Part shown: piece after piece, positions 1 through 64,000 of the stretch
Layout: the number at the start of each line of letters is the position of its first letter
Position numbering within the stretch: the stretch's first letter is position 1
Source: Janibacter sp. Soil728
GTDB lineage: Bacteria; Actinomycetota; Actinomycetes; Actinomycetales; Dermatophilaceae
DNA length: 64,000 nt
Direction: 5' to 3'
NCBI RefSeq assembly: GCF_001428305.1
Contig: NZ_LMRZ01000004.1
Location: 345,399-409,398, forward strand
Program-made: the position numbers and the translations under genes
The notes under the pieces: generated by a model
The model's input: the letters and a program-made list of their open reading frames with translations, nothing else
Databases searched by the model: none
What the model was told of the DNA's origin: nothing

Positions 1-966
1 GTGACGTCGGGTGCCACCAGCGGTCTGACCGCGTACCTGAAGACCACGATCCGTTCGGGTTCGCGTGGTGCCGCCGTCAAGGCCCTGCAGCGTGAGCTGA
101 AGGTGACCGCGGACGGTGCTTTCGGTCCGCAGACGGAGCAGGCCGTCAAGGCCTTCCAGAAGGACAAGAAGCTCAAGGTCGACGGTGTCGTCACGCCCAA
201 CGTGTGGAAGGCCCTGGCCGGCAAGTCCTACACCAAGGACGGTGTGACGTCGGGTGCCACCAGCGGTCTGACCGCGTACCTGAAGACCACGATCCGCTCG
301 GGCTCGCGTGGTGACGCCGTCAAGGCCCTGCAGCGTGAGCTGAAGGTGACCGCGGATGGTGCCTTCGGTCCGCAGACGGAGCAGGCCGTCAAGGCCTTCC
401 AGAAGGACAAGAAGCTCAAGGTCGACGGTGTCGTCACCCCCAACGTGTGGAATGCCTTGGCCGGCAAGTCCTACACGAAGGTCGCCGCCACGAAGGCTCC
501 CACGGCGAGCGCCAAGGTCGTCACGACGACCGAGTTCGACAAGCTCCGTTCGACCGTCCTGGCGAGTGGTGCCCGCGGCGCTGAGGTCAAGGTGCTCCAG
601 CGAGCCCTGGGCGGCATCGCCGTGGACGGTTCCTACGGCAGCGGCACCGTCAAGGCAGTTCGTGCCTTCCAGGAGGCAGAAGGTCTGCGCGTCACGGGGA
701 TCGCCGACGAGAAGCTGTGGATCACCCTCGAGCGGCGGTCCTACCCCTTCCTGAGGTATCGCAGCACCGTCCTCAAGCCCGGCTCGTCGGGTCAGGCCGT
801 TCGCGCCCTCCAGGGTGCGCTCGGCCTCGAGGCCGACGGCGACTACGGCTCGGCGACCAAGGCCGCGGTCCGAGAGCTGCAGGCTCGTCACCACCTCACC
901 CGCACCGGCTATGTCGGCAGCGTGACGTGGCAGGCGCTCGAGCGCGAGGTCCGCTCGAAGAGCTGA
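1..966 (+). CDS. Peptidoglycan-binding repeat protein, 5' end outside window
   Basis: Four PG_binding_1-type repeats can be seen, each with the pattern GxxGxxVxxLQ, DGxFGxxT, AVxxFQ and a closing W. The domain normally binds peptidoglycan, so the protein probably acts in or on the cell wall. The first two repeats are almost identical in DNA (period 243 bases, 81 codons), whereas repeats three and four have diverged. No signal peptide is visible and the sequence opens inside a repeat, so the true start lies to the left and GTG at base 1 is not a credible start. A catalytic domain may sit in the missing part. Stop is TGA at 964-966, followed by a convergent hairpin. Confidence 0.85.
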   Translation: MTSGATSGLTAYLKTTIRSGSRGAAVKALQRELKVTADGAFGPQTEQAVKAFQKDKKLKVDGVVTPNVWKALAGKSYTKDGVTSGATSGLTAYLKTTIRSGSRGDAVKALQRELKVTADGAFGPQTEQAVKAFQKDKKLKVDGVVTPNVWNALAGKSYTKVAATKAPTASAKVVTTTEFDKLRSTVLASGARGAEVKVLQRALGGIAVDGSYGSGTVKAVRAFQEAEGLRVTGIADEKLWITLERRSYPFLRYRSTVLKPGSSGQAVRALQGALGLEADGDYGSATKAAVRELQARHHLTRTGYVGSVTWQALEREVRSKS

Positions 967-981
967 CCGCTCATCGCCGCT

Positions 982-1026
982 GAGGGCGTCACCGCGACCG
1001 CACGTCGGTCAGGCGGTGACGCCCTC
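982..1026. terminator. Bidirectional hairpin between convergent genes
   Basis: A 14-bp perfect stem (982-995 with 1013-1026) encloses a second stem GACCG/CGGTC (996-1000, 1006-1010). It lies between two convergent genes. The right arm is also the last codons of the minus-strand gene (stop at 1009-1011). There is no T-run, as is common in GC-rich actinobacteria. Confidence 0.65.
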
Positions 1027-1713
1027 GGCGTCTGCCCGTCGGCTGAGTGTCTGCTCGTCGGTCGGACCCAGGTGGACGACGAGCGAGCCTTCCGCCGACC
1101 ACACCGCCAAGGACGTGCGTAGGAGGGCCTCGGCCGACGGGTCGACGAGCTGGACCCTCGCTCCCTTCGTCGTGGGGGTGCTCGTGGAGCCGAGGTCCTC
1201 GTAGCTGGTCTCCTGCCCGGCCACGCGCAGGGCGATGTCGTCGCCCTGGGGCTCGTTCCATGCCGCGAAGAGGTCGCCGTGGGTGGACAGGTCGGCCGCC
1301 TCGTCCATGACCCCGTCGGGGAGCGCCAGCCCGGCGCCGCGCGCGAGCGCGGCCCGGGTCACCAGCACGGCCGGTCCGTCCTGGGGCAGCGCGGCAGGGT
1401 CGTCGGTCACGACGAGATCAGCCGAGCCCTCGCCGTCGAGATCGAGCACGGCACCGACCGACCAGACCGCCCAGGCCCAGTAGGTCAGGCGCCAGTGCGG
1501 GCGCATCGCGATGTGCACCACGGACCCGGGCTCGATGTCCCACTCCTCCTGCAGCGCGTTGGACGCCTTGCTGACCCAGTTGCCGAGGACCCGCGCCGAC
1601 AGCTCGACCCGCTCTCCGGCCGTGGGGCCGGGCAGGTCGTCGTAGCAGGTGATCCGCGGCGAGGCGGAGTCGATGCGCTGGAGGGTGGCGAGGACGTCGG
1701 CAGGAGTGGGCAT
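1009..1713 (-). CDS. TIGR03089 family protein (AMP-ligase-like fragment family)
   Basis: The 234-residue product matches the actinobacterial TIGR03089 family in length and style: an N-terminal stretch resembling the start of acyl-CoA ligases (PRITCYDD, GERVELSARVL, NWVSKASNAL) with no phosphate-binding loop or adenylation core, so it is unlikely to be a working ligase. Its function is not known. The start is ATG at 1713, exactly six bases after a minus-strand TAGGCT box (1720-1725), which indicates a leaderless mRNA. It diverges from the membrane glycosyltransferase gene, with only 49 bases between the two starts. Confidence 0.8.
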   Translation of the reverse strand: MPTPADVLATLQRIDSASPRITCYDDLPGPTAGERVELSARVLGNWVSKASNALQEEWDIEPGSVVHIAMRPHWRLTYWAWAVWSVGAVLDLDGEGSADLVVTDDPAALPQDGPAVLVTRAALARGAGLALPDGVMDEAADLSTHGDLFAAWNEPQGDDIALRVAGQETSYEDLGSTSTPTTKGARVQLVDPSAEALLRTSLAVWSAEGSLVVHLGPTDEQTLSRRADAEGVTA

Positions 1714-1719
1714 GGGGCC

Positions 1720-1755
1720 AGCCTACGAAGAGAGGGCCGCCCCGGCGGATAGCGT
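1720..1755. promoter_or_regulatory. Divergent leaderless promoters
   Basis: TAGGCT on the minus strand (1720-1725) is six bases from ATG 1713. TAGCGT on the plus strand (1750-1755) is seven bases from GTG 1763. Both fit TAnnnT -10 boxes placed for transcription to begin at the start codon. No clear -35 boxes are seen. Confidence 0.55.
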
Positions 1756-1762
1756 GGCCGCC

Positions 1763-3865
1763 GTGGAGATCCCGACGGCCGAACGCCCAGACCTGGCCCC
1801 CCTGCTGGAACGCGTCGTCGTCGCGGCGGCACTGTGGGTGGTTCTCCTCGGCTTCCTCGGCTCCGTCATCGCGTGGATCGGCGCGTGGATCCCGGTCGTG
1901 GGCTTCACGACGGCGCTCGTCACCGCGGCCCTCGCCGTGCGCCTCTCCCGGCACCTGCCCACCCCGGCCGGACGGCCTCTGGGCCCGGTGGCCGCAGGGG
2001 GGCTCGTCCTCGGGGTGCTCGCCGTGACCGTCTGGACCGGCGCGACGCACTCGGAGCAGGTTCTCCCGCGCCGAGATTCCGCGAGCTATCTGCAGGCGTC
2101 GATCTACCTGGCCGAGACCGGGAGCCGCCCGGTGGCCATCGACCCCGCCACGATCGGCGGGCCGCAGACGCTCGCAGAGGACGGACTGACGCTCGAGGCT
2201 CCCGCCTTCTACGAGATCGGGTCGCCGGCCGACCCTTCGGTGCAGCCGCAGTTCATGCCCGGACCGGCGCTGGTCTACTCGCTGCCGTGGTGGGCAGGTG
2301 GCTCGACCGCCACCCTGTGGACTCCTGCCGTCGTGGGTGGTCTGGCGCTGCTGGCGATCGGCCTGCTCGTCGGCAGGGTCGTCGGACCGTCGGCGGCGGC
2401 TCCGGCCGCGTTGCTCGTCGGCGCCTGCTTCCCGTGGCTGCACACGGCCCGCTCCACGTACTCCGAACCTCTCGCCGGCCTCACCCTCGGCGCCGGCTTC
2501 CTCGCCCTGACCCTGCTCCTCAGGGCAGCCGAGGACACTCACGACGACTCCCGTGACCGGACTGCGGGCGCGATGTGGCGCGGTGCTGCGCTGATCGCCG
2601 GTGTGCTCATCGGCGGCACCGCGATCGTGCGCATCGACGCCCTGCGCGAGACGATGCTGCTCATCCCCGTGGCGGCAGTGCTGCTCGCGAGGTCCAGGGG
2701 CTGGGCGCGCCACCTCCTGACCGGTGCGGTCGGCACGACCCTTGCGGGGTTCGCCGTCGCCGGCGTCATGAGCTGGCGCTACCTGGGCGAGATCGGAGGG
2801 TCGCTCGTGCCGCTCGTCGGACTCGTCGTGCTCATGTCGATCGGCTGCTGGTGGCTGCTGCGCCGGTCACGCGCCGGCTGGTCCCTGCCGGAGTGGCTCA
2901 CGGCTCGCCTCCCGGTGGTGCTCGCCGGGGGAGTGGTCGTCGTCGGCGTGCTCCTCGCCCTGCGGCCGTTGGCCCTGACGACCCGTCAGAACCCGCGTGA
3001 TCCCGGAGCCATGTACGTCGCGCGCATGCAGGCCGAGCTGGGACTGCCGATCGACGGCGGCCGCACCTATGCGGAGCACTCCGTCGACTGGCTCTCGTGG
3101 TGGGTCGGCCCGACCGCCCTGATCATCGCCCTCGTGACGCTGGCGGTCCTGGCCCGTCGCCTCGGGACCTGGTGGGCGAAGGGAGGGTCCCTCCCGGCGT
3201 GGAGCGCGGCCCTCTTCGTCACGACCGGCTCGACCCTCCTGACGCTGGTGCGGCCGGGGATCACCCCAGACCACCCGTGGGCCGATCGACGACTGCTCAT
3301 CGCCCTTCCCCTCGCGTTGGTGCTGTGCGTCGCTGCTGCGTGGTGGGCGGGCGCTCGGGCTCGCGGACGGTGGGGGACCTCAGCGGGTGCCGCTGTCCTC
3401 GTCGTCCTCCTGGCCGCGACCACCGTCCCGACGATCATGGCGACGTGGCCGCACCGCGCCGAGCGGGTGGAGGCCGGAGGCCTGGCCGCTGCCCAGACCT
3501 ACTGCGATGCCCTCGAGCCGGGAGACGTGGTCCTGGCCGTGGACGACTGGGCGGTCAACCACTGGACCCAGGTGACGCGGGGCATGTGCGGGGTGCCTTC
3601 CATCGCGACGACCGGGAAGTTGCGTGATGACCCCGACCAGGTCCTCGCCGCTGCCCGACGGCTCGACGACCGGGTCCGCGCCCGTGGCGGCAGGGTGTTG
3701 CTCGTGGCGCACAAGGAGCCGCAGACGCTGCAAGACCTGGGTGCCGCCGACGTTCGGGTCGTCCTCGACACGCAGCTCATGGAGGACCCCCATGCCCTCA
3801 CCCAGAGGCCCGATCAGTTGGACCCGCTGCGCCTCGTCGTGTGGACGGGTCGCGTCCCGAGATGA
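1763..3865 (+). CDS. Polytopic membrane protein, GT-C glycosyltransferase-like
   Basis: About 700 residues with roughly 12 hydrophobic segments and a soluble C-terminal part of about 150 residues. The first large loop holds LPRRDSASYLQASIYLAETG, an acidic/aromatic loop typical of GT-C (GT39/PMT-like) enzymes that use lipid-linked sugars. The likely role is sugar transfer at the outer face of the membrane; donor and acceptor are unknown. The start is set at GTG 1763 because a TAGCGT box ends seven bases upstream; an in-frame GTG at 1754 lies within that box, and an ORF from 1649 would run through the divergent gene. The next genes (GT4, flippase-like, methyltransferase) suggest a polysaccharide or glycolipid assembly group. 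Confidence 0.65.
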   Translation: MEIPTAERPDLAPLLERVVVAAALWVVLLGFLGSVIAWIGAWIPVVGFTTALVTAALAVRLSRHLPTPAGRPLGPVAAGGLVLGVLAVTVWTGATHSEQVLPRRDSASYLQASIYLAETGSRPVAIDPATIGGPQTLAEDGLTLEAPAFYEIGSPADPSVQPQFMPGPALVYSLPWWAGGSTATLWTPAVVGGLALLAIGLLVGRVVGPSAAAPAALLVGACFPWLHTARSTYSEPLAGLTLGAGFLALTLLLRAAEDTHDDSRDRTAGAMWRGAALIAGVLIGGTAIVRIDALRETMLLIPVAAVLLARSRGWARHLLTGAVGTTLAGFAVAGVMSWRYLGEIGGSLVPLVGLVVLMSIGCWWLLRRSRAGWSLPEWLTARLPVVLAGGVVVVGVLLALRPLALTTRQNPRDPGAMYVARMQAELGLPIDGGRTYAEHSVDWLSWWVGPTALIIALVTLAVLARRLGTWWAKGGSLPAWSAALFVTTGSTLLTLVRPGITPDHPWADRRLLIALPLALVLCVAAAWWAGARARGRWGTSAGAAVLVVLLAATTVPTIMATWPHRAERVEAGGLAAAQTYCDALEPGDVVLAVDDWAVNHWTQVTRGMCGVPSIATTGKLRDDPDQVLAAARRLDDRVRARGGRVLLVAHKEPQTLQDLGAADVRVVLDTQLMEDPHALTQRPDQLDPLRLVVWTGRVPR

Positions 3866-3879
3866 CCGCACCGGTCGCA

Positions 3880-3885
3880 TAGGCT
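3880..3885 (+). promoter_or_regulatory. -10 box of the GT4 group
   Basis: TAGGCT eight bases before ATG 3894, placed for a leaderless transcript that starts at the small leader ORF rather than at the glycosyltransferase start (3931). Confidence 0.5.
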
Positions 3886-3893
3886 TCCCCGAG

Positions 3894-3938
3894 ATGAGCG
3901 AGCACCACGACACCGAGCCGACTGTCCCCGATGAGTGA
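3894..3938 (+). CDS. Putative 14-residue leader peptide
   Basis: A 14-codon ORF (MSEHHDTEPTVPDE) starts eight bases after a TAGGCT -10 box. Its stop TGA (3936-3938) lies just inside the start of the GT4 gene (ATG 3931), which has no ribosome binding site of its own. I infer a leaderless leader ORF that hands ribosomes to the downstream gene by termination-reinitiation. The peptide resembles nothing I know. It may instead be a chance ORF. Confidence 0.4.
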   Translation: MSEHHDTEPTVPDE

Positions 3939-5832
3939 CGCCTCGCTGAAGATCGCGGTCGTCGGGCCGACCCACCCCTACAAGGGCGGTGTCGCCTCGC
4001 ACACCACGACGCTCGCCCACGAGCTCGAGGCAGCGGGCCACGACGTCACGCTCGTGTCCTGGAGCCATCTCTACCCGAGCTTCTTCTACCCGGGCGAGCA
4101 GTCGGTCCCCAGCTCCGGCGACCCGGACGTCCCTCCCTTCGCTCGCACGGTGCGAGCCCTGTCGTGGGCGCGCCCCGACTCCCTCGTGCGGGCCGGCCGT
4201 CGGCTCCGCGACGTCGACCTGATCATCGTCGTGCACGTCATCCCGCCCGTGGTGCCGCTCCACCTCACCCTGCTGCGTGCCGCGGGTGTCGGACGTACGG
4301 CGCTCGTCGGCCGCGGCCCCCGCACCGTCGTCATCGCGCACAACGTGCTGCCGCACGAGCCACACCCGGGTGACGCCGCTCTGATGCGTACCTTCTTCCG
4401 CCGGGTCGACGCCGTCGTCGTCCACTCCGCCGAGCAGTCGCGCCTGGCCCGTGAGCTCGACGCCGAGCACGTCGTCGTCACGGACCTGCCTCCCCACCTG
4501 CCCGGAGGCGACCCCGTCGACCGCCGCGACCATCAGGGACCGGCCCGACTCCTCGCCCTGGGGCTCGTTCGGGCCTACAAGGGGATCGATGTGCTCATGC
4601 GCGCGATGCTGCGGGTGCCAGACGTGACGCTCACGGTCGCCGGGGAGATCTGGGGCGACACCGGCGACGAGATCCGTCGACTGGCCGAGCACCGAGACCT
4701 GCGAGACCGGGTGCAGATCCACAGCGGGTACGTGCCTGCCGAGCGGATCGCGCCGCTGCTGGCCCAGCACGACGTGCTCTCGCTGACCTACCGCAGCGCC
4801 ACCGCGAGCCAGAACGTCCTGCTCGCCCACCAGCACGGTCTTGCGGTCCTCGCCTCCGACGTGGGGACCTTCGGGGACCAGGTGCGCGACGGTGTGGACG
4901 GCTACCTGGTCCCGCCCGAGGACGAGGACGCGCTCGTCGAGGTCCTCCAGCGCCTGAGCGACCCCACCGAGGTCGCCCGCATCCGCGCCGGCGTCACCCA
5001 GCCGGACCTGCAGGCGCCATGGGTCCGCTACGTCGGCACCCTCGAGGCACTCAGCTCGGCCGACGTGATGGCCGACCCCACCCGCCCGGCCCCTGTGCGC
5101 CGCCGATCCCGGCTCGGTCGGGTCGCCGACCGGGCAGAGGACCTCGTGAGCCTCGCCAGGCTCGCTCGGGCCCGACGCAGTCCCCGGCTGGACCTCGACC
5201 GCTCCGACTTCCCGTCCTGGGTGCGGGCCACCGACGTCCTGGCCCACGACGAGGACGCCCGACGGGCCCGCGACGCCGCGCGTGAGATCGGTCTGCCGCG
5301 CGGCGGCGACGAGATCGCGGAGTGGGCCGCGCTCGGCGCGCTCGAGGTGCTCGTCACCATGCGGGACCAGGGACGACGCGAGGCCCTGATCATCGACGCC
5401 TCCGGGGGCGGGTCGCCCTTCGGTCGGTGGGCCCGTGCCGCCGGCTACGCACCCGTGGAGGTCGAGCTGACCGGCGCGCGATCGTCCATGACGCTGCTCG
5501 ACGTGGACACCGCCACCTTGGACTTCGTCACCCGGCTGCACCCCGATGACGCCGGCGCGAGTGACGTCGACGAGACCCTCACCCAGGCCGGGTGGGCGCT
5601 GCGGGCCGGTGGCCTGCTGTGCCTCACGCTGCCGATCGGCGGCAGCGCGGACGACGTCATCGGGGGAGCGGCCGACCTGCGGGCCGTCGTCGCGCGGGCC
5701 GCCGACGCAGGGCTGGACCTCGTCGGCGACGTGGACGGCGACCTCACCGCGCGCCTGCGGCACGCCTCCCGGGTCAGCTCTGACCCGGACGCGGCCCACG
5801 CCCTCGTCCGCCTGACGCTGCGCCGCCGATGA
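3931..5832 (+). CDS. GT4 glycosyltransferase fused to a methyltransferase-like domain
   Basis: Residues 1 to about 380 form a family 4 (GT-B fold) glycosyltransferase: the N-terminal motif VVGPTHPYKGGVASHTTTLA, the central ARLLALGLVRAYKGIDVLMRA of the nucleotide-sugar domain, and LASDVGTFGDQVRDGVDGYL near the donor site. Residues about 400 to 633 are separate: a glycine-rich loop (LIIDASGGGSPFG), an acidic strand and a late LRAGGLLCLTLPI motif look like a class I SAM methyltransferase, although the SAM loop is not canonical. The protein probably transfers a sugar at the cytoplasmic face during envelope polysaccharide synthesis. It overlaps the next gene by ATGA. There is no Shine-Dalgarno at the start. 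Confidence 0.75.
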   Translation: MSDASLKIAVVGPTHPYKGGVASHTTTLAHELEAAGHDVTLVSWSHLYPSFFYPGEQSVPSSGDPDVPPFARTVRALSWARPDSLVRAGRRLRDVDLIIVVHVIPPVVPLHLTLLRAAGVGRTALVGRGPRTVVIAHNVLPHEPHPGDAALMRTFFRRVDAVVVHSAEQSRLARELDAEHVVVTDLPPHLPGGDPVDRRDHQGPARLLALGLVRAYKGIDVLMRAMLRVPDVTLTVAGEIWGDTGDEIRRLAEHRDLRDRVQIHSGYVPAERIAPLLAQHDVLSLTYRSATASQNVLLAHQHGLAVLASDVGTFGDQVRDGVDGYLVPPEDEDALVEVLQRLSDPTEVARIRAGVTQPDLQAPWVRYVGTLEALSSADVMADPTRPAPVRRRSRLGRVADRAEDLVSLARLARARRSPRLDLDRSDFPSWVRATDVLAHDEDARRARDAAREIGLPRGGDEIAEWAALGALEVLVTMRDQGRREALIIDASGGGSPFGRWARAAGYAPVEVELTGARSSMTLLDVDTATLDFVTRLHPDDAGASDVDETLTQAGWALRAGGLLCLTLPIGGSADDVIGGAADLRAVVARAADAGLDLVGDVDGDLTARLRHASRVSSDPDAAHALVRLTLRRR

Positions 5833-6836
5833 GCACGACAGGGGCGAGTCTGCAGCCACCTCGGCGCCGCGGCCGCAAGAAGGTGCTCGACGTGCTGCGC
5901 ATCGGCTTCCTCGTGGTCGTCCTCGTCGCGGTGGGCATCGCGCTGTGGAGCAACTGGGCAGAGGTCCGGGGTGACCTGCGCCGGCTCGGTCCGGTGACCC
6001 TCCTCTCGGCCACGGCCTTCGCTCTCCTGTCGCCCTTCTTCACCGTCCTCGGGTGGCGGGTGCTGCTCGCCGACCTCGGCTCGCGCCTGCACATCGCCCC
6101 GGCCAGCGGGGTCTTCTTCGTCGGGCAGCTGGGCAAGTACCTGCCCGGCTCGGTCTGGTCGGTCGTCGTGCAGACCGAGATGGCCGCCAAGCTCGGCGTG
6201 CCGCGGCGCCGCAGCGCGGTCGTCGGGCTCCTGTGCATCGCGCTGTCGGCGCTCACCGGGATGATCGCCGGTCTACCGGCCCTGCCCGTGCTCCTCACCC
6301 GCGGCGACACCGCCATCCCGTGGTGGTCGCTGCTGCTCATCATCGCGGTGCTCGCAGTCCTGCTCTGGCCGCCACTGCTCAACTGGGGCATCCGCACCAT
6401 GCTGCGCATCCTCGGCCGCGAACCCCTGGACCATGCCCTGACCCCCGCCGCGGTCGGCCTGTCCAGCCTGTGGTTCCTGCTGTCGTGGCTCGTGGGAGGG
6501 CTGTCCGTGTGGGTCATGGCCCGCAATGTCGCGCCCGACGACGCCGACGCCTCGAGGCTCCTGCTCGTCGCCGTCTCGGGCTATCTCCTGGCCGCAGGCA
6601 TCGGCATGTTCAGCATCGTCGTGCCGGCCGGAGTGGGCGTGCGCGACGGTGTCATGGTCCTGCTCCTCACCACGCAGATGCCGATCTCGGCCGCGACCGC
6701 GGTCGTCGTCGTCGCGCGATTCCTCACCGTCCTCGCTGATGTCGTCTGGGCGGGTATCGGCTGGCTCTGGGCGAAGTCCCACCACCTGCTGCCCGGCGGA
6801 CCCGCGCCGGACCTCGACCCGACCCCCTCCTCGTAA
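5829..6836 (+). CDS. Flippase-like membrane protein (LPG_synth_TM / YbhN family)
   Basis: The 335-residue protein has about eight membrane segments and the family motifs GWRVLLADLG, FFVGQLGKYLPGSVWSVV and a C-terminal VVPAGVGVRDGVMVLLL. This family includes the integral part of lysylphosphatidylglycerol synthetases and YbhN-like proteins; members beside glycosyltransferases are annotated as flippase-like, but direct substrates are rarely known. Translation is coupled to the GT4 gene (ATGA overlap at 5829-5832). Context suggests a part in moving or assembling a lipid-linked glycan. Confidence 0.75.
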   Translation: MSTTGASLQPPRRRGRKKVLDVLRIGFLVVVLVAVGIALWSNWAEVRGDLRRLGPVTLLSATAFALLSPFFTVLGWRVLLADLGSRLHIAPASGVFFVGQLGKYLPGSVWSVVVQTEMAAKLGVPRRRSAVVGLLCIALSALTGMIAGLPALPVLLTRGDTAIPWWSLLLIIAVLAVLLWPPLLNWGIRTMLRILGREPLDHALTPAAVGLSSLWFLLSWLVGGLSVWVMARNVAPDDADASRLLLVAVSGYLLAAGIGMFSIVVPAGVGVRDGVMVLLLTTQMPISAATAVVVVARFLTVLADVVWAGIGWLWAKSHHLLPGGPAPDLDPTPSS

Positions 6837-6847
6837 GGTGATCTCCC

Positions 6848-7696
6848 ATGTCTGACTCCACCTCCTCCAGCCAGGTCGCCGCGCCCCCCGGAGGGCGGCT
6901 CCTGGCCGTCGCCAAGCGGGGCGCCGAGCATCTCCTGTGGGGCCGGGTGGCCGTCCAGCGTCGGCTCGAGGCCCTGGCGAAGGGGGACCGGCCGCTCCCG
7001 ACGAGCGTCGCGCCCACAGGTGTGCTCACGGACGCCGCCACCTGGCGCCGGGCCACGGCCGAGGCCAAGCGACTGCGCCTCCCGCTGCACCGCGACCTGC
7101 CCAAGAACTGGGATGCGCTCGGCGCCGTCGCCGCCGTCCTCGACCTCGTCGACGACGGGACGCGCAGCGCGCGGATCATGGATGCCGGCAGCGCGCGGTA
7201 CTCACCGGTCCTGCCGTGGCTGCGCCTCTACGGCTTCGGCGCGGCAGCCGGCTCGCTCATCGGCATCAACCTCGAGTTCGGGTCGCAGGTCACCCGCGAC
7301 GGCGTCGTCTTCCGCTTCGGCGACGTCACCGACACCGGGTTGCCCGCCGGCCACCTCGACGCCATCACCTGCATGTCGGTCATCGAGCACGGGGTGCCGC
7401 TCGAGGGCTTCATCGCGGAGTCGGCCCGGCTGCTGCGCACCGGAGGCGTCCTCGCGGTCTCCACCGACTACGACCAGGACCCGCCGGACACCACCGGCAA
7501 GGTGATCTACGGGTCCCAGGTGCACATCTTCTCGCCCCAGGAGATCCGCGACCTCGTGGCGATGGCCGATCGTCACGACCTCGAGCTGGTCGGCACGCTC
7601 GACGACCGGGCGCTGTCGCACACGGAGCGACCCGTCCACTGGGGCAGGGTCGACCTCGACTACACCTTCATCCTCCTGACCTTCCGCAAGCGCTGA
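6848..7696 (+). CDS. Class I SAM-dependent methyltransferase
   Basis: The 282-residue protein has a methyltransferase core from about residue 95: ARIMDAGSARYSPVLPWL (motif I, modified), GVVFRFGDVTDTGLP, CMSVIEHG and LLRTGGVLAVSTDY. No substrate-specific domain is evident. It follows the flippase-like gene by 11 bases, and a TAAGGT box (6834-6839), eight bases before ATG, overlaps that gene's stop codon, so it may have its own leaderless transcript. It probably modifies a sugar or lipid product of the group. The 3' end overlaps the convergent gene by 37 bases. Confidence 0.75.
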   Translation: MSDSTSSSQVAAPPGGRLLAVAKRGAEHLLWGRVAVQRRLEALAKGDRPLPTSVAPTGVLTDAATWRRATAEAKRLRLPLHRDLPKNWDALGAVAAVLDLVDDGTRSARIMDAGSARYSPVLPWLRLYGFGAAAGSLIGINLEFGSQVTRDGVVFRFGDVTDTGLPAGHLDAITCMSVIEHGVPLEGFIAESARLLRTGGVLAVSTDYDQDPPDTTGKVIYGSQVHIFSPQEIRDLVAMADRHDLELVGTLDDRALSHTERPVHWGRVDLDYTFILLTFRKR

Positions 7697-8538
7697 CCCG
7701 ACGGTTCACGGGGCAGGGTGACGAGCAGCGGCGACAGGGCCTCCTCGTAGGCAGCGCCATCGGCCGGCCGGTCGCTGAGCAACCGGAAGATTGCCGCCCG
7801 CACCATCGCCTGCCGTCGCGCGCCCAGGGTCCAGGCCGTCATCGCCTCGGGGTCGGCGGCGAGCCACAGCACGCTGTCGAGCACCGCGGTCGCCTCGGCC
7901 CACAGGGCCGGCCGCCAGTACGGGCTGACGTCGATCACCACCGGTGCGCCGTCGGGGTCGAGCAGGATGTTGCCGGCGAGGTCGCCGTGGACCAGATGGT
8001 CCGGGCCCATGTCGGTGGTGTCGCGGGCCCGGGACAGGCGGCGCAGCAACCGCTCACCGGCTGGGTCCAGGGTGCCTGACGGCAACGGCAGCTGCTCGAA
8101 GGCAGTCCGCTCCGCCACCGCCCACCGATCGGCCACGGCGGGGTCGGTGGGCAGACGGTGGGCAGGTGGCCACGACGAGACCGCGCGGGCCAGCTCCGCG
8201 TGGAGGATCGCGCCTACCGCGCTCGTCGCGGCCAGGTCCCTCAGCTGCTGGGTCCCCGGCTCGTAGCGGGTGGCGCCCCATCCCTCGACCACCCAGCTGC
8301 CGTCGCGTGCCGGGACGGGCATGGCGATGCGCAGGTCGCGACGGTCCCGCCCCGGGCGGCTGTCGAGATCCGCCGCCAGCCGCGCCAGGAGAGGGTTGAG
8401 CAGGTCGAGGGTGGCCGGGTCGCGGTCCGGCGACAGGACGAGGTCGCCGGCGCGCACGCTGTGGCCCTGCCCGCCGGGCACCGGGGTGAGGTCCCCGGGC
8501 ACGGCGAAGAGGTCCAGCACGTGCTCGCTCGGTCGCAT
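7660..8538 (-). CDS. TIGR02569 family protein (kinase-like)
   Basis: The protein resembles the actinobacterial TIGR02569 family, which has an aminoglycoside-phosphotransferase-like fold. The key sites are the catalytic loop VHGDLAGNILLD (around residue 195) and the following VVIDVSPYWRP in place of a DxD metal site. Its substrate is unknown. I chose ATG 8538 because a minus-strand TAGCGT box (8546-8551) ends seven bases before it, which fits a leaderless mRNA; ATG 8544 and a longer ORF start at 8571 are less likely. The 3' end overlaps the convergent methyltransferase gene, an unusually tight arrangement. Confidence 0.75.
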   Translation of the reverse strand: MRPSEHVLDLFAVPGDLTPVPGGQGHSVRAGDLVLSPDRDPATLDLLNPLLARLAADLDSRPGRDRRDLRIAMPVPARDGSWVVEGWGATRYEPGTQQLRDLAATSAVGAILHAELARAVSSWPPAHRLPTDPAVADRWAVAERTAFEQLPLPSGTLDPAGERLLRRLSRARDTTDMGPDHLVHGDLAGNILLDPDGAPVVIDVSPYWRPALWAEATAVLDSVLWLAADPEAMTAWTLGARRQAMVRAAIFRLLSDRPADGAAYEEALSPLLVTLPREPSGQRLRKVRRMKV

Positions 8539-8579
8539 GGCCATCACGCTAGGGCACGACGCGAGGCACAATCGATGGC

Positions 8580-9506
8580 GTGAGCACCCAGCCGCAGGAG
8601 AGGACTCGTCGCCACCGGCCTGCCTCCGAGATCGATCTCGACCTGGTGATGGCTCCCTTCGTCCGAGGGGCCGGGGACCCGACGAGCCACCTGGGCAGCG
8701 ACGGCAGATGGTTTGCCTGGACGACTCCGGACGGGCCGGTCACCCTCAACCTCACCGACGAAGGGGGCGATGTCCGGGCCCGCGCCTGGGGAGCCGGCGC
8801 GGAGTGGATGCTGGAGCAGGTGCCCGACCTCCTGGGTGCCCGCGACGACCCCAGCGGGTTCACGCCGCACGACGACGTCGTCGCGCGAGGCTGGCCACGA
8901 CTGTCCCGCTGGCGGGTCCCCGCCAACGGTCTCGTGGCCCAGATGCTCGTGTGCTCCGTCCTGGAGCAGAAGGTCACCGGACGTGAGGCCTTCTCCAGCC
9001 AGCGCCAGCTCGTGCGGCGCTTCGGCACGCCGGCACCGGGACCCGGCGAAGAGCTGGGCATGGTCTGCCCGCCCAGCCCCACGCACTGGGCGCAGATCCC
9101 CTCGTGGGCGTGGCTGCGGGCCGGCGTCGACGGGGCCCGCTCGCGCGTCGTCGTCACCGCCATGCGCGTCGCGGGACGCCTCGACGAGTGCGCCGACCTG
9201 CCGCTGGAGCAGGCACGCAGTCGGATGCGCTCACTCCCGGGCGTCGGCGTGTGGACGGCCGCCGAGGTCGCGCAAAGAGCCCTCGGAGACCCTGACTCGC
9301 CGAGCTTCGGTGATTATCACGTCGCCAAGGACGTGACCCTGGCGCTCGACGGCGAGGTCGGCGACGACGCCCGCATGGCCGAGCTGCTCAAGCCCTACGC
9401 CGGGCAGCGGTACCGGGCGCAGAGGATCATCCAGGCCACTGCCGGACATCGGCCACGCCGCGGCCCTCGACGGTCCCTGCCGACGCACCTGCCGACGCGG
9501 TTCTAG
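8580..9506 (+). CDS. AlkA-type DNA-3-methyladenine glycosylase family protein
   Basis: A HhH-GPD base-excision glycosylase of 308 residues. The helix-hairpin-helix is LPGVGVWTAAEVA and is followed by SFGDYHVAKD, where family members carry the catalytic aspartate. An upstream helix, QMLVCSVLEQKVTGREA, matches the family's substrate-cleft region. It would excise alkylated bases to leave abasic sites. The N-terminal 90 residues resemble an AlkA N-domain only loosely, so specificity is open. GTG start at 8580, 41 bases from the divergent gene's start. It is convergent with cofD, separated by the 9585-9676 repeat. Confidence 0.8.
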   Translation: MSTQPQERTRRHRPASEIDLDLVMAPFVRGAGDPTSHLGSDGRWFAWTTPDGPVTLNLTDEGGDVRARAWGAGAEWMLEQVPDLLGARDDPSGFTPHDDVVARGWPRLSRWRVPANGLVAQMLVCSVLEQKVTGREAFSSQRQLVRRFGTPAPGPGEELGMVCPPSPTHWAQIPSWAWLRAGVDGARSRVVVTAMRVAGRLDECADLPLEQARSRMRSLPGVGVWTAAEVAQRALGDPDSPSFGDYHVAKDVTLALDGEVGDDARMAELLKPYAGQRYRAQRIIQATAGHRPRRGPRRSLPTHLPTRF

Positions 9507-9584
9507 CGGTTGTCGGCCTGTCGTCCGACCCTTGGCCGCACCAGGCCGGGCTGTCCGCCCCCTTCGCGGCCGTCCCGTGGCGGT

Positions 9585-9676
9585 GTGTCGTACTGCGGCT
9601 GGTCCCAGTCCGCGACCCGAAGGCCCCGATCACCGGTGGTCCGTGAGGTCGGGCTGGGCGAACTGCAGTACGACAC
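9585..9676. repeat. 92-bp element with 12-bp terminal inverted repeats
   Basis: Perfect 12-bp arms GTGTCGTACTGC (9585-9596) and its complement (9665-9676) bracket a GC-rich core with a near-palindrome centred on ACCGGT (about 9630-9643). It lies between the convergent glycosylase gene and cofD. It could be a terminator-like RNA hairpin or a dispersed intergenic repeat; no transposase is present. The rest of the 174-base gap shows nothing else. Confidence 0.5.
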
Positions 9677-9680
9677 CCGC

Positions 9681-10592
9681 TCAGGCGCGCAGGTCCTGAG
9701 CGAGGGCGAGGGCGTCGGCGGCGACCAGGGCCGCGGGGCGGGTGAGGTCGACGTGGCGCGTCGTCCAGCGAGCGCCCGCGGCAGGGGCGTCGTCGGGGCC
9801 GGCGAGCCAGCCGCCGAGGAGGTCACGGTAGAGGCCGGCGACGGCGGCGGACGTCGGTTCGGCGCCGACAGCGGCGAGCGAGGGGCCCAGGTCGGCCAAC
9901 GCCGGGCTGACGCCGACCACGGGAGCGGAGGTGCCCCGCAGCGCGTCCCGGACACCGGGGACACCGAGCACGATGCCGATCGACAGGACGGGGTCAGCGG
10001 GGGCCAGCAGGACGACGTCGGCCTCGCGGAGGGCGTCCAGGACCCCCGGGGCGGCGGTGGCCCGGTCCATCCCGGCGACGATGAAGCGGGTCGCGGTGGG
10101 AGCGCCAAGGCCGTGGCGCCACTGCTGGACGTGGACGGCCTGCTGCTCCTGCTCGCCGTCCAGGACCGCGTGCGTCTCGACGGGCACGTCACTCATCGGC
10201 AGCAGGCGGACCCCACGCTCGTTCAGCCCCCGCCGCTGCGCCAGCGTGGAGGTGACCTCGCTGAGCGTCGCGCCCTGGCCCAGCCAGGCCGTGCGGGCCA
10301 GCTGGACGGCAACTTCCCCATCACTCGCCCGGTACCACCCGGGGTGCACGCCGAGCGAGGTGAGCTCGTCGGTGACCCCGGTCGTGGTGGCGGGCGGGTC
10401 GTCCGACAGCTCCGCGAGCAATCCGTCGAGGTCGGGACAAGCGCGAAGTCCCGCGAGGGTGATGTCGTCGCCGGTGTTGGCGATGACCGTCACCTCCGCC
10501 CGGTCGGGGGAGTGCTGCAGCTGGTCGACCAGACCACTGACGAACTGGGCGCCGGCGAGCCCGCCGGAGATCACGGTGATGCGCATGCGCAC
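9681..10592 (-). CDS. cofD: CofD/FbiA family transferase (coenzyme F420 synthesis)
   Basis: The start MRMRITVISGGLAGAQFVSGL and the motifs VIANTGDDI, VLLAPADPVLSIG and VVGVSPAL are those of CofD/FbiA, the cytoplasmic transferase that joins the phospho-lactate or phosphoenolpyruvate unit to the deazaflavin Fo in F420 synthesis. The length (303) is close to the family norm. In many actinobacteria the F420 gamma-glutamyl ligase gene (fbiB) comes next; here there is only an inverted-repeat element and then a convergent DNA glycosylase. The gene diverges from whiB2, as in mycobacteria. Start is ATG 10592; a second ATG at 10586 is possible. Confidence 0.9.
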   Translation of the reverse strand: MRMRITVISGGLAGAQFVSGLVDQLQHSPDRAEVTVIANTGDDITLAGLRACPDLDGLLAELSDDPPATTTGVTDELTSLGVHPGWYRASDGEVAVQLARTAWLGQGATLSEVTSTLAQRRGLNERGVRLLPMSDVPVETHAVLDGEQEQQAVHVQQWRHGLGAPTATRFIVAGMDRATAAPGVLDALREADVVLLAPADPVLSIGIVLGVPGVRDALRGTSAPVVGVSPALADLGPSLAAVGAEPTSAAVAGLYRDLLGGWLAGPDDAPAAGARWTTRHVDLTRPAALVAADALALAQDLRA

Positions 10593-10660
10593 ATCGTCGC
10601 AGCCCGGCCGCGGCGAGGGTCACCCGGCGTACCGTTCGAAGACTCCATAGCCTGCTCGGC

Positions 10661-10703
10661 TTGACGACGCACGCATGACACGCATGTAATTACAGACATG
10701 TCA
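10661..10703 (+). promoter_or_regulatory. whiB2 promoter with palindrome at the -10
   Basis: TTGACG (10661-10666), an 18-base spacer and TGTAAT (10685-10690) form a good sigma-70-type promoter. The -10 sits within a perfect 10-bp palindrome TGTAATTACA (10685-10694), flanked by TGACA (10676-10680) and TGTCA (10699-10703), giving a 28-bp imperfect palindrome that looks like a regulator site. The inferred 5' UTR of about 70 bases opens with a 7-bp hairpin (10705-10711 with 10717-10723). Confidence 0.6.
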
Positions 10704-10766
10704 CGCACCGAGAGCATCGGTGCAGGCATGAAGGACAGGGTCGGGTGCCGAGGTCGAGGAGGGACC

Positions 10767-11036
10767 ATGCACGAACTTCAGTTGATCATGGGTGGCGAGA
10801 ACACCGACGAGTTGTCGGAGATGTCTTGGCAGGAGCGCTCGCTCTGCGCACAGACGGATCCGGAGGCGTTTTTCCCTGAGAAGGGTGGCTCCACTCGCGA
10901 GGCCAAGAAGGTCTGCGTCGGGTGCGAGGTGCGTCAGGAGTGCCTCGAGTACGCGTTGGCGCACGACGAGCGCTTCGGTATCTGGGGCGGTCTGTCGGAG
11001 CGCGAGCGGCGCAAGCTCAAGAAGCGCGCAGTCTGA
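10767..11036 (+). CDS. whiB2: WhiB family iron-sulfur regulator (WhiB2/WhmD type)
   Basis: An 89-residue WhiB protein with the four cluster cysteines C27, C50, C53 and C59, the turn motif GIWGG and a basic C-terminus (RERRKLKKRAV) that binds DNA. The core (ERSLCAQTDPEAFFPEKGG) is of the WhiB/WhmD class linked to septation and development. These proteins hold a [4Fe-4S] cluster and act with the principal sigma factor. ATG 10767 is chosen because GAGGAGGGA precedes it; an upstream in-frame ATG (10698) would start at the transcription start and lacks family similarity. It is divergent from cofD, as in mycobacteria. Confidence 0.9.
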   Translation: MHELQLIMGGENTDELSEMSWQERSLCAQTDPEAFFPEKGGSTREAKKVCVGCEVRQECLEYALAHDERFGIWGGLSERERRKLKKRAV

Positions 11037-11050
11037 CTGATGGCGAGGTC

Positions 11051-14000
11051 GTGACGCAGCCCAGCCCCACGTCGACCTCCGCCTCCCCTTCCCGGCGGAC
11101 GACAACGCCCCCGGTGACCGTCACCACGGTCGTCGTGGCCCGCACCAGGGAAGACACGGGACAGGTCCTGAGCGCCCTCCTCGCGCAGGACCGCCTCCCC
11201 GATCGACTCCTCCTCGTCGACGGCTCCTTGGACGGGCTGGGCGACACCACAGCTCTCCTCGCCCCCGTGGACCAGGCCGGTATCGACGTCCTGACGAGCA
11301 CCTTGGGACCTCGCCGAGGCATCCGTCGGATCCTGCCGGCCATGATCGAGCGCCTGCCGCGAGCCCCGGTCGGCCGCGACCTCGTGTGGGTCCTCACCTC
11401 TCGTGCGCGTCCCCACCCGCAGGCACTGCGCCGACTCGTCGCGGCCACCGGCCGAGGCGTCGGCATGACTGCTCCCAAGCTCGTCGACGAGAGCGACCCG
11501 ACGCACATCGTGCGGCTCGGTCTGCAGGTGACCCGCGCCGGTCGCATCGTCCCGGAGCCCGTGGCCGGGACGACCGACCAGGGGCAGCACGACGCTGACG
11601 TCGACGCGATCGCAGCGCCGCTGGACGGACTGCTGCTTGACCGAGGGGTCTACGAGTCCCTGGCGGGCCACGACCCGACGCTCGGCGACTTCGGCGCCGA
11701 CCTCGACCTCGGCTGGCGCTCGCAGCGGGCGGGCCGTCGCGTCGTCCTCGTCCCTGACGCGCACGTCGCCGTGCGCCAGACCGGTGCCGAGCGTCGACCG
11801 ACCGCGAGTCATCGGCGCCAGGCCCGCCGTGTCGCCCTGACCCGAGCCCACGTCACGTCAGCTCCATTCCTCGCCCTGTGGATCGCCGTCAGCAGCCTCC
11901 TCACGGGGCTGGTCCTCATCGCTCTCAAGCGGCCGGGCATGGGTGCCGACGAGCTCGCCAGCCTCCCGGCTGCCATCGACGTGCGCACCCTGCGCTCGCG
12001 ACTGCGCGGCCGTGCTCCGCGAGAGGTCGCTCGCAGCGACCTCGACGCGCTCTTCGTCCCCGCCCACGAGGCTCGCAGACGCCTGGTCGACGACGCCCGA
12101 GGGTCCGTCGGCCGCGATCGCGGGGTCGAGGCCCGCTCGCTCGAGGTGGAACGAGGAGGTGGCTGGCTCAGCCACCCCCTCCTGTGGCTGCTCCTGCTCA
12201 CGAGCCTGCTGTCGGGTTGGTCAGCCCGCCACATCACCGGAGAGCTGCGCCATCACATCGATTCCGGCCTGGTGGGCGGCGAGCTGCTCGGTGGCCGAGC
12301 CACCGCGGGCCAGCTGTGGGACTCGTGGTGGATGGGCTGGCACGGCCAAGGGTGGGGTGGCGACACCGAGCAGAGCCCCGCGCTCGTCGTGCTCGCCCTG
12401 CTGAGCAAGGTCGTCGAATGGATCCCGGGTCTGGGCTCTGCCCACTCGCCGGCAGGTCTGGTGCTCTCCCTGCTCGTCGTGACCGCGCTCCCGCTGGCGG
12501 CAGCCGTCGCCTACGTCTCCTCCCGCACCTTCACCGAGCACCGGTGGTTGCGCGCCGCCGGCGCCCTCGCGTGGGTGACCTCGGTGCCTGCCGCGATGGC
12601 GGTGGGCGAAGGCCGGATCGGTGCCTTGTGCGTGCTCGTCCTCGCACCTCGGCTCGCGGCCGGTCTCGTGCGAGCGACCCGGCGCCGCAGTCGCCTGAGT
12701 GATGCTGTGCGCACCGCCCTCTGGGGCAGCCTGCTGGCCGCTGTCGCTCCCTTCGCCGGTGTGGCGGTCATCATCGTCGGCGTCGGCCTGCTCCTCGTGG
12801 GTGACGCCCGTCGCCGCGGCCGGGGGATCGTCCTGGCCGCGATACCTCTGCTCCTCGCCGGCCCGTGGCTGCTCGCCCTCCAGAGCGACCCGCGCCGTGT
12901 CCTCGCCGGCTGGGGCATGACGGACACGCCCGGAGCCGGCACGCTCAACCAGCTCGCCCTCGGCCAGCTGCCCGGTGGGGCCGTCACGACGTGGTGGACC
13001 GCCGCGATCCTGGCCCTCGGCCTGGTGGCACTCCTCGTCCCCGGTCGTCGTCCGGTCTCGTGGGGAGCGGCGCTGCTCGCAGTCCTCGGTCTCGGGTGGG
13101 CCGTGGGAGCCTCGCACCTCGTCATCGGCCATCGGCCCGCCGGCAGCGCCGACGCTGGGGCAGCCATCACGCCGTGGGCCGGGACGGGGCAGATCCTGCT
13201 CGTCGGGGCGGCCGTCGTGTCGGTCCTCGCGGCTGCCGATGTCCTGCCCCATGGCCTGCGCGGCACCGGCCGTCGCCGGTGGTTCCTGCTGCCCGCACTC
13301 GTGCTGCCCATCGCAGCGATCGGCAGCGGGATCGTCGTCGGGCAGCACTCCTACGGTGACCAGCTGACGACCTGGCGTGACCCCCGTCCCCTCGTCGCCA
13401 CGGCGGCGGCCGAGGGGCCGCAGGCCTCACGAACGCTCGTCGTCGAGACCGACGACGCCGGGATCACCTACCGCCTCGTCGGGTCCGAGCCGGGTGACCT
13501 GGTGCGTGATCTGCCGGTTGCCCACCCCCCGGTGCCGGGGGAGGAGGAGGTCGCCGCGGCGGTGGCCCAGCTCCTGGGCGCAGGCGAAGGGGACCGGGTC
13601 CCGAGCGAGGTGCTGGCTCGCCACGGCGTCTCCCACCTCGTCCTGATCACCCCTGGCGACGCCCGGCGTCGGCTGATCGATGCATCGCCGGGACTTGCCC
13701 GGCTCGGCACGACCGGAGGGAGCACCACTTGGGCGGTGCGCGCGCCCGTCACCGACGGATCCACGCCGACCCGGGTCCGGGCGGTGACCGACGGGTCGAG
13801 CCGCCCGCTGGCCAGTCACAGCCATGCCGACACCGATGGCTCGGTGCCCGTGTCCGCGGCCGACGAGCTGGTGGTGGCGGAGTCTCTCGACTGGAGCGAT
13901 CAGGTCGAGGTGCGCGCCGACGGCCGGCTCCTGCAGGCGCAGACGCACAGCGCGATCCCGACCTATGAGCTGCCCGAGGGCAGTGATCAGGTGAGCATCG

Positions 14001-14113
14001 CCGTCGGCGCCGAGCACCCGGTCTGGAAGGTCCTCCAGGGCCTGACGCTCCTGCTCGCGCTCTATCTGGCACTCCCCACGGAACGGCGCGTCGACCCGGA
14101 GGACGAGCGATGA
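11051..14113 (+). CDS. Large membrane glycosyltransferase-like protein
   Basis: About 1020 residues. Residues 20-255 resemble a GT2 domain (TTVVVARTREDTGQVLSALL; later FGADLDLGWRSQRAGRRVVL), followed by a long region with about 12 membrane segments from residue 275 and a soluble C-terminal part ending in one more segment. The position where GT2 enzymes carry a DxD metal site reads VWVLTSRARP (112-121), so catalysis by the usual mechanism is doubtful. Genes of this type follow whiB in many actinobacteria and are thought to act in envelope glycan synthesis. GTG 11051 lies 14 bases after whiB2. It overlaps the next gene by ATGA. Confidence 0.7.
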   Translation: MTQPSPTSTSASPSRRTTTPPVTVTTVVVARTREDTGQVLSALLAQDRLPDRLLLVDGSLDGLGDTTALLAPVDQAGIDVLTSTLGPRRGIRRILPAMIERLPRAPVGRDLVWVLTSRARPHPQALRRLVAATGRGVGMTAPKLVDESDPTHIVRLGLQVTRAGRIVPEPVAGTTDQGQHDADVDAIAAPLDGLLLDRGVYESLAGHDPTLGDFGADLDLGWRSQRAGRRVVLVPDAHVAVRQTGAERRPTASHRRQARRVALTRAHVTSAPFLALWIAVSSLLTGLVLIALKRPGMGADELASLPAAIDVRTLRSRLRGRAPREVARSDLDALFVPAHEARRRLVDDARGSVGRDRGVEARSLEVERGGGWLSHPLLWLLLLTSLLSGWSARHITGELRHHIDSGLVGGELLGGRATAGQLWDSWWMGWHGQGWGGDTEQSPALVVLALLSKVVEWIPGLGSAHSPAGLVLSLLVVTALPLAAAVAYVSSRTFTEHRWLRAAGALAWVTSVPAAMAVGEGRIGALCVLVLAPRLAAGLVRATRRRSRLSDAVRTALWGSLLAAVAPFAGVAVIIVGVGLLLVGDARRRGRGIVLAAIPLLLAGPWLLALQSDPRRVLAGWGMTDTPGAGTLNQLALGQLPGGAVTTWWTAAILALGLVALLVPGRRPVSWGAALLAVLGLGWAVGASHLVIGHRPAGSADAGAAITPWAGTGQILLVGAAVVSVLAAADVLPHGLRGTGRRRWFLLPALVLPIAAIGSGIVVGQHSYGDQLTTWRDPRPLVATAAAEGPQASRTLVVETDDAGITYRLVGSEPGDLVRDLPVAHPPVPGEEEVAAAVAQLLGAGEGDRVPSEVLARHGVSHLVLITPGDARRRLIDASPGLARLGTTGGSTTWAVRAPVTDGSTPTRVRAVTDGSSRPLASHSHADTDGSVPVSAADELVVAESLDWSDQVEVRADGRLLQAQTHSAIPTYELPEGSDQVSIAVGAEHPVWKVLQGLTLLLALYLALPTERRVDPEDER

Positions 14114-15585
14114 GCAGACGCAGCATGCCCGGCCCCTGGCTGCACGGCGCCGGCAGGGCGGTTCTCGTGGCCGGAGCGGCGGCAGGGCTCGTCCTCGGGG
14201 CCGGACGCCTGGGGGCCGCGCCGACGCAGCCGCAGTCCCCGGATGCGCTGCCCAAGGTGGCCACCTCACTCACGACCTCCTACTGTCCGGGTGACCCCTT
14301 CGCGGCAGGTGACAAGGGGACGCCGCGGGCCGACGTCCGGGGGAGCGTGGACGCGCACGCGGCGCCGCCGAAGGTCCTCGAGGGGGTCGTCACGCCGTCC
14401 GACGAGCCGGGCGCGATCACGATCGAGGACGTGGGCGCGACTCCGGCAGCGCCTGTTGACGAGAAGCCGCGCAGTGGGCCGATGAAGGAGAGTGTCGACC
14501 GCCTGGACCAGCACCCGCAGCACGTGCGCGGTAGCGCCGATCGTGCGCCGGGCCTGCTCGCGACGCAGAGCTTCCTCGCCTCCGGCAAGCAGGTCCGTGG
14601 ACTCGCGGCCACGCCCTGTCTCGCGCCGACGGCCGACGCGTGGTTGGTGGCCGGCGGGGGAGCGGAGGGTCGCCAGGAGCGACTGGTCCTCACCAACCCC
14701 GGCGGTAACCCGGTGACCGCGAGACTCGATCTCGTGGGGACCGCCAACGTCGACTCCGCTGACCGCTCGGTCGTCGTCCCTGCCCGCGGTCGCAGCGTCG
14801 TTCTCCTCGATGCGATCGGTGGGACCGGCCGGGCCCAGGCCGTGCACGTCACGACCACTGGTGGACTCGTCGTCCCCACCATCGTCGAGCACCACCTCGA
14901 CGGACTCACCACTGCCGGCGTCGAGACGATCTCACCGACCATGGCTCCGGCCAAGCGCCTTGTCCTGCCCGGCAGTGCCGACGCGAGTGCTCGGGGGATC
15001 GTCCTGGCCGCACCGGGCTCGCGGGACGCCGTCGTCCAGATCCGACGTCTGGGAGAGGGTGCGGCACGTGGGGTCGAGGTCATCACCGTCCCCGCGGACA
15101 CCGTGGTCGACGTGGACCTGCCGGATGTCAGCGGAGTGCGCGGCTGGGTGGTCGAGTCGGACGAGCCCGTCGTCGCGTCAGCCCACCTCACGACGACGGA
15201 TGCCGGCGGGCGCTCCGACATGGCGTGGTCCGTGGCGACGCCGTCCTTCGGCAGTCTGGGAGGTGTGGCGCTTCCGTCCACGCCGGCCAGTGGAGTGCGT
15301 CGGTTCGTCGACGTCACCGCGACCGGAGGTCCAGCGAGCGTGGACGTCCTCCTTCTCGAGGACGGCGCGATCAGGACGGAGCGGCTCGACATCGAGCAGG
15401 ACCGTGGTGTCCGGGTCGACGCCAAGGGTGCGAGCGCGGTCTGGGTGCGGCCGAGCACCGGCCGGGTGCACGCGGCGGCCATGATCGTGGGACGTCCTGG
15501 GGGCACCCGCGCCGAGGCGACGTCCCTCCCGATCCTGCCGGCGCGCGTCGCGGTGCGGGACCAGCCGGTCAACTTGGTGCGTTGA
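14110..15585 (+). CDS. DUF5719 family secreted or membrane-anchored protein
   Basis: The 491-residue protein has an N-terminal hydrophobic segment (AVLVAGAAAGLVLGAGRLG, residues 17-35) after a short basic stretch, which fits a signal anchor or signal peptide, and a long Thr/Ser/Val-rich extracellular region of beta-sandwich style (for example RLVLTNPGGNPVTARLDLVG). It corresponds in position to the DUF5719 protein found after the WhiB-linked glycosyltransferase in actinobacteria. Its function is unknown. It is translationally coupled to the glycosyltransferase by ATGA and is probably its envelope partner. Confidence 0.65.
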   Translation: MSRRSMPGPWLHGAGRAVLVAGAAAGLVLGAGRLGAAPTQPQSPDALPKVATSLTTSYCPGDPFAAGDKGTPRADVRGSVDAHAAPPKVLEGVVTPSDEPGAITIEDVGATPAAPVDEKPRSGPMKESVDRLDQHPQHVRGSADRAPGLLATQSFLASGKQVRGLAATPCLAPTADAWLVAGGGAEGRQERLVLTNPGGNPVTARLDLVGTANVDSADRSVVVPARGRSVVLLDAIGGTGRAQAVHVTTTGGLVVPTIVEHHLDGLTTAGVETISPTMAPAKRLVLPGSADASARGIVLAAPGSRDAVVQIRRLGEGAARGVEVITVPADTVVDVDLPDVSGVRGWVVESDEPVVASAHLTTTDAGGRSDMAWSVATPSFGSLGGVALPSTPASGVRRFVDVTATGGPASVDVLLLEDGAIRTERLDIEQDRGVRVDAKGASAVWVRPSTGRVHAAAMIVGRPGGTRAEATSLPILPARVAVRDQPVNLVR

Positions 15586-15615
15586 GCCAACGGGCGTGAG
15601 CCCACCGAGGGTCGG

Positions 15616-16014
15616 TCACCGGCGGTCCGGGTCCACCTCGTCGGGGTCGACGCCCAGGAGCAACGCGACCTGCTCGACCATGACCTCGTGGACGAGCTCC
15701 ACGTGGTCGCCACCGCGGACGATGGTCTCGATCGGCCGCCGGTAGACGACGATGCGTGCCGGGAGGGGGCCCTGAGCCGGCCACAGGCGGGCGAGGGGCA
15801 CCGCGTCCTCCCACCCGGCGGGGTCGGACGGAGGGACGTCCTCCACGGCGAACTCGATGCCCGCCCATCGCTTGCCCAGGACCCCGCGGAAGCGCTGGGC
15901 GGTGTCGGCGACGAGGTCGTCGAAGGCCTCTGCGCGGGTTGCCATGGTGGGCACGGCGGGGTGGGCGAGGGGCCCTCGCAGGCCCCGACCACGACGATCC
16001 CGATGACGACTCAC
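15616..16014 (-). CDS. Zincin-like metallopeptidase family protein, degenerate active site
   Basis: The 132-residue protein belongs to the small zincin-like family next to whiB and DUF3499 in actinobacteria (Rv3259 position). The typical metal motif HExxH is replaced: the aligned stretch reads VEQVALLLG (113-121), so both zinc histidines are lost and only Glu114 remains. It is therefore unlikely to be a zinc peptidase. The start is GTG 16014, six bases from a minus-strand TACGAT box (16021-16026), so probably leaderless. It is convergent with the DUF5719 gene and divergent from DUF3499. Confidence 0.7.
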   Translation of the reverse strand: MSRHRDRRGRGLRGPLAHPAVPTMATRAEAFDDLVADTAQRFRGVLGKRWAGIEFAVEDVPPSDPAGWEDAVPLARLWPAQGPLPARIVVYRRPIETIVRGGDHVELVHEVMVEQVALLLGVDPDEVDPDRR

Positions 16015-16072
16015 TCCTCGATCGTAGGCGCCCGACCACGGCGTGCCTTCGAGGAACAGGGCCGACGTGGCC

Positions 16073-16078
16073 TAACCT
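16073..16078 (+). promoter_or_regulatory. -10 box of the DUF3499 gene
   Basis: TAACCT ends six bases before GTG 16085, the spacing expected for a leaderless transcript. Confidence 0.5.
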
Positions 16079-16084
16079 GCACGG

Positions 16085-16468
16085 GTGACCCTCTCCCGCC
16101 AGTGCTCCCGTGCCGCGTGTGCGCGCCCGGCTGCCGGGACCCTCACGTACGTCTACTCCGACTCCACGGTTGTCCTGGGGCCCCTCGCCACCTATGCCGA
16201 GCCGCACGCCTATGACCTGTGCGAGGACCACGCCCAGCGCCTCACCGCCCCGCGCGGGTGGGACGTGGTGCGCCTGGCCATCGATCAGCCCGCACCGGCG
16301 ACCTATGACGACCTCGTGGCCGTGGCCGAGGCAGTGCGCAAGCGTCCTGAGCCCAAGACCGACTCGGAGCGCACCGCGCACGTGACGACGACAGCACGTC
16401 CGGAGCCGAGCAGCGTCACCGAGACGGGACGACGCGGCCACCTGCGCGTCCTGCGCGACCTCGACTGA
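16085..16468 (+). CDS. DUF3499 family protein
   Basis: A 127-residue protein that matches DUF3499 in position (between the zincin-like gene and manB, compare Rv3258c) and in features: paired cysteines CSRAACARPAAGTLTYVY near the start, then YDLCEDHAQRLTAPRGWD, which together resemble a small zinc-ribbon fold with a CxxH-type second half. The C-terminal 40 residues are low-complexity. Function is unknown. GTG 16085 follows TAACCT by six bases, so it is probably leaderless. Confidence 0.8.
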   Translation: MTLSRQCSRAACARPAAGTLTYVYSDSTVVLGPLATYAEPHAYDLCEDHAQRLTAPRGWDVVRLAIDQPAPATYDDLVAVAEAVRKRPEPKTDSERTAHVTTTARPEPSSVTETGRRGHLRVLRDLD

Positions 16469-16511
16469 GAGACCACCTGCGGGGCGACACCGAGCCCCTC
16501 TCGTGGCGAAC

Positions 16512-16517
16512 TAGGCT
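16512..16517 (+). promoter_or_regulatory. -10 box of manB
   Basis: TAGGCT ends six bases before GTG 16524, the leaderless spacing also seen at 1720, 16073 and 47863. Confidence 0.5.
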
Positions 16518-16523
16518 GACGGC

Positions 16524-17957
16524 GTGACCACCAAGCTCTCCGACTTCGTCAAGGCATACGACGTGCGCGGCGTCGTGCCCGACCAGCTCAACATCGACGT
16601 GGCACACGCTCTGGGTGCTGCCTTCGCCGAGGTCGTCGCGCTCGCCGACGGAGCATCTGCCGTCGTCATCGGGCACGACATGCGGCCGAGCTCCCCGGAG
16701 CTCGTCGACGCGCTCGCTCGTGGCATCACCGCTCGGGGAGTCGACGCCGTCCTCATCGGCCTGGCCAGCACCGACGGGCTCTACTACGCCAGCGGCGCCC
16801 TGGGGCTGCCGGGCGCGATGTTCACCGCGAGCCACAACCCTGCGCAGTACAACGGGATCAAGTTCTGCCGCAGCGGTGCCCGCCCGGTCGGGCAGGAGAC
16901 CGGCCTGGCCCAGATCCGAGACCTGGCCCAGCAGCACCTCGACGCAGGAGTCTCGACCTTCGACGGCGTGCGCCCCGGCTCGATCACGCACCGAGATGTT
17001 CTCGCGGACTACGCCGGCTTCCTGCGTGGCCTGGTCGATCTGTCGCAGGGTCGTCCGCTGCGCGTGAGCGTCGACGCCGGCAACGGCATGGGCGGGCTCA
17101 CCGTTCCGGCCGTCCTGGGCACCGAGTCGGGGCTGCCCGAGCTGCCGCTCACGATCGACCCGATGTACTTCGAGCTGGACGGCACCTTCCCCAACCACGA
17201 GGCCAACCCCCTCGACCCCAAGAACCTCGTCGACCTTCAAGAGCGCGTGCGCTCCCACGGCGCCGACATCGGCATCGCCTTCGACGGGGACGCCGACCGC
17301 TGCTTCGTCGTCGACGAGCAGGGCGACCCGGTGAGCCCCAGCGCGATCACGGCGATGATCGCCCGACGTGAGATCGCGCGCGAGGTCGCGGCCGGCCGCT
17401 CGGCCGCCGACGTGGCGATCGTGCACAACGCCATCACCTCGGCAGCAGTGCCCGAGATGATTGCCGAGGACGGAGCCCGTCCGGTGCGCACCCGGGTCGG
17501 CCACTCCTACGTCAAGTCGGTCATGAGTGACAACGACGCCGTCTTCGGCGGAGAGCACTCGGCGCACTACTACTTCCGCGACTTCTGGTTCGCCGACACC
17601 GGCATGCTCGCTGCCATGCACGTCCTGGCCGTTCTCGGGGAGACCGATGCCCCGCTCAGCGAGGTGATGGCTCCCTTCGAGCGGTATGTCGCCAGCGGCG
17701 AGATCAACTCGACGGTCACCGATGCCGCGGCGGTCACCCAGCGGGTCCGGGAGCACTGGGTCACGGACACGACGACGGTCGACGAGCTCGACGGGCTGAC
17801 GATCACCCACCCGGCGAGCGATGGCGAGCCCATGTGGTGGATCAACCTGCGCCCGAGCAACACCGAGCCGCTCCTGCGGCTCAATGTCGAGGCCGCCGAC
17901 GAGGCGACGATGACCCGCGTGCGAGACGATGTCCTGACGATGATCCGAGAGGTCTGA
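16524..17957 (+). CDS. manB: Phosphomannomutase/phosphoglucomutase
   Basis: An alpha-D-phosphohexomutase of 477 residues with all four signature loops: the phosphoserine loop TASHNP (Ser103), the metal loop FDGDADRC, the sugar-specificity loop GGEHSAHYYF, whose GEHS form matches PMM/PGM enzymes, and the phosphate loop RPSNTEP. It interconverts mannose-6-phosphate and mannose-1-phosphate, the entry to GDP-mannose for mannosylated lipids and glycans. It starts an operon with Trm112, the SIS protein and mycothione reductase (gaps of 1 and 7 bases, then an overlap) and is probably leaderless. Confidence 0.92.
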   Translation: MTTKLSDFVKAYDVRGVVPDQLNIDVAHALGAAFAEVVALADGASAVVIGHDMRPSSPELVDALARGITARGVDAVLIGLASTDGLYYASGALGLPGAMFTASHNPAQYNGIKFCRSGARPVGQETGLAQIRDLAQQHLDAGVSTFDGVRPGSITHRDVLADYAGFLRGLVDLSQGRPLRVSVDAGNGMGGLTVPAVLGTESGLPELPLTIDPMYFELDGTFPNHEANPLDPKNLVDLQERVRSHGADIGIAFDGDADRCFVVDEQGDPVSPSAITAMIARREIAREVAAGRSAADVAIVHNAITSAAVPEMIAEDGARPVRTRVGHSYVKSVMSDNDAVFGGEHSAHYYFRDFWFADTGMLAAMHVLAVLGETDAPLSEVMAPFERYVASGEINSTVTDAAAVTQRVREHWVTDTTTVDELDGLTITHPASDGEPMWWINLRPSNTEPLLRLNVEAADEATMTRVRDDVLTMIREV

Positions 17958-17958
17958 C

Positions 17959-18150
17959 ATGAGTGAGTCGACGATCGAACCCTGGCTGCGCGAGATCCTG
18001 CGCTGCCCCGCGTGCCGAGCCGAGCTGCGTGACGAGGCCGGCGCGACCGGTCCCGAGCTCGTGTGCACCGGCGAGTCGTGCGGTCTGGCATATCGCGTGG
18101 ACGACGGCATCCCCGTCCTCCTCGTCGACGAGGCCCGGCCGAGGGTCTGA
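17959..18150 (+). CDS. Trm112 family protein
   Basis: A 63-residue protein with a zinc-ribbon-like core: LRCPACRAELRD (CxxC) and a second cysteine pair CTGESC, then YRVDDGIPVLLVDEARP, the closing hallmark of Trm112/YcaR-like proteins. In eukaryotes and archaea Trm112 activates methyltransferases; the role of bacterial versions is unclear. It begins one base after the manB stop, so it is co-translated, and precedes the SIS gene, an order conserved in actinobacteria. Confidence 0.85.
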   Translation: MSESTIEPWLREILRCPACRAELRDEAGATGPELVCTGESCGLAYRVDDGIPVLLVDEARPRV

Positions 18151-18157
18151 GGCGACC

Positions 18158-19336
18158 GTGGCTCCCTTCGACGAGACGCTGCTCGACGACGAAGGACGCC
18201 GCCGCGCCATCGACCGGGCCGACCTCCTGCGGGCGCTCGCGGGCGCAGGTGCCCAGGTGCGCGAGGCCATCACCCTTGCGGCCGAGAGCGACCTGGCACG
18301 GGTGGCCGGCGGCGAGCGGCCCCGGGCCGTGCACGTCGCCGCCGTCGGTGGCGCCGAGAGCGTCAGCACCGTGCTCGACCTGCTGATCTCCCGCAGCGGC
18401 CCGGTCCTGCTCACCTGCGACGGCTCCGGTCCCTTGCCGGGATGGGTCGGTCCGCTCGACCTCGTCGTCGCGATCTCCCTGTCCGGTCGGGCGGAGGGCC
18501 CCGTGCGACAAGCACGCGAGGCGGCTCGTCGCGGCGCGCACGTCCTGACGATCGGGGCCGCTGACAGTCCCCTGTCGGGGGCCGCAGCCGCCGCCCACGG
18601 CGTCCACCTGCCGATCGGCCCGGGGGTCGGGCACTCCCGAACAGCGTTGTGGGGCATGGTCGCTCGCGCAGTCCTCGCCATCAGCGCCTGCGGCATCATC
18701 GACATCCGGCCGATGGTCCTGGCTGCCGTCGCAGACCGCCTCGACGAGCAGGCGGAGCGCTTCCGGCCCGATGCGGAGTACTTCGTCAACCCCGCCAAGG
18801 TGCTCGCGACGGACCTCTCCGGGCTGACCCCCGTCGTCCTCGGCGACGGACCGGTCACCGGTGTGGCGGCCCAGCGGACCAGCGCCATGCTGGCCCGCAC
18901 CGCACGCACCCCCGCGACGTGGGGGCGGCTGCCCGATGCCGCAGCCCAGGTCGTCGCCTGCCTCTCCGGTCCCTACGCGAGTCCTGCAGGGGAGACCGGC
19001 GGAGCGCACGACGTCTTCACCGACCCCTACCTCGACGGACCGAGCGGACCGAGGCTGGGTCTGGTGCTGCTCCGCGACCCCGTCCCCTCCGAGGATGCCG
19101 ACCACGCCGAGCACGAGCGCCACAACACCGCCCAGTCGGTGGCCGACCGCGCGACCTCGTCCGGTGTGCGGGTGCTCGAGCACATGGCCGCTCCCGGGCA
19201 CGACCTGGAGCGGCTGGCCGAGCTGGTCGCCCTGGGTGACTTCGCCGCGGTCTACCTCGCGGTCGGCCACGGGCTCGACCCGGCGTCGGTCCCCGGGCTC
19301 TTCGACCTGCACCTCCCACGGAAGGCAACAGAGTGA
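18158..19336 (+). CDS. SIS domain protein, phosphoglucose/phosphomannose isomerase-like
   Basis: The 392-residue protein has a SIS sugar-phosphate-binding domain (about residues 50-195, with LDLVVAISLSGRAEGPVRQA) and a C-terminal part of PGI/PMI type (LSGLTPVVLGDGPVTGVAAQR onward, ending in an HNTAQSVADR region). It matches the Rv3256c position between manB and a mannose isomerase. Such proteins may isomerise fructose-6-phosphate and mannose-6-phosphate, but this clade is poorly tested. GTG 18158 is chosen since earlier in-frame codons lie inside the Trm112 gene. The stop overlaps the mycothione reductase GTG. Confidence 0.75.
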   Translation: MAPFDETLLDDEGRRRAIDRADLLRALAGAGAQVREAITLAAESDLARVAGGERPRAVHVAAVGGAESVSTVLDLLISRSGPVLLTCDGSGPLPGWVGPLDLVVAISLSGRAEGPVRQAREAARRGAHVLTIGAADSPLSGAAAAAHGVHLPIGPGVGHSRTALWGMVARAVLAISACGIIDIRPMVLAAVADRLDEQAERFRPDAEYFVNPAKVLATDLSGLTPVVLGDGPVTGVAAQRTSAMLARTARTPATWGRLPDAAAQVVACLSGPYASPAGETGGAHDVFTDPYLDGPSGPRLGLVLLRDPVPSEDADHAEHERHNTAQSVADRATSSGVRVLEHMAAPGHDLERLAELVALGDFAAVYLAVGHGLDPASVPGLFDLHLPRKATE

Positions 19337-20760
19337 TCGACGTCGACATCGCCGTCATCGGCAGCGGATCGGGCAACAGCCTGCTCACCGATGACCTGGC
19401 GGACCGCACCTTCGCGATGATCGAGGGAGGCGCCGTCTTCGGAGGCACCTGCCTCAACGTCGGGTGCATCCCGACCAAGATGTACGTCCACGTCGCCGAG
19501 GTGGCCACGACCGTGCGCGAAGGGGGGCGCCTGGGTGTCGACGCCACCCTCCAGCGGGTGCGCTTCACCGACGTCCGCGACCGGGTCTTCGGCCGCATCG
19601 ACCCCATCGCCGACGCGGGGGAGGCCTACCGTCGCGACGGCGAGGGCGTCGAGCTGGTGCGGGGCCACGCCCGGTTCACGGGTCCACGGACCCTGTCGGT
19701 CGAGACGCACGACGGCAGGACGCAGGAGGTGCGGGCCGGCCAGGTCGTCATCGCCACGGGGGCGCACGCCGTGATCCCGGACGACCTCGGCCGGTCGGCC
19801 GAGCGGGCCGGGATCACGCTGCACACCTCCGACACCGTCATGCGGCTCCCGGACCTGCCCGATCGGATGCTCGTCGTCGGTGGCGGCTACATCGCTGCCG
19901 AGATGGCACACGTCTTCTCGGCCTTCGGCAGCGAGGTGGTCATCGCGGCGCGCAGCGACGCCCTGCTGCGTCACCTCGACGAGGACATCTCGCGTGCCTT
20001 CACCTCCGCGGCCGTGGAGCAGTGGGACGTGCGCACCGGAGCCACCGTCACGGACCTCGCCCGCGACGACGAGGGGACCATCACGGCCACCCTCTCCGAC
20101 GGGTCGACGGTCGAGACCGACGTGGTCCTCGTCGCCACCGGACGCGCGCCGAGCACCGACGACCTCGGGCTGGAGCACGCGGGAGTCGACCTCCACGACG
20201 ACGGCAGGGTCGTCGTCGACGAGTACGGCCGGACCACCGCCGAAGGGGTGTGGTCCCTCGGGGACGCCAGCTCCCCCTTCCAGCTCAAGCACGTCGCCAA
20301 CCAGGAGGCCCGCGCGGTCGCGCACAACCTCGCCCACCCGGAGGACCTGCGCGCCTTCGACCACGCCGCCGTCCCGGCCGCCGTCTTCACCCATCCGCAG
20401 ATCGCCTCGGTGGGCCTGACCCAGGCCGAGGCCGTCGAGCAAGGGATCGACGTCACCGTCAAGGTGCAGGCATACGGCGACACCGCCTACGGCTGGGCCA
20501 TGGAGGACACGTCGAGCCTGTGCAAGGTCATCGCCGACCGGCGCACAGGACATCTCGTGGGCGGGCACCTCATCGGGCCGCAGGCCTCCACGCTCATCCA
20601 GCCGCTCATCCAGATGATGGCCTTCGACCAGCCGGTCGCCGACATGGTGCGTGGTCAGTACTGGATCCACCCTGCCCTGACCGAGGTGGTCGAGAACGCG
20701 CTCCTCGGCCTCGAGCTGAACCCCGCGGAGGACGTCCTCGAGTCGCCGCCCGCGGCGTGA
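19333..20760 (+). CDS. mtr: Mycothione reductase
   Basis: A flavoprotein disulfide reductase of 475 residues. The redox pair is GGTCLNVGC (C40, C45), the FAD motif VIGSGSGNSLL opens the protein, an NADPH/NADH motif VVGGGYIAAEMAHVF follows, and the catalytic His-Glu pair is in YWIHPALTEVVENAL. The atypical GSGSGN start and HPALTEVVENAL favour mycothione reductase over dihydrolipoyl or mercuric reductase. It reduces mycothiol disulfide, the actinobacterial counterpart of glutathione disulfide. The GTG start overlaps the SIS stop. Here it occupies the place where manA stands in mycobacteria. Confidence 0.88.
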   Translation: MIDVDIAVIGSGSGNSLLTDDLADRTFAMIEGGAVFGGTCLNVGCIPTKMYVHVAEVATTVREGGRLGVDATLQRVRFTDVRDRVFGRIDPIADAGEAYRRDGEGVELVRGHARFTGPRTLSVETHDGRTQEVRAGQVVIATGAHAVIPDDLGRSAERAGITLHTSDTVMRLPDLPDRMLVVGGGYIAAEMAHVFSAFGSEVVIAARSDALLRHLDEDISRAFTSAAVEQWDVRTGATVTDLARDDEGTITATLSDGSTVETDVVLVATGRAPSTDDLGLEHAGVDLHDDGRVVVDEYGRTTAEGVWSLGDASSPFQLKHVANQEARAVAHNLAHPEDLRAFDHAAVPAAVFTHPQIASVGLTQAEAVEQGIDVTVKVQAYGDTAYGWAMEDTSSLCKVIADRRTGHLVGGHLIGPQASTLIQPLIQMMAFDQPVADMVRGQYWIHPALTEVVENALLGLELNPAEDVLESPPAA

Positions 20761-20786
20761 TGGTGCCTCGGCGTCCCTGCCGCCAC

Positions 20787-20792
20787 TACGCT
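20787..20792 (+). promoter_or_regulatory. -10 box upstream of the DUF808 gene
   Basis: TACGCT ends six bases before GTG 20799, which opens a small leader ORF rather than the DUF808 gene itself. Confidence 0.5.
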
Positions 20793-20798
20793 GTGCCC

Positions 20799-20837
20799 GT
20801 GCTGATGACCCACGAGACCGCAGGCCACGTCCGATGA
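20799..20837 (+). CDS. Putative 12-residue leader peptide
   Basis: A 12-codon ORF (MLMTHETAGHVR) starts with GTG exactly six bases after TACGCT, so the mRNA would begin at its start codon. Its stop TGA (20835-20837) overlaps the ATG of the DUF808 gene (20834) as ATGA. DUF808 has no Shine-Dalgarno of its own. The layout matches the leader ORF at 3894, which argues against chance for both. Role inferred: coupling of translation. Confidence 0.45.
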   Translation: MLMTHETAGHVR

Positions 20838-21799
20838 GCGGCGGACTCGTCGCGCTCCTCGACGACATCTCTGTCCTGGCGCGAGCTGCGGCAGCCTCCA
20901 TCGACGACGTGGCTGCCGCCTCTGGCAGGGCCAGCGTCAAGGCCGCCGGTGTCGTCGTCGACGACACTGCCGTGACACCGCGCTATGTCGACGGTCTGAG
21001 CCCCAAGCGTGAGCTGCCGATCATCAAGCGGATCACCATCGGCTCGCTGCGCAACAAGCTCGTCTTCATCGTCCCGGCGATCTTGTTGCTCAACGCCTTC
21101 ATCCCGTGGATGCTGTCGCCGCTGCTGATGCTCGGCGGCACGTACCTGTGCTTCGAGGGCGCGGAGAAGATCTGGGAAAAGCTGTCGGGCCACGGGCAGG
21201 CGGCCGAGGAGGAGGCAGCCGCCGCTGACGAGGACACCATCGTCAAGGGCGCCGTGACGACCGACTTCATCCTCTCGGCCGAGATCATGGTGATCTCGCT
21301 CAAGGCCGTCCTCGACGAGGGGCTCAACGACTCCTTCTGGTACCTGTTGGCCGTCATGATCGTCGTGGCGATCGCCATCACCCTCGTCGTCTACGGCACC
21401 GTGGGCCTCATCGTGAAGATGGACGACATCGGGCTGGCCCTGTCCCAGCGCCGATCGGGTCTGTCGCAGGCCGTTGGTCGCGGTCTCGTCAACGGCATGC
21501 CCAAGTTGCTCACCGTGCTGTCCGTCGTCGGCGTCGCCGCGATGCTGTGGGTGGGTGGGCACATCATCCTCGTCGGCCTCGAGGAGACCGGCTGGCTGCC
21601 GCAGCCCTACGAGTTCGTCCACCACCTCGAGGTGGCCGTCCACGACGCCACGGGCGCTCTCGGGGGTGCCCTCGGCTGGCTGACCAACACGGTCGGCTCC
21701 GCGGTCCTCGGCGCCGTCGTCGGCGCGGTCGTCGTGGCGATCTTGCACGTCCTGCCCTTCGGCAAGAAGCACGAAGGGGAGAGCGCCACCGCGCACTGA
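20834..21799 (+). CDS. DUF808 family membrane protein
   Basis: The 321-residue protein matches DUF808 (YedI-like): the family opening SGGLVALLDDISVLA, then AGVVVDDTAVTPRYVDGL, the conserved PKRELPIIKRITIGSLRNKL and about six membrane segments (for example KLVFIVPAILLLNAFIPWML and the C-terminal GSAVLGAVVGAVVVAIL). Function is unknown; the family is widespread as an inner-membrane protein. Translation appears coupled to a 12-codon leader ORF. An acetyltransferase gene follows after seven bases. Confidence 0.9.
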   Translation: MSGGLVALLDDISVLARAAAASIDDVAAASGRASVKAAGVVVDDTAVTPRYVDGLSPKRELPIIKRITIGSLRNKLVFIVPAILLLNAFIPWMLSPLLMLGGTYLCFEGAEKIWEKLSGHGQAAEEEAAAADEDTIVKGAVTTDFILSAEIMVISLKAVLDEGLNDSFWYLLAVMIVVAIAITLVVYGTVGLIVKMDDIGLALSQRRSGLSQAVGRGLVNGMPKLLTVLSVVGVAAMLWVGGHIILVGLEETGWLPQPYEFVHHLEVAVHDATGALGGALGWLTNTVGSAVLGAVVGAVVVAILHVLPFGKKHEGESATAH

Positions 21800-21806
21800 G
21801 GCCGAC

Positions 21807-22325
21807 GTGGACGCGCTCATCACCCCCCTCCACGTCGCGGACGCGGACGCGCTCGCGGTGCTGCAGAACCGGCTGTGGCGCCTGACCTACGGCGGTCTGC
21901 TTCCTGCGCAGCTGTTGGCTGCCCGGGACGACGACGCCAACTGCCGCGTCTGGCGGGATCGGGCGATGGTCCACGAGCGGGACGGACGATCGGCCGAGGG
22001 TGCCGTGACGCTCGTCGCCCACGATGCCGCGGGTGTCCCGGTCGGTTGGGCGACCACCGGGCCCGCCCGCGACGACGACGCGCCCACGGCCATCGAGCTG
22101 TGGTCTCTCTACGTGGCCCCGGAGCTGCATGGCGCCGGAGTGGCGCGGCAACTCCTGGCGGCGGTCCTCCCTTCGCCGCCGGCGCACGTGTGGGTGGTCC
22201 GCGGCAATGGGCGAGCCGTCGCCTTCTACCGCAAGTCAGGCTTCCTCCTGGACGGAACGACGAAGTTCGACGAACGCCTCGGTGCGCACGAGTTGCGGCT
22301 GGTGTGGCACCGCGCGCCCAACTGA
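21807..22325 (+). CDS. GNAT family N-acetyltransferase
   Basis: A 172-residue GNAT fold protein. Strand 4 and the acetyl-CoA loop are LWSLYVAPELHGAGVARQLL (the Q/RxxGxG/A motif), and the C-terminal VRGNGRAVAFYRKSGFLLDG is the usual second half. The substrate, a small-molecule amine or a protein, cannot be told from sequence. GTG 21807 follows the DUF808 stop by seven bases, so the two are probably co-transcribed. A weak hairpin follows at about 22332-22363. Confidence 0.85.
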   Translation: MDALITPLHVADADALAVLQNRLWRLTYGGLLPAQLLAARDDDANCRVWRDRAMVHERDGRSAEGAVTLVAHDAAGVPVGWATTGPARDDDAPTAIELWSLYVAPELHGAGVARQLLAAVLPSPPAHVWVVRGNGRAVAFYRKSGFLLDGTTKFDERLGAHELRLVWHRAPN

Positions 22326-22408
22326 TTCGAAGAAGGATCGCCACCTCGTGGTCGCGTTCCTTCATCGACCCACCTGCCGCCGTGGAGGACTGCGCCGACC
22401 CGAGCACC

Positions 22409-22500
22409 TAGACTGATCGCAGCCGGCGTGGGTGATGACCCGCGAGAGCCCAGAAGGGTCGCGCCGGGTCCGATCCCATACCTGTCACAGGAGTTTTCAC
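22409..22500 (+). ncRNA. ahcY leader: promoter and candidate three-way-junction RNA
   Basis: TAGACT (22409-22414) is a likely -10, placing transcription start near 22421. The leader can fold as P1 CCGGCG (22423-22428) with CGCCGG (22462-22467), P2 GGGT/ACCC (22430-22433, 22438-22441) with loop GATG, and P3 GCCC/GGGT (22448-22451, 22456-22459) with loop AGAA. After it, GGG (22466-22468) can pair alternatively with CCC (22475-22477), and CCTG/CAGG (22481-22484, 22488-22491) covers part of the Shine-Dalgarno CAGGAG. It does not match the S-adenosylhomocysteine riboswitch consensus as I know it. Confidence 0.4.
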
Positions 22501-23949
22501 GTGTCCTTCGACTACAAGGTCGCCGACCTGGGCCTCGCCGAGGCCGGCCGTCACCAGATCCGTCTTGCCGAGCACGAGATGCCCGGCCTGATGAGCATCC
22601 GCAATGAGTTCGCGGAGTCGCAGCCCCTCAAGGGCGCCAAGATCGCCGGCTCGCTGCACATGACCGTGCAGACCGCGGTCCTCATCGAGACCCTCACCGC
22701 CCTGGGCGCCGAGGTGCGCTGGGCCAGCTGCAACATCTACTCGACGCAGGACGAGGCCGCTGCGGCCATCGTCGTCGGCGCGGGTACCCCCGAGAACCCG
22801 CAGGGTGTCCCGGTCTTCGCCTGGAAGGGCGAGTCCCTCGAGGAGTACTGGGACTGCACCGAGCAGATCCTCACCTGGGCCGACGACGCTGCGCCCAACA
22901 TGATCCTCGACGACGGTGGCGACGCCACGATGCTCGTCCACAACGGTCGTGCGTGGGAGCAGGCCGGCCAGGTGCCGCCCACGACGGAGGAGGACCCCGA
23001 GGAGTTCACCGTCGTCAAGGCGCTCGTGCGCCGCACCCTCGAGACCGACCCGCAGAAGTGGACCAAGGTCGCCGCCAACATCAAGGGCGTCACCGAGGAG
23101 ACCACCACGGGTGTCCACCGCCTGTACCAGCTCGCCGAGGCCGGAGAGCTGCTCTTCCCGGCGATCAACGTCAACGACGCGGTCACCAAGTCCAAGTTCG
23201 ACAACAAGTACGGGACCCGTCACTCGGTCCTCGACGGGCTCAACCGCGCCACTGACGTCCTCGTCGGCGGCAAGGTCGCCGTCGTCGCCGGCTACGGAGA
23301 CGTGGGCAAGGGTGTCTCGGCCGCACTCTCCGGTCAGGGCGCTCGCGTCGTCGTCACCGAGGTCGACCCGATCTGTGCGCTGCAGGCCGCGATGGACGGT
23401 TTCCAGGTCACGACGATGGAGAAGGCTGCCGAGTACGGCGACATCTTCGTCACGACCACCGGGTGCTACGACGTCATCACCGCAGACCACATGGCCACCA
23501 TGAAGAACAAGGCGATCGTGTCCAACATCGGTCACTTCGACAACGAGATCGACATGGCCGGCCTTGCTCGCACCGAGGGCATCACCAAGACCGAGATCAA
23601 GGCGCAGGTCCACGAGTGGACCTACCCCGACGGCCGCTCGATCATCGTGCTGTCCGAGGGCCGCCTGATGAACCTCGGCAATGCCACCGGTCACCCGAGC
23701 TTCGTCATGAGCAACTCCTTCGCGGACCAGACGATCGCCCAGATCGAGCTCTTCGGCAAGGCCGATGAGTACGTCGACGAGCAAGGCAACCCGACCGTCA
23801 CGACGCTGCCCAAGCACCTCGACGAGAAGGTCGCACGACTGCACCTCGATGCCCTCGGCGTCGAGCTGACCGAGCTGACCAAGACCCAGGCCGAGTACCT
23901 CGGCGTCGACGTCGCCGGACCGTACAAGCCAGAGCACTACCGGTACTGA
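22501..23949 (+). CDS. ahcY: Adenosylhomocysteinase
   Basis: S-adenosylhomocysteine hydrolase of 482 residues, which splits SAH to adenosine and homocysteine and so relieves product inhibition of methyltransferases. Visible are the N-terminal [18 protein letters not shown], the substrate/NAD region [19 protein letters not shown], the NAD loop [18 protein letters not shown], the long insert (about 40 residues around [16 protein letters not shown]) typical of this class, and the C-terminal HYRY. GTG 22501 has CAGGAG nine bases upstream; an in-frame GTG at 22432 would read through the structured leader and is rejected. Confidence 0.96.
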
Positions 23950-23957
23950 TTCACCGC

Positions 23958-24003
23958 GGGACGACGAAGGGGAGGCGCGTGCGCGCCTCCCCTTCGTCGT
24001 CCC
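23958..24003. terminator. Strong bidirectional terminator hairpin
   Basis: A perfect 22-bp stem (23958-23979 with 23982-24003) and a 2-base loop, nine bases after the ahcY stop and between convergent genes. No T-run follows. Confidence 0.85.
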
Positions 24004-24004
24004 C

Positions 24005-24060
24005 TGCATTGCCATAGGGGAATGCAGGCAAGACCGTGCATTGCCATAGGGGAATGCAGG
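24005..24060. repeat. Twin 24-base hairpin repeats
   Basis: Two identical 24-base copies (24005-24028 and 24037-24060; period 32) of a unit with arms TGCATT and AATGCA around GCCATAGGGG. Each copy can form a stem-loop on either strand. They lie after the ahcY terminator and abut the end of the SMR operon, so they may act as extra termination, RNA-stabilising or protein-binding sites. Confidence 0.7.
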
Positions 24061-24061
24061 G

Positions 24062-24397
24062 TTAGGTGCGCCGAGGGTCGCCGGAGGGGACGAGCTTGAG
24101 GCCGATGACGGCCGCGACGATGCCGGCGAGGAGCAGGGCCTTGGTGGGGGAGAAGACCTCGTCGCCGGTGGCCATCGCCCAGGTGACGGTGAGGGCGGCG
24201 CCGACACCGGTCCAGATCGCGTAGCCGGTGCTGATCGGAATGGTGCGCACGGCGAATCCGAGTCCGCCCATGCTCAGCGCCAGGGCGATGAAGAAGACGA
24301 GCGTCGCCACAGGGTTGCTGAACCCGTCGGACTGGCCGAGAGCCGTTGCCCAGACGGCCTCGAGCACGGCGCTGCCCAGCAGGACGACCCACGGCAC
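24062..24397 (-). CDS. SMR transporter, guanidinium exporter-like subunit (second)
   Basis: A 111-residue four-helix small multidrug resistance protein. MPWVVLLGSAVLEAVWATAL carries the central membrane glutamate (Glu13) that binds proton and substrate, and ISTGYAIWTGVGAALTV is the Gdx/SugE-type helix 3. It resembles its upstream neighbour, with one base between stop (24399-24401) and GTG (24397), so the two are translated together and probably form a heterodimer of opposite topologies, like YkkCD. The riboswitch upstream points to guanidine export. The C-terminal tail SGDPRRT is polar. Confidence 0.85.
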   Translation of the reverse strand: MPWVVLLGSAVLEAVWATALGQSDGFSNPVATLVFFIALALSMGGLGFAVRTIPISTGYAIWTGVGAALTVTWAMATGDEVFSPTKALLLAGIVAAVIGLKLVPSGDPRRT

Positions 24398-24398
24398 C

Positions 24399-24713
24399 TC
24401 AGGCCACCACCTTCAGGCCGACGACGCACCCGACGAGGAGTGCGATCAGGGCCAGCCGGGCCGGGGAGGCGAGCTCGTCCCCCTTCGCCATGGACCACGA
24501 GACGGTGAGGGTGGCGCCGATCCCGACCCAGACCGCGTAGGCCGTGCCGGTGGAGATGATCGTCATCGCCCACGCGAGACCGAGCATGCTGGCGGCCAGC
24601 GAGACGGCGAAGATCATGGAGGGAACCGGGCGGGTGAATCCTCGAGAGGCGGAGAGGGCGCTGGCCCAGACAGCCTCGAGCATCCCCGAGACGATGAGCA
24701 CGATCCATGACAT
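24399..24713 (-). CDS. SMR transporter, guanidinium exporter-like subunit (first)
   Basis: A 104-residue SMR protein closest in motif to SugE/Gdx guanidinium exporters: MSWIVLIVSGMLEAVWASAL with Glu13, the FTRPVPSM loop and GTAYAVWVGIGATLTV. Gdx proteins exchange guanidinium for protons and protect against guanidine. ATG 24713 follows AAGGAG (24718-24723), which lies in the hairpin of the guanidine-III riboswitch just upstream, strong independent support for substrate. An ORF extension to 24797 reads through the riboswitch and is not used. Confidence 0.9.
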   Translation of the reverse strand: MSWIVLIVSGMLEAVWASALSASRGFTRPVPSMIFAVSLAASMLGLAWAMTIISTGTAYAVWVGIGATLTVSWSMAKGDELASPARLALIALLVGCVVGLKVVA

Positions 24714-24769
24714 GGGACTCCTTCGTGAGTCCGTCTTGTCGTGGTGCGGGTACGGCTCCCTCGTCCGCA
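24714..24769 (-). promoter_or_regulatory. Guanidine-III (ykkC-III) riboswitch with SD-masking hairpin
   Basis: Read on the minus strand, 24769 to 24727 has the ykkC-III landmarks in order: GGACGAGG, GCCGTACCCG and GACAAGACGG. P1 pairs TGCGG (24769-24765) with CCGCA (24749-24745). The pseudoknot P2 pairs GAGCCG (24758-24753) with CGG-A-CTC (24733-24727, one bulged A). The same 3' strand GGACTC (24732-24727) can instead pair with GAGTCC (24720-24715) around loop ACGAAG, which hides the Shine-Dalgarno AAGGAG (24723-24718). Ligand binding should favour P2 and free the SD, a translational ON switch. The aptamer match is from memory of the consensus; the switch mechanism is inferred. Confidence 0.85.
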
Positions 24770-24795
24770 GGCCCGCTCGCCGAGCCTCACCCCTC

Positions 24796-24801
24796 ACGCT
24801 A
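24796..24801 (-). promoter_or_regulatory. -10 box of the guanidine exporter operon
   Basis: TAGCGT on the minus strand, placing transcription start near 24789, about 20 bases before the riboswitch aptamer. Confidence 0.45.
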
Positions 24802-24878
24802 TCGACGGTGGCTCCTCGTTGTCACCCCGGCCCTGTGTGATGATGGGCGAGCCGTATCACCCGTGGGAAGGGAAGACC

Positions 24879-25556
24879 GTGAAGGGACGTGTCCTCGTCG
24901 TCGACGACGACCAGGCTCTGGCCGAGATGCTCGGGATCGTCCTGCGCAAGGAGGGCCTCGATGTCGCGCACGTCGCGGACGGTGCCCGCGCGATCGACGC
25001 CTTCCACGAAGCGCGCCCCGACCTCGTCCTCCTCGACGTGATGTTGCCCGGCATGGACGGCATCGAGATCTGCCGCCGACTGCGACAAGAGTCCGGCGTG
25101 CCCATCGTCATGCTCACTGCCCGCACGGACACCGTCGACGTCGTCGTCGGCCTCGAGTCCGGCGCTGACGACTACATCGTCAAGCCCTTCAAGCCCCAGG
25201 AACTCATCGCACGCCTGCGGGCCCGTCTGCGTCGCGGTGACGAGCCGGAGCCCGAGCGCCTGACGATCGGCGACCTGGTGATCGACGTGGCCGGCCACTC
25301 GGTCAAGCGGGGCGAGCAGTCCCTGGCCCTCACCCCGCTCGAGTTCGACCTCCTCGTGGCCCTCGCCCGCAAACCGTGGCAGGTCTTCAGCCGCGAGGTG
25401 CTCCTCGAGCAGGTCTGGGGCTACCGGCACGCCGGTGACACCCGCCTGGTCAACGTGCACGTGCAGCGACTGCGCAGCAAGATCGAGCACGACCCCGAGA
25501 ACCCCCAGATCGTCGTCACCGTCCGGGGTGTCGGGTACAAGGCAGGGCCGTCCTGA
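24879..25556 (+). CDS. mtrA: Response regulator MtrA
   Basis: A 225-residue OmpR/PhoB-type regulator. The receiver has the acidic pair DD (residues 9-11), phospho-acceptor Asp53 in LVLLDVMLPGMDG, a Thr in VMLTARTDTVDVV and Lys in YIVKPFKPQEL; the winged helix ends in RLVNVHVQRLRSKIEHDPENP and VVTVRGVGYKAG, near identical to mycobacterial MtrA. With MtrB it controls cell wall, division and osmotic genes. GTG 24879 is preferred because GGGAAGGGAAG precedes it and the length fits the family; in-frame ATGs at 24840/24843 would add 12-13 residues. In mycobacteria tmk lies between ahcY and mtrA; here the SMR operon does. Confidence 0.92.
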   Translation: MKGRVLVVDDDQALAEMLGIVLRKEGLDVAHVADGARAIDAFHEARPDLVLLDVMLPGMDGIEICRRLRQESGVPIVMLTARTDTVDVVVGLESGADDYIVKPFKPQELIARLRARLRRGDEPEPERLTIGDLVIDVAGHSVKRGEQSLALTPLEFDLLVALARKPWQVFSREVLLEQVWGYRHAGDTRLVNVHVQRLRSKIEHDPENPQIVVTVRGVGYKAGPS

Positions 25557-25558
25557 CG

Positions 25559-27274
25559 ATGTCCTCGGGCCCCCTCACGGAGGAGACCGAGGCCCCGGAC
25601 ACGTCCAGACCCGAGGGTGAGGCGAGTGCGGCACCTCGCGGCGACGGTTTCGTCGTCCGCCAGGTCAAGGCGCTCGTCGACCTGTGGCGTCGATCGCTGC
25701 GGTTCCGCGTCGTCACGAGCACGCTGATCCTCGGTCTCGTCGTCGTCTCGATCATCAGCCTGACGATGTACCGGTCGATCGCCGACGGACTGGTCGACAA
25801 CCGGGTCAGCCTCGCGCAGGCCGAGTCCCGCAAGCTCACCGACGACGCGCAGGCGGGGTTCAACGGCTACACCGGAACCCCTGAGCTGCCCGTCTTCGCG
25901 AGCAACCTCGTCAACCGCACCCTCAAGGCACCGGCTGGCGACGAGAGCCGGTATGTGATCTTCACCCGGAGCGTCGACAACACCTCTGACGTGCGCATCC
26001 CGTCGGAGGAGTCCGACGACGTGAGCCTCGAGTCGGTACCGAGTGCGTTGCGTCAAGCGGTCTCGGCCGACCCCAGTCGCCAGCAGACGATGGTCATCGA
26101 CCTGGACCGACCGACCGCTGATGCCGTCGGGTCCGCCCTGCCGGGGCAGTCATCGAGCTCGGAGACCATCCCCGCGGTCGTCGTCGGCTCGCAGGTCGAA
26201 GTGCCGAGCGCGGACAAGTACGACATCTACTTCATCTATCCGATGGATCAGGAGCAAGCGACCCTCGGGACGATCTCGCGGTCCTTCATCCTCGGCGCGC
26301 TCTTCCTCATCGCCCTCGTCTCGGCGATCGCCTACATCGTGACCAGCATGATCGTCACCCCCGTGCGACGTGCCGCAGCGGCCGCAGAGCGGCTGTCCTC
26401 TGGCCACCTGAACGAGCGGATGTCCGCGCGGGGACACGACGACCTGGCCCTCCTCGGGCAGTCCTTCAACGAGATGGCCGACAACCTGCAGACGCAGATC
26501 CGTCAGCTGGAGGGCCTCTCACGGGTCCAGCAGCGGTTCGTCTCGGACGTCTCGCACGAGCTGCGGACACCGCTCACGACGATCCGGATGGCAGCCGATC
26601 TGCTCCACTCCTCCCGCGATGAGATGGATCCGGTCTCGGGGCGCTCTGCAGAGCTCTTGCACGACGAGCTCGACCGCTTCGAGGAGCTGCTGGCCGACCT
26701 GCTCGAGATCAGCCGCTACGACGCGGGCGCGGCGGTGCTCGAGCAGGACCCCGTGGACCTCTTCGCGATCGTCGATCGCGTGGTCGCCTCGACGACGTCG
26801 ATTGCCGACGCGCGGGGCAGCGAGGTCACCGTGCACCGGACGTCGGGTCAGCGGGCTGTCGCAGAGGTCGACGCCCGGCGCATCGAGCGAGTCCTGCGCA
26901 ATCTCGTCGTCAACGCCATCGAGCACGGCGAGGGACGACCCGTCGACGTCTGGGTGGGCGCTGACGACGAGGCAGCGGCCGTCCTGGTCGAGGACCACGG
27001 CGTGGGGCTCAAGGCGGGGGAGGCCTCGCTGGTCTTCAACCGTTTCTGGCGGGCCGACCCCGCACGTACCCGGACCACAGGCGGATCCGGACTGGGCCTG
27101 GCCATCGCACTCGAGGACGCGCGTCTGCACCACGGGTGGTTGCAGGCATGGGGCGAGCCCGGAGCCGGATCCCGTTTTCGGCTGACCGTGCCTCGGGTCG
27201 CCGGCGGACCACTCGCCGGGTCCCCCCTTCCCCTCACGCCACGAGACGGAGACCTCCCGGGAGCGAGCTCATGA
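25559..27274 (+). CDS. mtrB: Sensor histidine kinase MtrB
   Basis: A 571-residue membrane kinase. Two membrane segments (about residues 50-70, VVTSTLILGLVVVSIISL, and 243-263, FILGALFLIALVSAIAYIV) flank an extracellular domain, followed by HAMP, the H-box FVSDVSHELRTPLTTIRM, the N-box RNLVVNAIEHG and the ATP loops DHGVGLKAGE and GGSGLGLAI. It autophosphorylates and signals to MtrA. It starts two bases after mtrA and overlaps lpqB by ATGA, so mtrA-mtrB-lpqB form one operon, the arrangement conserved across actinobacteria. Confidence 0.93.
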   Translation: MSSGPLTEETEAPDTSRPEGEASAAPRGDGFVVRQVKALVDLWRRSLRFRVVTSTLILGLVVVSIISLTMYRSIADGLVDNRVSLAQAESRKLTDDAQAGFNGYTGTPELPVFASNLVNRTLKAPAGDESRYVIFTRSVDNTSDVRIPSEESDDVSLESVPSALRQAVSADPSRQQTMVIDLDRPTADAVGSALPGQSSSSETIPAVVVGSQVEVPSADKYDIYFIYPMDQEQATLGTISRSFILGALFLIALVSAIAYIVTSMIVTPVRRAAAAAERLSSGHLNERMSARGHDDLALLGQSFNEMADNLQTQIRQLEGLSRVQQRFVSDVSHELRTPLTTIRMAADLLHSSRDEMDPVSGRSAELLHDELDRFEELLADLLEISRYDAGAAVLEQDPVDLFAIVDRVVASTTSIADARGSEVTVHRTSGQRAVAEVDARRIERVLRNLVVNAIEHGEGRPVDVWVGADDEAAAVLVEDHGVGLKAGEASLVFNRFWRADPARTRTTGGSGLGLAIALEDARLHHGWLQAWGEPGAGSRFRLTVPRVAGGPLAGSPLPLTPRDGDLPGASS

Positions 27275-29052
27275 CGCGTCGACCAGGAGTGACGCGCCGC
27301 GGCGTCCTGAGCCTGGCCGCGGTGGGGGCTCTCGCCGGATGCGGTCTGAGCGCGGATCCCACCGTCCGTCCCGGCCTGAAGGTCGACGGTGAACCGCCCG
27401 TTCCGCTCAATCGCATCCCGAACAAGCCGGACGTGGGAGCCACACCCGAGCAGATCATCGTCGGGTTCCTCCACGCCGGTGCCACGAGCGGGGAGCGGCT
27501 CGACGTCACGCGGTCGTATCTCACCGACACCCTCGCTCGCGGCTGGATCCCCGACAGCAAGACCGTCATCTACGGCGGGGGGGAGCCCCCGATCCACGCG
27601 GTGAAGGGCCGTGCGGACACCTACCGGCTGAAGGTCCACGTCCAGGCCACGATCGACACCGAGGGGCGATATTCGGTGGCCCCGCCCAACCTGTGGGAGA
27701 CCTTCGACTTCTCCATGAGCGCGGTGGAGGGCGAGTGGCGCATCAGTGAGCTCGAGAGTGGCTTCGGCCGGATCCTGCAGGTGCAAGAGGTCGGCTTCAT
27801 CTTCCGCGACTACCCGGTGCACTACCCGGCCATCGGGTGGAACACCCTCGTCGTCGACCAACGATGGTTCCCCCAGGACCAGCTGGCGACCCGGTTGGTC
27901 CGCGCACAGCTGGGTCGGGTACCGGATTACCTCGAGGACGCCGTGTCGACGGACGTGGGGGCGCGACTCGTCGTCGACGCGGTGCCGGTCCGTGACGGCA
28001 TCGCGCGGGTGGACCTCGACAGCGAATCGGTCTCCGAGGACGCGACCACCCGCAAGCAGCTGGCTGCGCAGATGGTCGCGACGTTGATGTCGCTGCCCGC
28101 CGTGACCGAGGTCGAGATCACCCTCTCGGGCAACAAGATGGACCTGGGGGTCAAGGAGCCCCTCACCACGCCGGAGCAGCTGGGCTTCGTCGACCGAACG
28201 CAGACCAGCAACCCCCTCGTCATGGCCCGTCGAGGAACCAAGCTGGTGCGTGTCGGTGATCGCTTGGGATCGGTCTCCCGACAGCACATGAGCTCGGCGA
28301 CCTCGCCCTTCGAGGCGATCCCCACCTCGTCACGACGGCTGGCCCTGCGCCTGGACGGCAAGGAGGTCGCGGCGGTCTCGCGCAGCGGTCGGGATCTCGT
28401 GCGATATCACGAGGACGGCGTACACATCGACGTCCCGACCTTCGCTGCCGGGATGGCCGACCCGTGCTACGACTACGGCGGAGTGCTGTGGATCGGTGGC
28501 TCCGGCCTGGGCCGAGAGAGCGGGCACCGGCTGTGGGCCATCAACGCGACGGTCGATGCGAGCGATGTGAAGGCGGCTGCTCCGAAGCATGTCCCCACGC
28601 CGTGGCTCGGTTCCCGCTTGGTCCAAGCGGCAGTCGTCTCGCCTGAGGGCAGCCGCATCGCCGTCATCTCGGAGGAGGTTCCGGGGGCGGGCAGCACGCT
28701 GGAGGTCGCGGGGGTGGTTCGTCGAGCCAACGGTCTGCCGACCAAGACCTCGCCGCAGACCTTCCGGATCGCAGCATCACTCGTCGAGATGATCGACGCG
28801 GTGTGGGTCGGTCCGACGACGCTGGCGGTCATCGGTCGGCGCGACAAGCAAGCGGTGCTGCAGCCCTATCTCGTGCACGTGGGCGGCCAGGTCGAGCCGA
28901 TGACCGAGCGGCCGGGAGCCGTCAGCATCACCACCACGGGCGACGACAAGGACGTCGTCCTCACGACCGAGGGAGACCGCGTCTTCCAGCGCTCGGGCGG
29001 CCGGTGGCAGGAGCTCAAGCCGCTCACGGGAGCGGTCGCCGCAGGGGTGTGA
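27271..29052 (+). CDS. lpqB: Lipoprotein LpqB
   Basis: A 593-residue lipoprotein. The signal sequence MTRRPGVTRRGVLSLAAVGA leads to a lipobox LAGC with the lipidated Cys24; the twin arginine before GVLSLA would allow Tat export. A GerMN-type domain covers about residues 130-320 (WIPDSKTVIYGG onward and ALRLDGKEV further on), and a beta-propeller-like C-terminal half follows. LpqB binds the MtrB extracellular domain in mycobacteria and modulates MtrA activity. ATG 27271 overlaps the mtrB stop as ATGA; the longer ORF from 27136 lies inside mtrB. Confidence 0.92.
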   Translation: MTRRPGVTRRGVLSLAAVGALAGCGLSADPTVRPGLKVDGEPPVPLNRIPNKPDVGATPEQIIVGFLHAGATSGERLDVTRSYLTDTLARGWIPDSKTVIYGGGEPPIHAVKGRADTYRLKVHVQATIDTEGRYSVAPPNLWETFDFSMSAVEGEWRISELESGFGRILQVQEVGFIFRDYPVHYPAIGWNTLVVDQRWFPQDQLATRLVRAQLGRVPDYLEDAVSTDVGARLVVDAVPVRDGIARVDLDSESVSEDATTRKQLAAQMVATLMSLPAVTEVEITLSGNKMDLGVKEPLTTPEQLGFVDRTQTSNPLVMARRGTKLVRVGDRLGSVSRQHMSSATSPFEAIPTSSRRLALRLDGKEVAAVSRSGRDLVRYHEDGVHIDVPTFAAGMADPCYDYGGVLWIGGSGLGRESGHRLWAINATVDASDVKAAAPKHVPTPWLGSRLVQAAVVSPEGSRIAVISEEVPGAGSTLEVAGVVRRANGLPTKTSPQTFRIAASLVEMIDAVWVGPTTLAVIGRRDKQAVLQPYLVHVGGQVEPMTERPGAVSITTTGDDKDVVLTTEGDRVFQRSGGRWQELKPLTGAVAAGV

Positions 29053-29882
29053 TCCACAAGGGACGAGTCCACAGTCGGCTCGTCCACCCCTTCCCCCGCA
29101 TCGCGGGGCGAAGGCTGCACGACATCGAGACTTCGACGGTGGGTGGTGCGACGGTCGGGGAGCTCGTGCGGGCAGCACTGGACCTTGTCCTGCCCCGCAG
29201 CTGCGCGGGTTGCGGCCGGCCCGGCGAGTCGATCTGTCGGCCGTGCCGCGGGGAGGTGGCTGGCCTCGCCCTGGAGGACCTCGGGTTGCTGGCGCCCAGC
29301 CCGGTCCCGCAGGGATGGCCCGGGTGCACGGGGACCGTGCGCTACGAAGGGGTGTCCGCGCGACTGATGAAGGCCTTCAAGGACGGGGGGCGGCGCGACC
29401 TTGCTGACCCCATCGCTCGGTTGCTCGCGGATGCAGTGGCGCGTGCTGTCACAGCGGGTGCGCACGACTTCGGCCGCGCGCGGATCTTGCTCGTTCCGAT
29501 CCCGTCCGCGCCGGCAACGACTCGCAGGCGAGGGGATCGTCCGACCCTCATCCTCGTGCAGCATGCGGCCCGACTCGTCGGACCGGGTGTGGTCACGGCC
29601 TCAGTACTGTCGATGGCGAGGGGGACCGCGGATCAGGCAGGCCTGGACCGTGCAGGCCGCCAGGACAACCTGGCGGCGGCCATGCGGGTGGTAGAACCAG
29701 ACGTCGTGCGAGGGCGGGACTGCGTGCTCGTCGACGACGTCCTCACCTCAGGCGCGACCCTCGCCGAGGGGCGTCGAGCGCTGCGTGCAGCAGGGGCTCG
29801 GTCTGTGGGGATGGCCGTCTGCATGGTCACTCCACGAAGGTTGCCAGCGTCCGCCCTACCTTTATCCAGACCCCCGGACTAA
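29049..29882 (+). CDS. ComF family phosphoribosyltransferase-like protein
   Basis: The protein has an N-terminal double zinc finger, CAGCGRPGESICRPC, and a PRPP-binding loop near the end, VLVDDVLTSGATLAEGRRAL, the two marks of ComF/GntX. ComF assists uptake of single-stranded DNA in competent bacteria; in actinobacteria its role is not settled. It follows lpqB directly, as Rv3242c does. GTG 29049 overlaps the lpqB stop (GTGA); GTG 29139 (closer to the first conserved residues) is a fair alternative. The following 175 bases hold only the leader of hpf. Confidence 0.85.
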   Translation: MIHKGRVHSRLVHPFPRIAGRRLHDIETSTVGGATVGELVRAALDLVLPRSCAGCGRPGESICRPCRGEVAGLALEDLGLLAPSPVPQGWPGCTGTVRYEGVSARLMKAFKDGGRRDLADPIARLLADAVARAVTAGAHDFGRARILLVPIPSAPATTRRRGDRPTLILVQHAARLVGPGVVTASVLSMARGTADQAGLDRAGRQDNLAAAMRVVEPDVVRGRDCVLVDDVLTSGATLAEGRRALRAAGARSVGMAVCMVTPRRLPASALPLSRPPD

Positions 29883-30057
29883 CGTGTCGGCATGGGCCCA
29901 TCGCTGGACCGGATGAACCGGAGCGGAACAGGGGCCTTCCGCGTTCTCGGGCGGCAGCCCGCGACGATCGCACTCCGCGGACGGGTGGTGGTGCCAGGAG
30001 CAGTACGTCCTCGCCAGGCGTGACAACTCGCAACACCGACGTCCCCAGGAGGACTCC

Positions 30058-30726
30058 GTGGAAATTGCCATCACCGGACGCAACGTCAATGTCTCCGATC
30101 GACTGCGCGAGTACCTCGACACCAAGCTGTCGAAGGTCCCGCAACTCGATCCTCGCGTCCAGCGGATCGAGGTCATGGTGAGTCACGAGCCCAACCCACG
30201 AAGGGCCAAGACCAGCGAGCGCGTCGAGATCACGTGCCGCTCCAAGGGTCCTGTCATCCGTGCAGAGGCCGGCCATGACGACCGTCAGGCCGCAGTCGAC
30301 CTCGCCGTCGACAAGCTCCTCGAGAGACTGCGCCGTGCCCACGACAAGCGCAATGTCCTGCGTGGCCGCCGTCGCACGTCCGTCGCCGAGGCGACCGCCA
30401 CGCTGACCGAGCCACTCGCGACAGACCTGCCCCCCGAGGACTTCGCAGACGAGCCCGACCCGTTCGGGACGATCGGCGACAGTCCGATCGAGGTTCGCGA
30501 GAAGGTGCACGAGTCGGCACCGATGCCCCTCGCCGAGGCCGTGCGTCGCATGGAGCTCGTCGGGCACGACTTCTTCCTCTTCCACGACTCCGACAACGGC
30601 CGCCCGAGCGTCGTCTACCGCCGACGCGGCTGGTCCTACGGCGTCATCCACCTCGACGTGCAGGACCAGGTCGAGGCCCCGACGGTCAACGGCACCCCCG
30701 TCGAGGAGCCGGTCTCTGTCCGCTGA
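30058..30726 (+). CDS. hpf: Ribosome hibernation promoting factor, long form
   Basis: A 222-residue long HPF/RaiA. The N-terminal S30AE domain opens MEIAITGRNVNVSDRLREYL and runs to about residue 105; an Arg-rich and acidic linker follows, then a C-terminal dimerisation domain (VREKVHESAPMPLAEAVRRM, FFLFHDSDNGRPSVVYRR). The C-terminal domain lets two ribosomes pair as 100S dimers in stationary phase or stress. GTG 30058 has GGAGGACTCC just upstream. A separate transcription unit is likely, closed by the hairpin at 30797. Confidence 0.93.
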   Translation: MEIAITGRNVNVSDRLREYLDTKLSKVPQLDPRVQRIEVMVSHEPNPRRAKTSERVEITCRSKGPVIRAEAGHDDRQAAVDLAVDKLLERLRRAHDKRNVLRGRRRTSVAEATATLTEPLATDLPPEDFADEPDPFGTIGDSPIEVREKVHESAPMPLAEAVRRMELVGHDFFLFHDSDNGRPSVVYRRRGWSYGVIHLDVQDQVEAPTVNGTPVEEPVSVR

Positions 30727-30796
30727 CGACCCCGTGGCTCAGTGATCCACGACCCGCGTGGCTGAGTGGCGTGGACGAAGGCTCGGACGGCCCTAA

Positions 30797-30856
30797 GAAG
30801 AAGTCCGGGCTGGTTGGTCTGAGGTCCCCCCTCGGTCTGCCGGCCCGGACTTCTTC
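30797..30856 (+). terminator. Terminator hairpin after hpf
   Basis: A perfect 14-bp stem (30797-30810 with 30843-30856) and a 32-base loop. Between the hpf stop and this hairpin is a pair of related blocks CGTGGCTCAGTG and CGTGGCTGAGTG. The gap of 220 bases to the next start holds no other feature I can support. Confidence 0.75.
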
Positions 30857-30946
30857 ATGAGTCGTGCCGCCCCGACCTTCGCCCACGTCTCGCGTGGCCC
30901 CGCGGCCGGACTGAGGATGTCGGTGGGGTACGGCAGTCTTGATGAT

Positions 30947-32140
30947 GTGCGCACTCTGACTCCAGCCGCCGCCCGTCGCATCGCCATCGCCGCCCAAGGT
31001 CTGGCGCGGCCCAGACCGCAGCACACCCCGACGACCCGGGACCTGCAGCGGGTGGTCGACACCGTCGGGTTGGTGCAGATCGACAGCGTCAACGTCGTGG
31101 CTCGCAGCCAGTACCTGCCCTTCTTCTCCCGGCTGGGTCCCTATGACAGCGCGCTCCTGGACCGGATGCGCGATCGCGCACCGCGGCGGCTCGTGGAGTA
31201 CTGGGCCCACGAGGCGAGCCTGATGCCACCGAGCACGTGGCCGCTCATGGAGCACCCGCGGATGCGACGGGCGCTCGACGGCTCCTGGGGCGGGATGCAG
31301 CGCGTCGCGCGAGAGCACCCCGAGGTGGTCGCTGCCGTGCTGGAGGAGGTCCGAGCCGGTCGCCCGCGCACCACCCGCGAGCTGGAGGCCGCCCTCGGGC
31401 ACCGACGGGACGGGCAGCGAGAGCACTGGGGCTGGAACTGGTCGCTCGCCAAGCACGCCCTCGAGCACCTCTTCTGGGCCGGTCAGATCTCCTCTGCGGG
31501 ACGCACCACGCAGTTCGAGCGCCGGTACGCCGCACTCGAGCGCGTCGCCCCGCCGGCACACGCGCAGGTGTGGCTCGACCCGACGGCCAGGCACGCCGAG
31601 CCCGATGCCTACGTCGAGCTGGTCCGCATCTCGGCCCGCGCCATGGGGGTGGCGACCGAGGCCGACCTCGCCGACTACTTCCGCCTGGAGCGTCGGCAGG
31701 TCCGGCCGGCCATCAGCACCCTCGTGGCGACCGGGGAGCTGGAGCCCGTGCTCGTCGCGGGATGGTCGCAGCCGGCGTGGTTGCACGTCGACGCCCGCCG
31801 ACCACGTGCCGTGCACGGCAGGGCGCTGCTGTCTCCCTTCGACAGCATGGTGTGGTGCCGCCCGCGGGTGGAGCGTCTCTTCGACTTCCACTACCGGCTC
31901 GAGATCTACACACCTGCCGTCAAGCGCGTGCACGGGTACTACGTGCTGCCCTTCCTCCTCGGCGACGAGCTCATCGGGCGGGTCGACCTCAAGGCCGACC
32001 GGTCTGGGGGTGCTCTGCTCGCACGCCAGATCACCTGGGAGCCGGGGCGCGGAGGAGCGGACGAGCGGCGGGAGCTGAGCGAAGAGTTCGGGCAGATGGC
32101 GACCTGGCTGGGACTGAGCGACGTCATCGGGGCTGAGTAG
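30947..32140 (+). CDS. YcaQ-like winged-helix DNA glycosylase family protein
   Basis: About 397 residues with the family opening LTPAAARRIAIAAQGLARP, then LVQIDSVNVVARSQYLPFFSRL, WAHEASLMPP, three winged-helix-like modules and the C-terminal VHGYYVLPFLLGDELIGRVD. This is the HTH_42 / YcaQ family; E. coli YcaQ unhooks DNA interstrand crosslinks as a glycosylase. Its active-site QxQ motif lies in the VQIDSV/RSQY region here, but I cannot place the catalytic residue with certainty. GTG 30947 begins at the conserved region; ATG 30857 abuts the terminator and ATG 30917 is possible. Confidence 0.78.
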   Translation: MRTLTPAAARRIAIAAQGLARPRPQHTPTTRDLQRVVDTVGLVQIDSVNVVARSQYLPFFSRLGPYDSALLDRMRDRAPRRLVEYWAHEASLMPPSTWPLMEHPRMRRALDGSWGGMQRVAREHPEVVAAVLEEVRAGRPRTTRELEAALGHRRDGQREHWGWNWSLAKHALEHLFWAGQISSAGRTTQFERRYAALERVAPPAHAQVWLDPTARHAEPDAYVELVRISARAMGVATEADLADYFRLERRQVRPAISTLVATGELEPVLVAGWSQPAWLHVDARRPRAVHGRALLSPFDSMVWCRPRVERLFDFHYRLEIYTPAVKRVHGYYVLPFLLGDELIGRVDLKADRSGGALLARQITWEPGRGGADERRELSEEFGQMATWLGLSDVIGAE

Positions 32141-32278
32141 CAGATCTCCTCCCGGGCGGCATCAGACGCGGCCGACGGACGGGGAAGGGCCGGGCGCAGG
32201 GCCAGGGGGAACCACGAGAGTCGAGTCGTCGTTGACCCGGGTCAGGGTGCCCCGTCGTGCATGGGGCTCGTAAACGAT

Positions 32279-32325
32279 TAGCCTGTGATCAGACTGTTTC
32301 GGGCAGCGGTGCTCTGCCGTGCCCG
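32279..32325 (+). promoter_or_regulatory. secA promoter -10 and leader hairpin
   Basis: TAGCCT (32279-32284) is a likely -10, with transcription starting near 32291. The leader carries a hairpin CGGGCA-g-CGG / CCG-TGCCCG (32300-32309 with 32317-32325; one bulged G), before the CAGGAG Shine-Dalgarno at about 32338. Whether the hairpin regulates secA is unknown. Confidence 0.45.
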
Positions 32326-32352
32326 GATAGACCACGTCAGGAGTTCAGTTTC

Positions 32353-35142
<2,790 letters not shown>

Positions 35143-35151
35143 TCGAGCGTG

Positions 35152-35194
35152 CGCAGGTCAGCCCGGGACCCTGGTGGGCCCGGGCTGACCTGCG
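35152..35194. terminator. Terminator after secA, bidirectional
   Basis: A 16-bp perfect stem (35152-35167 with 35179-35194) and an 11-base loop between the convergent secA and Rv3235-like genes. Confidence 0.8.
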
Positions 35195-35202
35195 TCGGGC
35201 GG

Positions 35203-35730
35203 TCAGCCGACCTGTAGCGCGTCGACGACCCACCGGCGGTCACGACCGACCAGGCGCAGGGCGAGGGCGCGCACCCGCTGTCCATCGATCATCACGACAG
35301 AGGCCTCGGCGATGTGCGGCGACAGCTCGCACAGGTGCACGCGGATCACCCGGGTGCGATGGGCGGAGTCGAGCGCGGTCCGGCGTCGCCCTGCGCGTGA
35401 GCCACGCCGGGCGACGACCGCGTACACCTCGGGGGTGGTCCAGCGCATGACCTGGCTGGGCGGACGAACCCCGTGCATGACCTCGACGAGGCCCTGAGCG
35501 ATGTGAGCGGCCCAGTCGCGCGCGTCTGGAAGGTCGGTCGCAAGACTCGTCTGCGGACCGAAGACCTGCTCGTCGGTCGCCGCCGCGAAGTCGACTGCCA
35601 GAGCATCCTGCACATACGGCGTGGCGGTCCGGGCCTGTTCCTCGCGGCCCTGGGCGTGGGTCGGGAGCGGGACTCCCTCCGGGCAGTGACGTGGTGCGGG
35701 CAGTACCTGCAGCGGTGTCGTGGTGGTCAT
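35203..35730 (-). CDS. Rv3235 family protein
   Basis: A 175-residue protein with the hallmark C-terminal half of the actinobacterial Rv3235 family: MRWTTPEVYAVVARRGSRAG, then RVIRVHLCELSPHIAEASVV and RALALRLVGRDRRWVVDAL. This half resembles a compact alpha/beta (NTF2-like) fold; the N-terminal 60 residues are Pro/Thr-rich. Function is unknown. ATG 35730 has GAAGGGGA upstream and overlaps the LysM gene stop (ATGA), so the two are coupled. Position beside secA matches mycobacteria. Confidence 0.8.
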   Translation of the reverse strand: MTTTTPLQVLPAPRHCPEGVPLPTHAQGREEQARTATPYVQDALAVDFAAATDEQVFGPQTSLATDLPDARDWAAHIAQGLVEVMHGVRPPSQVMRWTTPEVYAVVARRGSRAGRRRTALDSAHRTRVIRVHLCELSPHIAEASVVMIDGQRVRALALRLVGRDRRWVVDALQVG

Positions 35731-36560
35731 CGAGTCCCCTTCGTGGCCGGGATCGTCCCCGGGTCGTGGTGGTGATCGGGTGGACTCAGGCGAGTCCCGG
35801 GCAGCAAGAGGTGTGGGTCGGGGCCGATGCGAGCGGCGTTGGCGGCGTGCCACCGCGGCCAGGCCTGCGCGACCTCCGCCGCGGTGGCCTCCGGCCCGAG
35901 GCGCGCGGCGGTGATCGACCACAGGCTGTCTCCACGGCGGACGACGACGTCGTTGTCGTCGTCCGTGTCCGCTCGGTGAGCGCCGGTGAGGAGAGTCGGG
36001 TCGGTGCGGTGCCGCGCCGCTGGGCGCCGGGGAGTCCACCCGGGTGACGGGGGAGTCGCGGTGGGCTGCCGCGCCGCGGTCGAGGAGCTCCACCCCGGCG
36101 AGGTGGCCTCGGTGCGCGTGACACGAGGAGTCGATGCGGGCCCCGCGGTCGATGCCGAGGGCACCCACCCCGGCGCCGGTGAGTCGACGCTGACCTGTGG
36201 GGTGCGGACGGCTGCCACGGCGGTGCCGGGGAGCACGCAGGCGGTCATCGAGGCGCCGAGCGCGATGGCCGCCCATCGACGAACGACTGCGGGCGTGACG
36301 CGGTCGCGCAGGTGGAGCGCGCAGCGCCCCACGCGGCCCGGGAGGCGCGCCACGATGGACAGGAACAGGGTGGACGTCAGCCACCCGGCGATGAGAGCGG
36401 CCACCAAGGCGGCCATGCCGACGAGGGCCGCGGCGGGGTCGCCCCCAGTCGCCACCCCCTCGACCAGCAGTCGGCGTGCGCCGGAGGCCAAGGAGAGGGT
36501 GAGACGGACTCCGCCGAGAAGTGCGGTTGATGCCAGTGCCGTTCTCAGCAGACGTCTCAT
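35727..36560 (-). CDS. LysM domain membrane protein
   Basis: About 277 residues: two or three membrane segments in the first 125 residues (LLRTALASTALLGGVRLTL, AALVGMAALVAALIAGWLTS and WAAIALGASMTACVLPGTAV), a Pro/Thr/Ser-rich spacer, then a LysM domain (VVVRRGDSLWSITAARLGPEA) near residues 205-255. LysM binds N-acetylglucosamine-containing glycans such as peptidoglycan, so the protein is likely a wall-associated membrane protein. ATG 36560 is used; ATG 36584 is also in frame. Genes of this form commonly lie upstream of Rv3235-like genes. The upstream 36601-36660 region holds a phased repeat. Confidence 0.75.
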   Translation of the reverse strand: MRRLLRTALASTALLGGVRLTLSLASGARRLLVEGVATGGDPAAALVGMAALVAALIAGWLTSTLFLSIVARLPGRVGRCALHLRDRVTPAVVRRWAAIALGASMTACVLPGTAVAAVRTPQVSVDSPAPGWVPSASTAGPASTPRVTRTEATSPGWSSSTAARQPTATPPSPGWTPRRPAARHRTDPTLLTGAHRADTDDDNDVVVRRGDSLWSITAARLGPEATAAEVAQAWPRWHAANAARIGPDPHLLLPGTRLSPPDHHHDPGTIPATKGTR

Positions 36561-36600
36561 GTCCGGTCTCCCTCGGGTGCTCATCAGTCAAAGACGCCAT

Positions 36601-36660
36601 TTGATGTCGTTTGATGGTTATTCATGGTTCTTGATGTCATTCATAGCACATCATGGGTCT
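36601..36660. repeat. AT-rich 10-base phased repeats (TTGATG-like)
   Basis: Six successive 10-base units begin TTGATGTCGT, TTGATGGTTA, TTCATGGTTC, TTGATGTCAT, TCATAGCACA and TCATGGGTCT. The phase of one DNA turn and the low GC content in a very GC-rich genome suggest an iterated protein-binding site or bent promoter region between the LysM operon and the gene at 36718. A BldC-like protein is encoded 600 bases away. Confidence 0.5.
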
Positions 36661-36705
36661 TCGCTGGTGGCAACAGGTGATCGGGCATGTGTGGAGACCA
36701 CGGCT

Positions 36706-36711
36706 TACATT
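36706..36711 (+). promoter_or_regulatory. -10 box of the gene at 36718
   Basis: TACATT ends six bases before GTG 36718, the leaderless spacing. Confidence 0.5.
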
Positions 36712-36717
36712 GGGCTG

Positions 36718-37257
36718 GTGCGCTGGGACCGACTCTTCGACGACCTCGAGGCGCAACTGGCTGCGCACACGCGTCTCGAGCTCGACGCCGAGGTGGCCGA
36801 ACGCACCAGGACCGAGAGGTCGAAAATCACCCTCGGGGAGCGGATCGCCGGTGGGGTGGGCGCTCGCCTCGTCGTACGCGTGCGGGGCGGGTCAGTGGCG
36901 CGGGGACGACTCGATGACTCCGGGGACGGGTGGTTGCTGCTGGTCGACGACGGTGGCCGTCAACAGCTGGTGGCCACTGCGGCAGTGCTGGGCGTCTCCG
37001 GGCTGGGCCGCCCACGAGACGACACCCGGGCACGGCGGTTCGGCATCGGTTCGGCCGTGCGCGGCATCAGTCGCGACCGGCGGGCCGTCGCCGTCATCGA
37101 CGTCGACGGGGGCACGACGCACGGCACGATCGACGGCGTCGGAGCCGATGCCTTCGACATCACCGAGCACCCGCTGGACAGTCCGCGCAGGGCGGAAAAT
37201 GTGCGCGGCGAGAGGGTCATCCCCTTCGCCGCGGTCGCGCTCATCAGCTCATCCTGA
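36718..37257 (+). CDS. Conserved actinobacterial hypothetical protein
   Basis: A 179-residue soluble protein. The opening MRWDRLFDDLEAQLAAHTRLEL and the acidic helix after it (AEVAERTRTERSKITLGERI), then a small beta-rich core (GSVARGRLDDSGDGWLLLVD, AVAVIDVDGGTTHGTIDGVG), recur beside BldC-like genes in actinobacteria as I recall them. No catalytic motif is seen and the function is unknown. GTG 36718 is exactly six bases after TACATT, so a leaderless mRNA is likely; longer in-frame starts lie within the LysM gene. Confidence 0.65.
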   Translation: MRWDRLFDDLEAQLAAHTRLELDAEVAERTRTERSKITLGERIAGGVGARLVVRVRGGSVARGRLDDSGDGWLLLVDDGGRQQLVATAAVLGVSGLGRPRDDTRARRFGIGSAVRGISRDRRAVAVIDVDGGTTHGTIDGVGADAFDITEHPLDSPRRAENVRGERVIPFAAVALISSS

Positions 37258-37272
37258 GGAGCCAGCCGAGCG

Positions 37273-37488
37273 TCACTCCTCGGGGCCGCCGCGCTGGACG
37301 AATTCGCGCGTCTGCGCGTACATCCGCTCGATGTAGGCGTCCAGCTGGTCGACCTCGACCCGCCACTGGCCGCGGCCGCCGACCTTGATGGCGGGCAGCT
37401 CGCCACTGCGCACGAGCGCATAGGTCTGTGCAGCCGAGACGCCGAGGACCTCGGACACCTCGGTGAGCGGGACGAATCTGCGGGCCAT
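37273..37488 (-). CDS. BldC-like helix-turn-helix DNA-binding protein
   Basis: A 71-residue MerR-like/excisionase-type protein: FVPLTEVSEVLGVSAAQTYA is a winged-helix start, ALVRSGELPAIKVGGRGQWR the recognition helix and wing. This is the BldC type, which in Streptomyces polymerises head-to-tail on direct AT-rich repeats to control development. The short C-terminal tail (EFVQRGGPEE) differs from BldC itself. ATG 37488 is used; no Shine-Dalgarno is evident. It is convergent with the gene at 36718. The AT-rich 10-base repeats at 36601-36660 are a possible target. Confidence 0.75.
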   Translation of the reverse strand: MARRFVPLTEVSEVLGVSAAQTYALVRSGELPAIKVGGRGQWRVEVDQLDAYIERMYAQTREFVQRGGPEE

Positions 37489-37616
37489 GCCCCAAGTCTG
37501 CCATCGGGGACTGCGACCTCGGCCCACCGGCCGCCTCCCTGTGGATGATCGTCGGGCGAGGAAGCCCGTATGAGTGCATGATGCTCGTGACCCGATCTCG
37601 ACTCCTAAGGAGCGCC

Positions 37617-38291
37617 GTGAGCTCACTGCCCACGCCGACCGCGCGGCGGTTGACCGCACCCTCGTGGAAGGACACCCGGCTGCTCATCGGGGTTCTCCTG
37701 GTGCTGCTGTCCGTCGTCATCGGGGCCATGGCCTTCCGCGCGGTTGACGACAGGGTGGGGGTGTGGGCAGCCAGCACGCCGCTCACGCCCGGTGAGTCGA
37801 TCGACGAGAGCGACCTGAAGAGGGTCGATGTCCAGCTGGGCGATGGGTCGGCCACCTATCTCCGCTCGGACCAGGGCCTGCCTGACGGCGCTGTGATCGA
37901 CCGAGAGCTGCGCGAAGGTGAGCTGCTGCCGCGGTCCGCGGTCGTCAGCCCGCTCGAGCTCGACGTGCAACGAGTTCCGGTGCGGGTGGACCCCGTCTCG
38001 CTGAGCAACCTCACCAAGGGCTCGCGAGTGACCGTGCTGGCGCCCGCGGTGCCCAAGCCGTCCCCGGAGCGTCGGCGCTCGGACGAGCGCCCGACCTACG
38101 AGGTCTTCGCCCGTCGCGTCACCGTCTACGCGCTGCCCAAGTCATCCGGTGGGGTGATGGGGACCGGGAGCGGATCGGCGGCCATCCTCGTCGTCCCCAA
38201 GGACCTCGTGGCCGATCTGCTGTCCCTGGACGACAAGGACCATCCGATCAAGCTCGTCATCGAGGCCGGAAGCCCGGAGAAGAAGGACTGA
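37617..38291 (+). CDS. SAF domain protein, CpaB-like pilus assembly factor
   Basis: A 224-residue protein: an N-terminal membrane segment (LLIGVLLVLLSVVIGAMAFR, residues 21-40), then a SAF domain (AASTPLTPGESIDESDLKRV, DGAVIDRELREGELLPRSAV). The SAF fold is shared with the CpaB/RcpC assembly proteins of Tad pili, which may recognise pilus or wall material. GTG 37617 has AAGGAG a few bases upstream. The stop overlaps the CpaE-like start (TGATG). The rest of a Tad cluster (CpaF onward) starts 22 kb away at 60411. Confidence 0.72.
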   Translation: MSSLPTPTARRLTAPSWKDTRLLIGVLLVLLSVVIGAMAFRAVDDRVGVWAASTPLTPGESIDESDLKRVDVQLGDGSATYLRSDQGLPDGAVIDRELREGELLPRSAVVSPLELDVQRVPVRVDPVSLSNLTKGSRVTVLAPAVPKPSPERRRSDERPTYEVFARRVTVYALPKSSGGVMGTGSGSAAILVVPKDLVADLLSLDDKDHPIKLVIEAGSPEKKD

Positions 38292-39604
38292 TGTCCGTCA
38301 CCGTGCTGACGGCGCTCTCCCACACGTGGGAGGGGCGCATGGTCGAGATCGTGGACCGACTGCCCGGTATCACCGTGGGACGTCGGTGCGTTGATCTGGC
38401 CGACCTTCTCGCAGCGGCGTCCGCCGGCCACGGGGACGTCGCCCTGATCTCCGCTGACCTGCGTGGACTGGACCGGGACGCTCTCGCGCACCTGAGCGCC
38501 CACGGTGTCGCCGTGGTCGGGGCGAGCCCCGACGGGGACGAGGAGCAGGAGCGCCGGCTGCGCCAGCTGGGGGTCCACCGGCACGTGCACCTCGCCACCC
38601 CCGGCGTGGACCTCGTGGACAGCCTCGCCATACCCGTTGCCGGGGGAGCCCTCATCGCCTCGGGGTCGCGGGTCGGGTGGCCCGCGGTGGACCCGCCCAC
38701 GGCACCCATCGAGCCCGTCGCCGACGCATCATCGCTGCCCGATGCTCCGGCAGAGGCGGTTCACGGGAGGGTCATTGCCGTCTGGGGACCGACCGGGGCG
38801 CCGGGGCGAAGCACGCTCGCGGTCAACCTGGCGAGTGAGCTCGCGGCAGCCGGCGCGCCGACACTCCTCATCGATCTCGACACCTACGGTGCAGCGGTTG
38901 CCCAGCTGCTGAGCGTCCTCGACGAAGCGCCCGGTCTGGCTTCGGCCGCGCGGGCGTCCGAGCTCGGGACCCTCGATCTGAGGGGCCTGGCCCGGCTCGC
39001 GGTCGAGGTCTCGCCACGCTTCAGGGTCCTGACCGGCCTCCCGACGCCCAACCGGTGGCCGGAGATCCGCCCAGCAGCCGTGGAGCAGATCATCGAGCTG
39101 TCGCGCTCGCTGGCCGCCTTTGTCGTCCTCGACCTCGGCTTCGCCATCGAGGACGACGAAGAGCTCAGCTACGACACGGCTGCGCCTCGGCGCAATGCCA
39201 CGACGCTCGTCGGGCTGGCCGAGGCTGACGACCTGCTCCTGGTGGGGTCGGCTGATCCGGTGGGCCTGCAGCGGATGGTCCGCGCCGTGCAGGGGGTGGG
39301 TCAGGTGGCCTCCCCGACGCCACGACCGGTGGTCAACCGCCTGCGGGCCTCGTCAGTGGGTGCCGACCCGAGTCGCCGCGTCGAGGAGTCGTTGGCACGC
39401 TTCGCCGGGGTCGAGGGCATCACCTTCCTCCCCGAGGACCACGCCGCGACCGATGCCGCACTGCTCGCGGGCATGACGCTCGCCGAGTGCGCCCCCGACA
39501 GCCAACTCAGGCGCGCGATCGCGCAGCTCGCAGGAACCTTCACCGGGGGAGCGGTCTCCGTCCGACGGGTCTCGGGGCGCGGCCTCCTGCGGCGACGGTC
39601 CTGA
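38291..39604 (+). CDS. CpaE-like (MinD-type) ATPase
   Basis: A 437-residue protein. Residues 1-130 resemble a degraded receiver domain (DVALISADLRGLDRDALAH), and from about 155 a SIMIBI ATPase domain follows (IAVWGPTGAPGRSTLAVNLA; ASELAAAGAPTLLIDLD; VVLDLGF). The P-loop GAPGRST lacks the signature lysine of MinD (KGGxGKT), a variant known in actinobacterial CpaE relatives. CpaE proteins place Tad pili at the cell pole. It is coupled to the SAF gene and is likely to work with CpaF (60411). Confidence 0.75.
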   Translation: MSVTVLTALSHTWEGRMVEIVDRLPGITVGRRCVDLADLLAAASAGHGDVALISADLRGLDRDALAHLSAHGVAVVGASPDGDEEQERRLRQLGVHRHVHLATPGVDLVDSLAIPVAGGALIASGSRVGWPAVDPPTAPIEPVADASSLPDAPAEAVHGRVIAVWGPTGAPGRSTLAVNLASELAAAGAPTLLIDLDTYGAAVAQLLSVLDEAPGLASAARASELGTLDLRGLARLAVEVSPRFRVLTGLPTPNRWPEIRPAAVEQIIELSRSLAAFVVLDLGFAIEDDEELSYDTAAPRRNATTLVGLAEADDLLLVGSADPVGLQRMVRAVQGVGQVASPTPRPVVNRLRASSVGADPSRRVEESLARFAGVEGITFLPEDHAATDAALLAGMTLAECAPDSQLRRAIAQLAGTFTGGAVSVRRVSGRGLLRRRS

Positions 39605-39667
39605 TCGCGGTGGCGGTCACATGACGAAGGGGGTGCCGGACGTCCGCGCCCGTGTCACCATGTCCTC

Positions 39668-41095
39668 GTGGTGAACAGACTCGGTGCACTGGACGCGGCC
39701 TTCCTCTATCTGGAGGAGGCGACCCTCCCGATGCATGTCGGCTCCGTGATGGTCTTCGAGCCTCCGGCCGACGGGTTCGACTACGACCGGTTCGTCGCCG
39801 TCGTGGGCGACCGCGTCGCCGGGCACGGCCGCTACCGCCAGCGCATTCGCCAGGTCCCGGGACGGCTCGACAACCCTGTCTGGGTCGACGACCAGTACTT
39901 CGACCTGACCTACCACGTGCGGCGCTCCGCCCTTCCGTCGCCGGGGACGCGCGTCGAGCTCGAGGAATTCGTCGCGCGGATCATGGCTCGTCGTCTGGAC
40001 CATGACCACCCGCTGTGGGAGGCCTACTTCGTCGAGGGTCTCGAGGGAGGCCGCTTCGCCGTCGTCACCAAGGCTCACCAGGCGATGGTCGACGGCATCC
40101 ACGCAGTGGACCTCGCGCACCTGCTCCTCGACCCCGACGCCGTCCCCGTCGATGACTCCACCACCGTGCAGCGCAAGGAGCCCTCGGACCTGCGACTGGT
40201 GGCCGACGCACTGCTCGGGTCGGTTCTCAACCCGGCACGCATCATGTCGAGCGTCGGCAACGGGCTCAAGGACGTCTCCGCCACCGGCCGCCGTGCGACC
40301 GAGACCGCCGGCCGAGTCGTCTCGACGCTGGCCAAGGTGGGCACCCGACCGGCGCCGAGCTCTCCGCTCAACACTCCGGTGGGCGCGGCCAGGCGATACA
40401 TCATGGTCGATACCGACCTGGACGACTACCGCAAGATCCGCAGTCGACTCACCCGAGGCAAGTACGTCGAGGCCGTGACGGTCAACGACGTCATCCTCGC
40501 CACGGTCACCGGCGCCCTGCGTGCCTGGATGCAGACGCGCGGCCTCCCCGTGACGGGTGCGTCGACGGTGCGGGTCATGGTCCCCATCAGCATCGTCGAC
40601 GGATCGGGCGACCAGCTGACCGACGCAGCGATGACCGCATGCTTCGTCGACCTGCCCATCGGCGAGAACAATCCCTCGATGAGGTTGCACCAGATCTCCT
40701 TCGCGATGCGTCAGCAGATCGAGTCGGCGGCTGCCGAGGGGGTCGGGGCGACCTCGCTGTCGTCGATCGGAGGGTTTGCACCGCCGACGCTGCACACCTT
40801 GGGCGCTCGGCTGGGCAGCGCCATGTCCCGTCGCCTCTTCAACCTGGTCATCACCAATGTCCCCGGCCCGCAGCAGGCGCTGCACGTCGAGGGATGTCGA
40901 CTGGTCGAGACCTACCCCGTCATGCCTCTCGGCCGCGGTCAGGGGCTGGCGATCGGGCTGACGTCCTACGACGGTCGGGTCTACTACGGACTCAACGGTG
41001 ACCGAGACTCGATGAGTGACCTCGATCTGCTCGCACAGGCCATCGAGGACTCCTTGTCCGAGCTGAAGTCGGCTCAGCGATCGAGGGGGGCGTGA
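39668..41095 (+). CDS. WS/DGAT family acyltransferase with altered HHxxxDG
   Basis: A 475-residue wax ester synthase/diacylglycerol acyltransferase family protein. Family marks are the LDAAFLYLEEATLPMHVGS start, PLWE, VNDVILATVTGAL and the C-terminal ITNVPGPQQALHVEGC. The catalytic motif HHxxxDG reads HQAMVDG (137-143): the second histidine, the general base, is Gln138. Family members with this change occur, and whether they make triacylglycerol or wax esters is not known. The GTG start at 39668 is followed by a second GTG at 39671. The gene overlaps the next by GTGA. Confidence 0.82.
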   Translation: MVNRLGALDAAFLYLEEATLPMHVGSVMVFEPPADGFDYDRFVAVVGDRVAGHGRYRQRIRQVPGRLDNPVWVDDQYFDLTYHVRRSALPSPGTRVELEEFVARIMARRLDHDHPLWEAYFVEGLEGGRFAVVTKAHQAMVDGIHAVDLAHLLLDPDAVPVDDSTTVQRKEPSDLRLVADALLGSVLNPARIMSSVGNGLKDVSATGRRATETAGRVVSTLAKVGTRPAPSSPLNTPVGAARRYIMVDTDLDDYRKIRSRLTRGKYVEAVTVNDVILATVTGALRAWMQTRGLPVTGASTVRVMVPISIVDGSGDQLTDAAMTACFVDLPIGENNPSMRLHQISFAMRQQIESAAAEGVGATSLSSIGGFAPPTLHTLGARLGSAMSRRLFNLVITNVPGPQQALHVEGCRLVETYPVMPLGRGQGLAIGLTSYDGRVYYGLNGDRDSMSDLDLLAQAIEDSLSELKSAQRSRGA

Positions 41096-41490
41096 GCGTG
41101 CGGGCCTACCTGCCCCTGCTGCTGCCTGAGCTCGCAGGTGTGGTGATGCAGGGTCGCCTGCCGCAGCGTCATGGCTACGCGGTGACCGCAGCCCTTCGCT
41201 CCTGGGATGCGTCTGCCGAGGAGGAGGATCTGGAGTTCGAGGCCATGTGTCAGGCCCTCGACGCGGCTCGGGAGCTGGGGGACGGCCGGCGCGTCGTCGC
41301 CTCGGCGGACGTGATCGAGACTGCGGGCACCTCTCCCGATGCACGGCTCGACGTGGTACTCGATGTGGCACTCGGGGACGTGGTGTCCTTCCACGTCGAA
41401 GAGGAGGAGGGCGCGGTCGGTGCCGGCTACGACGACCTCCTCTGGTACGACGTGACGGAGCTGTCGCAGCTGGCGCGCCCCACCGCCTGA
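41092..41490 (+). CDS. DUF6912 family protein
   Basis: A 132-residue protein with the DUF6912 opening (VRAYLPLLLPELAGVV) and a predicted compact alpha/beta core rich in acidic residues; EEDLEFEAMCQALDAAREL is one helix. No catalytic motif is seen. It is translationally coupled to the acyltransferase (GTG 41092 overlaps its stop); GTG 41098 (two codons on) may be the true start. Function unknown. Confidence 0.75.
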   Translation: MSVRAYLPLLLPELAGVVMQGRLPQRHGYAVTAALRSWDASAEEEDLEFEAMCQALDAARELGDGRRVVASADVIETAGTSPDARLDVVLDVALGDVVSFHVEEEEGAVGAGYDDLLWYDVTELSQLARPTA

Positions 41491-41503
41491 TCCTCGTGGC
41501 GCG

Positions 41504-41989
41504 TCAGGCCAGTCGTGCGTTCAGCTGGCTGATCTCGTGATCGATCGACTCCTCGATCGCGGGCCTGGCCGCCTCCTCGATCTTCTTGCCGAAGATCGGG
41601 ATCGAGCACGAGAGGTCGGCGTCGATCGCCAAGGACGAGCCCCCGGCCGTGGGGGAGAGGACGATCGTCCCGACGAGCTTGAGGGGGACCCCTGCAACCG
41701 AGAGTGCGAGGTCGCCGTGGCGGGTCCCGTCCTCCCTCGCCGGATGCCAGGTCTGCCGCTCGGTGATCGACAGGGTGTCGCCGACCATGGAGACGACCGG
41801 CCGCGGCATGCCCGCGGTCGGTACGTGACGCTCGGAGCGCACCACGGTGCTGCCGGCGTGGTCACTGACGGTCGCACTCGCGCGCGACGCCTGCGCCTCG
41901 ACCTTGGCCTGCTGGTACTCCTGGGTCGAGATGATGGCGAAGGCGTCCTCGACGGTGGCCGGAAGGGGGGCGCTGCGCGTGATCTTCAT
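41504..41989 (-). CDS. DUF2505 family protein (START-like lipid-binding fold)
   Basis: A 161-residue protein of the DUF2505 family, related to SRPBCC/START-like proteins: MKITRSAPLPATVEDAFAII at the N-terminus, central beta strands (RPVVSMVGDTLSITERQTWH) and an amphipathic C-terminal helix (IEEAARPAIEESIDHEISQL). It may bind a hydrophobic ligand. ATG 41989 lies six bases after a minus-strand TAGCGT box (41996-42001), so a leaderless start is likely; GTG 41995 is upstream in frame. It is convergent with DUF6912. Confidence 0.78.
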   Translation of the reverse strand: MKITRSAPLPATVEDAFAIISTQEYQQAKVEAQASRASATVSDHAGSTVVRSERHVPTAGMPRPVVSMVGDTLSITERQTWHPAREDGTRHGDLALSVAGVPLKLVGTIVLSPTAGGSSLAIDADLSCSIPIFGKKIEEAARPAIEESIDHEISQLNARLA

Positions 41990-42015
41990 GGGCACACGCT
42001 AGCGCCCGTGGAGCC

Positions 42016-42537
42016 TCACCGACGCAGTGCTGCGCTCGTCTCGCCGAGCAGCGCAGTGGCCTGCTCGCAGTCGGCAGCCAGCCGAGCACGCAGCCGACCC
42101 AAGGCAGAGACGAGCAGGTGGAGTCGCTCCTGAAGTGCCTCCCTGACACGGTCTCCGTCGACCTCTGCGCCATGGTCAGCCACCCCGGTGATGCCCCAGG
42201 TGCGCACCAACCGACCGTCCCGCACCTCGAATCCCGCGGCGACCGCCTGCTCCTCGATCGCGCGGAGGTCGGCTGTGCAGCCCGAGAGATCAGTGGCGGC
42301 TCGCTGCAGGGACCCTGCGCACGCGTCCAGAGAGGCCGCGACCGTCTCGAGGGAGGCACCAACGGCGGCGGTCCGGCGACGCGTGCTCGTGGCAGTCGGT
42401 CCGGTCCACCCGGGGGAGGCGTCCTCGAGGGCGGCCTCCAGACGCTCGGCATCGGCTCGCAGCTGCAGGGCCGCACGGCGCAAGGTCGCGGCAAGGGCGC
42501 TGAGCGAGGCAGCATCGCCGATCAACGGGTGGCTCAC
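42016..42537 (-). CDS. WXG100-like protein with C-terminal extension
   Basis: A 173-residue helical protein. Two helices are joined by WTG (Trp44-Gly46), the WXG position of ESX/type VII secretion substrates, followed by a helix rich in Ala and polar residues (VGASLETVAASLDACAGSLQ). The C-terminal 75 residues are unlike WXG100 proteins. It is the second gene of a coupled pair (overlap with the gene at 42534), which fits ESX partners. No other secretion gene is adjacent; an EssC/EccC-like ATPase lies at 51996. Confidence 0.55.
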   Translation of the reverse strand: MSHPLIGDAASLSALAATLRRAALQLRADAERLEAALEDASPGWTGPTATSTRRRTAAVGASLETVAASLDACAGSLQRAATDLSGCTADLRAIEEQAVAAGFEVRDGRLVRTWGITGVADHGAEVDGDRVREALQERLHLLVSALGRLRARLAADCEQATALLGETSAALRR

Positions 42538-42833
42538 CGCATCGGCCTGACGCGCGGGGCGTGGAGACTGGTGTCTGGCTGGATGGTCCCGGACGAGAGC
42601 GGCCCCACCGCGGCCAGCCCCAGAGCGATCTCTCGGCCGCTGGCGCAGATCTCACGCAGCGTGTCGATGGCGGCGTCGATGGTGCCATCGAGCGCCGCCT
42701 GTGCCGTGTGGTCGCCAACGGTGACCATGTGGTCGAGCAGGTGCTCCCCGAGGGCGGCGGTGTGCTCGGCCACGGCGGACATGGCGGCACCCAGCTCATC
42801 GAGGTCCTCGGGCCGAGGATGCGAAGGGGGCAT
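42534..42833 (-). CDS. Small helical protein, possible ESX-type partner
   Basis: A 99-residue protein dominated by helices (EDLDELGAAMSAVAEHTAAL, ALDGTIDAAIDTLREICASG), with no WXG motif but the size of WXG100/ESX proteins. It overlaps the start of the WXG-like gene as ATGA. A minus-strand TAGGCT box lies ten bases before ATG 42833 (42844-42849), giving a very short 5' UTR. Function is unknown; the pairing with a WXG-type protein is the main clue. Confidence 0.45.
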   Translation of the reverse strand: MPPSHPRPEDLDELGAAMSAVAEHTAALGEHLLDHMVTVGDHTAQAALDGTIDAAIDTLREICASGREIALGLAAVGPLSSGTIQPDTSLHAPRVRPMR

Positions 42834-43000
42834 GGTGCGGCTCAGCCTAACGACGATGGTTCGTCGTCGTCCGGAGTCGTCCACAGTCGTGCACCTGCGC
42901 GAGGCGGTGACGTGACGAAGGTCATGACCGCTACTCTCGAAGGGACGGGCCAGCGAGGTCCCGTGACCAGTCGCGAATGCAGATCGAGGACGCCCCACAC

Positions 43001-46000
43001 ATGGCTCAGCTGCCTGCCCACACCGCCACCGACCCAGCCTCCGGACTCGCCGAGGAGCTCGTCACTGCCGCTACCGCGGCGGACGTCGAACCCCCCTTCG
43101 TCGAGCGGTACTTCCGACACGTCGACGAGACGGCCCTGCGCGAGCACAGCGTTGATGAGCTCGTCGGCATGGCAACCACACACCGCAGCGTCGCCGGGAG
43201 ACGCGCGCCGGACGAGACGATCGTCGAGATCGTCGACGGCGTGCTCCACGTCGTCACCGCCGACCGACCCTTCCTCGTCGACTCCGTGCTCGGCGAGCTC
43301 GGTGTCGAGGGGGTGGCCGTCTCCCTCCTGATCCATCCGCTCTTCGCCGTGCGCCGTGACAGCGACGGCACGCTCGTCGAGGTCGTGGACCAGGACCCGC
43401 GGACGGGTCACTCCGACCCACACCTGTACGACGAGTCGTGGATCCGGATCGAGTTCTCCGACCGGGTCGACGTCTCGCTGCTCCGCGAGCGGGTGATCGA
43501 GGTGGTCGACGCGGTCGCCGCAGCTGTCGACGACTGGGACGCGATGAAGTCGGCCACCCTCGAGGCGGCCGCCTCGCTGGAGGACGGGCGTGGTACCGGC
43601 ACCGAGCAGTCCCAAGGAGCGGCCACAGAGTTCTTGCGGTGGCTGGTGGATGACCACTTCACCTTCATCGGATCTCGGGACCACCTCGTCGATGCGCACG
43701 CGTCAGAGGCGGCAGTCGTCACGCCGATCTCCGGCAGTGGGCTCGGGATGTTGCGGATGGACTCGACCGCGGAGTCGATCACCCCACTCGGGAGCTCGCT
43801 CGGCCACACGGACCGGGCGATGAACTGCCTGTCGATCGGCAAGTCGCGTGCGGTGCTGCCCGTCCACCGGGTCACCCACCCCGACCTCGTCGCCGTGCGA
43901 TTCACCGACGACGAGGGCCGCGTCATCGAGCGACGACTCGCTGGCCTCTTCTCGTCGACGGCGTACACGAGCTCGGTCCTGTCGATCCCGCTCATCGCCG
44001 ACAAGGTGCGGCGGGTGCTCGACGATGCGGGCTGGGCCCGCGACAGCCACTCGGGCGCCTTTGCCATGCGTCTGTTCGAGACCTTCCCCCGTGACGAGCT
44101 CTTCCAGGCGCCGGTCGACCACTTGCGCGAGGTCGTGACCCGCATCCAGCAGCTGGTCCACCGGATGCAGACCGCGACCTTCCTGCGTCTGGACTCCGGG
44201 GAGCAGTTCGTCACCGCGATCGTCTATCTCCCCCGGGACCGGTACACCACCGTCGTGCGGCACCGCATCGAGGAGCGGCTGTGCGAGGCAACTGGCGCCG
44301 ACGAGGTCTCCTTCACCGCGCACGTCTCCGAGGAGCCGATGGCGCGCCTCTACTACATCCTGCGCAGCTCCGCCGACCTCGTGCTGCCCCAGGGGGATGC
44401 GCACCGCGCGCTCGACGAGTCCGTCGCGGACGCGGTTCTCACCTGGCAGGAGCGACTGGTGCGTGCCGCGCACGAGCTCGTCGGCGACGAGATCGCGACG
44501 ACGCTGCTCACGCCGTGGATCGATGGCTTCCCCGTGGACTACGAGGAGGACTTCGACGTGGCCCAGGCCGTGGCCGACCTGAAGAACCTCACCACGTTGG
44601 GGGAGACGACCCCCTTCGCCTGTGCGCTCTACAAACCCCGTCGCGGCCACGGCGGTGGTGACGACCCGCGGATCCGGCGCTTCAAGCTCTTCAGCGCGGA
44701 GGAGCTGATCCTCGACGACCTCATGCCGATCTTCCGTGACCTGGGGGTCAAGGTCATCGAGGAGGAGCCGTACACCCTCACTCGGGCGGACGGGATGGTC
44801 GTGGGGATCTACGACTTCAGCCTGCGCACCGACGACCAGGCGTTGTGGGAGGTCCACACCCACGAGGAGCTGCGCGAGCTCGTGGAGTCGGCCGTCATGG
44901 CAGTGCGTGGTGGGCGAACCGAGTCGGATGGCTTCAACGCACTCATCATCCGCGCCGGCCTGACCTGGCGACAGGTCGGCCTGCTGCGGGCGATCGGCCG
45001 GTACCTGCGGCAGACGGGTGGCAGCTGGGGGCAGACCAGCCTCGAGGCCGCTCTCGTCGACAACAACCGGATCGCGGCCGACATCGTGGCCCTCTTCGAG
45101 GCGCGCTTCGACCCCGAGATCCACGACGGCCTCGCGAGCGAGCAGCGAGCGGTCGCGGAGCAGGAGATCGTCGACCGGATCGACACGGCACTCGAGGAGG
45201 TCACCTCCCTCGAGCACGACCGGATCATCCGAGCCTTCCTGGGGGTGATCGCCGCAACCTTGCGCACGAGCTACTTCGTGCGCGACGAGCAGGGCGAGCC
45301 TCTGCCCCGGATGTCCTTCAAGATCGAGCCGGCGAAGGTGCCGGACATGCCCAAGCCTCACCCCGCCTTCGAGATCTGGGTCCACAGCCCTCAGGTCGAG
45401 GGCGTCCACCTGCGCTTCGGCGCCGTGGCACGTGGTGGCCTGCGATGGAGCGACCGGCGCGATGACTTCCGTACCGAGGTGCTCGGTCTGGTGAAGGCCC
45501 AGATGGTCAAGAACGCCGTGATCGTCCCGACGGGGAGCAAGGGTGGTTTCTTCGGCAAGCAGCTACCGGACCCGAGCCTCGACCGTGAGGCATGGATGGA
45601 CGCCGGTCGGTCGGCCTACCGAGCCTTCATCTCGGGCCTGCTCGACGTGACCGACAACCGCGTCGAGGGAGCCATCGTCCCGCCGCAGCGCGTGGTGCGG
45701 CACGACGGCGACGACTCCTACCTCGTCGTCGCGGCCGACAAGGGGACCGCGACCTTCTCCGACCTGGCCAACTCCATCGCCCGCGAGTACGGGTTCTGGT
45801 TGGACGACGCCTTCGCCTCGGGCGGTTCCGTCGGGTACGACCACAAGGGCATGGGCATCACGGCGCGTGGAGCGTGGGAGTCGGTCAAGCGACACTTCCG
45901 CGAGCTCGATCACGACACCCAGGCGCAGGACTTCACGGTCGTCGGCATCGGTGACATGAGCGGTGACGTCTTCGGCAACGGCATGCTGCTGTCCGAGCAC

Positions 46001-47827
46001 ATCCGCCTCGTCGCGGCCTTCAACCACCTGCACATCTTCATCGATCCGCAGCCGCAGGCGGCGTCGTCGCACGCCGAGCGTCGCCGACTCTTCGAGCTGC
46101 CCCGCAGCACGTGGGACGACTACGACCGCACCCTCATCAGCGAGGGAGGGGGCGTCTGGTCCCGCAGCGCCAAGTCGGTGCCGGTCGGCGAGCAGGCGGC
46201 CGCGGCGCTCGGGCTCGACGGACCCACGTCGATGACTCCCAACGAGCTCATCCACCTCATCCTGCAGGCGCCGGTCGACCTGCTCTGGAACGGTGGCATC
46301 GGTACCTACGTCAAGTCGGGTGCAGAGACGCACGGCGAGGTGGGGGATCGTGCCAACGACGCCATCCGGGTCGACGGAGCGCAGCTGCGCTGTCGAGTCG
46401 TGGGCGAAGGGGGCAACCTGGGGGCCACTCAGCGTGGACGGATCGAGGCAGCGGGCGCCGGAGTGCGCATCAACACCGATGCGGTCGACAACTCGGCCGG
46501 TGTCGACACCTCGGACCGTGAGGTCAACATCAAGATCCTGCTCGGTGAGGCGATCCGACAGGGCACGCTCGACCCGCAGGAGCGGGTGGAGCTGCTCGCC
46601 TCGATGACCGACGAGGTCGCCGAGCAGGTGCTGCGAGACAACTACGAGCAGAACGTCCTCCTCGGTAACGCCCGGGCGCAGGACGGGGCGATGCTCGTCG
46701 TGCACGAGCGACTGATGGAGTCGCTCGTCGAGCGAGGTGACCTCGATCGTGAGCTGGAGTTCCTGCCCAGCAGCTCCCAGGTCGCCGAGCGGATGTCCGC
46801 CCACGAGGGCCTGTCCTCACCGGAGCTGGCGGTCCTGCTGGCCTACTCCAAGATGTCTCTCAAGGCCGACCTGCTCGAGTCCGACCTGCCCGACGACCCG
46901 GCCACGGAGCGACAGCTCACGGAGTACTTCCCGTCCCCGCTGCGCGGTACCTATGGCGAGGCCCTGCGGGCACACCCCCTTCGCCGGGAGATCGTGACCA
47001 CTGCCGTCGCCAACGACCTCGTCAACCGGGGCGGGATCACCTTCGTCCAGCGGGCCGCTGAGGAGACCAGTGCGACCTCCGCCCAGGTGGTCCGTGCCTT
47101 CCTCGTCAGCCGTGAGGTCTTCGGGCTGGACGACTTCGTCGCCCGGGTCGAGGCCTTGGACAATGTCGTCCCGACCAAGGTGCAGACGCGGCTGTACCTC
47201 GAGCTGCGCCGGCTGATGGACCGGTCGGTCAGGTGGTTCCTCAGCAATCGTCCCGGTCGCCTCAACGTCACCGAGGAGATCGAGCGTTTTGCCGAGCCGG
47301 CCGCACAGATCGCACCGCAGATTCCCGAGCTGTTGCGTGGCTCGCAGGCGGAGCGACTGGGACGCAAGACCCAGGAGCTCGTGGACGCGGGGGTGCCGAG
47401 TGACCTCGCCCGGCGCACGGCGATCCTGCTCGACCTGTACTCCGTGCTCGACATCGTCGACACGGCGCAGGAAGGGGAAGGCACCACCCCGCTCGAGGTG
47501 GCGGAGTGCTACTACCTGCTCTCCGAGACCTTCGGCATCGACGAGCTGCTCATCATGGTCACCCGACTGCCCCGCGAGGAGCGGTGGGATGCCATGGCTC
47601 GCGGGGCTCTGCGCGATGACCTCTACGCGACGCTCCACTCCCTGACGAGCTCGGTGCTCGGGCGCGAGGGCAGCGACGCAGCCGAGCGGTTCGCCGAGTG
47701 GTCGCGGGAGCACGACGAGGCGGTCGAGCGGGTGCAGACCCAGCTGGCGGGGATCCGTCAGCTGACCTCACCCGGTGTGGCTGCGCTCTCGGTGGCTCTG
47801 CGGACCCTGCGCTCGGTCACTCGCTGA
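43001..47827 (+). CDS. gdh: NAD-specific glutamate dehydrogenase, large (180-kDa) class
   Basis: About 1608 residues, the length of the large NAD-GDH class, which converts glutamate to 2-oxoglutarate and ammonia. The N-terminal 650 residues hold ACT-like regulatory segments; the catalytic core has RGGLRWSDRRDDFRTEVLGL, VKNAVIVPTGSKGGFFGKQL and the NAD region TVVGIGDMSGDVFGNGML. PVDLLWNGGIGTYVK and VVGEGGNLGATQRGRIE are further core motifs. ATG 43001 has GAGGA ten bases upstream; ATG 42977 is an alternative that adds eight residues. A TACTCT box at 42932 suggests its promoter. It is a single gene with its own upstream region. Confidence 0.93.
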   Translation: MAQLPAHTATDPASGLAEELVTAATAADVEPPFVERYFRHVDETALREHSVDELVGMATTHRSVAGRRAPDETIVEIVDGVLHVVTADRPFLVDSVLGELGVEGVAVSLLIHPLFAVRRDSDGTLVEVVDQDPRTGHSDPHLYDESWIRIEFSDRVDVSLLRERVIEVVDAVAAAVDDWDAMKSATLEAAASLEDGRGTGTEQSQGAATEFLRWLVDDHFTFIGSRDHLVDAHASEAAVVTPISGSGLGMLRMDSTAESITPLGSSLGHTDRAMNCLSIGKSRAVLPVHRVTHPDLVAVRFTDDEGRVIERRLAGLFSSTAYTSSVLSIPLIADKVRRVLDDAGWARDSHSGAFAMRLFETFPRDELFQAPVDHLREVVTRIQQLVHRMQTATFLRLDSGEQFVTAIVYLPRDRYTTVVRHRIEERLCEATGADEVSFTAHVSEEPMARLYYILRSSADLVLPQGDAHRALDESVADAVLTWQERLVRAAHELVGDEIATTLLTPWIDGFPVDYEEDFDVAQAVADLKNLTTLGETTPFACALYKPRRGHGGGDDPRIRRFKLFSAEELILDDLMPIFRDLGVKVIEEEPYTLTRADGMVVGIYDFSLRTDDQALWEVHTHEELRELVESAVMAVRGGRTESDGFNALIIRAGLTWRQVGLLRAIGRYLRQTGGSWGQTSLEAALVDNNRIAADIVALFEARFDPEIHDGLASEQRAVAEQEIVDRIDTALEEVTSLEHDRIIRAFLGVIAATLRTSYFVRDEQGEPLPRMSFKIEPAKVPDMPKPHPAFEIWVHSPQVEGVHLRFGAVARGGLRWSDRRDDFRTEVLGLVKAQMVKNAVIVPTGSKGGFFGKQLPDPSLDREAWMDAGRSAYRAFISGLLDVTDNRVEGAIVPPQRVVRHDGDDSYLVVAADKGTATFSDLANSIAREYGFWLDDAFASGGSVGYDHKGMGITARGAWESVKRHFRELDHDTQAQDFTVVGIGDMSGDVFGNGMLLSEHIRLVAAFNHLHIFIDPQPQAASSHAERRRLFELPRSTWDDYDRTLISEGGGVWSRSAKSVPVGEQAAAALGLDGPTSMTPNELIHLILQAPVDLLWNGGIGTYVKSGAETHGEVGDRANDAIRVDGAQLRCRVVGEGGNLGATQRGRIEAAGAGVRINTDAVDNSAGVDTSDREVNIKILLGEAIRQGTLDPQERVELLASMTDEVAEQVLRDNYEQNVLLGNARAQDGAMLVVHERLMESLVERGDLDRELEFLPSSSQVAERMSAHEGLSSPELAVLLAYSKMSLKADLLESDLPDDPATERQLTEYFPSPLRGTYGEALRAHPLRREIVTTAVANDLVNRGGITFVQRAAEETSATSAQVVRAFLVSREVFGLDDFVARVEALDNVVPTKVQTRLYLELRRLMDRSVRWFLSNRPGRLNVTEEIERFAEPAAQIAPQIPELLRGSQAERLGRKTQELVDAGVPSDLARRTAILLDLYSVLDIVDTAQEGEGTTPLEVAECYYLLSETFGIDELLIMVTRLPREERWDAMARGALRDDLYATLHSLTSSVLGREGSDAAERFAEWSREHDEAVERVQTQLAGIRQLTSPGVAALSVALRTLRSVTR

Positions 47828-47862
47828 GTGTGGGCCTGACTCCGCTGGTGTCCGCACGTCAC

Positions 47863-47868
47863 TAGGAT
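47863..47868 (+). promoter_or_regulatory. -10 box of pdtaS
   Basis: TAGGAT ends six bases before GTG 47875, the leaderless spacing. Confidence 0.5.
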
Positions 47869-47874
47869 CGCGAC

Positions 47875-49338
47875 GTGCGGACACTGGCGGACTTCCTGCG
47901 GATCACCCCGAGCCTCGACACGGCGGACGACGAGCGGTTGCACCGGCTCGTGGAGGACTGGCACCTGCTCGCCGACCTGTCCTTCAGCGACCTCGTCCTC
48001 TGGCTGCCGCACGACGGGGGCTGGGTCGCGGCGGCACACACCCGCCCGATGACAGGACCGATGGTCTTCGTCGAGGAGGTCGTGGGCCAGGAGGCGAGCG
48101 CCATCTTCGGGGACCTCATCGCCCGGTCTGCCCAGGGGGGCCAGAGCGAGCACGTGCGTGAGCGAGGACAGGACCTCATCCACGAGCGGGCCAGGCTCGT
48201 GCGCCGGTCCGGTCGCGCGATCGGAATCCTGAGCATCCACGACCAGCTCGACAGCGGTCGCCCGCAGACCCGCCTCGAAGAAAACTATGCCGGCATGGGC
48301 GACGAGCTCTTCGCCATGGTGGCCGAGGGCACCTGGCCGGCGTCCTCCTCGCCCGGTGGGGCGCATCGCGGGGCCCCCCGGGTGGGCGACGGGGTCATGC
48401 GGCTGGATGCGGCCGGCGTCGTGGAGTACGCCTCACCCAACGCGTTGAGTGCGATCCGGCAGCTCGGCCACCCCGGGCCGGTCGAGGGCGAGGTCCTCAT
48501 CCAGGTTCTCAGCAGCCTCGCCAGCGAGAGCGGGCACCTCGACGAGGGACTGTCCCTCGTGGCCATGGGCCGAGCCGCCTGGCGGTCGGACATCTCGGTG
48601 GGGGAGGCCGCACTGGCCATCCGGGCGATCCCGCTCCTGCACGGGCGGGACCGCCACGGCGCCATCATCGTCGTCCGGGACGTGTCCGAGCTGCGCCGAG
48701 GTGGCACCGAGCTGATGACCAAGGACCAGACCGTCCGGGAGATCCACCACCGGGTCAAGAACAACCTGCAGACAGTCGCGGCGCTGCTGCGGATGCAGTC
48801 GCGCCGAGTGCCGGACGAGTCGGCCAAGGAGGCCCTCGACGAGGCGGTCCGTCGCGTCGGGGTCATCGCGATGATCTACGAGGCGCTGAGCACCGGCTTC
48901 GCCGAGGCTCTCGAGTTCGACGAGGTCGCCATCCGGGGCCTGCGGGCCATCGTCGAGGTCGCTCGTACGAGCGGAGACATCGACTCGCGCTTCACGGGGT
49001 CCTTCGGTCTGGTCCGGGCCGAGGACGCAACTGCGGTCGGGCTCATCCTCTCGGAGCTGGTGCAGAACGCCGTGGAGCACGGCATCCCCGAGGGCGGGAG
49101 CGTGCACGTGGACGCCCAGCGCACCGGCGAGGACGAGGGGGACGACATCCTGCGGGTCACCGTCGTCGACGACGGGGCTGGGCTGCCCACGGGCTTCAGA
49201 CCCAGCCGAGCCGGCCTGGGGACCCGCATCGTCACCTCGATGGTGCACGATCTCGGAGGCCAGATCAGGTGGGACGACGTGGATCCCCACGGGACGCGCG
49301 TGCGATTCAGCGTGCGGCTGCGCGGCGTCGAGGTCTGA
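47875..49338 (+). CDS. pdtaS: Sensor histidine kinase PdtaS
   Basis: A 487-residue soluble kinase. An N-terminal GAF-like domain (LSFSDLVLWLPHDGGWVAAA) and a PAS domain (MRLDAAGVVEYASPNALSAI) precede a HisKA_2 kinase with the H-box EIHHRVKNNLQTVAALLRMQ, the N-box ELVQNAVEHG and ATP loops VVDDGAGLP and GLGTRIV. It is the PdtaS type, which works with the antiterminator PdtaR to set translation of mRNA leaders. Its convergent neighbour is whiB1, as in mycobacteria (Rv3220c and Rv3219). GTG 47875 is probably leaderless. Confidence 0.9.
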   Translation: MRTLADFLRITPSLDTADDERLHRLVEDWHLLADLSFSDLVLWLPHDGGWVAAAHTRPMTGPMVFVEEVVGQEASAIFGDLIARSAQGGQSEHVRERGQDLIHERARLVRRSGRAIGILSIHDQLDSGRPQTRLEENYAGMGDELFAMVAEGTWPASSSPGGAHRGAPRVGDGVMRLDAAGVVEYASPNALSAIRQLGHPGPVEGEVLIQVLSSLASESGHLDEGLSLVAMGRAAWRSDISVGEAALAIRAIPLLHGRDRHGAIIVVRDVSELRRGGTELMTKDQTVREIHHRVKNNLQTVAALLRMQSRRVPDESAKEALDEAVRRVGVIAMIYEALSTGFAEALEFDEVAIRGLRAIVEVARTSGDIDSRFTGSFGLVRAEDATAVGLILSELVQNAVEHGIPEGGSVHVDAQRTGEDEGDDILRVTVVDDGAGLPTGFRPSRAGLGTRIVTSMVHDLGGQIRWDDVDPHGTRVRFSVRLRGVEV

Positions 49339-49352
49339 CCCCACACGACGAA

Positions 49353-49385
49353 ACCGCCCCCGAGCAGATGCTCGGAGACGGCGGT
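49353..49385. terminator. Terminator between pdtaS and whiB1
   Basis: Two nested stems: ACCGCC/GGCGGT (49353-49358 with 49380-49385) and CCGAGCA/TGCTCGG with loop GA inside. They separate the convergent genes. Confidence 0.65.
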
Positions 49386-49399
49386 CAGGTGCGGTGAGG

Positions 49400-49648
49400 T
49401 CAGCCGGCGCGGCGTGCGCGGGCCTTGCGGCGCTTGAGGGCGCGGCGCTCGTCTTCGGACAAGCCACCCCACACCCCGGCGTCCTGGCCGGACTCGATGG
49501 CCCACTTGAGGCAGGTGTCGACGACCTCACAACGGCGGCACACCTTCTTGGCCTCCTCGATCTGTGCGATCGCGGGGCCGGTGTTGCCGATGGGGAAGAA
49601 CAGTTCCGGATCTTCGTCCAGACAAGCTGCGCGGTCGCGCCAATCCAT
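49400..49648 (-). CDS. whiB1: WhiB family iron-sulfur regulator WhiB1
   Basis: An 82-residue WhiB1: DWRDRAACLDEDPELFFPIG, cluster cysteines C9, C37, C40 and C46 (the same positions as in M. tuberculosis), GVWGGLSEDERRALKRR and a basic tail. WhiB1 holds a [4Fe-4S] cluster bound to the principal sigma factor and is sensitive to nitric oxide. ATG 49648 has AAGGAG upstream. A minus-strand TATCTT box (49763-49768), overlapped by an inverted repeat, is a candidate promoter, which would give a 5' UTR of about 110 bases. Confidence 0.92.
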   Translation of the reverse strand: MDWRDRAACLDEDPELFFPIGNTGPAIAQIEEAKKVCRRCEVVDTCLKWAIESGQDAGVWGGLSEDERRALKRRKARARRAG

Positions 49649-49749
49649 GAGCGTGGTGCTCCTTGTTGTCGGGGAGGTCGATACACGGCGAACGGTGCCG
49701 TGGACGACCGGGAGTGCACCAAGACGTGGGCGAGCCACGACTCAATACA

Positions 49750-49791
49750 CACACCATTGTCCAAGATACCGCTCGGTAAGCCAACGGTGTG
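49750..49791. promoter_or_regulatory. Nested inverted repeat upstream of whiB1
   Basis: Arms CACACCATTG (49750-49759) and CAACGGTGTG (49782-49791) match in 9 of 10 positions. A perfect inner palindrome TACCG-CT-CGGTA (49767-49778) lies between them. A minus-strand -10-like TATCTT (49763-49768) falls within. It may be an operator for whiB1. Confidence 0.45.
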
Positions 49792-49844
49792 GGAGAACCG
49801 CTTGTTCCTTCTACACGTGTGTTCGGTCACCTACGCTGCTGATC

Positions 49845-50243
49845 GTGAACCCGAGCAACTCCCTGACCGCGCCCACGCCACCCGCCATCGCCGCCGCCGT
49901 CGTGTGCCTCATCGAGGCACTGGTGCTCGTCGTGACGGCCTTCCTCTACGGACTCGAGCTGGCGGACGGTCGTGCCGTGGACGCCAATACTGCCTCCATG
50001 TCCCTCGTGGTCTGCCTCATCTTCGCCATCCTGCTCGCGGTGCTGGCCGCTGCCTGGCGCAAGGGGGCGTTGTGGCCGCGCACCCCGACCCTCGTCTGGA
50101 ATGTCCTGCTCCTGCCCGCGGCCTGGACGCTCACGACGACCAACGGGATCTGGGTCGGCCTCGCTCTGGCGGGCGTCGCCGTGGCGGGGATCGTCGCGTC
50201 CGCGCTCGCGCCCTCGGCGGACCTGACCGACACGGCGCTCTGA
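49845..50243 (+). CDS. Small integral membrane protein
   Basis: A 132-residue protein with four predicted membrane helices (IAAAVVCLIEALVLVVTAFL, MSLVVCLIFAILLAVLAAAW, LVWNVLLLPAAWTLTT and GIWVGLALAGVAVAGIVASA). I recognise no family. GTG 49845 sits seven bases after TACGCT (49832-49837), so a leaderless mRNA is likely. The amidase gene begins one base after its stop, so they are co-translated. It is divergent from whiB1 across a 196-base region that holds an inverted repeat. Confidence 0.7.
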   Translation: MNPSNSLTAPTPPAIAAAVVCLIEALVLVVTAFLYGLELADGRAVDANTASMSLVVCLIFAILLAVLAAAWRKGALWPRTPTLVWNVLLLPAAWTLTTTNGIWVGLALAGVAVAGIVASALAPSADLTDTAL

Positions 50244-50244
50244 C

Positions 50245-51951
50245 GTGGGGACCTTCGACGTCGTCGAGGCGGACATCGCCTCCCTTCGCGCGGCGCTGGT
50301 ATCCGGCGAGACGACGAGCGAGGAGCTGGTTATCGCCTACCTCGCTCGGATCGCTGCCCATGACAGTGCCGGCATCCGGCTCAATGCCGTCGTCGTCGCC
50401 AACCCGGACGCTCTCCGGGACGCGAGGGCCAGCGATGCGCGGCGGGCGAAGGGAGAGACGCTCGGCCCCCTCGACGGCATCCCCTACACGGCCAAGGACT
50501 CCTACCTCGCCCGCGGGCTGACCTGTGCCAGTGGGTCACCCGCATTTGTCGACCTCGTGGCCCAGCGTGATGCCTTCACCATCGAGCGGCTGCGCGGCGG
50601 GGGCGCGGTACTCATCGGCCTGACCAACATGCCGCCCATGGCAAACGGCGGTATGCAGCGAGGTGTCTACGGACGGGCGGAGAGCCCGTACAACGGCGAC
50701 TACCTCACTGCGGCCTTCGGCTCGGGGTCGTCCAACGGGTCGGGGACAGCGACGGCGGCGAGCTTCGCGGCCTTCGGGCTGGGGGAGGAGACCTGGTCCT
50801 CCGGCCGGGCACCGGCGAGCAACAACGCGCTCTGCGCCTACACGCCCTCGCGCGGGGTGATCTCGGTGCGCGGCAACTGGCCGCTCGTGCCGTCGATGGA
50901 TGTCGTCGTCCCCCAGACGCGCACGATGGCCGACCTGCTCGAGGTCCTCGACGTCGTCGTCGCCGACGACCCCGAGACCACGGGCGACCTGTGGCGCACC
51001 CAGCCCTGGATCGACGTGCCGGCCGCCTCGACCGTGCGTCCTGCGTCCTACCCCGAGCTGCACCCGCGTGACGCGTCCCCCCTTCGCGGGCTGCGTCTGG
51101 GGGTGCCCCGGATGTACCTCGGCACCGACGAGGAGGCTGGTACCGGCGTCGGATTCGGGGGGCCGATCGGCGATCGGATCGTGCCCCGCCCCAGCTCTCT
51201 GGCGCTCTTCGAGGCAGCCCGGGCCGACCTCGAGGCCGCGGGTGCCGAGGTCGTCGAGACCGACTTCCCGGTCGTCTCCAACTACGACGGGGACCGGGTC
51301 GGTGCGCCGACGGTGCGCACCCGCGGCCTGCTGCCCGACGGCTACCTCGACGAGGAGATCTGGGACCAGTCGATGTGGGGCTGGGAGACCTTCCTGCGGG
51401 CCAACGGCGATCCTGCGCTCCACCGACTCTCGGACGTCGACGGGCCGCAGATCTTCCCCCACCCGGCGGGGTCGCTGCCGTACCGCTACGGCGAGCTCGA
51501 CTTCGACCTCGCCGACTACGTCACCCGAGCCCGAGAGGTGGGCGTCGTCGAGGACGTCACCACCCTGCCCCTGCTCGAAGGGGGCCTGCGCGGCCTCGAG
51601 GAGACGCGACGGGTCGACCTCGAGGAGTGGATGGACGGGCTCGGGCTCGATGCCGTGATCTTCCCGGCGGTCGCCGACGTCGGCCCGGCCGACGCGGACG
51701 TGCGCGAGGAGTCGGCCGACATCGCCTGGCGCAACGGTGTGTGGGTGGCCAACGGCAACCTCGCGCCGCGGCATCTGGGCATCCCGACCGTCACCGTCCC
51801 GATGGGCACGATGACCGACATCGGCATGCCGGTCGGACTGACCTTCGCCGGGCGTGGCTGGGACGACAACCGGTTGCTGAGGATCGCTGCGGCCTTCGAG
51901 GCGACGGGTCGGCGGCGCACGGAGCCGCCTCGCACGCCGCGCCTGGGCTGA
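50245..51951 (+). CDS. Amidase signature family hydrolase
   Basis: A 568-residue amidase. The catalytic triad is partly visible: Lys84 in GIPYTAKDS, the cis-serine loop GSGSSNGSGTATAASFAAFG and the nucleophile-containing stretch GEETWSSGRAPASNN, a variant of the usual GTDTGGSIR. These enzymes hydrolyse carbon-nitrogen bonds of amides; the substrate is not clear. The last third (VSNYDGDRVGAPTVRTRGLL onward) is unlike GatA, so a tRNA role is unlikely. It begins one base after the membrane protein gene and is convergent with the FHA-FtsK gene. Confidence 0.82.
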   Translation: MGTFDVVEADIASLRAALVSGETTSEELVIAYLARIAAHDSAGIRLNAVVVANPDALRDARASDARRAKGETLGPLDGIPYTAKDSYLARGLTCASGSPAFVDLVAQRDAFTIERLRGGGAVLIGLTNMPPMANGGMQRGVYGRAESPYNGDYLTAAFGSGSSNGSGTATAASFAAFGLGEETWSSGRAPASNNALCAYTPSRGVISVRGNWPLVPSMDVVVPQTRTMADLLEVLDVVVADDPETTGDLWRTQPWIDVPAASTVRPASYPELHPRDASPLRGLRLGVPRMYLGTDEEAGTGVGFGGPIGDRIVPRPSSLALFEAARADLEAAGAEVVETDFPVVSNYDGDRVGAPTVRTRGLLPDGYLDEEIWDQSMWGWETFLRANGDPALHRLSDVDGPQIFPHPAGSLPYRYGELDFDLADYVTRAREVGVVEDVTTLPLLEGGLRGLEETRRVDLEEWMDGLGLDAVIFPAVADVGPADADVREESADIAWRNGVWVANGNLAPRHLGIPTVTVPMGTMTDIGMPVGLTFAGRGWDDNRLLRIAAAFEATGRRRTEPPRTPRLG

Positions 51952-51995
51952 CCGCTGACGACGAGGACCGGACCCGACCCGACCAGGCGCCGGGA

Positions 51996-54900
51996 TCACG
52001 GGCGGGTCGCCGGCACCGTTGCCGGTGGGTGAGCGACCTGCACCTCCTCGGCCCGACCGTCGACGACGAGATATCCGCGCCCGGGGACGCGGGGGAGAGC
52101 CGGCACCCGCAGGCCGAGGGCATCACCGTCGGAGCGTGCCGAGGGCTGCAGGAGCAGGCCGGTGCGGGCCCGGGCCAGGTCGGAGACGAGGCCGCGGACC
52201 TGGCCCGCGGCGGTCTGTGTCGACGTCGAGGCGATGACGAGGCCGCGGTCGGCGTCGAGCCGGCGCAGGATCTCCTTGAGCACATCAGCGACCGGGGTGC
52301 CGTCGAGCCGCTCGACGTCGTCGGCGACGACGGCCAGGTCCGGATGGCGTTGACGCAGCGCCACGAGCGTGTCGCGATCGTCCGGCCCGACGACGGGGCA
52401 GCCGAGGTCTGCGGCGACCTCGGCGGAGCCGATCACCACCAGGGGGTGGCCGGCGGTCACGAGCTGGCGGGCGAGCAACGTCAGAGTTGTTGAGCGTCCG
52501 CTGCGTGGGGGGCCGCAGACGAGGAACCGGCGCGCTCCGTCGGTGCGCCAGACCACCGGCTCCCTGCCACAGCCCCCGACCCCGAGGGGTACGCGCTCGC
52601 GGTCGGCCCCGGCGAGCTGGCCGAGCGGGACGGCTGTGGGCAGAGCCTCCACGACCCATGGTGGAGTGCGGGGTCCGGGCTCCTCGACCGGCCCGTCCGG
52701 CAGCCACCGGGGCAGCGCCACCTGCACGAGGTGGCCGCCGGGCTGGAGCCGCCCCCGTCCGGGGACCAGGCGCTCGGAGACCTCGGTGCGTGTGAGGCCC
52801 GCGAGGGCTGCATCGCCACGGTCACTCAGGTGCAGTACGAGGCGGGTCGTGACGAGCGAGGACACCCTGCCGGAGAGCAGCTCGCGACCCCCGGTCACGA
52901 GCACCCGCAGGCCCAGTGCGATGCCATCACGCATGAGCGTCTCCAGCGCCTCGGCGCTCTCGCCGAGGTCGATCGACCCGCGGGAGCGGGTGACGCGCCC
53001 CCACCCGTCGATCGCGAGCAGGAGGTGGGGCGGGGGCGGCGTGCTCCTCGGGTCCGTGTCGTGCGCCGCCCACCAGGCGTCCAAGGTCGAGTGACCGCTG
53101 GCACGCAGGACCGAGCGTCTCTCGGCGAGGTCGTCCTCGAGGCGGTCGAGGAAGCGCCCGACCACCGTGCTCTCCTCGCCGTCGACGACGCTGCCGACAT
53201 GAGGCAGCTGCGCCAGGGCGGACAGGCGGGAGGAGCCGTCGCCGATGACCTGTACCTGCAGACGGTCCGGCGCCCACCGTCCGGCAGCGGCGGTGATGAG
53301 CGAGGCGATGCTGCTCGTGCGCCCGGAACCGGGGCCGCCGACGACCATCCAGTGTCCCTCGGTGGTCGACCAGTGCAGAGGTGACTGGCGTTGCTCGACC
53401 GGCAGGTCCACGAGACCGAAGGGCGCCCCGCCCACCTCGTCGACGGGCAGTGCCGCAGCCTCGAGCGTCTCCGGCAGTGGAGGCAGCCAAGGGCGGTGGG
53501 GCACCGGCAGATCCAGCGAGCCGGCGAGCCGGGTCATCATGCTCGTGAGGCGCTGCAGGTCGGTCGAGCCGGCGTCGTCGATCGCCGGGGGAGCGGGCCA
53601 GGGCTGACCCGGCCGGCGCACGAGCAGCGCGCCGCCGGACCCCGCGGCGTGACCGGCGACCCGTCCGGTCTGGAAGGGCCGTGCCGGGCTCCCGCCCGTG
53701 CTCGCCAGAGCCCGGCCCGGTGAGGACTCCGGGATGTCCACCGCGTCGGCGCAGCCGATGACGTCGTCGCTGTCGACCCGATCACGCACGCGCAGGGCGA
53801 TGCGCAGGTTGACATTGGCCTTGATGTCCGCGGAGACGATGCCGCCCGGGCGCTGGGTGGCGAGCACGAGGTGGACGCCGAGCGAGCGGCCGACCGCGGC
53901 GATGCGCATGAGGTGGGCGAGGGCGTCGGGCTGCTCCTCGGCGAGCATGCGGAACTCGTCGATGACGATCATCAGCCGGGGCAGCGGCTCTCCCCGGTGG
54001 TCGTCGATGTCCTTGGCCCCCGAGGCGGCGAGGACGTGCTCGCGCCGGGTCAGCTCGGCGTCCAGGCTCGTCAGGGCCCGCTCGGCCGCGGCCGGGTCGA
54101 GGTCGGTGAGCATGCCGACGGTGTGCGGCAGCCGCGCGCACTCGGCGAACGCGGCGCCGCCCTTGTAGTCGACGAGCACGAAGGTGATCTCGCGGGGTGA
54201 CAGGTGCGCGGCGAGCGAGGCCACCCAGCTCTGGAGGAACTCCGACTTGCCGGACCCCGTCGTCCCCGCGACGAGGGCGTGCGGTCCGTCGCGGCGCAGG
54301 TCGATGCGGAAGGCTCCCTCACCGGCTGCGCCGACGACGACGTCGAGGGCAGCGGGACGCTGCGCGCCGGCTTCTCGCCAACGCTCCCGCGTCAGGGTCT
54401 CCTCGTCGGGGGAGAGGTCGAGCAGGTCGACGAGCCGTGCGGCCGAGGGCAGGCTGCCTCCCTTCGCGTCCGGTGTCGCGTCCCTCAGGGGAGCGAGTGC
54501 CGAGGCGATGCGTCGCCCCCAGGCCTCGCCCGTCCCGTCGAGGACGCCGCGGGCCGCCTGCTCACCGGCGAGCAGCAGCCGCAGGTCGTCGCCGTCGAGG
54601 GTCGCCACGGCTCGGGCCTCGTGCGGCAGCTCGGCCGGGCTGTCGGCGAGGGCGACGACGAGGACGCGCTGCGGACCCCCTTCGCTCATGATCGTGCGCA
54701 GTCCCGGGTCGGCCCGCCAGGTGCCGACCCCGTCCACGATGACGACGTGGGTGACCGGCAGAGGCTCGCCCTCCCGGCGGCGCTCGAGCGAGCTGGCGGC
54801 GCGTTCGGTGGTGAGGCGGGCGAGCCCGGCGAGCAGGGCAGCGCCGCTCTCGGGGGTGGTGGCGACACGAGCGGAGTCCGGCAGGTCGTCGTGGGCGCGC

Positions 54901-56177
54901 AGGTGGACCAGGCCGGCGAAGGGGGCCCACCACCCGTCGTCGTCGGCGACCAGGCTCACCCGCACGTCATGGTGGGAGTGGAGCACGACGAGCTGGCCGA
55001 GCAGGTGTCGCACGAGGCGATCGCGCGACCACTGCGGACCGGCGATGCCCAGGACCCCTGCCTGTGCGAGGTCGACCGTGAGCGGCACGTCGTCGAGGAC
55101 GGGGTGACCGCGCGTCCCCGGGCCGTGCTCGACTTCCAGCCTGGCGGGCTGCGCGCCCAGGCCGAGACGCAGGCTGAGGTGCTCGTCGTGCTGGGTCCGT
55201 CTCTCCCAGAGGCGGGTCGACTCGCCTCTGGCAGCGTCGAGCAGCGCCGCGGGGTCCGGTGCGACCCGCAGCCGCTCACGTCGCTCGGCGGCCAGCGACG
55301 CGGTGAGCCGGGTGCTGGTCCGGGCCCGCTCGCGAACCCATTCGGCGTGGGCTTCACGGTGCTCGCGTCGCGAGCTCGTGCGGTCCGACAGCGTCGAGCC
55401 GAGGACCATCACGGGGGACAGGAGGCCGAGGAGCAGCATCCGGGGTCCGAAGAAGAAGGCGAGCACGCCCGCGAAGGGCAGCGGCAGGAGCACCATGACC
55501 CACGGGATGCGACGGCGCGTGGGGGCCGTGGGCTCCGGGGGTACGCGGATGGTCACGGGCGCAGCGGTGCGGGGCAGGTGGGGGGTGGGGTTGACCCCGA
55601 GGGTGGCCTCGCCGGTCGGGGTGCGTCGGGCGGGGCGCGGGCGGCGGGCCTCGATGGTGAAGCTGCTGTGCCCGGCCGTGAGATGGCAGCCGGACCGCAC
55701 GCGCACGCCCTCGGGCGGGACCGGCGTGCCGTCCAGCCGGGTGCCGTTGGTCGTGCCGAGGTCGCGCAGGTGCACGCCGTCACGATCGACGGTCAGCTCG
55801 AGGTGCTCGCGGGAGAGGGCGTCATCTGCCAGTCGCAGCGTGGCGGCGTCGCCACGGCCGATGGTGTGCTGGCCGGGGGTGAGGTCGTGCGTCCGACCGG
55901 CGTCGGGTCCGCACGTCGTCACCAGACGAAGGGTGGCCCGCCTCGACTCTCTCGCAAGGGGGCCGGCGTCACCGAGGACGAGTGCGACTCCGTCGAGCAG
56001 GGGCGGCAGACCGACGGGTGCATCCTGGGTGAGGCGGTCCTCGCCGACGTGCACGGACGTGCCCGCATGGCCGACTGCGTGCAGCAGGTCACCGAGCGTG
56101 TGGTGCTCCTCGGCGCGGACGTCGATGGTCTCGGTGCCCCCGCCGCGGGTGTCGATGAGGGTCATCCGCAGCTGCAT
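51996..56177 (-). CDS. FHA and FtsK/SpoIIIE-domain protein, EssC/EccC-like
   Basis: A 1393-residue membrane ATPase. The order is a ubiquitin-like N-terminal part (about 1-80), an FHA domain (HTIGRGDAATLRLADDALSR, about 105-180), two membrane segments (about 225-265), then three FtsK-type ATPase domains with P-loops GTTGSGKS (about 636), GGPGSGRTSS (about 947) and GPPRSGRST (about 1220). The first is intact with a Walker B acidic site (LMIVIDEFRML); the other two lack the P-loop lysine (Arg instead). This is the layout of EssC/EccC of type VII secretion. ATG 56177 is six bases from a minus-strand TACCGT (56184-56189), so leaderless. Confidence 0.82.
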   Translation of the reverse strand: MQLRMTLIDTRGGGTETIDVRAEEHHTLGDLLHAVGHAGTSVHVGEDRLTQDAPVGLPPLLDGVALVLGDAGPLARESRRATLRLVTTCGPDAGRTHDLTPGQHTIGRGDAATLRLADDALSREHLELTVDRDGVHLRDLGTTNGTRLDGTPVPPEGVRVRSGCHLTAGHSSFTIEARRPRPARRTPTGEATLGVNPTPHLPRTAAPVTIRVPPEPTAPTRRRIPWVMVLLPLPFAGVLAFFFGPRMLLLGLLSPVMVLGSTLSDRTSSRREHREAHAEWVRERARTSTRLTASLAAERRERLRVAPDPAALLDAARGESTRLWERRTQHDEHLSLRLGLGAQPARLEVEHGPGTRGHPVLDDVPLTVDLAQAGVLGIAGPQWSRDRLVRHLLGQLVVLHSHHDVRVSLVADDDGWWAPFAGLVHLRAHDDLPDSARVATTPESGAALLAGLARLTTERAASSLERRREGEPLPVTHVVIVDGVGTWRADPGLRTIMSEGGPQRVLVVALADSPAELPHEARAVATLDGDDLRLLLAGEQAARGVLDGTGEAWGRRIASALAPLRDATPDAKGGSLPSAARLVDLLDLSPDEETLTRERWREAGAQRPAALDVVVGAAGEGAFRIDLRRDGPHALVAGTTGSGKSEFLQSWVASLAAHLSPREITFVLVDYKGGAAFAECARLPHTVGMLTDLDPAAAERALTSLDAELTRREHVLAASGAKDIDDHRGEPLPRLMIVIDEFRMLAEEQPDALAHLMRIAAVGRSLGVHLVLATQRPGGIVSADIKANVNLRIALRVRDRVDSDDVIGCADAVDIPESSPGRALASTGGSPARPFQTGRVAGHAAGSGGALLVRRPGQPWPAPPAIDDAGSTDLQRLTSMMTRLAGSLDLPVPHRPWLPPLPETLEAAALPVDEVGGAPFGLVDLPVEQRQSPLHWSTTEGHWMVVGGPGSGRTSSIASLITAAAGRWAPDRLQVQVIGDGSSRLSALAQLPHVGSVVDGEESTVVGRFLDRLEDDLAERRSVLRASGHSTLDAWWAAHDTDPRSTPPPPHLLLAIDGWGRVTRSRGSIDLGESAEALETLMRDGIALGLRVLVTGGRELLSGRVSSLVTTRLVLHLSDRGDAALAGLTRTEVSERLVPGRGRLQPGGHLVQVALPRWLPDGPVEEPGPRTPPWVVEALPTAVPLGQLAGADRERVPLGVGGCGREPVVWRTDGARRFLVCGPPRSGRSTTLTLLARQLVTAGHPLVVIGSAEVAADLGCPVVGPDDRDTLVALRQRHPDLAVVADDVERLDGTPVADVLKEILRRLDADRGLVIASTSTQTAAGQVRGLVSDLARARTGLLLQPSARSDGDALGLRVPALPRVPGRGYLVVDGRAEEVQVAHPPATVPATRP

Positions 56178-56239
56178 GTGGGCACGGTAGGACGATCGGC
56201 GTCATCGACGTCGGGAGTTGTCCACAGGCCCGTCAGGGA

Positions 56240-56836
56240 TCAGTCGTCGAAGCCCCGCGCAGCGAGCGCGTCACCCATGGCATCGGCCCGCCTCAGTGCG
56301 CCCACGATGAGCGGGACGGCGAAGGCCCGGGGACTCGCGCCGAGCCCCCGGGCGTGCTGCGCCTCGCGCACGCGGCGTCCCAGGTCGATGATCAGCGGCA
56401 CGGCGCGGATCGCCAGCTGGAGCATCAGCCCGACGCGCTCCGGGTTGACCCCGACCCGACGCAGCGGGCCGCACACGCGGACGACGACGTCGACGAGGTC
56501 GCTGGTGCGGGTCGTCAGCGTCACGAGGTTGGCGAGCAGCACGAGGGCGACGAGGACCCCGACGATGACGAAGGCCCGCTCCCAGCCCGCCACGACGGTC
56601 TGGAAGATCCCGAGCGGCACCATGACGATGAGCAGTGGTCGCAGCATCTGCAGGAGCACGCGCACCGGCATCCGCGCGAGGGCGTAGCCGGCGAGCACGA
56701 GGACCAGGCCGGCCGCGGTCACCTCGGGCGATCGGACGAAGGGAGAGACCAGCCCGGTGAGCAGCAGGCCGGCGAGCTTGGCTCCTGCGGGCACTCGGTG
56801 CAGGACGGAGCGCCCTTCGCGGTAGAGCCCGATCAC
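56240..56836 (-). CDS. bioN: Biotin ECF transporter transmembrane protein BioN (EcfT)
   Basis: A 198-residue EcfT-type membrane protein with four or five helices and the coupling motif near the C-terminus (LIIDLGRRVREAQHARGLGA), whose Ala-Arg-Gly contacts the ATPase. It joins BioM and BioY as an ECF importer of biotin. The GTG start (56836) overlaps the BioM stop as GTGA, and the order BioY, ligase, thiolase, BioM, BioN is one coupled operon. Start assigned at the conserved VIGLYREGRSVLHRVPAGAK region. Confidence 0.88.
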   Translation of the reverse strand: MIGLYREGRSVLHRVPAGAKLAGLLLTGLVSPFVRSPEVTAAGLVLVLAGYALARMPVRVLLQMLRPLLIVMVPLGIFQTVVAGWERAFVIVGVLVALVLLANLVTLTTRTSDLVDVVVRVCGPLRRVGVNPERVGLMLQLAIRAVPLIIDLGRRVREAQHARGLGASPRAFAVPLIVGALRRADAMGDALAARGFDD

Positions 56837-57522
56837 CGGTCGCGGTCCATGAGGTCGAGGTAGTGGGCGACGGAGTCTGCCGGGGTGCCGTCGTGGACGA
56901 GCCGGCTGTCGTCGAAGACGAGCACCCGGTCGAAGTCGGTGAGCAGGTCGAGGTGGTGCGTCACGAGGACGACCTGCTGGGGGAGGGCCCGGACGGCATC
57001 GGCGACGCGGCGGGCGTTGCGGATGTCGAGCAGCGTCGTCGGCTCGTCCATGACGAGCAGGTCCGGCTCGGTGACGAGCACTGCGGTCAGCGCGAGCAGC
57101 TGCTTCTGCCCACCGCTCAGCAGGTGTGCCGGGTGGGCGCCGCGGCCGTCGAGCCCCTGGGCCGCCAGGGCGGCGTCGACGCGGGCTGCGATCTCGGCCT
57201 TGGTCAGCCCGCGGCGCCGCAGGGAGAAGGCGACGTCCTCCGCGACCGTCGGCATGACGATCTGAGCATCGGGGTCGGTGAAGCAGAAGCCGACCCGTTT
57301 GCGGACCTCGCGTCCCTGCCCGGCCGTGTCGATCCCGTCGAGGGTGACCGCGCCGTGCTCGGGGACGACGAGCCCGTTGAGCATCCGGGCGAAGGTCGAC
57401 TTGCCGGACCCGTTGGCCCCGATGACCCCGATCCGAGGCTCCTCGAGGCGGACCGTGAGATCGCGCAGCACCGGTGTGCCACCGTCGAACCCGTGTGTGA
57501 CGTCCCTGACGTCGATCAGCAT
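56833..57522 (-). CDS. bioM: Biotin ECF transporter ATPase BioM (EcfA)
   Basis: A 229-residue ABC ATPase with Walker A GANGSGKST, the Q-loop FTDPDAQIVMPTV, the signature LLSGGQKQLL, Walker B LLVMDEPTT and the H-loop THH. Motif and neighbours identify the energising subunit of a biotin ECF importer. ATG 57522 overlaps the thiolase stop by seven bases. A single EcfA is present, so a homodimer is expected. Confidence 0.9.
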   Translation of the reverse strand: MLIDVRDVTHGFDGGTPVLRDLTVRLEEPRIGVIGANGSGKSTFARMLNGLVVPEHGAVTLDGIDTAGQGREVRKRVGFCFTDPDAQIVMPTVAEDVAFSLRRRGLTKAEIAARVDAALAAQGLDGRGAHPAHLLSGGQKQLLALTAVLVTEPDLLVMDEPTTLLDIRNARRVADAVRALPQQVVLVTHHLDLLTDFDRVLVFDDSRLVHDGTPADSVAHYLDLMDRDR

Positions 57523-58649
57523 GCCTGCACCACCATCGCGACGCCCTGACCGCCGCCGGCGGCGATGGCGGCGAGGCCGATCCGGCCCCCTTCGCGCTGG
57601 GTGACGAGCTGGTGGAAGAGCCGCACGGCGAGCACGGCCCCGGACGCACCCCAGGGGTGACCGAGCGCGAGCGCTCCGCCGTCCGCACACACGCGAAGCG
57701 GGTCCAGCCCCAGCTCGTCGCAGCACGCGAGGATCTGCCCGGCGAAGGCTTCGTTGAGCTCGATGACGTCGATCTCGTCCAGGCCGACACCGGCGCGTTC
57801 GAGCGCGAGCCGGGTGGCGGGGACCAGGCCTCGACCGGGCCGGTCGGGCTGCACCCCGGCTGTGGCGGTACTGAGGATGCGCAGCCCGGGGACCCCGAGA
57901 CGGGCGTGTGTCGTCTCGTCGACGATCGCCACGGCAGCGGCCCCGTCGCTGATGCCGCAGGAGTTGCCGGCGGTCACCGACCCGTTGTCGCGGAAGGCGG
58001 GTCGCAACCTCGCCAGCTTGTCGACGGTGAGCGCGGGCTTCGGACGGTCGTCGCGTGCCACCCCGTCCACGGTGACGATCTCGTCGTCGAAGCAACCCGC
58101 GTCGCGAGCCGCCACGGCACGAGCGTGCGAGCGTGCGGCGTACTCGTCCTGGCGTTCCCGGGTCACGCCGGCCTCCAGGGCCAGCAGGTCGTTGGCGAGG
58201 CCCATCTCCGGGTCGTCCCACCCTGCAGGGGCGAAGGGAGCGCGCTCGTATCGCTCGGGGTCGGCGCCGTCGACGGGTGGCCAGTGCCGCCACGGAGCGG
58301 TGCTCACCGACTCGACCCCACCGGCGAGCGCGGCTCGCGCGCCGCCGCGCACGAGCTGCGCCGCGACGTCGATGGCGGCCAGCCCGCTCGCGCACTGCCG
58401 GTCGACCGTCAGGGCCGGCACGGTCACAGGTAGCCCACCGGCCAGCGCTGCGGAGCGCGCGACGTCGCCCCCTGGGCCCATGCAGTTGCCCAGGACGACG
58501 TCTGAGATCTCTTGTGCGGCAAGGCCGGAGCGCTCAAGAGTGGCCGCGAGGACGGGGCCGGCGAGGCGGTCGGCGGTCAGGCTCGACAGGGAGCGACCGG
58601 CCGTGCCGATGGGGGAGCGGGTCGCGGCGATGATGACGGGGTCGGTCAT
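57516..58649 (-). CDS. Thiolase family protein lacking the second cysteine
   Basis: A 377-residue thiolase fold. The nucleophile is Cys86 in DRQCASGLAAI; NEAFA and GHPWGASGA (His331) are in place. The C-terminal motif that should hold the general-base cysteine (CxGGGQG) reads IAAGGGQG, with Ala363. A normal acetyl-CoA thiolase would lose activity with this change, so a different acyl-transfer or condensation, or a regulatory role, is more likely. Its place between AMP ligase and BioM in a biotin operon suggests a link to biotin or its pimeloyl precursor. It overlaps both neighbours. Confidence 0.8.
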   Translation of the reverse strand: MTDPVIIAATRSPIGTAGRSLSSLTADRLAGPVLAATLERSGLAAQEISDVVLGNCMGPGGDVARSAALAGGLPVTVPALTVDRQCASGLAAIDVAAQLVRGGARAALAGGVESVSTAPWRHWPPVDGADPERYERAPFAPAGWDDPEMGLANDLLALEAGVTRERQDEYAARSHARAVAARDAGCFDDEIVTVDGVARDDRPKPALTVDKLARLRPAFRDNGSVTAGNSCGISDGAAAVAIVDETTHARLGVPGLRILSTATAGVQPDRPGRGLVPATRLALERAGVGLDEIDVIELNEAFAGQILACCDELGLDPLRVCADGGALALGHPWGASGAVLAVRLFHQLVTQREGGRIGLAAIAAGGGQGVAMVVQAC

Positions 58650-59647
58650 CGGGACGCCTCGAGGGCCACGCGCACGGCCGCCCGGTCGACCTTGTCGTTG
58701 GCGGTCATGGGCAGCGGGTCGAGGTGCAGCCAGCGGCGTGGACGCTGCGCGGGGGTGAGCTGCTCACGGGCGAGGGCGGTCAGGCGGGGCACGTCGCCAG
58801 CATCGGTCACCGCGGCAGCGACCACCTCACCGAGGTCGGGGTGCGGCAGTCCGACGACGACGACGTCGCCGGTGGCGAGGGGGCGCAGCACGTGCTCGAT
58901 GTCAGCGACCCTGACGGTCTCGCCCGCGGTCGTGATGCCGCCGGCGCGACCGTGGACGAGGACCCGGCCGTCGACGACCTCGCCGCGATCGCCGACGCTG
59001 GCCCAGCCCCCTTCGGCCTGCAGCTCGTGTTCCGGCTCGAGGTAGCCGTCGCTGACGAAGGGGGAGCGCACCCACAGCTGCTCGTCGCGAGCCTCGACGT
59101 CGACGCCGGGGAAGGGGCGCAGCGCGCCAGCGTGCTCCCCCCACGCGACGAGGGAGAGCTCGGCGGCTCCGTAGTAGTGGTGCAACCGCCCGCCGGCGGC
59201 ACGTACCCGAGCAGCCTCCGCGGCGTCGATCCGGTCGCCCGCCACGACGAGCTCACGGCCGCTGAGGTCGGTGTCGTCGGCGAGGAGGCGGCGCAGGGCG
59301 GTCGGGGTGAGGTGGGCGTGCGTGGCGTCGGCGACGCGGGCGACGAGTGTCGCGCCGACGGCGTGCGCGTGGACTGCGGCGAAGAGGTTCATCGTCGCGG
59401 TCACCGGTCCGGGGACCCAGACGCGGCTGTCGCGGGTGGTGCCGGTCAGGTCGCTGACGGCGGCGAAGGAGTCGGTCCACGAGGCGGTCGTGCGCACGAT
59501 CGTGCGTGGGCGGCCGGAGGTGCCGGAGGTGGGCAGGGCGACGCGCAGCCCCCTGTGCTGCGCGTCGCCGAAGGCGGCGACCGGGTCATCGGTGGCGAGC
59601 ACCTCGACGACCTCGGCCACGGGGGCCTCAGACGAGGGCATCTGCAC
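58646..59647 (-). CDS. Short AMP-dependent acyl-CoA ligase family protein
   Basis: A 333-residue member of the acyl-adenylating enzyme (ANL) family. P-loop LPTSGTSGRPRTI starts at residue 39, followed by YYGAAELSL, VGDRGEV and the C-terminal catalytic lysine in TANDKVDR. The roughly 150 N-terminal residues of full-length ligases are missing although the gene looks intact, which resembles o-succinylbenzoate-CoA ligase-like short forms. It may activate a carboxylic acid for the thiolase next door. ATG 59647 is used; ATG 59641 is also in frame. It overlaps bioY and the thiolase gene. Confidence 0.8.
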   Translation of the reverse strand: MQMPSSEAPVAEVVEVLATDDPVAAFGDAQHRGLRVALPTSGTSGRPRTIVRTTASWTDSFAAVSDLTGTTRDSRVWVPGPVTATMNLFAAVHAHAVGATLVARVADATHAHLTPTALRRLLADDTDLSGRELVVAGDRIDAAEAARVRAAGGRLHHYYGAAELSLVAWGEHAGALRPFPGVDVEARDEQLWVRSPFVSDGYLEPEHELQAEGGWASVGDRGEVVDGRVLVHGRAGGITTAGETVRVADIEHVLRPLATGDVVVVGLPHPDLGEVVAAAVTDAGDVPRLTALAREQLTPAQRPRRWLHLDPLPMTANDKVDRAAVRVALEASR

Positions 59648-60251
59648 GCTCCGCGCGGCGTGAGCGGATCAGGCCGGGGTAGGCCGCGTGCACCCCCTTG
59701 GCGACGAAGGCGCAGATGACGGCCTTGATGACGTCGCCGGGCATGAAGGGGGCGGCCGCGACGAGTGCTGCGCCGACGCCGAGGTCGAGGCGCACCATCA
59801 TGCCGAGGACGCCGAGCAGGTTGAGCAGGAGGACACCGCCGAGGATGTTGATGCCGATGCCGGCAGCGACGCGGTAGGGGGTGCCCATGGCATTGGTCAT
59901 GACGCCGACGCCGAAGGCCGCGATCGGATAGCCGATCAGGTAGCCGACGCTCGGCCCGGCGAAGACCCCGAGACCGCCGCGCCCGCCGGCGAGGAGCGGC
60001 AGGCCCAGCGCGACGAGCGCGAGGAAGAGCAGGACGGCCAGGCCGCCACGGCGACCCCCGAGGATGGCGCCGGCGAGCATGACACCCAGCGACTGCGCGG
60101 TGATCGGGACGGCATTGCCGAAGGGGGCGACCGCGGGGATGAGGCCGAGGACGGCGATGATGCCGGCGAAGGTGGCGATCTGGGCCAGGTCGCGGCCGGT
60201 GTGGCGCTGCGGGGACACGGGGTGCCTTCCGGTCGAGGGAACCCCGATCAT
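59628..60251 (-). CDS. bioY: Biotin transporter substrate-binding protein BioY
   Basis: A 207-residue BioY with six membrane helices and the family motifs AVPITAQSLGVMLAGAILGG, AGPSVGYLIGYPIAAF and a C-terminal PFMPGDVIKAVICAFVAKGV, whose aspartate and lysine contact biotin. It is the S-component of the ECF importer whose BioM and BioN are in the same operon. ATG 60251 is used (a start at 60293 would cross the operator). A BioQ-type operator lies 22 bases upstream. The stop overlaps the ligase gene by up to 20 bases. Confidence 0.93.
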   Translation of the reverse strand: MIGVPSTGRHPVSPQRHTGRDLAQIATFAGIIAVLGLIPAVAPFGNAVPITAQSLGVMLAGAILGGRRGGLAVLLFLALVALGLPLLAGGRGGLGVFAGPSVGYLIGYPIAAFGVGVMTNAMGTPYRVAAGIGINILGGVLLLNLLGVLGMMVRLDLGVGAALVAAAPFMPGDVIKAVICAFVAKGVHAAYPGLIRSRRAERADALV

Positions 60252-60272
60252 GGCATGGTTCGAGTCGTCAGC

Positions 60273-60285
60273 AGAACACCGTTCA
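60273..60285 (-). promoter_or_regulatory. BioQ-type operator upstream of bioY
   Basis: On the minus strand TGAAC-GGT-GTTCT forms a 13-bp inverted repeat (GAAC/GTTC). It resembles the TGAAC-N3-GTTAC operator of BioQ, the TetR-type biotin repressor of actinobacteria, and lies 22 bases before bioY. No bioQ gene is in the window. Confidence 0.6.
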
Positions 60286-60341
60286 GGTGACATTGTCCAC
60301 AGGTCCGAAGAATCTCGAGATGCGAAGCGCGCGTAAATGGC

Positions 60342-60347
60342 TAGCGT
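60342..60347 (+). promoter_or_regulatory. -10 box of the Tad operon
   Basis: TAGCGT, nine bases before an in-frame GTG (60357) and about 64 before the preferred TTG start of cpaF. Confidence 0.4.
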
Positions 60348-60410
60348 TTCTGCTCTGTGGACGGGGGAGGACCGTCCACGTCACCGCCACGCAGTACGAA
60401 GGGGGGCACC

Positions 60411-61640
60411 TTGGACGCCGTCGAGACCGTCGAGACCGAGGTCCGCGAGCTCATCCGACGCTCGGGCCTGGACCCGGTCCGCGAGACCGCGGAGGTCGCC
60501 GACCTCGTGCGTGCTGCCGTCACCGACTACGACGAGCGCGCCACCCAGGGCGGGCTGCCGCTGCTCGGCAACTTCGAGGCAGCGGTCAAGTCGGTCCTCG
60601 ACACGGTCGCCGGCTTCGGGCCCCTGCAGCGCTACTTCGACGACCCCTTCGTCGAGGAGATCTGGATCAACAGCCCCAGCCGGGTCTTCGTCGCCCGCAA
60701 TGGCGTGTCGGAGCTGACGAGCACGGTGCTCACGGCCGACGAGGTCCGCGACCTCGTCGAGAAGATGCTCAAGTCGTCCGGCCGACGGATCGACCTGTCG
60801 TCGCCCTTCGTCGACGCGACATTGCCCGACGGCAGTCGGCTGCACGTCGTCATCCCGGACATCACCCGGGAGCACTGGGCGGTCAACGTCCGCAAGTTCG
60901 TCGTCAAGGCCGACCACCTCGACGATCTCGTGCGGCTCGGCACGCTCACCAAGGAGGCCGCAGTCTTCCTGCAGGCCGCGGTGGCGGCAGGTCTCAACGT
61001 GCTCGTGGCGGGAGGCACGCAGGCCGGCAAGACGACCCTGCTCAACTGCCTCTCCGCGGCCATCCCGGCGAGGGAGCGGATCGTGACGTGCGAGGAGGTC
61101 TTCGAGCTGAAGATCCCGATGCGCGATGTGGTCTCCATGCAGTGCCGGCAGTCCAACCTCGAGGGCATGGGCGAGATTCCGCTGCGCCGGCTCGTCAAGG
61201 AGGCGCTGCGCATGCGCCCGTCGCGCATCATCGTCGGCGAGGTGCGCCAGGCCGAGAGCCTCGACCTGCTCATCGCCCTCAACTCCGGACTGCCGGGGAT
61301 GTGCACGATCCACGCCAACTCGGCTCGCGAGGCCGTCACCAAGATGTGCACCCTCCCACTGCTGGCCGGCGAGAACGTGGGGTCGCGCTTCGTGGTGCCC
61401 ACCGTCGCCGGGTCGATCGACCTGGTCGTCCACGCGGCGCTCGAAGCCGATGGCATGCGCCGCGTCCGCGAGATCGTGGCGCTGCCAGGGCGGATCGAGA
61501 ACGACGTCGTCGAGATCAGTGACATCTTCACCACGCGAGAGGGCCGGCTCGTGCGGGCCGACGGCTACCCGCCCCACCGGGACCGCTTCGCTCGCGCCGG
61601 ATATGACGTGACCGCGCTGCTCGGTGGCGGTCCCTCGTGA
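60411..61640 (+). CDS. cpaF: Tad pilus ATPase CpaF/TadA
   Basis: A 409-residue type II/IV secretion ATPase. Walker A GGTQAGKT at 201-208 follows the N-terminal domain (VAGFGPLQRYFDDPFVEEIW), with RIIVGEVRQAESLDLLIALN (Walker B/Asp box) and a His box MCTIHANSAREAVTKM. It powers assembly of Flp pili with TadB and TadC. The preferred start is TTG 60411, behind the Shine-Dalgarno GAAGGGGGG; GTG 60357 is an in-frame alternative. The genes that follow overlap as GTGA and ATGA. Confidence 0.9.
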   Translation: MDAVETVETEVRELIRRSGLDPVRETAEVADLVRAAVTDYDERATQGGLPLLGNFEAAVKSVLDTVAGFGPLQRYFDDPFVEEIWINSPSRVFVARNGVSELTSTVLTADEVRDLVEKMLKSSGRRIDLSSPFVDATLPDGSRLHVVIPDITREHWAVNVRKFVVKADHLDDLVRLGTLTKEAAVFLQAAVAAGLNVLVAGGTQAGKTTLLNCLSAAIPARERIVTCEEVFELKIPMRDVVSMQCRQSNLEGMGEIPLRRLVKEALRMRPSRIIVGEVRQAESLDLLIALNSGLPGMCTIHANSAREAVTKMCTLPLLAGENVGSRFVVPTVAGSIDLVVHAALEADGMRRVREIVALPGRIENDVVEISDIFTTREGRLVRADGYPPHRDRFARAGYDVTALLGGGPS

Positions 61641-62506
61641 CCGGGGTGCTGGTCGGGGCACTGCTGGGTGTCGGGCTCTTCCTCATCTGGTGGTCCATGT
61701 GGCCCCACGACGAGGAGCGGGTCGCCACGCACCGCGACCACAAGGTCATCCGGCGCCTCCGCGACGATCTCGCGCAGGCCGGTTACCGGGGGATCGGTCC
61801 CGCGGGCCTGCTCACAGCGTGCGCGATCGCCTTCGTGCTGATCTTCGTCACCGGCGTCGCGCTGACGCGCGTCCCAGCCATTGCCCTGTGCTTCGCGGTC
61901 ATGGCGGGGTGGGCTCCGGTCGCCGTCGTCAGCATGCGGGCAAGGGCGCGGCGCGCACACCTGAGGGACCTGTGGCCCGATGCCGTGGACAACGTCACCT
62001 CGGCCGTGCGGGCCGGACTGGCTCTGCCAGAGGCCTTGTCCCAGCTGTCGGTCCGTGGTCCGGAGGAGCTGCGTCCTCCATTCGCCGAGTTCGCGAGCGA
62101 CTACCGCACGACGGGCCGCTTCAACGACTGCCTCGACCGGCTCAAGATCCGCTTGGCCGACCCCGTCGGGGACCGGCTCGTCGAGTCTCTGCGCATCGCC
62201 CGCGAGGTGGGTGGCTCGGACCTGGGCTCGCTGCTGCGGACCCTGTCGACCTTCCTCCGCGAGGACGCTCGCACCCGCAGCGAGCTGGAGACACGGCAGT
62301 CGTGGACCGTCAATGCAGCCCGCCTGGCCGTGGCGGCGCCGTGGCTCGTCCTCGCGATGCTCTCCACGAGACCAGAGTCTGTTCAGGCGTACAACACCTC
62401 GACGGGCGCGCTCGTCCTCGCCGTCGGTGCGGCAGCGACCTTCGTGGCCTACCGGGTCATGGTCCGCATCGGGCGTCTCCCTGAAGAAGAGCGGGTGCTG
62501 CGATGA
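61637..62506 (+). CDS. tadB: Tad inner-membrane protein TadB
   Basis: A 289-residue type II secretion F-like protein. The N-terminal hydrophobic helices (GVLVGALLGVGLFLIWW and AGLLTACAIAFVLIFVTGVA) precede the GspF-type domain (NVTSAVRAGLALPEALSQLS; LRIAREVGGSDLGSLLRTL) and two C-terminal helices. It is one half of the pilus assembly platform. GTG 61637 overlaps the cpaF stop. Confidence 0.88.
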   Translation: MTGVLVGALLGVGLFLIWWSMWPHDEERVATHRDHKVIRRLRDDLAQAGYRGIGPAGLLTACAIAFVLIFVTGVALTRVPAIALCFAVMAGWAPVAVVSMRARARRAHLRDLWPDAVDNVTSAVRAGLALPEALSQLSVRGPEELRPPFAEFASDYRTTGRFNDCLDRLKIRLADPVGDRLVESLRIAREVGGSDLGSLLRTLSTFLREDARTRSELETRQSWTVNAARLAVAAPWLVLAMLSTRPESVQAYNTSTGALVLAVGAAATFVAYRVMVRIGRLPEEERVLR

Positions 62507-63456
62507 CAGATCTCGTGCACTCCGTCGGTCTGGGGCGCAGTGGTGCACTGCTCGGCCTGCTCCTCGCCCTCGGTCTGGCGCTGATCCACCAAGGCTTGCC
62601 CCGGCACCGCCGCGCCACCCTGGACGACCGCCTCGCGCCATACCTGCGTGACACCCCCAGGCCCTCGCGGTTGCTGGCCATCGAGGACGTCACCCTCATC
62701 GCCGTCATCCCGACCGTGCTGCGGCCCCTGGTCACCGACCTGGCCCGTCGGGTCGAGTCGATCCTGGGTGGCACCGCTTCCGTGCGTCGCCGTCTGCTGC
62801 GCTCCGGCAGGACGCCGGACACCGACCACTTCCGGGCCGAGCAGGTCGTGTACGGCTTCGCGGGCGCAGTCCTCGGAGGTGTCCTCGGCGTCGTCTACGT
62901 GACGGGGCAGGGGCGCTCGCCGATCTTCTTGCTCGTGCTCGTCCTGCTCGGTTTCGCCATCGGGGTCGTCGTTCGCGACAGCCTGCTCAGCCGTGAGGCA
63001 AACCGCCGCGAGGCCCGGATGCTCGCCGAGTTCCCCACAGTGGCAGAGCTGCTCGCGCTCGCCGTCGGTGCAGGGGAGGGCGCGGCAGGTGCCCTCGAGC
63101 GTGTTGTCCGCCTCTCTGACGGTGAGCTGTCCGACGAGCTCGGGCGCTGCCTCGCCGACGCCCGAGCCGGTGCGAGCCTGCCGTCAGCGCTGCAGGGTCT
63201 GGCCGACCGCACCGGGCTCACCTCGCTCGCGCGGTTCGTCGACGGCATCGTCGTCGCGGTCGAGCGCGGCACCCCTCTGTCCGAGGTATTGCGTGCCCAG
63301 GCGCAGGACGTCCGTGAGCAAGGACGCCGGCTGATCATGGAGGCCGGTGGCAAGAAGGAGATCGCGATGATGGTGCCGGTGGTCTTCGGCGTCCTCCCGG
63401 TCACGATCCTCTTCGCGCTCTTCCCGGGCCTCGGCTTCTTCCAGTTCCAGATGTGA
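62503..63456 (+). CDS. tadC: Tad inner-membrane protein TadC
   Basis: A 317-residue F-domain protein paired with TadB: N-terminal helix, middle helices (VVYGFAGAVLGGVLGVVYV and LVLVLLGFAIGVVVRDSLL), a GspF domain (FPTVAELLALAVGAGEGAAG; LTSLARFVDGIVVAVERGTP) and a C-terminal helix ending FPGLGFFQFQM, typical for TadC. ATG 62503 overlaps the tadB stop (ATGA). Confidence 0.88.
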   Translation: MTDLVHSVGLGRSGALLGLLLALGLALIHQGLPRHRRATLDDRLAPYLRDTPRPSRLLAIEDVTLIAVIPTVLRPLVTDLARRVESILGGTASVRRRLLRSGRTPDTDHFRAEQVVYGFAGAVLGGVLGVVYVTGQGRSPIFLLVLVLLGFAIGVVVRDSLLSREANRREARMLAEFPTVAELLALAVGAGEGAAGALERVVRLSDGELSDELGRCLADARAGASLPSALQGLADRTGLTSLARFVDGIVVAVERGTPLSEVLRAQAQDVREQGRRLIMEAGGKKEIAMMVPVVFGVLPVTILFALFPGLGFFQFQM

Positions 63457-63488
63457 CCAGACAGCACCACGCCACCAAGGAGATTCGC

Positions 63489-63713
63489 ATGACTGACCCA
63501 CTCATCAAGGCCCATGTCCGCCTGACCGCTACCATCCGTCGCGCGACGGCCCGACTCGACGACGAGACCGGTGACGTCCCCGGCTGGGTCCTCATCACCC
63601 TCATGACCGCGGCCCTCGTGACCGGTATCTGGGCGATTGCGGGCGAGCAGCTGAAGACCATGTTCGAGAGCGCCCTCAACGGCGTCACCGGACCCGACCA
63701 GGTCCACGATTGA
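63489..63713 (+). CDS. Flp-type pilin-like small membrane protein
   Basis: A 74-residue protein, with one membrane helix (GWVLITLMTAALVTGIWAIA) after a charged N-terminus (ARLDDETGDVP). It fits the small Flp-like or DUF4244-type protein between tadC and tadE; the Flp cleavage motif (G before an acidic residue five along) is not clear, so it may be a pilin without the classical processing site. ATG 63489 has AAGGAG eight bases upstream. The longer ORF from 63453 overlaps tadC and is rejected. Confidence 0.7.
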   Translation: MTDPLIKAHVRLTATIRRATARLDDETGDVPGWVLITLMTAALVTGIWAIAGEQLKTMFESALNGVTGPDQVHD

Positions 63714-64000
63714 TCGGTGCCCCGCGTCTGGACGATGACCGCGGATCGGCGGTCGTCGACTTCACCCTGACCTCGACGCTGCTCCTCTTCATCTTCCTCG
63801 CGGTCTTCCAGCTGGGGCTCACCCTGCACGTGCGCAACACGTTGATCTCGTGCGCGAGCGAGGGCGCGAGATACGGCGCCCGCGAGGGTTCGTCGGCTCA
63901 GCAGGGGGAGGACCGCACGAGGGATCTGATCGGCCGGTCGCTGTCGCCACGGTACGCACGCAGCGTGACCTCGAGTACCGCGTCGACGAGCTCTGGCGTG
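63710..64000 (+). CDS. TadE-like pseudopilin, 3' end outside window
   Basis: An open frame of 97 codons runs to the window edge. It begins TTG 63710, overlapping the pilin stop (63711-63713). The start IGAPRLDDDRGSAVVDFTLT leads to the hydrophobic TSTLLLFIFLAVFQLGLTLH, RNTLISCASEGARYGAREG, the pattern of TadE/TadG minor pseudopilins with the RGSAVVDF prepilin-like region. No stop is present, so the length is unknown. No Shine-Dalgarno; translation is probably coupled. Confidence 0.8.
   Translation, partial: MIGAPRLDDDRGSAVVDFTLTSTLLLFIFLAVFQLGLTLHVRNTLISCASEGARYGAREGSSAQQGEDRTRDLIGRSLSPRYARSVTSSTASTSSGV

Follow-up and report, generated by a model that had tools for sequence, protein, structure and literature searches.

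The ykkC-III motif, which precedes emrE and speB genes and occurs in Actinobacteria and delta-Proteobacteria, was described by Weinberg and others in 2010, and the sequence ACGA is given as perfectly conserved in the passages cited from that work (PMC2864571). According to the passages cited from PMC12186494, this guanidine-III class counts 237 unique representatives, found mainly in Actinobacteria, it is predicted to raise the accessibility of the Shine-Dalgarno (SD) sequence on ligand binding and its pseudoknot also blocks scanning by RNase E. Release of the SD by guanidine is therein an already published model for the class. Among the related systems covered by the same passages, Guanidine-II (mini-ykkC) is likewise a translational switch for related genes but has two aptamers binding together, whereas a single pseudoknot is found in the copy studied here. 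Guanidine-I (RF00442) has the ligand and related genes in common with it but belongs to a different family model and usually controls a transcription terminator (PMC12186494).

The locus compared with these systems lies in a stretch of 64,000 nucleotides of Janibacter DNA, referred to below as the window. The covariance model of Guanidine-III (Rfam RF01763) matched minus-strand positions 24724-24790 with 46.7 bits against a gathering cut-off of 36, over its full length (model positions 1-67 of 67) and with an E value of 1.5e-6 over 64 kb, and it was the sole Rfam family to reach its gathering cut-off within the window. Such a full-length match is far beyond chance; a fortuitous resemblance, to which we leave practically no probability, is already refuted by this E value; the finding of one genome match, upstream of the expected gene family, also speaks against it. 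That match was obtained by scoring 150 of 1963 first-look candidates from the whole genome, in a search whose control gave a signal in 1 of 14 named genomes. Guanidine-I (RF00442) was also sought in the genome and gave no match. In the alignment to RF01763, one consensus base is absent before GGGAGCC and one additional A is present in the 3' strand of P2. The ACGA of the class is found at 24764-24761 on the minus strand, adjoining P1, which is a pseudoknot and is absent from the pairs of the Rfam structure line.

Judging from these letters, the element is as good as certain to be a genuine yet ordinary guanidine-III riboswitch aptamer. With the family it shares the core letters, the P1 pseudoknot, P2, the 5' hairpin, an SD close behind P2, SMR genes downstream and an actinobacterial host, and the genus departs from the consensus by one inserted A, bulged out of the P2 3' strand. 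The initial annotation had assigned the locus to the ykkC-III class, which the covariance-model scan it had proposed bore out, and the strings it quoted were all found on the minus strand where it had placed them (Table 1). Its interval, 24714..24769, did not reach the variable 5' hairpin (24785-24771) included in the family model, and its version of P2 paired GAGCCG (24758-24753) with CGG-A-CTC (24733-24727).

Table 1. Coordinates in the window of the leader elements and of the two SMR genes.
Feature	Position	Strand	Basis
Guanidine-III (ykkC-III) aptamer	24724..24790	minus	RF01763 full-length match
Variable 5' hairpin, GCTCG 24785-24781 / CGGGC 24775-24771, one U.G pair	24771..24785	minus	family-model structure line and sequence
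P1 pseudoknot helix, TGCGG 24769-24765 / CCGCA 24749-24745	24745..24769	minus	sequence and counts in relatives
GGACGAGG	24766-24759	minus	sequence
P2 helix, GAGCCGU 24758-24752 / ACGGaCUC 24734-24727, A24730 bulged	24727..24758	minus	RF01763 alignment
GCCGTACCCG	24756-24747	minus	sequence
GACAAGACGG	24740-24731	minus	sequence
Predicted alternative (OFF) hairpin, GGACUC 24732-24727 (P2 3' strand) / GAGUCC 24720-24715, loop ACGAAG	24715..24732	minus	folding and genus pair counts
Shine-Dalgarno AAGGAG, 4 nt upstream of AUG (24713-24711)	24718..24723	minus	sequence
SMR transporter 1, 104 aa, Gdx-like (E13, W16, S42, W62)	24399..24713	minus	Pfam SMR
SMR transporter 2, 111 aa, Gdx-like (E13, W16, S42, W62)	24062..24397	minus	Pfam SMR

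Of the 186 family genomes, 107 (own genome included) gave a match to Guanidine-III at E <= 0.001 and 103 exceeded the cut-off; the search filters were strict, and absence from the remaining 79 genomes is unproven. The comparison set consisted of 106 relative sites plus the window copy, giving 107. The modest score of 46.7 bits, well under the family best of 69.1, and the bulging of A24730 from P2 could point to an RNA that resembles guanidine-III but has another ligand, or to a decayed copy without function. Such an origin is nevertheless very improbable, since the core letters fit the RF01763 model, 15 of the 16 genus genomes carry the element (the exception, G065, is 79 percent complete) and the genes behind it are Gdx-like. 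A literature search combining Janibacter with guanidine riboswitch found no paper.

Changes on both sides of the helices were observed across the relatives and support both P1 and P2. The fourth P1 pair, with the numbering starting at the pocket, is C-G in 76 of the 107 sites, G-C in 29, A-T in 1 and G-T in 1, the window copy differing from the prevailing C-G by its G-C; since the search pattern fixes the GG and CC pairs, only pairs outside these were free to vary. The fifth and outermost pair is T-A in 12/107 sites and C-A in 4 of the 15 genus sites, which makes P1 a four-pair helix in the family: the proposed pairing TGCGG/CCGCA holds as a helix, but its outermost T-A pair is not a family feature. 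In P2, one pair is C-G in 75 sites, A-T in 18 and A-A in 1, while the adjacent pair is C-G in 82, T-A in 8, C-A in 3 and A-T in 1. Both distributions are over the 94 of 107 sites in which the GACAAGAC motif, rather than pairing, served to place the 3' strand, leaving out 13 sites (G116, G108, G125, G120, G002, G133, G117, G091, G132, G124, G107, G096 and G010). Earlier P2 counts, with the 3' strand placed by complementarity, were biased towards pairing and were replaced by these. All changes in P1 and P2 are counted over sequences and not as events on a tree. In four relatives of genus g50 (L084, L087, L097 and L110), the partner available to the P2 3' strand (ACGGC) is GCCGU, and this sequence overlaps the GUG start codon instead of the SD.

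The riboswitch precedes SMR genes, the same association as in the passages cited from PMC2864571. Both downstream proteins match Pfam SMR, and their best NCBIfam model is SugE, with scores of 85.1 and 63.8 bits that fall under its cut-off of 126 bits. The best two PDB structures were 6wk5 then 8vxu for the first protein and 8vxu then 6wk5 for the second, 6wk5 being Gdx-Clo (PMC7695847). In the passages cited from that study, E13, W62, S42 and W16 form a stack at the substrate in Gdx, and W16 is conserved in Gdx proteins but replaced by glycine or alanine in the Qac subtype (PMC7695847). The four residues, counted by eye on the translations, are present in both proteins, and together with the Gdx-Clo-like structure matches they indicate that the SMR pair is most likely a guanidinium exporter of the Gdx subtype. 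The second gene starts with a GTG one base past the stop of the first and is probably translationally coupled to it. Counted by motif, a pair of suitably spaced SMR genes follows 12 of the 15 genus sites and 38 of the 102 family sites parsed to a start codon, so such a pair is not general across the family; the five sites of the 107 that were not parsed (G184, G002, G091, G011 and G010) are absent from the 102-site counts. The best protein relative sits on a contig of Janibacter anophelis (L138).

Several observations were made on genes beside or behind the element. For the guanidine-III matches L048 (G184) and L121 (G002), no SMR start was found close downstream. The first SMR frame looks altered in three congeners, L122 (G066), L132 (G059) and L130 (G058), where the lengths read from an inner start were 164 and 319 aa and a frame of 80 aa was not found. 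A divergent response-regulator gene that looks like mtrA (GTG at 24879) begins 88 bases away from the riboswitch (24791-24881). A VVDDD/VLDDD motif on the opposite strand close upstream was seen in 13 of 15 genus sites and in 0 of 92 other sites, which marks the location of the riboswitch as a genus trait. A scan of 23900-24950 for a consensus sigma-70 promoter found none. The one terminator-like site of that scan (24308-24296, minus strand) falls within the second SMR gene.

The aptamer, the genes and the position of the SD can be read directly in the DNA. Behind P2 come, in order, ACG, the SD AAGGAG (24723-24718), UCCC and the AUG (24713-24711), and the GAG of the SD is contained in GAGUCC (24720-24715), the alternative partner of the P2 3' strand GGACUC. 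From this arrangement we infer an ON mechanism for this copy. In the absence of guanidine, GGACUC would pair with GAGUCC and bury the GAG of AAGGAG before the AUG. On guanidine binding, P1 and P2 would form a compact pseudoknot, claim the P2 3' strand and free the SD, so that the exporters would be made as toxic guanidine accumulates. A switch acting on the SD is likely rather than proved by sequence.

Folding is in line with such a switch. The OFF hairpin of the window folds at -9.5 kcal/mol, and the mean unpaired probability of the four SD bases in the leader to AUG is 0.24 in the pseudoknot-free ensemble and 0.64 when P2 is forced with the P1 strands kept free. This value goes up with P2 forced in 15/15 genus sites, partly by construction, because forcing P2 removes the strand. 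Three of these sites have an SD whose unpaired value already exceeds one half without P2 (G052, 0.53; G053, 0.65; G066, 0.74). Forcing P2 brings the leader to AUG from -18.1 to -7.5 kcal/mol, 10.6 above the pseudoknot-free minimum, and P1 taken as a separate duplex returns about 5.0 kcal/mol; for a longer leader the energies are -37.5 and -21.1 kcal/mol (gap 16.4), with 6.6 returned by P1. The ligand and tertiary contacts, or else co-transcriptional folding, must cover what remains of the gap after P1.

The OFF helix was compared over the 15 genus sites, in which standard pairs occupy 83 of 90 cells; this is an uncontrolled count, and three of its six pairs are made with the GAG of the SD, which translation preserves in any case. 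The first pair is G-C in 7 sites, U.G in 5, G.U in 1 and unpaired in 2, and the second is G-C in 7, G.U in 5, A-U in 1 and unpaired in 2. These pairs were counted by script with SD anchors, as MAFFT misplaced the SD region in some rows, and row G054 was anchored by hand on its GAGTCC. In G066, the OFF hairpin is lost (0.0 kcal/mol, 4/6 pairs). The bulged A of P2 is invariant in all 15 genus sites; it pairs in the OFF hairpin, and P2 has no need of it. This dual role is a detail not met in the passages cited from the class literature.

Dinucleotide-preserving shuffles of the sequence 3' of the P2 strand gave a less favourable picture. The hairpin energy of the window was reached by 13 of 200 shuffles, and its number of expected pairs by a fraction of 0.21 of 200. 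For expected pairs, the 15 genus sites had a mean shuffle fraction of 0.34 and the 87 other sites one of 0.32, the shuffled segments of G116, G117, G120 and G124 probably extending beyond the first start codon. The OFF hairpin is thus not clearly beyond chance against shuffles, for the window or for the genus. The hairpin said to hide AAGGAG is accordingly present, as GGACTC/GAGTCC, but taken alone it is not strongly beyond chance.

Control could instead pass mainly through mRNA stability, the bound pseudoknot of the aptamer blocking RNase E scanning and the SD hairpin playing a minor part. Blocking of RNase E is reported for the class in the cited passages of PMC12186494, which refer to Richards and Belasco 2021, and the weakness of the OFF hairpin against shuffles and its loss in G066 agree with this view. 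On the other side, 14 of 15 genus sites have at least three expected pairs joining the P2 3' strand to the start region, a number that shuffles often equal, and with sites grouped by genus the pairs outnumber those of the shuffles in 21 of 27, a modest excess. We regard control mainly by stability as unlikely, and protection of the mRNA from RNase E may contribute beside SD release. The preferred reading, which we hold with good confidence, is that of a guanidine-III riboswitch controlling a two-gene SMR operon, probably of Gdx-subtype guanidine exporters, and presumably acting as an ON switch by SD release.

The ON switch had been summarized at first as one strand with two fates. A switch of this kind agrees with the anatomy, with the folding and with some of the genus data, the shuffle controls being its weak side, and the image follows the published idea for the class without adding a new principle. 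It can be tentatively extended to a P2 3' strand written for two partners, in which the bulged A would be kept because it is normally paired in the hairpin that hides the SD; across genera the same strand would cover the SD in some and the start codon in others, as an expression platform built into the aptamer. We give this extension somewhat less than an even chance.

Behind the SMR operon, a 22-base near-palindrome, TGCATTCCCCTATGGCAATGCA, is found twice on the minus strand (24005-24026 and 24037-24058). The genome contains 27 exact copies, frequently in series of two or three spaced 30 to 62 bases apart, and 0 exact copies of the reversed control. Among the 15 other genus genomes, in which exact matches only were counted, a single copy was found, in G061. 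It looks like a REP-like intergenic repeat spread in this species.

The guanidine-III copy described here changes nothing in what is known of the class. For the organism, the riboswitch points to guanidinium as the substrate of the two SMR genes. The SugE model that fits them best is named for quaternary ammonium compounds, so annotation by name can mislead here. With its overlap between the aptamer and the SD hairpin, the element would also be a small and convenient translational switch to test in actinobacteria.
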